Positions 1-20,614 of a stretch of DNA of 20,614 nucleotides are shown here, one piece after another (position 1 is the first letter of the stretch; each line of letters starts with the position of its first letter). A program made the position numbers and the translations under genes. Source of the stretch: a virus; the IMG/VR virus record IMGVR_UViG_3300025120_000722, positions 1-20,614 of that record. The stretch is one strand, 5' to 3'. The notes under the pieces were generated by a model. It was not told where the DNA came from and made no database searches. It saw only the letters and a program-made list of their open reading frames with translations.

Positions 1-135
1 AGGCACCTCACCCTCTGAAGCATCACGTAATCGTAGAATATTAACCAAAGCATCATATGTTCTAGCAAATACAGAATTATTATTTCTTTCTGCGTATGAT
101 AACTCTGGGTATACTCCCTTACTAAACAAACTCAT
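1..135 (-). CDS. N-terminal 45 codons of an unidentified phage protein (runs off the left edge)
   Basis: An open frame begins at ATG 135-133 and stays open to base 1. It starts MSLFSKGVYPELSYAE and contains the segment RTYDALVNILRLRDASEGE. Its start codon overlaps the TAA of the preceding 629-aa tail gene in a TAATG junction, the coupling pattern used throughout this window, so the start is credible. No domain is recognisable in 45 residues. Position after the tail-hub gene makes another tail or virion protein likely, but that is inference only. Confidence 0.75.
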   Translation of the reverse strand, partial: MSLFSKGVYPELSYAERNNNSVFARTYDALVNILRLRDASEGEVP

Positions 136-2024
136 TATCTTGTTCCGTCTCCTTGTCCTTCAGCTCTCCAAGTTCCTAATCTCCAAGATGTATCTGATGC
201 ATCTGAAAAGTATTTAACTTGAAATGATCTGCCTCTGGCACGTAGATTTAATTTAGTTGTTGAAGATGTTAATGTAAAAGGCCCTTTAGTTGTTTCAGTT
301 CCGTTAGGATATCTCTTTGATTTCATCTGAAATTTTATTTGAGAACCTGAAAAGAATTTAGTATCGGGTATAATTCTACTCATGAATATTAAGTTATCGC
401 CATTCTCATCACCACTAAAGAATCCAGTTTCAACTGAAGCTGCTAGTGCAGATGTATTGTCATTGACTCCATTCTCATGTTCAAATACATTACCCGAAGA
501 ATCGGTAGCTAATGGAAACTCTTCTATATCAGAATCCGACCAAGCCGTTCTGACTAAAGAACCAATAGCCCATGTGTTATCTACATAATTATAAATGACG
601 TAGTTAGTTATTTCTGTTGTATCTCCTGATGGATAAAACCACCACACTTCTTGAAACTTAGTATTGACTGCGGCAAAAACTTTTTCTCTTTGTATGTTAT
701 TTATATTATCAAATACTGTAGTTCTTACAGGACATTCTAAAGTTTTAACTGCACCATCATAAACATAGAAGTTATCTAAACCCATCCAGTATGCTAAACC
801 TTCAACCATGCCAGGAGCTTTAGGTGCTAAAGAACCTGATGCCTCACTGAGTTGTTGAAAAGAGAATGTAAATGGTGGGCCTATAAATTGCATACTATAC
901 AAATCTCTGTCAGTCCAAACATACATTTGACCACGACCTTTTGTTGCAGAAACTATCCTACTACCTGTTCCTAGTTTTTGTGAACCTGATGTGTTAGTTA
1001 TATCAGCGTTCCATGTAGATAAACTTTCTTGTGAAGAGAAACGAATTGTTGTCTCATCAAAATCTGTAGACCCTTGTGGGTTACAACCAAATACACAAAT
1101 GTGTCTATCTGGTGTGGATACTAATACTCTACCAGTTTTAGTTGGTATCTGTGAAGAGTCACCACTTAAAGTGTTAGTTACAAAGTGTGCTAAAGTTACA
1201 CCTCTATAAGTAGAAGCGCCTGCCAAGAATGCACTAATGTCAAAGTAATATATTGTATCTGTACCATCTGCTGTAGAAGCTATTACATCTTCTCCAAAAG
1301 AATCGAATGACCATACTCTAGGTTCTAATACAATACCAGCTGCTATTGTTCTAGCTGTGCCCCACGTAGATAATGCATAAGTTCCTGCACCCCAACCAAA
1401 TCCTGTTGTTGCATCTGATGGGCCGTTGTTAGTTAAGTAACGTACTCTTACTGTACCACCACCAGCTGTTGATCCTGATGAAGCTGTTCCTGATATACTA
1501 CCTGTGCCCCCTGAGACTGCTGTAATGTTGTAACTGTTTGCTGTTAAAAATTCTACAAAGTATTCACCAGCTGTAATTGTAATTCCGTCTGTAGTTCCTG
1601 TGCCAATAGATTCTATGACAACTCTAGATTGTGGAGTTGTACTTGTGACACCATGATTGGCATCTGTTACTGTTACAGTACTACTACCTGCTGATCCTGT
1701 TGTAAATGGATTAGTAAGGCTTTCTTGGTCTGTTCTGAAGGGTGTGATATCATACACGGCATCACCAAACTCCATGAAGACGTGAGTACTTGTACCATAA
1801 AAATTAAATTTTTTACCAGTAGAATCACGATGATTAAATATAGATCTGCATACCCCAGATAATGTACTGGAACTAAAAGCTTCTCGTTTTTTCCAACCAC
1901 CTATTTTTTCAGGAGCACCTTTTCTGAATCTTATCTTATCTGAATCAGTATATCTTAATCCTGCCTGATAATCTGTAATGTCTGTTACAACCCCTGCAGG
2001 AGCTGTTAATTTGACTAAGGGCAT
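135..2024 (-). CDS. Tail hub / packaged-DNA stabilisation-like protein (P22 gp10-like)
   Basis: This 629-aa protein has no signal peptide or membrane segment. Its N-terminus (MPLVKLTAPAGVV, then KIRFRKGAPEKIGGW near residues 30-44) matches the opening I know from marine podophage proteins compared with P22 gp10, the tail accessory factor that plugs the portal channel after packaging. Residues about 105-195 are Gly/Ser/Thr-rich and beta-prone; the rest carries repeated W/Y/F-rich strands, in keeping with the beta-propeller expected of such hubs. Translation starts at ATG 2024 behind AAGGA. It ends in a TAATG overlap with the next gene. It is separated from the rest of the tail genes by the modification cassette at 2083-6445, whereas gp4-like and adaptor genes lie at 9829-12269. 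The hub role is inferred from N-terminal resemblance, size and context. Confidence 0.6.
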   Translation of the reverse strand: MPLVKLTAPAGVVTDITDYQAGLRYTDSDKIRFRKGAPEKIGGWKKREAFSSSTLSGVCRSIFNHRDSTGKKFNFYGTSTHVFMEFGDAVYDITPFRTDQESLTNPFTTGSAGSSTVTVTDANHGVTSTTPQSRVVIESIGTGTTDGITITAGEYFVEFLTANSYNITAVSGGTGSISGTASSGSTAGGGTVRVRYLTNNGPSDATTGFGWGAGTYALSTWGTARTIAAGIVLEPRVWSFDSFGEDVIASTADGTDTIYYFDISAFLAGASTYRGVTLAHFVTNTLSGDSSQIPTKTGRVLVSTPDRHICVFGCNPQGSTDFDETTIRFSSQESLSTWNADITNTSGSQKLGTGSRIVSATKGRGQMYVWTDRDLYSMQFIGPPFTFSFQQLSEASGSLAPKAPGMVEGLAYWMGLDNFYVYDGAVKTLECPVRTTVFDNINNIQREKVFAAVNTKFQEVWWFYPSGDTTEITNYVIYNYVDNTWAIGSLVRTAWSDSDIEEFPLATDSSGNVFEHENGVNDNTSALAASVETGFFSGDENGDNLIFMSRIIPDTKFFSGSQIKFQMKSKRYPNGTETTKGPFTLTSSTTKLNLRARGRSFQVKYFSDASDTSWRLGTWRAEGQGDGTR

Positions 2025-2082
2025 TGTTTTCCTTCGTTTAAATAAATTAGCTTCTTTAATTTACCACGTTTTATCTAAACAT

Positions 2083-2673
2083 TCAAGGCTTAGTTATAGC
2101 AAAATTGTATGCTAAAGTTATTCTAGAGTCTTTTAATTTGTGCTGTTCTACAGCGTGATGGATATGACTCCTAAATATTAACAGTTTTCCTTCTATAGAT
2201 TCATGAGTAATATGGGCATATGGATCTTCTTTGTTGTATTTTAATTCTACCATATCTTCTACAGGTGATTTAAACCACACCTTGCTACCACCTTTGGGTG
2301 ATTTTAAAAAATATATAACAGACAATGCTGAACCTGTGTGCAAATGAAACTCTTGAAAATCTCCTTTATTGTATACATTAAACCAGCCATTTTCTGGTTT
2401 GACATTAGAACCAATATAATTGCTACCCATATATTCTCCCACTTTGTCAAATATCCATTTATGTAAACCAGCAAAAACTTTATCCTCAAGTAGATTATAA
2501 TCTGTATGTATTGTGTTGTAAGTCTTATTGGCCAACCAACCTGTACCACCTGGTTTTGTTTTATTTTTTATTTCTAAACATCTTGTTACTAGTTTATCTT
2601 TTATATTTTTGTTGTTTTTATTAAACGAATATCCTATACCCGTAGCAAAAAATTTCTCTGTTATTACTTCCAT
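2083..2673 (-). CDS. 2-oxoglutarate/Fe(II)-dependent oxygenase (2OG-FeII_Oxy_5-like)
   Basis: This 196-aa protein should catalyse Fe(II)- and 2-oxoglutarate-dependent hydroxylation in the cytoplasm; the substrate is unknown. Residues 97-125 (GWFNVYNKG, FHLHTGSALSVIYFL) and 162-191 (GKLLIFRSHIHHAVEQH, SRITLAYNF) follow the pattern of the phage/cyanobacterial 2OG-FeII_Oxy_5 group: a core strand with H110 and H112, then a distal His (H170/H172/H173) and R184 suited to binding the co-substrate carboxylate. ATG 2673 has a strong TAGGAGG site and overlaps the end of the preceding oxygenase gene by 10 bases. It is the last gene of the cassette. Which His residues bind iron cannot be settled by eye, since no canonical HxD is obvious. 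The family call is fairly secure. Confidence 0.78.
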   Translation of the reverse strand: MEVITEKFFATGIGYSFNKNNKNIKDKLVTRCLEIKNKTKPGGTGWLANKTYNTIHTDYNLLEDKVFAGLHKWIFDKVGEYMGSNYIGSNVKPENGWFNVYNKGDFQEFHLHTGSALSVIYFLKSPKGGSKVWFKSPVEDMVELKYNKEDPYAHITHESIEGKLLIFRSHIHHAVEQHKLKDSRITLAYNFAITKP

Positions 2674-3125
2674 TTAAGTCCTCCTACTGCAACTCGTTTA
2701 CTTAGTGTAGATTGTAACCCTTCATGTTCTATATCAGCATCAAATAAAATCAGCTTACCTTTTTCAGGCTTTTCTGATATTGTCTTACCGTCTTTATAAA
2801 ACAGTGTGTCACCGTCTGAATCATTTAAATATAATATAAAAGATCTATCTTCATGCTCTATGTGATTATGTGGGTCTTGATAACCTCCACTAAAATATTC
2901 TACTAAATGCATATGATAAAAGTCGTAGTCTTTATGCAATTCTAATTCTTTAATTAACTTTGAATGCAATGTAGGATATAAAACATTACCAGTTTGGTAT
3001 CCATTTTGTGTTTTGTTTTTTGCATTCTTTATTTCTAATACTGGAGTTCTTGCTTTCCAATAGTCTAATAGATCTGACAACTCATTAATTAAATTGTCAT
3101 TCTTTATATATATTACTTTAAACAT
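2664..3125 (-). CDS. Small 2-oxoglutarate/Fe(II)-dependent oxygenase
   Basis: This 153-aa protein is short for the superfamily, but the C-terminal half has the full double-stranded beta-helix signature: H91-E-D93 as the HxD, then FILYLNDSDGDTLFY, then KGKLILFDADIEHEG with distal H134, then R144 for 2-oxoglutarate. Nearby H86 and H88 make the metal-site assignment slightly ambiguous. It is a predicted soluble hydroxylase of unknown substrate. Its ATG (3125) overlaps the previous gene's stop by 8 bases and has no strong ribosome site, so it is probably translated by coupling. It is clearly diverged from its three neighbours rather than a recent duplicate. Confidence 0.8.
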   Translation of the reverse strand: MFKVIYIKNDNLINELSDLLDYWKARTPVLEIKNAKNKTQNGYQTGNVLYPTLHSKLIKELELHKDYDFYHMHLVEYFSGGYQDPHNHIEHEDRSFILYLNDSDGDTLFYKDGKTISEKPEKGKLILFDADIEHEGLQSTLSKRVAVGGLKWK

Positions 3126-3726
3126 TTTTAAAATATTGTGGTAATCCTAAGAATGGTCTTGTATCATAGATATAATTTTTATCATCAGTAAAGTGAAAAA
3201 ATACTTGTGCACAATCATCTCCTTCAAAGGCATCTCTCCAATGTTCCAACTCACATCCTCTATACATTAACATATCTCCTGGATTTAAATTTACCTCTAC
3301 TCCTTTTTTATTTGATTCCCCAGATGGTTCTAAATAAATGGGCCACGCATCTCCTCCTATGTTCATCGTTGTAGAAATTTTACACGATGGTCTATCTTTA
3401 TGTCTTTTTAAAATATCTCCTTTTTTATATATTCTATAATATGTATAAGTAGAATGTAAATTTAATTTACTTTCTTTTTCTAGTATAGGTCTTATGTCTC
3501 TTTCTAATAATAAATCAAATACAGGATCACCATACATGCCATATGTATCAGGTACTTGCCTATCACCAAATACTCCATGGTCTACACTAAAGTAAGTTAT
3601 GTATTTAGTTTCAAATTTAAATTTAGAAATGTTTCTTTGCAACAACATATAATCATAAAGAAAGTTAGCAAACTTTTTATCTATTGCATTTGGTACAACT
3701 AAGTAATTGTCTTCTGCAAAACTCAT
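3118..3726 (-). CDS. 2-oxoglutarate/Fe(II) oxygenase-like protein with an atypical co-substrate site
   Basis: This 202-aa protein has the metal triad of the superfamily: H109-K-D111 (KRHKDRPSCKISTTMNIGG) and distal H162 (MYRGCELEHWRDAF). Where an Arg normally follows the distal His by about ten residues I see D171-C-A-Q174, so 2-oxoglutarate may be bound differently (R164 is a candidate). From memory the GCELEHWR pattern recurs in marine phage oxygenases. The frame could be extended to a GTG at 3750, but ATG 3726 forms a precise ATGA overlap with the upstream gene and is preferred. Substrate unknown. It is the third oxygenase of the cassette. Confidence 0.75.
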   Translation of the reverse strand: MSFAEDNYLVVPNAIDKKFANFLYDYMLLQRNISKFKFETKYITYFSVDHGVFGDRQVPDTYGMYGDPVFDLLLERDIRPILEKESKLNLHSTYTYYRIYKKGDILKRHKDRPSCKISTTMNIGGDAWPIYLEPSGESNKKGVEVNLNPGDMLMYRGCELEHWRDAFEGDDCAQVFFHFTDDKNYIYDTRPFLGLPQYFKNV

Positions 3727-4295
3727 ACAAAATTTGTTCCTCTCAACCACGTTACTGCAGAATATCTAACACCTTTAGTAACTGGCATTACTTTGTGCCA
3801 TAAGAATGAAGGAAATATTACAAAACTTCCTTTTGGTTTTAATTCAGAAACAGTTAAATCTTTTGATGGTTTAACAACATTTGCATTACTTAATAAGAAA
3901 TTACCACCCTCATATTCTGATGGATCACTTAACGCTATTACAACTGATAACTTTCTAATTGTGTCACCATCTGAATTAAAATCATAATGCCAATCATAAT
4001 GTTGTCCTGGTTTATATTCTGTGAATTGAACTGGCTCAGATTTTTCATACTGAAAATTCCAACCAGCATTTTTATTAGCTTCATGTACAAATGGAAATAT
4101 TAAACCATATAACCAATCTTCATCTATCCACGATACATTAGAATTTCTTAATTTTAAATCTTGTTTAGCTGGGTCTGTATTATCACCAGCCAATGCTACA
4201 TCTAGTTTTTTATCTTTGCCTACTTTTATTATATTTTCACAGACATTGTGTGGTATGGCTTGGTCAAAATACCAATAGTTATAATCTAATATCAT
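3723..4295 (-). CDS. PKHD-type / prolyl-4-hydroxylase-like 2OG-Fe(II) oxygenase
   Basis: This 190-aa protein is the most canonical oxygenase of the group. The segment 90-105 (QFTEYKPGQHYDWHYD) supplies H103 and D105, LSVVIALSDPSEYEGGNF (116-133) is the typical core strand, and FVIFPSFLWHKVMPV gives distal H167, followed by R177 for 2-oxoglutarate. This is the pattern of the P4Hc/PKHD (PiuC/YbiX-like) family. The predicted reaction is Fe(II)/2OG hydroxylation; substrate unknown. ATG 4295 has AAGGAG five bases upstream and overlaps the carbamoyltransferase C-domain gene in an ATGA junction, which ties the two activities into one translational unit. Confidence 0.88.
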   Translation of the reverse strand: MILDYNYWYFDQAIPHNVCENIIKVGKDKKLDVALAGDNTDPAKQDLKLRNSNVSWIDEDWLYGLIFPFVHEANKNAGWNFQYEKSEPVQFTEYKPGQHYDWHYDFNSDGDTIRKLSVVIALSDPSEYEGGNFLLSNANVVKPSKDLTVSELKPKGSFVIFPSFLWHKVMPVTKGVRYSAVTWLRGTNFV

Positions 4296-4831
4296 ATTAA
4301 CTCCTTACTCTCGGGTAGATATAAATAGTCTATCGCAGATTGTTCAACTACATTCTTTGCATCTTTTAAAGTTTGTACAATAGGATACCCTGCCATATTA
4401 AATGAAGTATTAAATAATATTGGAATCTGTGTTAGGTTGTAAAATTCTTTTATTAAATCATAAAAGTTTTTGTTTGTTTCTCTTCGCAAAGTTTGAACTC
4501 TACACGTACCATCTACATGCGTTATAGCTGGTATAAAAGATTGTTTAGATTTAATTACATCTGCAGCATACATCATAAATGGTGATTCAGTTTCTTTACC
4601 TAAATCAAACCAGTCCTTTGCATATTCATATAAAACGGTACCCGCAAAAGGTCTAAACCATTCTCTTTTCTTTACTGTGTTAACTTTATTTTTACCATCT
4701 GGATTAGATGGATTGTGTAGTATACTTCTATTGCCTAGTGCTCTTGGGCCTGATTCAGATGCCCCCTGAAACATAGCAATTATTTTATTTTCTGTTAGTA
4801 ATTGTGCAACTTCTTTATGTGTTACGACCAT
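4292..4831 (-). CDS. O-carbamoyltransferase, C-terminal domain (NodU/CmcH/TobZ family), separate polypeptide
   Basis: These 179 residues correspond to the C-terminal (Carbam_trans_C-like) half of NodU/CmcH-family enzymes, which transfer a carbamoyl group from carbamoyl phosphate via carbamoyl-AMP to a hydroxyl. Visible motifs are FQGASESGPRALGNRSIL (21-38), KKREWFRPFA (54-63), HVDGTCRVQT (105-114) and LFNTSFN (139-145). The family usually has FGPRALGNRS, so here Phe is replaced by Ser. The N-terminal half is encoded just upstream in another frame (4815-5903), overlapping by 17 bases. An AGGAG lies ten bases before ATG 4831, so the domain can be translated on its own. The stop overlaps the next oxygenase by ATGA. 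The two proteins presumably assemble into one enzyme. Confidence 0.88.
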   Translation of the reverse strand: MVVTHKEVAQLLTENKIIAMFQGASESGPRALGNRSILHNPSNPDGKNKVNTVKKREWFRPFAGTVLYEYAKDWFDLGKETESPFMMYAADVIKSKQSFIPAITHVDGTCRVQTLRRETNKNFYDLIKEFYNLTQIPILFNTSFNMAGYPIVQTLKDAKNVVEQSAIDYLYLPESKELI

Positions 4832-5903
4832 AGTATATATTCTCCTGTCTTCTAATTGTCATATCTTTTGCTTCACCATGATACAACATCTTAGCTGCTC
4901 CCATTGAAGTTCCTGCATCATTAGATAAAGGTTCTATATATAAAGAAACGTCATCGGGTAACGATTTCATTATATCATAATTGGTTACGCAATTCAAGAA
5001 GTAACCACCACTCAAACAAACCTTTTTTGTTTTGGTTTTTTGCACCCAATCTAATACATATTCTTTTACATGCTTTTGAGTTTCTGTTTGTAAGGCATAA
5101 GCAAAGTCTGCTCCAGCTTGAAAATTATCTTTAGCTAAATTCATGTATGGGTAATTTTTATTATTAATAAACATCCTAGTTAGATTGTCATCTATATAAA
5201 ATAACCTGTTATTTAATTTACCATCAACATATATTGGAGGAACACAATCATTAGGTTTACCGTAGCTTGCCATACCCATAAGTTTGCCAGCATCCATATG
5301 TGCAAAACCAAAAAACTCAGAGCTATGGCCAAATGCTTGAGCTGGACTCATGTGATTACTGACATGCATCTTGCTATCTATATCTAATTTACCTGTTACT
5401 TCTGTAGGATAGCTTATATGTTTTTCTAACAATTCAAAAGCTGCTGGGTAAGAGCCTTGAAATACTGATGTGTGTTCTCTGCCATATACTTTTTGACCAT
5501 CTAGTTTAAAGTAAACTTCTGAACCCATACCATCTATAACTATACATAAAGCATCTTCAAAACCTGAATTGTAAAAACTACAAGCAGCATGAAGTTGATG
5601 ATGATGACTACTTAAGTCTGTAGTTTTAAATGGTTTGCCTTTAAATGAGCGAGATAAATTATCTACAAAATGCGTAAATATATCTTTGCCTTCCCAATAA
5701 TCTATATCTTGTTCGGCGAAAGCTGCTATACCTAATCTGTCTATGTGATCTACATACTTAGTTATTTCTAACATAGCGTGTATTGGAAGACAGTCGTATT
5801 TTATTTTTGTTAATCTTTCGTTTTCTAAATGTAATAAGACTTCACCATCTTTAACTAAACAGACAGAAGCGTTATGATTACGATTTATACCTAAGCAGAT
5901 CAC
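4815..5903 (-). CDS. O-carbamoyltransferase, N-terminal Kae1-like domain (NodU/CmcH/TobZ family)
   Basis: These 362 residues form the N-terminal (Carbam_trans_N-like) domain of NodU/CmcH carbamoyltransferases, an ASKHA/Kae1-type fold. Motifs in order are GINRNHNAS (5-13), ENER (27-30), HHHQLHAA (100-107, metal-ligand region), VIDGMG (122-127), KLMGMASYG (207-215), LSGGYFLN (297-304) and SNDAGTSMGA (327-336). The frame then ends within about 26 residues, where family members normally run on into the C-terminal domain; that domain is present as a separate gene in the +1 frame. The start is GTG at 5903 in a GTGA overlap with the preceding gene, with no good ribosome site, so coupling is likely. 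The acceptor is unknown: sugar, nucleobase or hydroxylated residue. Confidence 0.88.
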   Translation of the reverse strand: MICLGINRNHNASVCLVKDGEVLLHLENERLTKIKYDCLPIHAMLEITKYVDHIDRLGIAAFAEQDIDYWEGKDIFTHFVDNLSRSFKGKPFKTTDLSSHHHQLHAACSFYNSGFEDALCIVIDGMGSEVYFKLDGQKVYGREHTSVFQGSYPAAFELLEKHISYPTEVTGKLDIDSKMHVSNHMSPAQAFGHSSEFFGFAHMDAGKLMGMASYGKPNDCVPPIYVDGKLNNRLFYIDDNLTRMFINNKNYPYMNLAKDNFQAGADFAYALQTETQKHVKEYVLDWVQKTKTKKVCLSGGYFLNCVTNYDIMKSLPDDVSLYIEPLSNDAGTSMGAAKMLYHGEAKDMTIRRQENIYYGRNT

Positions 5904-6445
5904 GGAATAGTTATACCAATAGATAATTTTTTATCTGTTGTTTTAATCACCTCGTGTCTTGTAAATCTAGGAATTAATAAAGTATCATTAGCTTGTAATG
6001 TAACTTCTTCACTGCTAACTAACCAATGTCCTGTTCCATATATTTGTTTAACGATCACATCAAAATCGTGTTCATGCATAGTGTAACTTATTTTCTGCCC
6101 CCCTGGCTTAGCAAAAACAAAGTTTGCATTTACTGTATCACCTACTAATCTTTTGCAGATTAAATCTAATTCCCTTAATTCTTTTGTTAAATCTAATACA
6201 CTATTTAACACAGTCATAAAACCGTTGTCATAATACTTCTTCCATTCTTCATAGACAAAGTAACCATCGTAACTGTAAAAAGGAAATACTAATATGCCAC
6301 TGCTATTTAATATCTCTACACCGTATTGACCCCATGAATATTTTAAAGGCCATCGTTTTCTTATTTGTAAAAGATCTAATACATCATCTTCCTTTAACGG
6401 AATATGCAAGTCTTTTAATTCTTGTTCTAGTTTATTTAAATACAC
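5900..6445 (-). CDS. Cupin / JmjC-like putative metal-dependent oxygenase
   Basis: This 181-aa protein has an alpha-helical N-terminus and a C-terminal cupin barrel. Residues 121-141 contain MHEHDFDVIVKQIYGTGHW, followed by NDTLLIPRFTRHEV (153-166) with the second-motif His at 164. The order H-x-H/D, DV, Q, G-x-G/K-x-W, D-x-L-x-IP, H resembles the ribosomal-oxygenase (YcfD/ROX-type) JmjC group. The usual HxD is H124-E-H126 here, so a plain cupin metal site is equally possible. It is the first gene of the modification cassette. Translation begins at GTG 6445, five bases after AGGAG; no ATG fits. It follows a terminator-like hairpin and overlaps the carbamoyltransferase by GTGA. Function inferred; substrate unknown. 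Confidence 0.62.
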   Translation of the reverse strand: MYLNKLEQELKDLHIPLKEDDVLDLLQIRKRWPLKYSWGQYGVEILNSSGILVFPFYSYDGYFVYEEWKKYYDNGFMTVLNSVLDLTKELRELDLICKRLVGDTVNANFVFAKPGGQKISYTMHEHDFDVIVKQIYGTGHWLVSSEEVTLQANDTLLIPRFTRHEVIKTTDKKLSIGITIP

Positions 6446-6456
6446 ACACTCTCCTG

Positions 6457-6483
6457 TAAAAGAGGGGGCAGTCTCCCACCCCC
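6457..6483 (-). terminator. Terminator-like hairpin between the polyglycine gene and the modification cassette
   Basis: On the minus strand five G pair with five C (6479-6483 with 6464-6468). The stem is extended by T-G, G-T and G-C pairs and closes on a GAGA tetraloop of the stable GNRA type. It is followed by TCTTTTA. The U-tract is short, so termination may be partial. The hairpin lies exactly in the 47-base gap between the 6493 stop and the 6445 start. Confidence 0.55.
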
Positions 6484-6492
6484 AGTGTTAGT

Positions 6493-7545
6493 TTATCCTG
6501 ATGATGATTTCCATCTTCCTGCTTCAATTCTGTCGAATACATCTTTTTGATTCCACATACCTGGAGCTATAAAGGTTATGCCTGGAACAGCAGCTTCATG
6601 TATTACTACTTTACCACTACCTCCAGTACCTCCATCTCTTGTTGGGGAGTTACCTCTTGGGTGACAAGAAGAACCTGCTCCTCCACCACCTCCGCCTGTA
6701 TTAGCTGAACCGTTTGATCCGTTTGCATCTGTTCCACCAGCACCAGCTCCACCTGGGCCAGCAGCACCGCCTGCTGTGTTACCTTTTACAGTACCACCTC
6801 CGCCACCGCCTGAAACAGTAGCTGAATAATTTCCTACGTTAAATGGTGAACCGTTTCCACCGTTACCACCTCTACCTGGTTGAGATCCGTCACCTCCAGC
6901 GAAGCCATCACTACCAGCTCCACCTCCACCACCAGAGCCTGAACCGCCAGCTGGGCAAGTGTTTCCACCTGTTCTGGCACCGCCTGTATTACCTTGACCT
7001 GGTGCGTTTGGTGCATTAATTACTCCAGTAGAAGCTCCGCCTCCACTAGATCCACCTGCTGTATTAGGGGCGTTAGAACCGCCACCACCGCCTCCGCCAC
7101 CGAAAGCTGTGTATGTTGTACCACTTGATACAACTACAGAGTTACCTCCAGCTGTTCCAGCATTGTTAGCTCCACCAGCGCCAGGAGCGCCACCGCCACC
7201 TGAACCTATAGTTACAGGAACAGCGTCTTGAGGAACTGCTACCGCACTATTACCTGGACTGTTAGTATTTGCACTATTAAAGAGAACGCCTCCGCCTCCT
7301 CCACCGCCACCTTGACGGTTGTTGTCAGTTCCAGCACCGCCACCGCCACCTCCAGCAACTAATAAAATATTAGCGTTGCTAGTAGCTTGACCTGCTTGAA
7401 ATGTGCCTGTTGAATTAATTTGTGTAGTAGATGCTCCTTGGTCTTCTGCAAATCTAGTTAATTGATTTGGGCCTACTATACCACCGTTGTCTTTTGCAAA
7501 AGATAAAGAGCCTAAGTCTTTAGTTATTGTATTTATGCCTGCCAT
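6493..7545 (-). CDS. Polyglycine-rich tail fibre / receptor-binding adhesin
   Basis: This 350-aa protein comprises a 60-residue N-terminal segment, a very Gly-rich region from about 61 to 315 and a 35-residue C-terminal tail. The Gly-rich part opens with ILLVAGGGGGGAG and repeats runs of five to eight Gly separated by N/S/A/P/T-rich loops. This is the Gly-rich phage fibre domain typified by LVVAGGGGGG..., and it recalls the polyglycine-II adhesins of gp38 type. The C-terminal PGMWNQKDVFDRIEAGRW resembles a short end motif common in marine phage virion proteins. ATG 7545 has AAGGAG at good spacing. It probably sits at the fibre tip and contacts the host. It directly precedes the hydroxylase/carbamoyltransferase cassette, which might act on it. 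Confidence 0.72.
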   Translation of the reverse strand: MAGINTITKDLGSLSFAKDNGGIVGPNQLTRFAEDQGASTTQINSTGTFQAGQATSNANILLVAGGGGGGAGTDNNRQGGGGGGGGVLFNSANTNSPGNSAVAVPQDAVPVTIGSGGGGAPGAGGANNAGTAGGNSVVVSSGTTYTAFGGGGGGGGSNAPNTAGGSSGGGASTGVINAPNAPGQGNTGGARTGGNTCPAGGSGSGGGGGAGSDGFAGGDGSQPGRGGNGGNGSPFNVGNYSATVSGGGGGGTVKGNTAGGAAGPGGAGAGGTDANGSNGSANTGGGGGGAGSSCHPRGNSPTRDGGTGGSGKVVIHEAAVPGITFIAPGMWNQKDVFDRIEAGRWKSSSG

Positions 7546-7554
7546 ATTTACTCC

Positions 7555-8049
7555 TTATATCTTAACCCATTCTAAATTAGATCCATCCCAGTATACTTTA
7601 AAGTCTCCAAAAACTATGTTGTCATCTTCGTCTAAAGTATCCTCAGGACATTCACCTTCCCAACGAACTTGAGTTTCATCCCAATATTTGTACACATCTT
7701 TTTGATCAGCTGTACCTTCTTTGTAAAAAGTTGTGTTAGGTATTGCAGTTGGTGGATCATATACTTTTGTAGAAGTATTAAAAATCCAAGACGCAAATGG
7801 TTTTGGCATAATCCATTGACTATACGTATTACTCCATTCACCACCTATACTGGCTAATGTTCCAGCTTCGAAAGTGCCTGTTACGTCATAAGATTTAAAA
7901 CTTACTACGTTACCGTCTGGGCCTGAGCCTACAACGGTTTGACAAAACTTTGCACCTTCTGATTCATTAGGTGCATCAGTGCTATCAACTATAATAGTGT
8001 TTACGACTTTGTTAGACGAATCCAAACAAGCCCAATATGTATCTGCCAT
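7555..8049 (-). CDS. Phage structural protein, probable tail-fibre associated
   Basis: This 164-aa protein begins MADTYWACLDSSNKVVNTI and carries AKFCQTVVG, SNTYSQWIMPKPFASWIFN and KVYDPPTAIP. This is the order I know from marine cyanophage/pelagiphage virion proteins (N-terminal 'variable x, VV' strand, CQ motif, P-x-P-x-x-SW motif, W/Y-x-PP motif). An extra acidic C-terminus follows (YWDETQVRWEGECPEDTL and a repeated YWDGSNLEW). The function is not established; location between fibre-like genes suggests a fibre chaperone, connector or fibre component. The ribosome site is weak (GCGAG, seven bases before ATG 8049). Confidence 0.65.
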   Translation of the reverse strand: MADTYWACLDSSNKVVNTIIVDSTDAPNESEGAKFCQTVVGSGPDGNVVSFKSYDVTGTFEAGTLASIGGEWSNTYSQWIMPKPFASWIFNTSTKVYDPPTAIPNTTFYKEGTADQKDVYKYWDETQVRWEGECPEDTLDEDDNIVFGDFKVYWDGSNLEWVKI

Positions 8050-8066
8050 ATTATAACTCGCTTAAA

Positions 8067-8429
8067 TTAATCTACTAAATCTTCGTATGATATTAAGTAT
8101 TCTAAATCGCCATTGGCAGATGCTCCACCTTTAATAATATCAGCTTCTTCTAAATAGAAACCTGTATCTTTACTTATTAAAGCTAATGTAGAATCTGCAG
8201 GTACTGAAATAGTTTTTGCAATATGTCTATCATTTGATCCATCTGATCTTACTGTCATTGTAACGTCAGCAGCACTTGATCCGTCAATGTTTGAAACTAA
8301 TATGCTATTAATTTTATAAACATGATCCGATGCGCAAGTTAACAATGCAGTAGTTGTTGTAGTGTCCAATGCGCCAGTTACAACTTTACCGTTGATCGTA
8401 GCTACATTAACAATATTTGGTACAGCCAT
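8067..8429 (-). CDS. Small conserved virion protein
   Basis: This 120-aa protein starts MAVPNIVNVATINGKVV and contains HVYKINSILVSNIDG, HIAKTISVPADSTLALISKD and ANGDLEYLISYEDL. From memory this is a widespread small structural protein of marine phages. It is almost wholly beta-prone, with no membrane segment and one Cys, compatible with a jelly-roll decoration or fibre-collar subunit, though its real role is not known to me. A strong AAGGAGG precedes ATG 8429. It sits between two fibre-like genes in the tail module. Confidence 0.65.
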   Translation of the reverse strand: MAVPNIVNVATINGKVVTGALDTTTTTALLTCASDHVYKINSILVSNIDGSSAADVTMTVRSDGSNDRHIAKTISVPADSTLALISKDTGFYLEEADIIKGGASANGDLEYLISYEDLVD

Positions 8430-8448
8430 TGTATATCCTCCTTATTGG

Positions 8449-9363
8449 TTAACCAAAGACAATAGCCATTGCTATTGCTTTACCTGTTGTGAACAAAGCA
8501 GTTTGTCCATCTAACAAATTTAATTCAGTGGCGCTTGATGTAACTAGAGTTCCCCCTAATTTCAAACCACCACTTGCTCCGTCGTGCGTAGAAATATCTA
8601 CAGTTACGTCTCCGTCACCAGTTGCATGACCTGCAATAGCCATACCTTTTGTAACTGTTCCGTCTACTTCTGCGACGTAAAAATCTAATCCACCTTCTTC
8701 ACTACCCGCAGTAGCGTCTACTGCTTTACCTTCGATACGTGCAAACTCTTGATTGTTTTGATCAGAGTCATCACTAAAGAAAGTAATGGTACCTGAAGTA
8801 TCTCCATCTACACCAGCTGCACCTCTATCATTTATAAATTTTAAAGATCCTGCTGTTGCACCATTGTTTGTATTTTCAATATTAATAAACGGTTGACTTC
8901 CTGATGCAGACGAAGCAGTTATATTACCGCTTGCTGCAAGAGTAGTAGTTTGTAAATTAGCTAATGCGTTGTGTACTTCATCTGATCCATCTACATAAAT
9001 AGCCATGTCTTTACCAGCTGGCAAAGTTGTAGTAGCTGCTGCACTACCCGCTTTTAAAGTTAGGATAGAGTTAGAATCGTTAAGTACGAAATATGTTTTT
9101 TCTATGTTTGGAAAGGTAATGTTTTGTGTACTACCAGCTGAACCAGTAAATACTAAAACTTTGTTACGACCATTTTCATCTGCGTAAGATGTTGGTTCTG
9201 TTGTAAAGGTTAAACTTACCGCTCCTGAAACTGCAACTGTAGCAAGACCGTCTGATGCGTCTTCGATACGATTCCAGTTATCATTTGTTTGTGCACCCCA
9301 GGTTCCATCGTTTTCACCTGTTGCCATTAATCTTATTCCAAGATTACTCCATGTTGATGACAT
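8449..9363 (-). CDS. Tail fibre-like protein
   Basis: This 304-aa protein has an N-terminus with WSNLGIRLMATGENDGTWG and TNDNWNRIEDA, a pattern I know from the start of marine phage fibre proteins (LMATGEN.GTWG..TN.NW). A long Ser/Thr/Gly/Ala-rich beta region follows (residues 45-260). The end is SSATELNLLDGQTALFTTG then KAIAMAIVFG, where ATELNLLDG is a recurrent element before the trimer tip in such fibres. ATG 9363 follows TAGGAG. The probable role is an attachment or tip-connecting fibre. No enzymatic motif or metal-binding cluster is visible. The tail-fibre call is good; the place in the virion is inferred. Confidence 0.7.
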   Translation of the reverse strand: MSSTWSNLGIRLMATGENDGTWGAQTNDNWNRIEDASDGLATVAVSGAVSLTFTTEPTSYADENGRNKVLVFTGSAGSTQNITFPNIEKTYFVLNDSNSILTLKAGSAAATTTLPAGKDMAIYVDGSDEVHNALANLQTTTLAASGNITASSASGSQPFINIENTNNGATAGSLKFINDRGAAGVDGDTSGTITFFSDDSDQNNQEFARIEGKAVDATAGSEEGGLDFYVAEVDGTVTKGMAIAGHATGDGDVTVDISTHDGASGGLKLGGTLVTSSATELNLLDGQTALFTTGKAIAMAIVFG

Positions 9364-9372
9364 TGTTTACTC

Positions 9373-9825
9373 CTATGCTATTCTTAAAATTGCTGTTGAA
9401 GCACCTGCTGTAGGAAATTCTACAGTAAATGTACCTCCTGATACAGAAAAATCTGCACCGAAATCTATAATCATAACAGCGGAGTTACTATCATTTGTAT
9501 TGTAAATGATTGCACCTCTTGTTGTAAACGTAGCACTTGTCCATGATGTATCTGCAAAGTCTGCAAATGCCGTTGTACCTGAAGTAGTTGGATTTACATT
9601 TGTTAATGTATTTCCGCCTGATGAATAACCAGTTCCAGTTGTTTCGTCTGAGTTACCAGTTACGTCAGAGTAGTTAGTTGTTGCCGCACCATAAGTTCCT
9701 GAAATGCTAGCATTAGCCTTAAACAACGCTATTTTAAATGCATCAGCCCCAGTGTTAAAATCATGATCCCCTTCAAGCAACTCTTTCTTAAAAGTTGTGG
9801 TAATTGCTGATGTTAAGCCTGCCAT
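9373..9825 (-). CDS. Small virion structural protein
   Basis: This 150-aa protein starts MAGLTSAITTTFKKELLEGDHDF, continues with DAFKIALFKANASI and TTRGAIIYNT, and ends in beta-rich FTVEFPTAGASTAILRIA. The same arrangement (short helix with FK.ELL.G.H.F, then KIALY, then a Gly/Thr-rich beta body and an RGA..Y.T motif) occurs, from memory, in virion proteins of many phage groups. No specific function is assigned. AGGGGATAAAAT lies just upstream of ATG 9825. Position between the SU10-type adaptor and the fibre suggests a tail or collar subunit. Confidence 0.65.
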   Translation of the reverse strand: MAGLTSAITTTFKKELLEGDHDFNTGADAFKIALFKANASISGTYGAATTNYSDVTGNSDETTGTGYSSGGNTLTNVNPTTSGTTAFADFADTSWTSATFTTRGAIIYNTNDSNSAVMIIDFGADFSVSGGTFTVEFPTAGASTAILRIA

Positions 9826-9828
9826 ATT

Positions 9829-10527
9829 TTATCCCCTTTTATAAGTTCCCATTTCACCGCTGATATATTCATCGGTTCGTTTTCTTGTTTGTTCCTGTCC
9901 TATGAAGGTCTGTAACGCTCTATCATATAAAGCTTGATACCTAGATCCTTGATCAGCGGTTAGTTTCATAAATGAAGCTGCCTCTAACAACGATCCATAC
10001 AGTAACAAATCAGGAGCGTAGTCACCTAAATAACTATTTGCATTTGAGCTACTAAGCCCTGTTGGTAATATAGTATACCCTATTTCGAGTGTATAGTCAA
10101 CATCTGCACGAGGAGAAAATAACCATTTCATACCTCTGTCTGAAGCTGAATATGCCCCCTCTCCGTAGAGAGCGTAAAACTTTGGAGTGCCTTGTAAAGA
10201 TGATACTCCAGCACTATTGTTTTGTGAAAATTCTCTTACAAATGTTTGATCTTTTTCTTCTAAAAATTCACCAGTTAATATCTTTATATATCTTGTAACA
10301 TATAAATCCTGTGGTAAATCTAGAAAAGCATTGTTTGATGATAACGTAGTTTCAATGGTCTTGCGATAAGCTGATACATCTGCTTCTCTGAAGACACGCA
10401 TTTCACCAAATTGAATACACAAATCTATAGGAGCTACTCCTGAACCTGTAGCAGCTGTAAACTCAGCAGCATCATTTTCTAAAAAGTCTTGTATCGCCTG
10501 TTTAAGTTGTACGTATGTCAGTGCCAT
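9829..10527 (-). CDS. Head-tail adaptor (phage SU10 adaptor-like)
   Basis: This 232-aa protein begins MALTYVQLKQAIQDFLEN. Features are an N-terminal helical pair, LDLPQDLYVTRYIKI (a lP.D strand), GTPKFYALYGEGAY and the Tyr-rich core YTLEIGYTILPTGLSSSNANS, then a C-terminal helix bundle (APDLLLYGSLLEAASFMK, YQALYDRALQTF). This is the layout of phage adaptor proteins (gp6/SU10 adaptor-like) that sit under the portal and open the neck. The frame could begin at a TTG at 10539, but ATG 10527 forms a TAATG junction with the previous gene and is chosen. With the gp4-like protein at 11571 the phage has two adaptor-like genes. Confidence 0.75.
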   Translation of the reverse strand: MALTYVQLKQAIQDFLENDAAEFTAATGSGVAPIDLCIQFGEMRVFREADVSAYRKTIETTLSSNNAFLDLPQDLYVTRYIKILTGEFLEEKDQTFVREFSQNNSAGVSSLQGTPKFYALYGEGAYSASDRGMKWLFSPRADVDYTLEIGYTILPTGLSSSNANSYLGDYAPDLLLYGSLLEAASFMKLTADQGSRYQALYDRALQTFIGQEQTRKRTDEYISGEMGTYKRG

Positions 10528-11570
10528 TAATCGCCCCAATCTCCTTTACCATATTGTCCTTGTCCATAAGGTGACTCATCTATTATAATGTTGATTATAC
10601 CTTGTTGAGCAGTCATTGTCAACGTATCAGTGTCAGCAGCCCATACTCCATCACCATAAGCTTGTTCACCCCAACCACCTGGGCCGATAGCTGGTGCACC
10701 TATGTTAATGTTTACTGCACCAATGTTCGCAGTAATTTGATCTTTACTAAATCCAATATCACCCCAAGCATCTTCACCCCATGAAACTCCTTGTGGTGTT
10801 CTATTATTTAAACTTAATGGTACAGCGAAGTTTAATATTACTCCACCGTATTGTGTTCCATCACCTAGAATTGCTGTACTTTGTTCTTGTGATACTACAG
10901 CACTTATCATTGGTACTACAGTTCCTTGTTGTGCTGTTGTTGTTATCTCATCTCTAGTGTAAGGGAATGCTCCGTATACATCTTCACCCCATGAAATAGC
11001 AGTCATGTTAGGATCGACTATTACTGGTATGATAACTGTACCTTGTGCAGCAGTTGCTGCTAAACCTTGTGCATTTTCTTGTCCACCTATATTGACAGTT
11101 CCTTGTACTGCAGTAGCTTCTAATCCTTCAGCTTCTTCTGCAGGACTTATTGTTACAGAGCCTATTGCAGATGTTGCACCTACACCTGTTACACTAACAG
11201 TTTGAGGAATGATAACTTCATTTGCACCGTGTACTGCAGACATAGATAAGCCTTGTGCTTCTTCAGTTACTGAAACTAATGGTGGTCTTAAAAATACTCC
11301 AGCAGCAAGTGAAGGTTTCCCATGCAATGGGCCTAATCTTATTGTAGTTGTCTGACCTGCTAAATCATTATCTGTTCTAGGTTTAAATAAAACATTACCC
11401 CTAGCACTCTTTAAAAATTTTTGTGGTTCTAATTGTGGATGTTTTGTTGTGAACTCTGACTTGTCAACACGCATGCCTGTCCACTCAGTACGTGCATTTT
11501 TATAAGGTCTCTTAAATCCTGTGCGATCATCTATAAAGACCGCATGTTTACCCTTTGAGTATTTAGCCAT
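10527..11570 (-). CDS. Repeat-containing virion protein with WGE-x-YG modules
   Basis: This 347-aa protein has a basic N-terminal domain (MAKYSKGKHAVFIDDRTGF, HPQLEPQ) that I associate from memory with a conserved marine phage structural protein. From residue 103 onward it is a chain of degenerate repeats: EEAEGLEATAVQGTVNI (145-161), ENAQGLAATAAQGTVII (165-181) and related copies, then three composite units opening with SWGEDVYG (193-200), SWGEDAWG (263-270) and GWGEQAYG (299-306). It ends in a Gly/Tyr-rich tail. There is no enzyme motif or membrane segment. Placed between the two adaptor genes, it is probably a neck, internal virion or fibre-stalk protein. ATG 11570 follows the previous TAA directly, with a weak ribosome site. 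Confidence 0.65.
   Translation of the reverse strand: MAKYSKGKHAVFIDDRTGFKRPYKNARTEWTGMRVDKSEFTTKHPQLEPQKFLKSARGNVLFKPRTDNDLAGQTTTIRLGPLHGKPSLAAGVFLRPPLVSVTEEAQGLSMSAVHGANEVIIPQTVSVTGVGATSAIGSVTISPAEEAEGLEATAVQGTVNIGGQENAQGLAATAAQGTVIIPVIVDPNMTAISWGEDVYGAFPYTRDEITTTAQQGTVVPMISAVVSQEQSTAILGDGTQYGGVILNFAVPLSLNNRTPQGVSWGEDAWGDIGFSKDQITANIGAVNINIGAPAIGPGGWGEQAYGDGVWAADTDTLTMTAQQGIINIIIDESPYGQGQYGKGDWGD
10581..11264 (-). repeat. Degenerate protein-level tandem repeats within the 347-aa virion protein
   Basis: Residues 103-330 contain about seven copies of a short beta unit with consensus A-x-x-G-x-V-x-I (at about 103-120, 129-141, 145-161, 165-181, 207-220, 277-290 and 315-330). The last three are each preceded by a W-G-E-x-x-Y/W-G unit. 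The nucleotide sequences have diverged, so these are old repeats rather than recent slippage. Confidence 0.6.
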
Positions 11571-12269
11571 TTAGTAAACCTGTGGTTGTACGTAAAAGCT
11601 TACTCTCTCCCTATCCTCATCTTTTGCTTTAGACCAATCCTCATCATACAAAGGTTTTAAAATACTTATTCTATCAGGTGCTTTTTTCATAGCTAACTCA
11701 ACAGCTAAACCACTAACCAAAGCTGGTAAATACCTTCTAGGTATTTGTGGATTTTGTGTGTATGTTGCTGATACATCTTGTGGGTATTTAATACTCCACG
11801 TTAAAAACTGATAATAAGTTTGGTCTGGTACAGGCCACAAATAAACTTTGTGATTCTCTGCACCGCTTGATGTGAATTGAGCATTTCTTTCTACAGCAAA
11901 TTGAACTGGTTTTCCTGTATCTAATTTGGTTGGTATTTGTAAATATTCATCAAGACTGATTCTTTCTAAAGAAATATCTTGTGGACTACTAACATCGGAA
12001 GTATCCCTAATTACTCCATCCAATACATCTAAACGAATAGACGCATTTAATTCGACGTAGCCTTGATCTTTTGTCATGTTAAATGTTTCTAAATCTAAAG
12101 TAAATAAATTTACTCCATCATTGACCCATTTAGTTAATAGCAAGTTGAGTGAACGCCTTGCTGTTTTTAAATCATAACCACTTTTAGTTTCTACACCACA
12201 ACGTTCATACGCTTCTTGTATTATTTCAGCTGTGTCTAGATTAAAAGTATAAGTACCAGAAGTGACCAT
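11571..12269 (-). CDS. Head-to-tail connector (P22 gp4-like tail accessory factor)
   Basis: This 232-aa protein starts with a helical part (TAEIIQEAYERCGVE, TARRSLNLLLTKWVNDGVN) and a central beta insertion (LDVLDGVIRDTSDVSSPQ, KVYLWPVPDQTYYQFLTW). C-terminal helices follow (PRRYLPALVSGLAVELAMKK, LKPLYDEDWSKAKDEDRE). This is the order of P22 gp4-type connectors that bind below the portal after packaging. ATG 12269 follows AGGAGG, which overlaps the stop of the small membrane protein gene. The call rests on memory of the family and on synteny with capsid and adaptor genes. Confidence 0.75.
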   Translation of the reverse strand: MVTSGTYTFNLDTAEIIQEAYERCGVETKSGYDLKTARRSLNLLLTKWVNDGVNLFTLDLETFNMTKDQGYVELNASIRLDVLDGVIRDTSDVSSPQDISLERISLDEYLQIPTKLDTGKPVQFAVERNAQFTSSGAENHKVYLWPVPDQTYYQFLTWSIKYPQDVSATYTQNPQIPRRYLPALVSGLAVELAMKKAPDRISILKPLYDEDWSKAKDEDRERVSFYVQPQVY

Positions 12270-12278
12270 CTAGTCCTC

Positions 12279-12485
12279 CTATCCCATGAATACTGTTTTA
12301 ATTAACCAAATAAATTGTGCAAAAACCATAACGCCAACAGTCCATATAATTTTCTGTATACTATTAATTGCTTTTTCCATGTGCCATAAATCGTTATTCT
12401 TGATAGTGTCTATCTTTTGATGTAACAATTTAAGTTCACCTTTCATTTCGATAATCTCTAGTTTATTTTCTATTTCGCCTGGCAC
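12279..12485 (-). CDS. Small coiled-coil membrane protein (holin-like or virion membrane protein)
   Basis: These 68 residues consist of a charged helical N-terminus (IENKLEIIEMKGELKLLHQK, heptad-like) followed by one hydrophobic helix near the C-terminus (IIWTVGVMVFAQFIWLI). The layout recalls XhlA-type haemolysin/holin partners. The start is a GTG at 12485 directly after the upstream TAA. No clear ribosome site is seen, and an internal ATG at residue 14 is an alternative. It could take part in lysis or in membrane penetration during DNA delivery; its place among neck genes does not decide. Confidence 0.55.
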   Translation of the reverse strand: MPGEIENKLEIIEMKGELKLLHQKIDTIKNNDLWHMEKAINSIQKIIWTVGVMVFAQFIWLIKTVFMG

Positions 12486-12486
12486 G

Positions 12487-13101
12487 TTACGCTATGAAAG
12501 CTGTAAGACTTTCCATCTTACCAACTTCAAATTTAGCATAAGAGCCGTTTGGAAATAATACTCCTTCATCTGGAACTGTGATATCTCTAGTTACAGTTGC
12601 TGAAGCTACAGTTCCTACTTTCATTAAAGTAGTTCCTGTTGGTGATGCGTCGTTAAATTCGACAGTACCAGCTGCTGCATCATTAACAATGTATGCACCC
12701 TTTAATCTAATACGTCCTCTAAAAATTACATCTGCTGCGCTGTTGTTTATACCTGCAGAAACGTTTCCTGTGGCTGCGCCACTAGAAGCGATTTGTGTTA
12801 TTGTTTTAAAATAACTTGTACCAGTTGCAGTGCCTGTGTCTGCCCCTGTTATAACTTCTTCTTGTGCAATACCGTTTACGTCTGTACCTGTAACAGTGAA
12901 AGTTATTCCACTACTATCTCCTGCGCAAAGAATAGTTACTATTCTTCCTGAAGATAACGTTACTGATCCACCATCTGCTAAAGCTCCGCCAAGGGTTAAG
13001 TTTGCTGCACCACTTACTGAAGCAGCTACAGAAATTCCATCGGCATCTAAAGCAACAATGTCAGAAATAAACGTTGATCTTACATCTGATTTTCCAACCA
13101 T
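12487..13101 (-). CDS. Beta-rich virion structural protein
   Basis: This 204-aa protein starts MVGKSDVRSTFISDIVALDA and is dominated by Gly/Ala/Thr/Ser beta strands. Segments include ANLTLGGALADGGSVTLSSG, GTDVNGIAQEEVITG, IRLKGAYIVNDAAAGTVEF and the terminal KFEVGKMESLTAFIA. I recognise it only as a conserved-type structural protein of marine phages; a head-decoration or collar role is guesswork. ATG 13101 has AAGGAG five bases upstream. A G/C hairpin lies in the gap just before this gene. Confidence 0.6.
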   Translation of the reverse strand: MVGKSDVRSTFISDIVALDADGISVAASVSGAANLTLGGALADGGSVTLSSGRIVTILCAGDSSGITFTVTGTDVNGIAQEEVITGADTGTATGTSYFKTITQIASSGAATGNVSAGINNSAADVIFRGRIRLKGAYIVNDAAAGTVEFNDASPTGTTLMKVGTVASATVTRDITVPDEGVLFPNGSYAKFEVGKMESLTAFIA

Positions 13102-13123
13102 GTTAACTCCTTTTAATTGTTAT

Positions 13124-13145
13124 GAGGAGGTTTTTACACCTCCCC
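13124..13145 (-). other. Intergenic RNA hairpin (GGGGAGGT/ACCTCCTC stem)
   Basis: An eight-pair stem (one G-T pair) with a six-base A-rich loop occupies the 55-base gap between the 13157 stop and ATG 13101. No T-tract follows on the minus strand. A transcript-processing or stability element is more likely than a strong terminator. Confidence 0.5.
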
Positions 13146-13156
13146 ATATTATAATA

Positions 13157-13867
13157 TTATCTTTCTACTGCTGCAAATACGTAGTCGATTGACATTGTTT
13201 TTGCTACGGCTTCACCATTCTGAATACCAAAAGAAATAGTCATCTCTTCGTCGTCAGGTATATTTGTTAATGTAGTTTCTTCTTTTACGAATACATCGTC
13301 AATGAATATTCTCATTGAACCATCTCCACCATTACCTGATGGGTCATAGTGAAATGCTGCTGTTACGAATGTGTCGTTAGCAATAGTTGCTACTCCAGAG
13401 TTCGTAGTTGCAGAGTTATTCTTTTCAATCAAATGATCCATAGTTGCTGCACCATCTGCTTTAATAAAGAAGATACCATCAGTTGTATCTAATGGACTAG
13501 TATCTGTGATACCTAATCCCATTACGAAATCTGATTGTGTTGCGTCACTTACTTTAAATTTAGCTTTAAAAAATAAATTTTTACCAGCTACGTATTTAAA
13601 CGCTTCGCCTTTTAATTGTAAGAAATCTAAATCATCATCACCTGCTGCATTTGTAAGTTTTAAAAACCCACCTGCTCCAGATTCTAATGCTTCAGTTGCT
13701 GACCCCGTGCCAGCTTCTGTTGTAGTAATTGTGAACTCATCTGCATGATATGTAAAGAAATCATTTGCGTATGAATAATATTTAAACGGGTCTAAGTATG
13801 GGTACTCAAATAATGGATTCCCTGGAATCTGATTTGATACACCATTTCTAAAATGTGTAGTCGGCAT
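13157..13867 (-). CDS. Lectin-like (concanavalin-type) virion protein
   Basis: This 236-aa protein begins MPTTHFRNGVSNQIPGNPLF, then has YANDFFTYHADEFTITTTEA, GGFLKLTNAAGDDD, GKNLFFKAKFKV and GSMRIFIDDVFVKEETT, ending IDYVFAAVER. The strand order (opening W/F-rich strand, 'LFFKAKFKV', 'GLGITDT', 'RIFIDDV', 'IDYVFA') is that of jelly-roll carbohydrate-binding-like domains found in virion decoration proteins of cyanophages. AGGAGG lies nine bases before ATG 13867. Being next to the capsid gene suggests a head-decoration or head-fibre protein; binding of glycans is not shown. Confidence 0.62.
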   Translation of the reverse strand: MPTTHFRNGVSNQIPGNPLFEYPYLDPFKYYSYANDFFTYHADEFTITTTEAGTGSATEALESGAGGFLKLTNAAGDDDLDFLQLKGEAFKYVAGKNLFFKAKFKVSDATQSDFVMGLGITDTSPLDTTDGIFFIKADGAATMDHLIEKNNSATTNSGVATIANDTFVTAAFHYDPSGNGGDGSMRIFIDDVFVKEETTLTNIPDDEEMTISFGIQNGEAVAKTMSIDYVFAAVER

Positions 13868-13891
13868 ATGAACAGCCCTCCTTTAAGGCCA

Positions 13892-13906
13892 GTGAGATAA
13901 ACTCAC
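13892..13906 (-). other. Second small hairpin downstream of the capsid gene
   Basis: GTGAG and CTCAC form a perfect five-pair stem with a five-base A/T loop. It lies 17 bases beyond the larger G/C hairpin in the same 88-base gap and just before the ribosome site of the lectin-like gene. Confidence 0.35.
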
Positions 13907-13923
13907 CATTCATGTTAGTTTGA

Positions 13924-13947
13924 GGGGGCACTCGTTAAAATGCCCCC
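13924..13947 (-). terminator. G/C hairpin after the major capsid gene (possible terminator or processing site)
   Basis: GGGGGCA at 13924-13930 pairs with TGCCCCC at 13941-13947, a seven-pair G/C-rich stem with a ten-base loop, starting eight bases after the capsid stop. On the minus strand it is followed by TCAAAC, not by a T-tract, so intrinsic termination would be weak. An mRNA 3'-end stabiliser or cleavage site for high capsid expression fits as well. Confidence 0.5.
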
Positions 13948-13955
13948 CTAGGTTT

Positions 13956-14864
13956 TTAGCTTGGGTTTGATGCCCAAATACCACGCCAGTCAGAGAACCC
14001 AAATGAGTATCTCTCTCTAGCTTTGTACCTTACGTTTCCAGTTTCAAAGTCGCCTTCCATTGAAGTAGCGATAGGCGCTCTGTTGAACATTTTCATTCCG
14101 TGAGGAGAATCTGTTCTGATGAACCAACGTTTGCTGCCAGTAAATCTGTGATTGATATGGTATCCACCAGGTAACATACCTTTAGATACTAATGCATTCA
14201 CGTCATTGTCAGCAGTTGCTGGTCTGTATGGAGACGCCAATAGTCTTTCTGCAACGAATACTAACTGTCTTGGAATGTGCAAAGTTTTACCTTGAAGAGC
14301 CACTGGAATGTCTCTGTCGTCAGTAAAGCCAGCAATACCAATTAAAGCATCTTCCAAAGAAGTTTCTGAAAGTTCTGCTTGTGTAGTAAAAGTGTTCGCT
14401 TGAGTTGAACCACTTTGAAGTGGGTGCGCAGTAGATGCTAATACAACACCGTCTCCACCTAATTGAGTAGAGTCGAATGCTTTATTAAATATGCTTGCTG
14501 CTTTTGTTTGTTTAGCTGATGACATTGATCTAGCTAACGCTTTTGTAAGTCTAGTAGAAAGTTTATCATAAAGATTATCTTCCATAGCTTCCTCAGTAAT
14601 TGAGAATGCCATAGCGACAGTTTCATGATTGTATCTTGCTACCCAACCTTCTCCAGTGTCGGCGTAGTTCACTGCTTGACCTTCAAATTTTACTGAAGCT
14701 TCCCCAAAACCTGGGAAAAGAACTTCTTCTTCGAAGGCTCTATTTGATGTTTCCTCATCGAACAATACCGCATGCTCATTCTCGTATCTAGAATACTCTG
14801 TTCCGAAAATCGCGTGTAAGCCAGGTACTAGTTCTTTAAGGATTTGACCTCTTGATATAGCCAT
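13956..14864 (-). CDS. Major capsid protein
   Basis: This 302-aa protein begins MAISRGQILKELVPGLHAIF and includes ENEHAVLFDEETSNRAFEEE, KFEGQAVNYADTGEGW, AFSITEEAMEDNLYDKLSTR, ARSMSSAKQTKAASIFNKAF, a P/HIPRQLVFVAERLL strand and the C-terminal YSFGFSDWRGIWASNPS. This combination, together with position after a scaffolding gene, identifies the HK97-fold coat protein seen in marine phages. There is no N-terminal delta domain extension or protease motif, so scaffold function rests on the separate 16023 gene. AAGGAG lies nine bases before ATG 14864. Hairpins follow the stop codon, consistent with strong, separately controlled expression. Confidence 0.88.
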   Translation of the reverse strand: MAISRGQILKELVPGLHAIFGTEYSRYENEHAVLFDEETSNRAFEEEVLFPGFGEASVKFEGQAVNYADTGEGWVARYNHETVAMAFSITEEAMEDNLYDKLSTRLTKALARSMSSAKQTKAASIFNKAFDSTQLGGDGVVLASTAHPLQSGSTQANTFTTQAELSETSLEDALIGIAGFTDDRDIPVALQGKTLHIPRQLVFVAERLLASPYRPATADNDVNALVSKGMLPGGYHINHRFTGSKRWFIRTDSPHGMKMFNRAPIATSMEGDFETGNVRYKARERYSFGFSDWRGIWASNPS

Positions 14865-14882
14865 AGTTATTTACTCCTTATA

Positions 14883-15488
14883 TTACGCAATACCTGTAAC
14901 GCCTGTAGCGCCCAAACGGTGTTGATGTGAATTGATTCTTACTAGAATGTTCATAGTAGTTCCAGCAGATGAAAAACTTAAATCAGTTTCTGCACTACCT
15001 AAAAGTTGTAGTGGGAAAGTGTTTGTAGTTGCTATCGTGCTAGAGTCGGCTACCATGCCACTCTTGAAAGTTACTGTTGAGCCTGTTGGTGATGCTACAA
15101 TCTGTAAGTTATTTCCAACATTAGCTGCCGTTAGCGCACTAGACGCTTGGTCTGCTTGAACCTTAAACAAAGTGTTTGGGTCGTCATACACATAAGCCTT
15201 GAATTTAGCTTTAGCAACTGTGCTTGCTGGAATTGAACGTACAAATTTAACATCGCCAGTAGAATTGTCTGAGTATTCAGCTCCGAAGAAAACACCTATA
15301 ACTGCGCCAGGGGATGCTGATCCCATGTCAGTTACAATGTTTCCAGAAGAATATTGTACTAAGTCGCCTTCAAAAAAAGCTGAAGGTGCTGTAGCTGCTA
15401 TTCTATATCCGTTACCGTCACAGAAATTATTGGCTCTGATTGTTCCGCCAGTAGCTTGTCGTACTGGTTCTAATCCGTATCCTGCCAT
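14883..15488 (-). CDS. Head-associated protein upstream of capsid gene (decoration-like)
   Basis: This 201-aa protein begins MAGYGLEPVRQATGGTIRAN and contains AFFEGDLVQYSSGNIVTD, AVIGVFFGAEYSD, KAKFKAYVYDDPNTLFKVQA and the end NSHQHRLGATGVTGIA. It is mostly beta. It belongs, from memory, to a small protein type encoded directly before the capsid gene in uncultured marine phages and probably binds the shell surface. AAGGAG precedes ATG 15488. The only other strong clue is its fixed place in the scaffold-capsid block. Confidence 0.62.
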   Translation of the reverse strand: MAGYGLEPVRQATGGTIRANNFCDGNGYRIAATAPSAFFEGDLVQYSSGNIVTDMGSASPGAVIGVFFGAEYSDNSTGDVKFVRSIPASTVAKAKFKAYVYDDPNTLFKVQADQASSALTAANVGNNLQIVASPTGSTVTFKSGMVADSSTIATTNTFPLQLLGSAETDLSFSSAGTTMNILVRINSHQHRLGATGVTGIA

Positions 15489-15546
15489 AATTTTCTCCTT
15501 ATTGCAAGTTAAAAGTTTATACGATTCTCAGAGCCAATCTAATGAT

Positions 15547-16020
15547 TTACTCTTCGAACCTTGGTTTTTGTCCACCACCTGTAGTAACAGAAGTCTTGGA
15601 CTCGTCTCGAACTGGCATCGATGAATTTTGATTTTGCATATATTCACTACTATATGCTCTATCCATTTTTCTAGTTTGTTCGCGGTAAAACTCTTCTTTC
15701 TGTTCAACTAATTCTTTTGAATTTTTCATCAGAATTAAATCGCCAGAACGAACAGTGCCCGCGTGCTTGCCAGCAGATAACACGTCAGCGTGATAATCAT
15801 CCCCGAGTTCATCAGGTGTAACTGCCACGTATCCTTCGCGTAATCTTTCATGAACATTTGAATCATCTGGATTGTTTAACAATTCATGTCTAACCCAAAT
15901 ATATTCCATGTTCTCTTCTTTTTGTGATTCAGGAATCTCTAATCTTTTTAGTGGTTCCCAAACCTTTTTTCGAGTTGCCGAAGCTCGACTTTTACGGCTC
16001 GTCTTAGTTGCTTGTGTCAT
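15547..16020 (-). CDS. Conserved hypothetical head-module protein
   Basis: This 157-aa hydrophilic protein starts with a Lys/Arg-rich segment (TKTSRKSRASATRKK). A small folded part follows (MEYIWVRHELLNNPDDSNVH, REGYVAVTPDELGDDYHADV, SGDLILMKNSKELVEQK), then a charged tail of Gln, Glu and Gly. A short motif like GDL.LMK..KE is shared, from memory, with proteins encoded between scaffold and capsid genes of marine phages. Function unknown; assembly cofactor is a guess. Its ribosome site GGGAGG lies inside the end of the scaffold gene, two bases from that gene's stop. Confidence 0.6.
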   Translation of the reverse strand: MTQATKTSRKSRASATRKKVWEPLKRLEIPESQKEENMEYIWVRHELLNNPDDSNVHERLREGYVAVTPDELGDDYHADVLSAGKHAGTVRSGDLILMKNSKELVEQKEEFYREQTRKMDRAYSSEYMQNQNSSMPVRDESKTSVTTGGGQKPRFEE

Positions 16021-16022
16021 TT

Positions 16023-17018
16023 CTAACCTCCCGCCTGTTGGCGCACTTTTTGTCGCGCATATTCTTGTAAGGAAACTCCTAGTCTATTAGCCATATCAAC
16101 TTCTGATTTAGATAATTTAACTTGGTTTTTCCCGATAGCAGAGCGCGTTCCGCTCAAAACTGTTGGAACTTTTTTAGCTGCTTTGTTTTTAAATCTCTCA
16201 GGAAACTCACCCCTGATACGAGAATCAAGTTCGTTATAGTATTCGTCAGGAGTTGATGAAGGTACGATACCCTCGTCTACTAACTCTTTATGAATAACCA
16301 TAGCCGCTTGTGTCATGATCCGATCTTTTGTAGAAGAACCACCAAACCATTCATTTCGTTTTTGCCAGTTTAAAGCTTTACGATCTGGAACATAGTCTTG
16401 TTGACTTTGTTCTTTTTTAGGTTCTGGTTTCTTTGGTTCTGCTTTTTTAACATCAGACTCAGCCCTTACTTTGTACTGTTGTGCAATTAAGTTTTCAGCT
16501 TTGACTGAAGCTAAAGCATCTTGTGCTTTAATTTCTGAGTCAATATCGCCTGCTTCTTTTGCAGTTTTTAGTGCAGATAAGGATTGTTTCTCTTGGGCTT
16601 TTAATCTTTCTATATATGAATTAATAGCCTGCAGCTCGGAATCCCTAGACTTGGTTTGAAGTTCAGTTCTCTCTGAAGTCCAAGATTGCTCTTGGTCTTT
16701 CATAGTTTGAAGTTTAGCTTCTAACTCTTTTTTTTCTTTAACAAGACGCTTGATTCTTTTCTCAGCTCTCTTGCCAAATTGTTTTTTATCTTTGGGTTCC
16801 TCGATATCATCAGAACTTTCTGTATCTTCATCATCTTCAGACGGTTCCTCGTCTTCCAAGTCTTCTTCTACAGCTTCTTCTGATTCGACTGGAGCCTCCT
16901 CTTCAGTTGGCTCTTCAGGTTTAGTTTGTACTTCACCTTCAGATTCATCTTTGGGAAGATTAACAATTATTTCTTCTTGTTCTTCCTGTATGTCTTCTTT
17001 TTTATTCTCGTCTATCAT
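16023..17018 (-). CDS. Capsid scaffolding protein
   Basis: This 331-aa protein has a very acidic N-terminus (residues 1-75, dominated by Glu and Asp), a Lys-rich coiled-coil region (about 80-175, for example KRAEKRIKRLVKEKKELEAK), a Pro/Lys linker (VKKAEPKKPEPKK) and a short basic C-terminal helix (SLQEYARQKVRQQAGG). This composition and position two genes before the capsid protein are those of tailed-phage scaffolds, which direct shell closure and leave before or during packaging. A very strong AAGGAGG lies four bases before ATG 17018, and a promoter lies just upstream. No serine-protease triad is visible, so it is not obviously a protease-scaffold fusion. Confidence 0.8.
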   Translation of the reverse strand: MIDENKKEDIQEEQEEIIVNLPKDESEGEVQTKPEEPTEEEAPVESEEAVEEDLEDEEPSEDDEDTESSDDIEEPKDKKQFGKRAEKRIKRLVKEKKELEAKLQTMKDQEQSWTSERTELQTKSRDSELQAINSYIERLKAQEKQSLSALKTAKEAGDIDSEIKAQDALASVKAENLIAQQYKVRAESDVKKAEPKKPEPKKEQSQQDYVPDRKALNWQKRNEWFGGSSTKDRIMTQAAMVIHKELVDEGIVPSSTPDEYYNELDSRIRGEFPERFKNKAAKKVPTVLSGTRSAIGKNQVKLSKSEVDMANRLGVSLQEYARQKVRQQAGG

Positions 17019-17061
17019 TAGACCTCCTTCGGTTGCGATCCGCGTTTTTCGCTTGTATACA

Positions 17062-17090
17062 ATAATATACTAATATTTAAATATATGCAA
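17062..17090 (-). promoter_or_regulatory. Sigma-70-type promoter for the scaffold-capsid genes
   Basis: On the minus strand TTGCAT (17090-17085) and TATTAT (17067-17062) are separated by exactly 17 bases, in an A/T-rich gap between the GroES stop and the scaffold start. The expected transcript start is near 17055, giving a leader of roughly 37 bases with the strong AAGGAGG. Confidence 0.55.
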
Positions 17091-17092
17091 GT

Positions 17093-17422
17093 CTATTTAT
17101 GTGTTATTTTAGTAGGATCTGGTACTACAGCTAGTACTTCATCATCATTAATCATTGAGTATTCTACTCCTTCGTATTTGAATTTTAATCCAACATACTT
17201 TGCAGTAAGAACCCAGTCATTAATTTTACACCATGATTCGCTTTTATCATGATAACAATCCGATCCCATTCCTATAACTTGCGATACAACACAAGAAAAT
17301 TTAGCTGCTTCTCTTGAATCGTCAGTTAGTATTATGCCCCCTTTAGTCTTCTCGTCAACTTCTCTGGCTTTTAGTAATACTCTAAATCCCGCAGGTTTAG
17401 GTAGTAATTTATTGTCAGACAT
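17093..17422 (-). CDS. groES: GroES-type co-chaperonin
   Basis: This 109-aa protein is predicted to cap the host GroEL ring and help fold phage proteins, probably the capsid subunit. The N-terminal FRVLLKAREVDEKTK strand, the mobile-loop GGIIL (28-32) that contacts GroEL, VSQVIGMGSD, KINDWVLTAKYVGLKFKYEG and the C-terminal DDEVLAVV all match the GroES fold. A stretch with two Cys (DCYHDKSESWC) replaces the usual surface loop, a variation seen in phage co-chaperonins such as T4 gp31. The frame can be read from 17458, but ATG 17422 sits just after AGGAGG, so it is chosen. It overlaps the 68-aa gene by 8 bases. Confidence 0.88.
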   Translation of the reverse strand: MSDNKLLPKPAGFRVLLKAREVDEKTKGGIILTDDSREAAKFSCVVSQVIGMGSDCYHDKSESWCKINDWVLTAKYVGLKFKYEGVEYSMINDDEVLAVVPDPTKITHK

Positions 17423-17621
17423 TATTCTCCTCCTGTTTATAAAGTTTTTTATACTCATCTCTTACTCTAGATTTCATATCTTGCAAGGTGTGTCCAATAC
17501 CTAGCATGTATTTGTATGAAGCAAAATCATCTGCACCAACACCAGATAACTGATCTTTGTTGGCGTCTATTGCTTCATCCAAAGTCTTTAATAAATTGTC
17601 TTTTAATGTAGTAGCGTTCAT
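17415..17621 (-). CDS. Conserved small helical protein between the two chaperone genes
   Basis: These 68 residues are mostly helical: MNATTLKDNLLKTLDEAID, QLSGVGADDFASYKYMLG and MKSRVRDEYKKLYKQ. I know similar short proteins (with an SGVGA..YASYKY segment) from marine phages, but no function. The frame extends upstream, but ATG 17621 is preceded at four bases by AGGAG and is used. Position between Hsp20 and GroES genes and an 8-base overlap with GroES suggest co-translation with the chaperones; a direct role in folding is not shown. Confidence 0.65.
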   Translation of the reverse strand: MNATTLKDNLLKTLDEAIDANKDQLSGVGADDFASYKYMLGIGHTLQDMKSRVRDEYKKLYKQEENNV

Positions 17622-17637
17622 ATCTCTCCTGTTGAAG

Positions 17638-17655
17638 GGGGCAGTTTTATGCCCC
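17638..17655 (-). terminator. G/C hairpin after the Hsp20 gene
   Basis: GGGGCA at 17638-17643 pairs with TGCCCC at 17650-17655 around a six-base loop, seven bases after the Hsp20 stop. On the minus strand it is followed by CTTCAAC, not a T-tract. Its right arm matches the TGCCCCCT of the hairpins at 13924 and 6464. Attenuation or RNA processing is more likely than full termination. Confidence 0.45.
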
Positions 17656-17661
17656 ATCCAT

Positions 17662-18084
17662 TTATTTAATAGTTACTGTTTTAGGTTTTTTCTCCTTTGG
17701 TACAATCTTTTCAACGTATATTGAAAGTAAACCATTTTTTAGATTTGCATCTGTCACTATCATATCATCTCCTAATGCAAATGATCTGATAAATGATCTT
17801 TGTGAAATACCCTGATGCACTACATCTTTATCTTCAGTTTTATCTTTTTTAATAGATTGAACTGTCATAGTGTTGTCTGCATACTCCACATGAATATCTT
17901 CTTTACCAAAACCTGCTACAGCCATTTCAACTGCATAGTGTAAAGCATCTAATTTTTTAATATTATATGGTGGGTAGTTTGGAATAGATGTGTCAATTTC
18001 TAACATTCTATTCATAATTGAATCGAACCCAATCGTAAATGGTCTGTAAGGTTCCCAATTAAAAGAGTGTTTTAGTATATTCAT
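17662..18084 (-). CDS. Small heat-shock protein, Hsp20 / alpha-crystallin family
   Basis: This 140-aa protein is an ATP-independent holdase that prevents aggregation. The alpha-crystallin domain spans about 37-128: YPPYNIKKLDALHYAVEMAV and GFGKEDIHVEY (the IbpA-like opening), SQRSFIRSFALGDDM, and the hallmark A-x(3)-N-G-L-L in ANLKNGLLSIYV (113-124). The short tail has TVTI (136-139), a degenerate form of the I-x-I oligomer motif. Hsp20 genes are common in cyanophages and some other marine phages. ATG 18084 has CGGAGG four bases upstream, and a near-consensus promoter lies 50 bases upstream. It heads the chaperone trio with the 68-aa protein and GroES. Confidence 0.9.
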   Translation of the reverse strand: MNILKHSFNWEPYRPFTIGFDSIMNRMLEIDTSIPNYPPYNIKKLDALHYAVEMAVAGFGKEDIHVEYADNTMTVQSIKKDKTEDKDVVHQGISQRSFIRSFALGDDMIVTDANLKNGLLSIYVEKIVPKEKKPKTVTIK

Positions 18085-18105
18085 ATAACCTCCGTTAAGC
18101 GTTAT
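18085..18105 (-). promoter_or_regulatory. Possible Shine-Dalgarno-masking hairpin in the Hsp20 leader
   Basis: ATAAC (18105-18101) can pair with GTTAT (18089-18085) around the CGGAGG ribosome site, and TAAC/GTTA inside it gives an alternative four-pair hairpin with GGAG in the loop. Both are weak A/T stems that would melt easily, the behaviour expected of an RNA thermometer, but their small size allows coincidence. Confidence 0.25.
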
Positions 18106-18109
18106 GTTG

Positions 18110-18129
18110 TGACCCCATTATGGCGGTCA
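18110..18129 (-). other. 5'-end stem-loop of the Hsp20 transcript
   Basis: TGACC and GGTCA form a five-pair stem, extended by CC/GG after one bulged G, around a short A/T loop. The hairpin begins within one or two bases of the predicted transcript start of the promoter at 18135-18163. A structure at the very 5' end often protects mRNA from decay. Confidence 0.4.
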
Positions 18130-18134
18130 AAAAT

Positions 18135-18163
18135 ATTATAACATGTTACTTATTTTTGTTCAA
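18135..18163 (-). promoter_or_regulatory. Strong sigma-70-type promoter for the chaperone/head operon
   Basis: Minus-strand TTGAAC (18163-18158) and a perfect TATAAT (18140-18135) are spaced by 17 bases, with TG one base before the -10 as an extended element. It overlaps the last codons of the 212-aa gene and points to the Hsp20 gene; the start would be near 18128. This is the best promoter match found in the window. Confidence 0.75.
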
Positions 18164-18788
18164 GTAAATCGTAAAAATAATTGTTATCATCACCAGCTGT
18201 CCATTTAGATTTGTTTTCTACAGAATAATATTCAGTAGATACTTTGAAATCTGGTTTTTTAGTTTCAGATGGTGTAAGTGATTTGTCATAAAATATAACT
18301 CTGTTATTAGGTTGAGCTGCATAATGACCGTTGTCTAGTTCTAATATGTTAAATGATTTGTGTTCTTCAGGAACTTCAGAGTATCCTGTATTTAATGTGT
18401 TGTGATCTGAATGACAGTTATCTATGGTAAATAAATACTCACCATGATACCATTCTTTAGAAGGAGAAAGATATTTACAACGCACTCCAGCTAATGATTG
18501 TTTTTCTATTACAGTAAAATTATAACTAAATGCATCCCAAAGTTCTAACTCTTCTAACTCAAGATCCAACTTAATAGGACTACTAGTAAAAGCACTGATA
18601 GGCAGCTTATCATATAAAGCCCCATACTCTGGTAGATATGTTTCAAAGTAAAGTGCTCTACCTTGAATAGATTTGCAAGTAACCCAAACACCTTCTACAA
18701 ACTCTCCATGTCCTTTTTGATTATCATATAAGTATTGTTTCTTAACATGTACTTTTATAGGTGGTAAATTAGCAACTAAAAATGACAT
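18150..18788 (-). CDS. Conserved 212-aa marine phage protein of unknown function
   Basis: The protein begins MSFLVANLPPIKVHVKKQYL and contains GEFVEGVWVTCKSIQGRALY, TYLPEYGALYDKLPISAF, KEWYHGEYLFTIDNCHSDHN and GYSEVPEEHKSFNILELDNG. The well-ordered Trp/Tyr/Pro pattern indicates a globular domain. I recall closely similar proteins from marine podophages, always without a function. A start codon within TAATG couples it to a 31-aa membrane peptide gene. The strong promoter for Hsp20 lies across its last codons, so the gene belongs to the upstream transcript. Expression just before head genes hints at an assembly or regulatory role, but nothing in the sequence shows it. Confidence 0.7.
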   Translation of the reverse strand: MSFLVANLPPIKVHVKKQYLYDNQKGHGEFVEGVWVTCKSIQGRALYFETYLPEYGALYDKLPISAFTSSPIKLDLELEELELWDAFSYNFTVIEKQSLAGVRCKYLSPSKEWYHGEYLFTIDNCHSDHNTLNTGYSEVPEEHKSFNILELDNGHYAAQPNNRVIFYDKSLTPSETKKPDFKVSTEYYSVENKSKWTAGDDNNYFYDLLEQK

Positions 18789-18883
18789 TACTTTTTAAAC
18801 TTACGTCCTACAAAGAAAACAATTAAGTTTTGTATTGTGTTTATTGTAACCATAAAAAGTAACCACGCTTCCCATATCTCCAT
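18788..18883 (-). CDS. 31-aa single-helix membrane peptide
   Basis: ATG 18883 opens a frame reading MEIWEAWLLFMVTINTIQNL followed by a hydrophobic IVFFVG and a basic end RKFKK. One membrane helix with an acidic N-terminus and positive C-terminus is evident, the size and layout of small phage membrane peptides such as accessory holins. Its TAA overlaps the next ATG (TAATG), as in neighbouring genes, which supports translation. The ribosome site is poor (A/G-rich AAGAAAAG). Function unknown. Confidence 0.55.
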   Translation of the reverse strand: MEIWEAWLLFMVTINTIQNLIVFFVGRKFKK

Positions 18884-18906
18884 CTATACTGGATCTTTTC
18901 TTTTTA

Positions 18907-19185
18907 CTACCACTTGGATTTATTTGCCCAATACGCAGCAGACATTTTTCCTTTTGCTATGTTCTTTGCATGTCTTGCTTTAAATGATTTTCTTCTTGCT
19001 TTGTCTTTTGAAGTTGTTGGATTTTTACCAGCACCAGATACACCTTGTTGTCCGTATCTAATTGTCTTTACTTTATCACCTTGTTTGGCTACAACTACGT
19101 GAGATTTTTTAGGATGATTAGGTGTGCGTTTTGGTTTGTTAAAACCTGTAACTCCTGCACGTTTTAATCTTGAATCTTTAGCCAT
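18907..19185 (-). CDS. Basic conserved hypothetical protein (92 aa)
   Basis: This is a very lysine/arginine-rich protein: MAKDSRLKRAGVTGFNKPKR, HPKKSHVVVAKQGDKVKTIR, YGQQGVSGAGKNPTTSKDKA and the end HAKNIAKGKMSAAYWANKSK. The ordered, conserved-looking motif GQQG.SGAG and KARR.SFKARH.KNI are, from memory, shared with small proteins of many marine phages and some large viruses; function unknown. The high positive charge suggests binding of nucleic acid or of the acidic scaffold. It begins in a TAATG overlap with the preceding gene; no convincing independent ribosome site. Confidence 0.7.
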   Translation of the reverse strand: MAKDSRLKRAGVTGFNKPKRTPNHPKKSHVVVAKQGDKVKTIRYGQQGVSGAGKNPTTSKDKARRKSFKARHAKNIAKGKMSAAYWANKSKW

Positions 19186-19424
19186 TATCTATACTTCTTT
19201 ACTTTCTTTGCAACGGACTTCGGTTGCTTCACAAACTGTTTCCCCTTTTTTGTTCCTTCTCGCTTTGCTTTTGTCGTTGCCGCATACTCCGCAGATGACA
19301 GGGCTTTGATCGCTTTCTTTGGTAGATACCTCTCCCCAGTAACGCTTGACTTCTTTCCAGACTTCGTTTGCCATTTTTGTTTACCCCAATCTTTTAAACT
19401 CTTTTGTGATTTAGCTAAGGGCAT
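19185..19424 (-). CDS. Basic conserved hypothetical protein (79 aa)
   Basis: The protein begins MPLAKSQKSLKDWGKQKWQT, then SGKKSSVTGERYLPKKAIKA and LSSAEYAATTKAKREGTKKG. The W..Q.W.TKSGK..., RYLP..AIKALS and EYAATT.AK..G pattern is one I know as a small domain of unknown function (of the DUF6321 kind, from memory) in phages and giant viruses. ATG 19424 has AGGAG at eight bases and is preferred over an upstream ATG at 19448. It overlaps the preceding 70-aa gene by 14 bases and the next gene by one (TAATG). Role unknown; nucleic-acid contact plausible from charge. Confidence 0.7.
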   Translation of the reverse strand: MPLAKSQKSLKDWGKQKWQTKSGKKSSVTGERYLPKKAIKALSSAEYAATTKAKREGTKKGKQFVKQPKSVAKKVKKYR

Positions 19425-19623
19425 TCCAATGTCTCCTGACTGCATCAAGTTTATCTTCAGCTCCTGCTATTTTTTCCATGAGTTTATCTATCTCCTCTAG
19501 GTGTTGGGGATGTTCCCCAATACCCACAGGATTTGACAAATAAATATCGATAGTAACCTTTGCCTCAGCTATTTGAGCCTCATACTTTTTACTAAGAGCT
19601 TCCAATATTTGTTGTTGTTGCAT
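19411..19623 (-). CDS. Small coiled-coil hypothetical protein (70 aa)
   Basis: The protein begins MQQQQILEALSKKYEAQIAE, then VTIDIYLSNPVGIGEHPQHL, then a second helix (EEIDKLMEKIAGAEDKLDAV). Two helices joined by a conserved NPVGIGEHP turn point to a helical hairpin or dimer. Similar proteins accompany head genes in marine phages (memory). The ATG follows the TAA of the 34-aa membrane peptide directly. No ribosome site is evident, so coupling is likely. Function unknown. Confidence 0.65.
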   Translation of the reverse strand: MQQQQILEALSKKYEAQIAEAKVTIDIYLSNPVGIGEHPQHLEEIDKLMEKIAGAEDKLDAVRRHWNALS

Positions 19624-19728
19624 TTATAAAATAATTATAAGTGCTAATACGATTACAGCAATGCCTAGAATTTTTTCTTTTCTAGAACTATCTTTAATCA
19701 TACTCCAAACATTTTTTATCTTCTCCAT
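19624..19728 (-). CDS. 34-aa single-helix membrane peptide
   Basis: ATG 19728 opens MEKIKNVWSMIKDSSRKEKI, an amphipathic basic N-terminal part, followed by a hydrophobic LGIAVIVLALIIIL to the stop. A consensus AGGAG lies five bases upstream, overlapping the preceding gene's stop, and the TAA abuts the next ATG, so translation is well supported. It has one membrane helix, with the charged end probably cytoplasmic. Possible roles are lysis, membrane docking of assembly, or virion membrane peptide; nothing decides. Confidence 0.7.
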   Translation of the reverse strand: MEKIKNVWSMIKDSSRKEKILGIAVIVLALIIIL

Positions 19729-19736
19729 AAGTACTC

Positions 19737-19877
19737 CTATCTTTTTTTCTTTTTAAGCATCATAAAATCTTTTTTAGAAATTTTACCATCCTTGTTTGCG
19801 TCTATTTTTTTCTGCTTGCCCTTTAAAGGTTTTTTATTCTTTTTGGCAGCAGGTGTTTTCATTGCATATCCTGGCAT
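19737..19877 (-). CDS. 46-aa lysine-rich protein with an EF-hand/dockerin-type calcium loop
   Basis: The frame reads MPGYAMKTPAAKKNKKPLKG followed by a 12-residue loop D26-A-N28-K-D30-G31-K-I33-S34-K-K-D37, then FMMLKKKKR. Acidic or polar ligands at loop positions 1, 3, 5, 9 and 12, Gly at 6 and Ile at 8, match the EF-hand/dockerin calcium motif (Asp at 12, as in dockerins). Only one loop is present, so binding would need a partner or a dimer. ATG 19877 overlaps the preceding TAA (TAATG) and follows GGAGGAGG. Basic tails on both sides suggest contact with DNA or another acidic partner. Function unknown. Confidence 0.7.
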   Translation of the reverse strand: MPGYAMKTPAAKKNKKPLKGKQKKIDANKDGKISKKDFMMLKKKKR

Positions 19878-20071
19878 TATTTGTATCCTCCTCCAGCTTT
19901 TTTATAGGCTTTGGCCATTGCTTGCGCCTTACGCGCACTCCATTGTCCTGCACCCGTTCCGTGTGAAGCTTGTGCTTTAATACGATTAAAGATTCGCTTC
20001 CTTAATCCAGGCTTAGTATAATTACCAGCTTGGTTAACTTTTGATTTACTTTTTGTTTTTGCTTTTGCCAT
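19877..20071 (-). CDS. Basic conserved hypothetical protein (64 aa), GQWSARKAQ family
   Basis: The protein begins MAKAKTKSKSKVNQAGNYTK, then PGLRKRIFNRIKAQASHG and GQWSARKAQAMAKAYKKAGG. The core YTKP.LRKR......IKA...G...GQWSARKAQ.(M/L)AK.YK..GGGY is one I know from a small domain of unknown function (DUF5872-like, from memory) in phages and giant viruses. It has strong positive charge, with no Cys or membrane segment. AAGGA lies ten bases before ATG 20071. The gene overlaps the preceding 39-aa gene by 26 bases. Confidence 0.75.
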   Translation of the reverse strand: MAKAKTKSKSKVNQAGNYTKPGLRKRIFNRIKAQASHGTGAGQWSARKAQAMAKAYKKAGGGYK

Positions 20072-20165
20072 TCTTTACCATTCCTTGTAAAGTTTTAGCT
20101 TGACCAGCATGTAATTTAGATGCTTTCTTCAAACCTTTAATTACTTTTTTAAGTTTCTTTTTCAT
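20046..20165 (-). CDS. 39-aa lysine-rich microprotein
   Basis: ATG 20165 opens MKKKLKKVIKGLKKASKLHA, then GQAKTLQGMVKNGK and SKNKK to TAA 20046. The KKASKLHAGQAKTL segment is, from memory, a repeated feature of very short marine phage proteins. The start follows the upstream TAA directly with AAGAGG as ribosome site, and the end runs 26 bases into the next gene, so both strands of evidence favour a real gene despite its size. Probably one amphipathic basic helix; function unknown. Confidence 0.65.
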   Translation of the reverse strand: MKKKLKKVIKGLKKASKLHAGQAKTLQGMVKNGKSKNKK

Positions 20166-20387
20166 TTAGGGCCTCTTACCATTTCTATTACCTTGGTTTT
20201 TTTTCTTACGATTTTTTTCTACATTTTCTTTATATGTTTCTTCTTTTAAATACATAGGTAATCCTGTTGCTGATAAAATTTTTTGTGCAAATTGTTTTAT
20301 AGGACTTTTTGCTAATCTTTCTTTGCGTCCTTTATTTTCTAATCTATTTTTATTATCAGTAGTTTTTTTTTGTTTTCTGTTATCCAT
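20166..20387 (-). CDS. Basic hypothetical protein (73 aa)
   Basis: The protein begins MDNRKQKKTTDNKNRLENKG, with a central SPIKQFAQKILSATGLPMYL and a Lys/Asn/Arg-rich tail. Nearly half of the residues are charged or Asn/Gln, so most of it is likely disordered. AAGGAG lies six bases before ATG 20387, which also overlaps the upstream stop in TAATG. I do not recognise the family. It is first in the small-protein cluster between the probable portal and the 212-aa gene. Confidence 0.65.
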   Translation of the reverse strand: MDNRKQKKTTDNKNRLENKGRKERLAKSPIKQFAQKILSATGLPMYLKEETYKENVEKNRKKKNQGNRNGKRP

Positions 20388-20614
20388 TATATTCTCCTTA
20401 CAGTTGTATTGATTATACCTTCCATATTAGAAGTCATATCAGCCGCAGAGTCCATAGCCATCTGAGCTTCTTTTAATTTACGATCTTCATCTTTATTTTC
20501 ATCATCAATCATTATTTTACTTTCTTGTAAGTCCATTTTATCTTCATGTACTTTCATGTCGTTCATTAATTTTTGTGCACGTAAAGCTAAATCTTTTCTT
20601 TGAATGTCTAATTG
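20387..20614 (-). CDS. C-terminal 75 residues of a larger protein, probably portal
   Basis: The frame is open from the right edge to TAA 20387. It is a single long charged helix: QLDIQRKDLALRAQKLMNDM, KVHEDKMDLQESKIMIDDEN, then EDRKLKEAQMAMDSAADM and a short end NTTVRRI. Long C-terminal helices of this kind form the barrel of P22-like portals, and a portal is expected here, before scaffold and capsid genes. The identity is inferred from context; a different coiled-coil virion protein cannot be excluded. The stop overlaps the next start (TAATG). Confidence 0.6.
   Translation of the reverse strand, partial: QLDIQRKDLALRAQKLMNDMKVHEDKMDLQESKIMIDDENKDEDRKLKEAQMAMDSAADMTSNMEGIINTTVRRI

Follow-up and report, generated by a model that had tools for sequence, protein, structure and literature searches.

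In ocean phages, genes for 2OG-Fe(II) oxygenases rank with the commonest auxiliary genes, and what they do has been a question since the first cyanophage genomes. In the viral DNA studied here, a stretch of 20,614 nt called the window below, four oxygenase-like genes are packed together with one small cupin gene and two genes for the halves of a NodU/TobZ-type carbamoyltransferase (CT). What does such a cassette act on, and do its enzymes share a substrate?

A conserved seven-gene locus beside a fibre gene

All seven ORFs are found on the minus strand between 2083 and 6445, where a first-pass annotation had placed them; a glycine-rich fibre gene borders the block on one side and a P22-gp10-like head-closure gene on the other (Table 1). 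The overlapping starts and stops that it described are real: g1/g2 and g3/g4 overlap by 4 bp and g2/g3 by 17 nt. In the relative L008 a stop codon precedes the ATG at 3726, which is therefore probably the true start of g5; with this start g4/g5 would also overlap by 4 bp. The location beside fibre genes is confirmed as well: the adjoining gene encodes a fibre with 31% Gly.

Table 1. Features of the locus, in window coordinates.
Feature	Position	Strand	Support
Glycine-rich fibre gene, 350 aa	6493..7545	-	PF21722 Gly_rich_2, E 8.9e-16; phrog_2295
Terminator-like hairpin, then T-rich tail	6464..6483	-	8 pairs, 6 GC; consensus scan only
g1, cupin, JmjC ribosomal-oxygenase-like fold	5900..6445	-	phrog_29157, E 2e-49; weak Cupin_2/JmjC_2
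g2, O-carbamoyltransferase N-terminal (Kae1-like) half	4815..5903	-	PF02543 Carbam_trans_N, 5e-23; phrog_1601
g3, O-carbamoyltransferase C-terminal half	4292..4831	-	PF16861 Carbam_trans_C, 1e-61
g4, 2OG-Fe(II) oxygenase, PKHD-like	3723..4295	-	PF13640 2OG-FeII_Oxy_3, 1.7e-18; phrog_61
g5, 2OG-Fe(II)-oxygenase-fold protein	3118..3726 (ORF listed from 3750)	-	phrog_2954 'ferrochelatase'; AF2 fold
g6, 2OG-Fe(II) oxygenase	2664..3125	-	PF13640, 2.8e-6, just above cut-off; phrog_274, 1.8e-13
g7, 2OG-Fe(II) oxygenase	2083..2673	-	PF13759 2OG-FeII_Oxy_5, 1.6e-13; TIGR02466; phrog_81
P22-gp10-like head-closure/stabilisation protein	135..2024	-	phrog_3287, 3e-74; 'stabilization protein' homologues

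The cassette is not a product of chance, because the same seven-gene order occurs on eight other near-identical viral contigs, with genes intact as far as the contigs extend, and dN/dS among these contigs is 0.05-0.24 for every cassette gene. All seven genes are under purifying selection. The fibre gene has a dN/dS of about 0.32, the highest among the genes tested. The hairpin lies in the gap between fibre gene and cassette, but the total of terminator-like elements over the region is not above that in shuffled sequences; a promoter scan gave fewer sites than in shuffled sequence and is uninformative.

A carbamoyltransferase in two genes

The reading of g2 and g3 as both halves of an O-carbamoyltransferase agrees with their domains, motifs and PDB relatives. 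Carbam_trans_N and Carbam_trans_C are both above the cut-off, the HHxxHA, DG and NDxG-type motifs of g2 align to GdmN, and g3, which bears GPRALGNRS and NTSFN, matches 7xb6, GdmN and TobZ in the PDB. In the C-terminal half the CT motifs are invariant or almost so over 11 homologues. NodU, TobZ and GdmN share both domains and the key motifs with the window CT; however, they are single polypeptides, while here there are two. Sequencing error is rejected as the cause, since the split point is identical in 9/9 contigs. Other split CTs are found on contigs L013 and L128, and cyanophage S-RIM44 has a split CT that is also permuted.

Oxygenases and cupin

The assignment of four different 2OG-Fe(II) oxygenases holds at the level of enzyme class, for g5 by its fold. 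In g4, H103xD105 and H167 are invariant and R177 is at least 90% conserved (11 sequences), giving HxD...H...R within a DSBH family. The HxD/E...H...R/K pattern is also present in g6, as HxE, H134 and R/K144 in four aligned lineage members. In g7 the residues H110, H112, H173 and R184 are invariant, that is HxH...H...R instead of the HxD...H...R that was sought; we take HxH...H...R to be the motif of its family, PF13759.

A Pfam search gave no match for g5, which had lacked sequence support as an oxygenase. The AF2 model is confident (pLDDT 91), and every one of its top PDB matches is a 2OG-Fe(II) dioxygenase or closely akin to one; the matches include prolyl hydroxylases and the natural-product oxygenases MysH and SnoN. 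H109xD111 and H162 are invariant in 45 sequences, which places HxD...H in a DSBH fold. The basic 2OG-binding residue about 10 positions past the distal His is absent and an invariant Q stands at +12; R98 and the R at +2, which is also invariant, might take its place. This fold and motif reject the label 'ferrochelatase' that g5 carries in databases and in Wittmers et al. (2022). Bacterial homologues of g5 (L379, L382) lie near Asn-synthase-type genes, L382 also near a sulfotransferase and another 2OG gene, surroundings that, in our reading, resemble peptide-tailoring (RiPP) clusters.

The description of g1 as cupin/JmjC-like stands for the predicted fold and fails for the active site. Its AF2 model (pLDDT 89) has a JmjC/cupin fold, with MINA53, NO66 and YcfD as best PDB matches (TMq about 0.6-0.74). 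Compared with these hydroxylases, g1 is about half the size or less, and in 16 sequences H124, H126 and H164 are invariant, an HxH...H metal motif in place of HxD...H, with no conserved basic 2OG ligand where one is expected. A canonical JmjC 2OG hydroxylase is therefore rejected for g1.

Spread of the oxygenase core and the carbamoyltransferase

In HTVC023P-type podovirus contigs a block of oxygenase genes, g4 and g5 and more, is common after the fibre genes and before the gp10-like one. Among the 80 nearest g5 loci, g4 is present in 69 and at least three 2OG genes in 63, while a CT was found in 0/80 outside the window lineage. The oxygenase core is conserved, and the CT joins it as an optional part.

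CT loci were surveyed with patterns that include GPRALG[NH]RS or an alternative peptide, which under-samples 5hmC-type enzymes by design. A 2OG gene is adjacent in 24/80 of these loci, against 11.4 ± 2.6 in permutations (21/72 against 10.7 ± 2.5 with near-copies collapsed), and glycine-rich or fibre-chaperone (Phage_tail_APC) genes are near in 36/80. The tightest CT partner in other marine phages is phrog_8954, at most two genes upstream in 50/80, and some loci add genes for an RfaE-like kinase and a cytidylyltransferase, or sulfotransferases. CT, g4 and g5 recur together in the window lineage, in L011, L012 and L015-L017, and in the cyanophages P-RSM4, S-CAM8 and S-SSM5. Deep branches of the CT tree are weakly supported, and the tree does not fix how many times the locus gained a CT independently.

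These results divide the first-pass idea of one hydroxylate-then-carbamoylate pathway: the adjacency above chance agrees with it, but a core that stands without the CT in 80/80 loci shows that it is not required. Genes not co-occurring in relatives, named beforehand as evidence against the idea, is what we see for g2/g3 and g1, which are lineage-specific, but not for the conserved oxygenases.

In the cultured T4-like cyanophages P-RSM4, S-CAM8 and S-SSM5, the fibre genes are directly followed by a CT, members of the g4 and g5 families and additional oxygenases, a set deposited without a function; S-TIM4 is likewise CT-positive. All three cyanophages have the g4-family 2OG gene (T4-GC 412), the g5-family 'ferrochelatase' (T4-GC 615) and the g4/g5 overlap; they differ from the window in a one-gene CT on the opposite strand, the lack of the g1 cupin, the gene order and extra small genes. 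In these three and in the Pelagibacter phage HTVC008M, all unrelated myoviruses, the same oxygenase families come after fibre or baseplate genes; HTVC023P and HTVC033P have them amid tail genes. Co-location of 2OG and 'ferrochelatase' genes has been described for HTVC023P-type pelagiphages, with no function assigned (Wittmers et al. 2022, PMC9599517). There the g4/g5 families are adjacent and the gp10-like gene of HTVC023P is homologous to that of the window; the main text mentions no carbamoyltransferase and reads g5 as a heme enzyme, in contradiction to the fold and motif found here. The statement that no described system has this gene set was thus too strong. The analysis removes the misleading 'ferrochelatase' label and shows CT-oxygenase adjacency to recur more often than chance allows.

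Relation to the fibre genes

The relative L267 shares the backbone of the window (MCP 73%, gp10-like protein 60% identical) and has a different fibre; t2, t3, the glycine-rich fibre and all seven cassette genes are absent together. A glycine-rich gene lies at most three genes upstream in 58/65 g5 loci, against 39.5 ± 2.8 in permutations, a statistic drawn from short contigs that were sampled with g5 as seed. In a sample seeded with the gp10-like gene, the link between cassette and glycine-rich fibre does not reach significance (odds ratio 3.2, p 0.15), and 2OG genes occur in only 14 of the 35 contigs with enough upstream DNA. Further, cassettes are found behind other fibre types, and glycine-rich fibres without cassettes.

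Possible substrates

Our tentative best explanation, held at somewhat less than an even chance, is that a marine podovirus expresses these genes late, as a modification cassette tied to its tail-fibre module. The oxygenases would hydroxylate side chains of the adjacent fibre or adhesin protein, or a glycan on it. The CT halves would assemble and, by analogy with TobZ, use carbamoyl phosphate and ATP to place a carbamoyl group on a hydroxyl of that virion component, and the modified surface could alter receptor fit, hydration, or resistance to proteases or ageing. The least supported step, which we consider unlikely, is that the acceptor is a hydroxyl made by a cassette oxygenase and not a Ser/Thr or sugar hydroxyl. 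The full two-step pathway, in which fibre residues are hydroxylated and a two-subunit CT caps them to leave O-carbamoylated side chains on the virion, is quite unlikely.

Several observations point to the fibre: the position of the core beside fibre genes in both podoviruses and unrelated myoviruses, the CT beside 2OG and near glycine-rich or fibre-chaperone genes, and the loss of both fibre and cassette in L267, a single case. In the models, the g1 fold is close to protein hydroxylases and g5 to proline/prolyl hydroxylases among other 2OG enzymes. The RiPP-like surroundings of bacterial g5 homologues and the purifying selection on all genes count in the same direction. Against this, the late-gene position may merely reflect expression timing, the glycine-rich link is not significant in the gp10-like-seeded sample, and the g1 and g5 sites depart from canonical 2OG sites.

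A sugar on a virion glycan or host surface polysaccharide could instead be the CT acceptor, as for NodU, with the oxygenases acting elsewhere; we give this a small but real chance. O-carbamoyl heptose occurs in bacterial LPS, some CT loci add RfaE-like kinase and cytidylyltransferase genes or sulfotransferases, and the conserved C-terminal pattern of phrog_8954 looks, by eye, like GT9 glycosyltransferases. However, Pfam and PDB searches with phrog_8954 gave nothing meaningful that would mark a glycosyltransferase, the near relatives of the window all lack the family, and in a relative of 37.7 kb we noticed no glycosyltransferase. A metabolic role is also not the likely answer, though it carries some weight: during infection the oxygenases would serve to turn over 2-oxoglutarate or would oxidise a metabolite of the host, and the CT would modify a soluble product, leaving the virion untouched. 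Modulation of 2OG levels has been proposed for cyanophage 2OG enzymes (Sullivan et al. 2010, PMC3037559), HTVC008M also has 2OG genes among its replication genes, and the g5 model matches MysH and SnoN; yet bulk 2OG turnover needs one enzyme, and several families are kept together beside fibres in unrelated phages. It is rather improbable that the genes are neighbours without a common pathway, each of CT, cupin and oxygenases with its own substrate, in an interval from fibre to gp10-like genes that is a hot spot for late cargo. The CT-free g5 loci are in line with this, as is other cargo in the same interval, tryptophan halogenase (5/80 g5 loci), sulfotransferase and methyltransferase; the CT/2OG adjacency above permutation and the recurrence of CT with g4 and g5 speak against it.

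DNA hypermodification, with the CT acting on a hydroxymethylated base as in 5-carbamoyloxymethylcytosine, is very improbable. A phage 5hmC carbamoyltransferase of the same superfamily is proven (MetaGPA, PMC8670742), the CT of S-RIM44 adjoins ThyX, and thymidylate-synthase-based hypermodification genes are possible in HTVC023P-type phages (PMC9599517). No thymidylate-synthase partner was found for the window CT, however: searches gave PF00303 on 0/13 CT contigs and ThyX (PF02511) on 0/8 near relatives, of which the one of 37.7 kb includes the DNA polymerase. The relatives are fragments, and such a gene may lie beyond their ends. Two specificity-associated residues differ as well: TobZ positions 421/423, which we placed on the shared motif, are C and T in the proven enzyme (ALCNT) and the usual G and R in the window (ALGNR). 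Position 408, placed likewise, gives no clear separation (M in the window, I in the proven enzyme). In the tree the two enzymes are very far apart, with weak deep support. DNA is thus disfavoured on gene content, residues and tree, in agreement with the first-pass view, which saw no hydroxymethylase.

If the virion is the modified component, the cassette would be a further, new means by which phages vary the fibres that they show to hosts. An almost equal gene set beside the fibre genes of cultured cyanophages brings the substrate question within reach of virion mass spectrometry.

The cassette and its surroundings

The genes of the window, 20.6 kb of viral sequence, are read mainly on the minus strand. 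Seven genes had been proposed in the first-pass annotation to form a cassette, and this holds: the ORFs (g1 to g7, 6445 to 2083) overlap internally and are placed between a fibre gene and a gp10-like gene, with flanking gaps below 60 nt each. The same genes recur, in unchanged order, in 8 further contigs with protein identities of 73-96%. Five contigs cover all seven genes, and three reach part of the cassette only, the retrieved stretch ending inside it. Between the window and its relatives dN/dS is 0.05-0.24 across all seven genes; for comparison, the capsid gene gives 0.04-0.05, two other structural genes 0.05-0.13 and the fibre about 0.3. The cassette is real, conserved, under selection and built of known families.

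Cassette genes, with family calls from Pfam, PHROGs and NCBIfam, and flanking genes
Feature	Position	Assignment	Remark
Fibre gene	6493-7545	Glycine-rich fibre, PF21722	Flanks cassette on one side
g1		Cupin	Weak match
g2		Carbamoyltransferase, N part	
g3		Carbamoyltransferase, C part	
g4, g6, g7		2OG-Fe(II) oxygenase families	
g5		PHROG label 'ferrochelatase'	No Pfam or NCBIfam match
gp10-like gene	135-2024	P22-gp10-like head closure	Flanks cassette on other side

Predicted folds

The earlier description of g1 as a cupin/JmjC-like protein stands for the fold only. Its model (pLDDT 89) is nearest to the JmjC ribosomal oxygenases MINA53, NO66 and YcfD; however, the conserved metal motif is HxH...H, and the place where those enzymes bind 2OG has no conserved basic residue. 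By fold g1 is JmjC-like, but it does not qualify as a canonical 2OG hydroxylase. In 72 more distant homologues of g1, the gene is not accompanied by a carbamoyltransferase (CT).

In g5, H109xD111 and H162 are invariant in a 45-sequence alignment, and the PDB structures listed for its AlphaFold2 model (pLDDT 91) are 2OG-Fe(II) dioxygenases or close kin throughout, including free-proline and prolyl hydroxylases. Together, motif and model point to an oxygenase-fold protein. The 2OG-binding position is atypical: at +12 an invariant Q takes the place of the usual basic residue. Ferrochelatase, as which a g5-family gene of HTVC023P-type pelagiphages was taken (PMC9599517), is an unsupported reading given this motif and predicted fold. 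The start is probably ATG 3726, because in a relative (L008) this ATG is preceded by a stop; the overlap with g4 would then be 4 bp. In L018-L024 and the 'phages' collection the names phrog_2954 'ferrochelatase' and phrog_274 'DNA endonuclease V' are attached to proteins scoring as 2OG-Fe(II)-oxygenase-like, judged for phrog_274 by sequence score and for phrog_2954 additionally by fold.

Both annotated CT halves are present, g2 matching the structures of GdmN and TobZ, and g3 those of 7xb6, GdmN and TobZ. The split point is identical in all nine contigs (window and 8 others). Most other homologues are single ORFs; separate splits occur in L013 and L128. In S-RIM44 (L021, 9001-10619) the CT is in two pieces of reversed order, with the C part first, immediately after ThyX. 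In the tree the window CT clusters weakly with that of L011, a contig that has g4, a g7-type gene and g5.

Oxygenases and carbamoyltransferases in other phages

Seeding IMG/VR with g5 gave 80 nearest loci outside the window lineage. Among them g4 is found in 69, a g7-type gene in 60 and at least three 2OG genes in 63, while a CT is absent from all 80. In a CT-seeded set of 80 loci, 40 have a 2OG gene within reach, and in 24 it directly adjoins the CT, against 11.4±2.6 expected when the position of the CT is randomised over the genes within a locus. After collapsing CTs more than 85% identical the figure is 21 of 72 (expected 10.7±2.5). The oxygenases can therefore do without the CT, and the CT keeps oxygenases as neighbours. 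In 36 of the 80 CT loci the CT is near Gly-rich or fibre-chaperone genes.

The CT lies just after phrog_8954, within two genes, in 50 of the 80 loci (L105-L184), which is more frequent than beside a 2OG gene. This family carries the patterns GGAGRV...SIPA and DSVGQH and is GT9-like by eye; searches of Pfam and PDB gave no Pfam match and no meaningful PDB match.

A 2010 paper on cyanophages (PMC3037559) lists CT genes and 2OG genes apart from each other. The cultured cyanophages P-RSM4, S-CAM8 and S-SSM5 combine a CT with members of the g4 and g5 families and further oxygenases right behind fibre genes, and S-TIM4 and S-MS29 have CT and g5 homologues the same distance apart. HTVC008M has the oxygenases behind baseplate genes, and HTVC023P and HTVC033P have them among tail genes, all without a CT. 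The variant lies in the added split CT and JmjC-fold cupin; the oxygenase core itself is found widely and has in part been described.

What the cassette may modify

The best-supported reading is that the cassette modifies a virion component whose gene is adjacent. In 58 of 65 g5-seeded loci the first 2OG gene is preceded, at a distance of at most three genes, by a Gly-rich gene, against 39.5±2.8 by permutation. A relative with a 73% identical capsid protein (L267) shares the backbone and has a different fibre: the whole cassette is missing together with the Gly-rich fibre and two small genes upstream (t2, t3), as if fibre and cassette had been exchanged as one block. In their place are a longer fibre and a 210-aa gene; the head-tail backbone is conserved. 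Among 35 loci seeded with the gp10-like gene, 14 have 2OG genes, with no significant link to Gly-rich fibres (OR 3.2, p 0.15); here cassettes also occur behind other fibre types, and Gly-rich fibres alone. The cassette is tied to the position between fibre end and gp10-like gene, not to one fibre family.

There is a small chance that the cassette instead modifies DNA, giving a carbamoylated hydroxymethyl base as does the 5hmC carbamoyltransferase of proven activity (PMC8670742); missing genome parts of the relatives leave room for this. However, thymidylate synthase (PF00303) is found on none of 13 CT contigs and ThyX (PF02511) on none of 8 near relatives, though one includes DNA polymerase A. 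Further, the proven enzyme is extremely far from the window CT in the tree and has C and T at TobZ 421 and 423 (positions set by us on a shared motif), where the window has G and R.

If a neighbouring virion component is the substrate, the oxygenases would be the core modifying enzymes, and CT, halogenase, sulfotransferase or methyltransferase variable additions. A strict order, in which a hydroxyl would be made and that same hydroxyl carbamoylated, is a chemically sensible but conjectural scheme. The bacterial g5 homologues L379 and L382 are near Asn-synthase-type genes, and L382 (Methylomonas) also has a sulfotransferase and another 2OG gene; in our reading these surroundings resemble RiPP tailoring clusters, which would fit peptide-directed chemistry. 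New chemistry is not the claim; the role of the cassette is now testable in cultured phages.

A tryptophan halogenase recurs in the fibre-side interval, in 5 of the 80 g5 loci (e.g. L038, 2403-3923) and 9 of the 80 CT loci (including L180 and L152). A 37.7 kb relative (L266) has in its early region (5105-9526) a run of genes resembling, by eye, those for an amidoligase, a class II glutamine amidotransferase and a gamma-glutamylcyclotransferase-like protein. In the window, GroES-like and Hsp20/IbpA-like phage chaperone genes lie upstream of the capsid genes (17093-18084).
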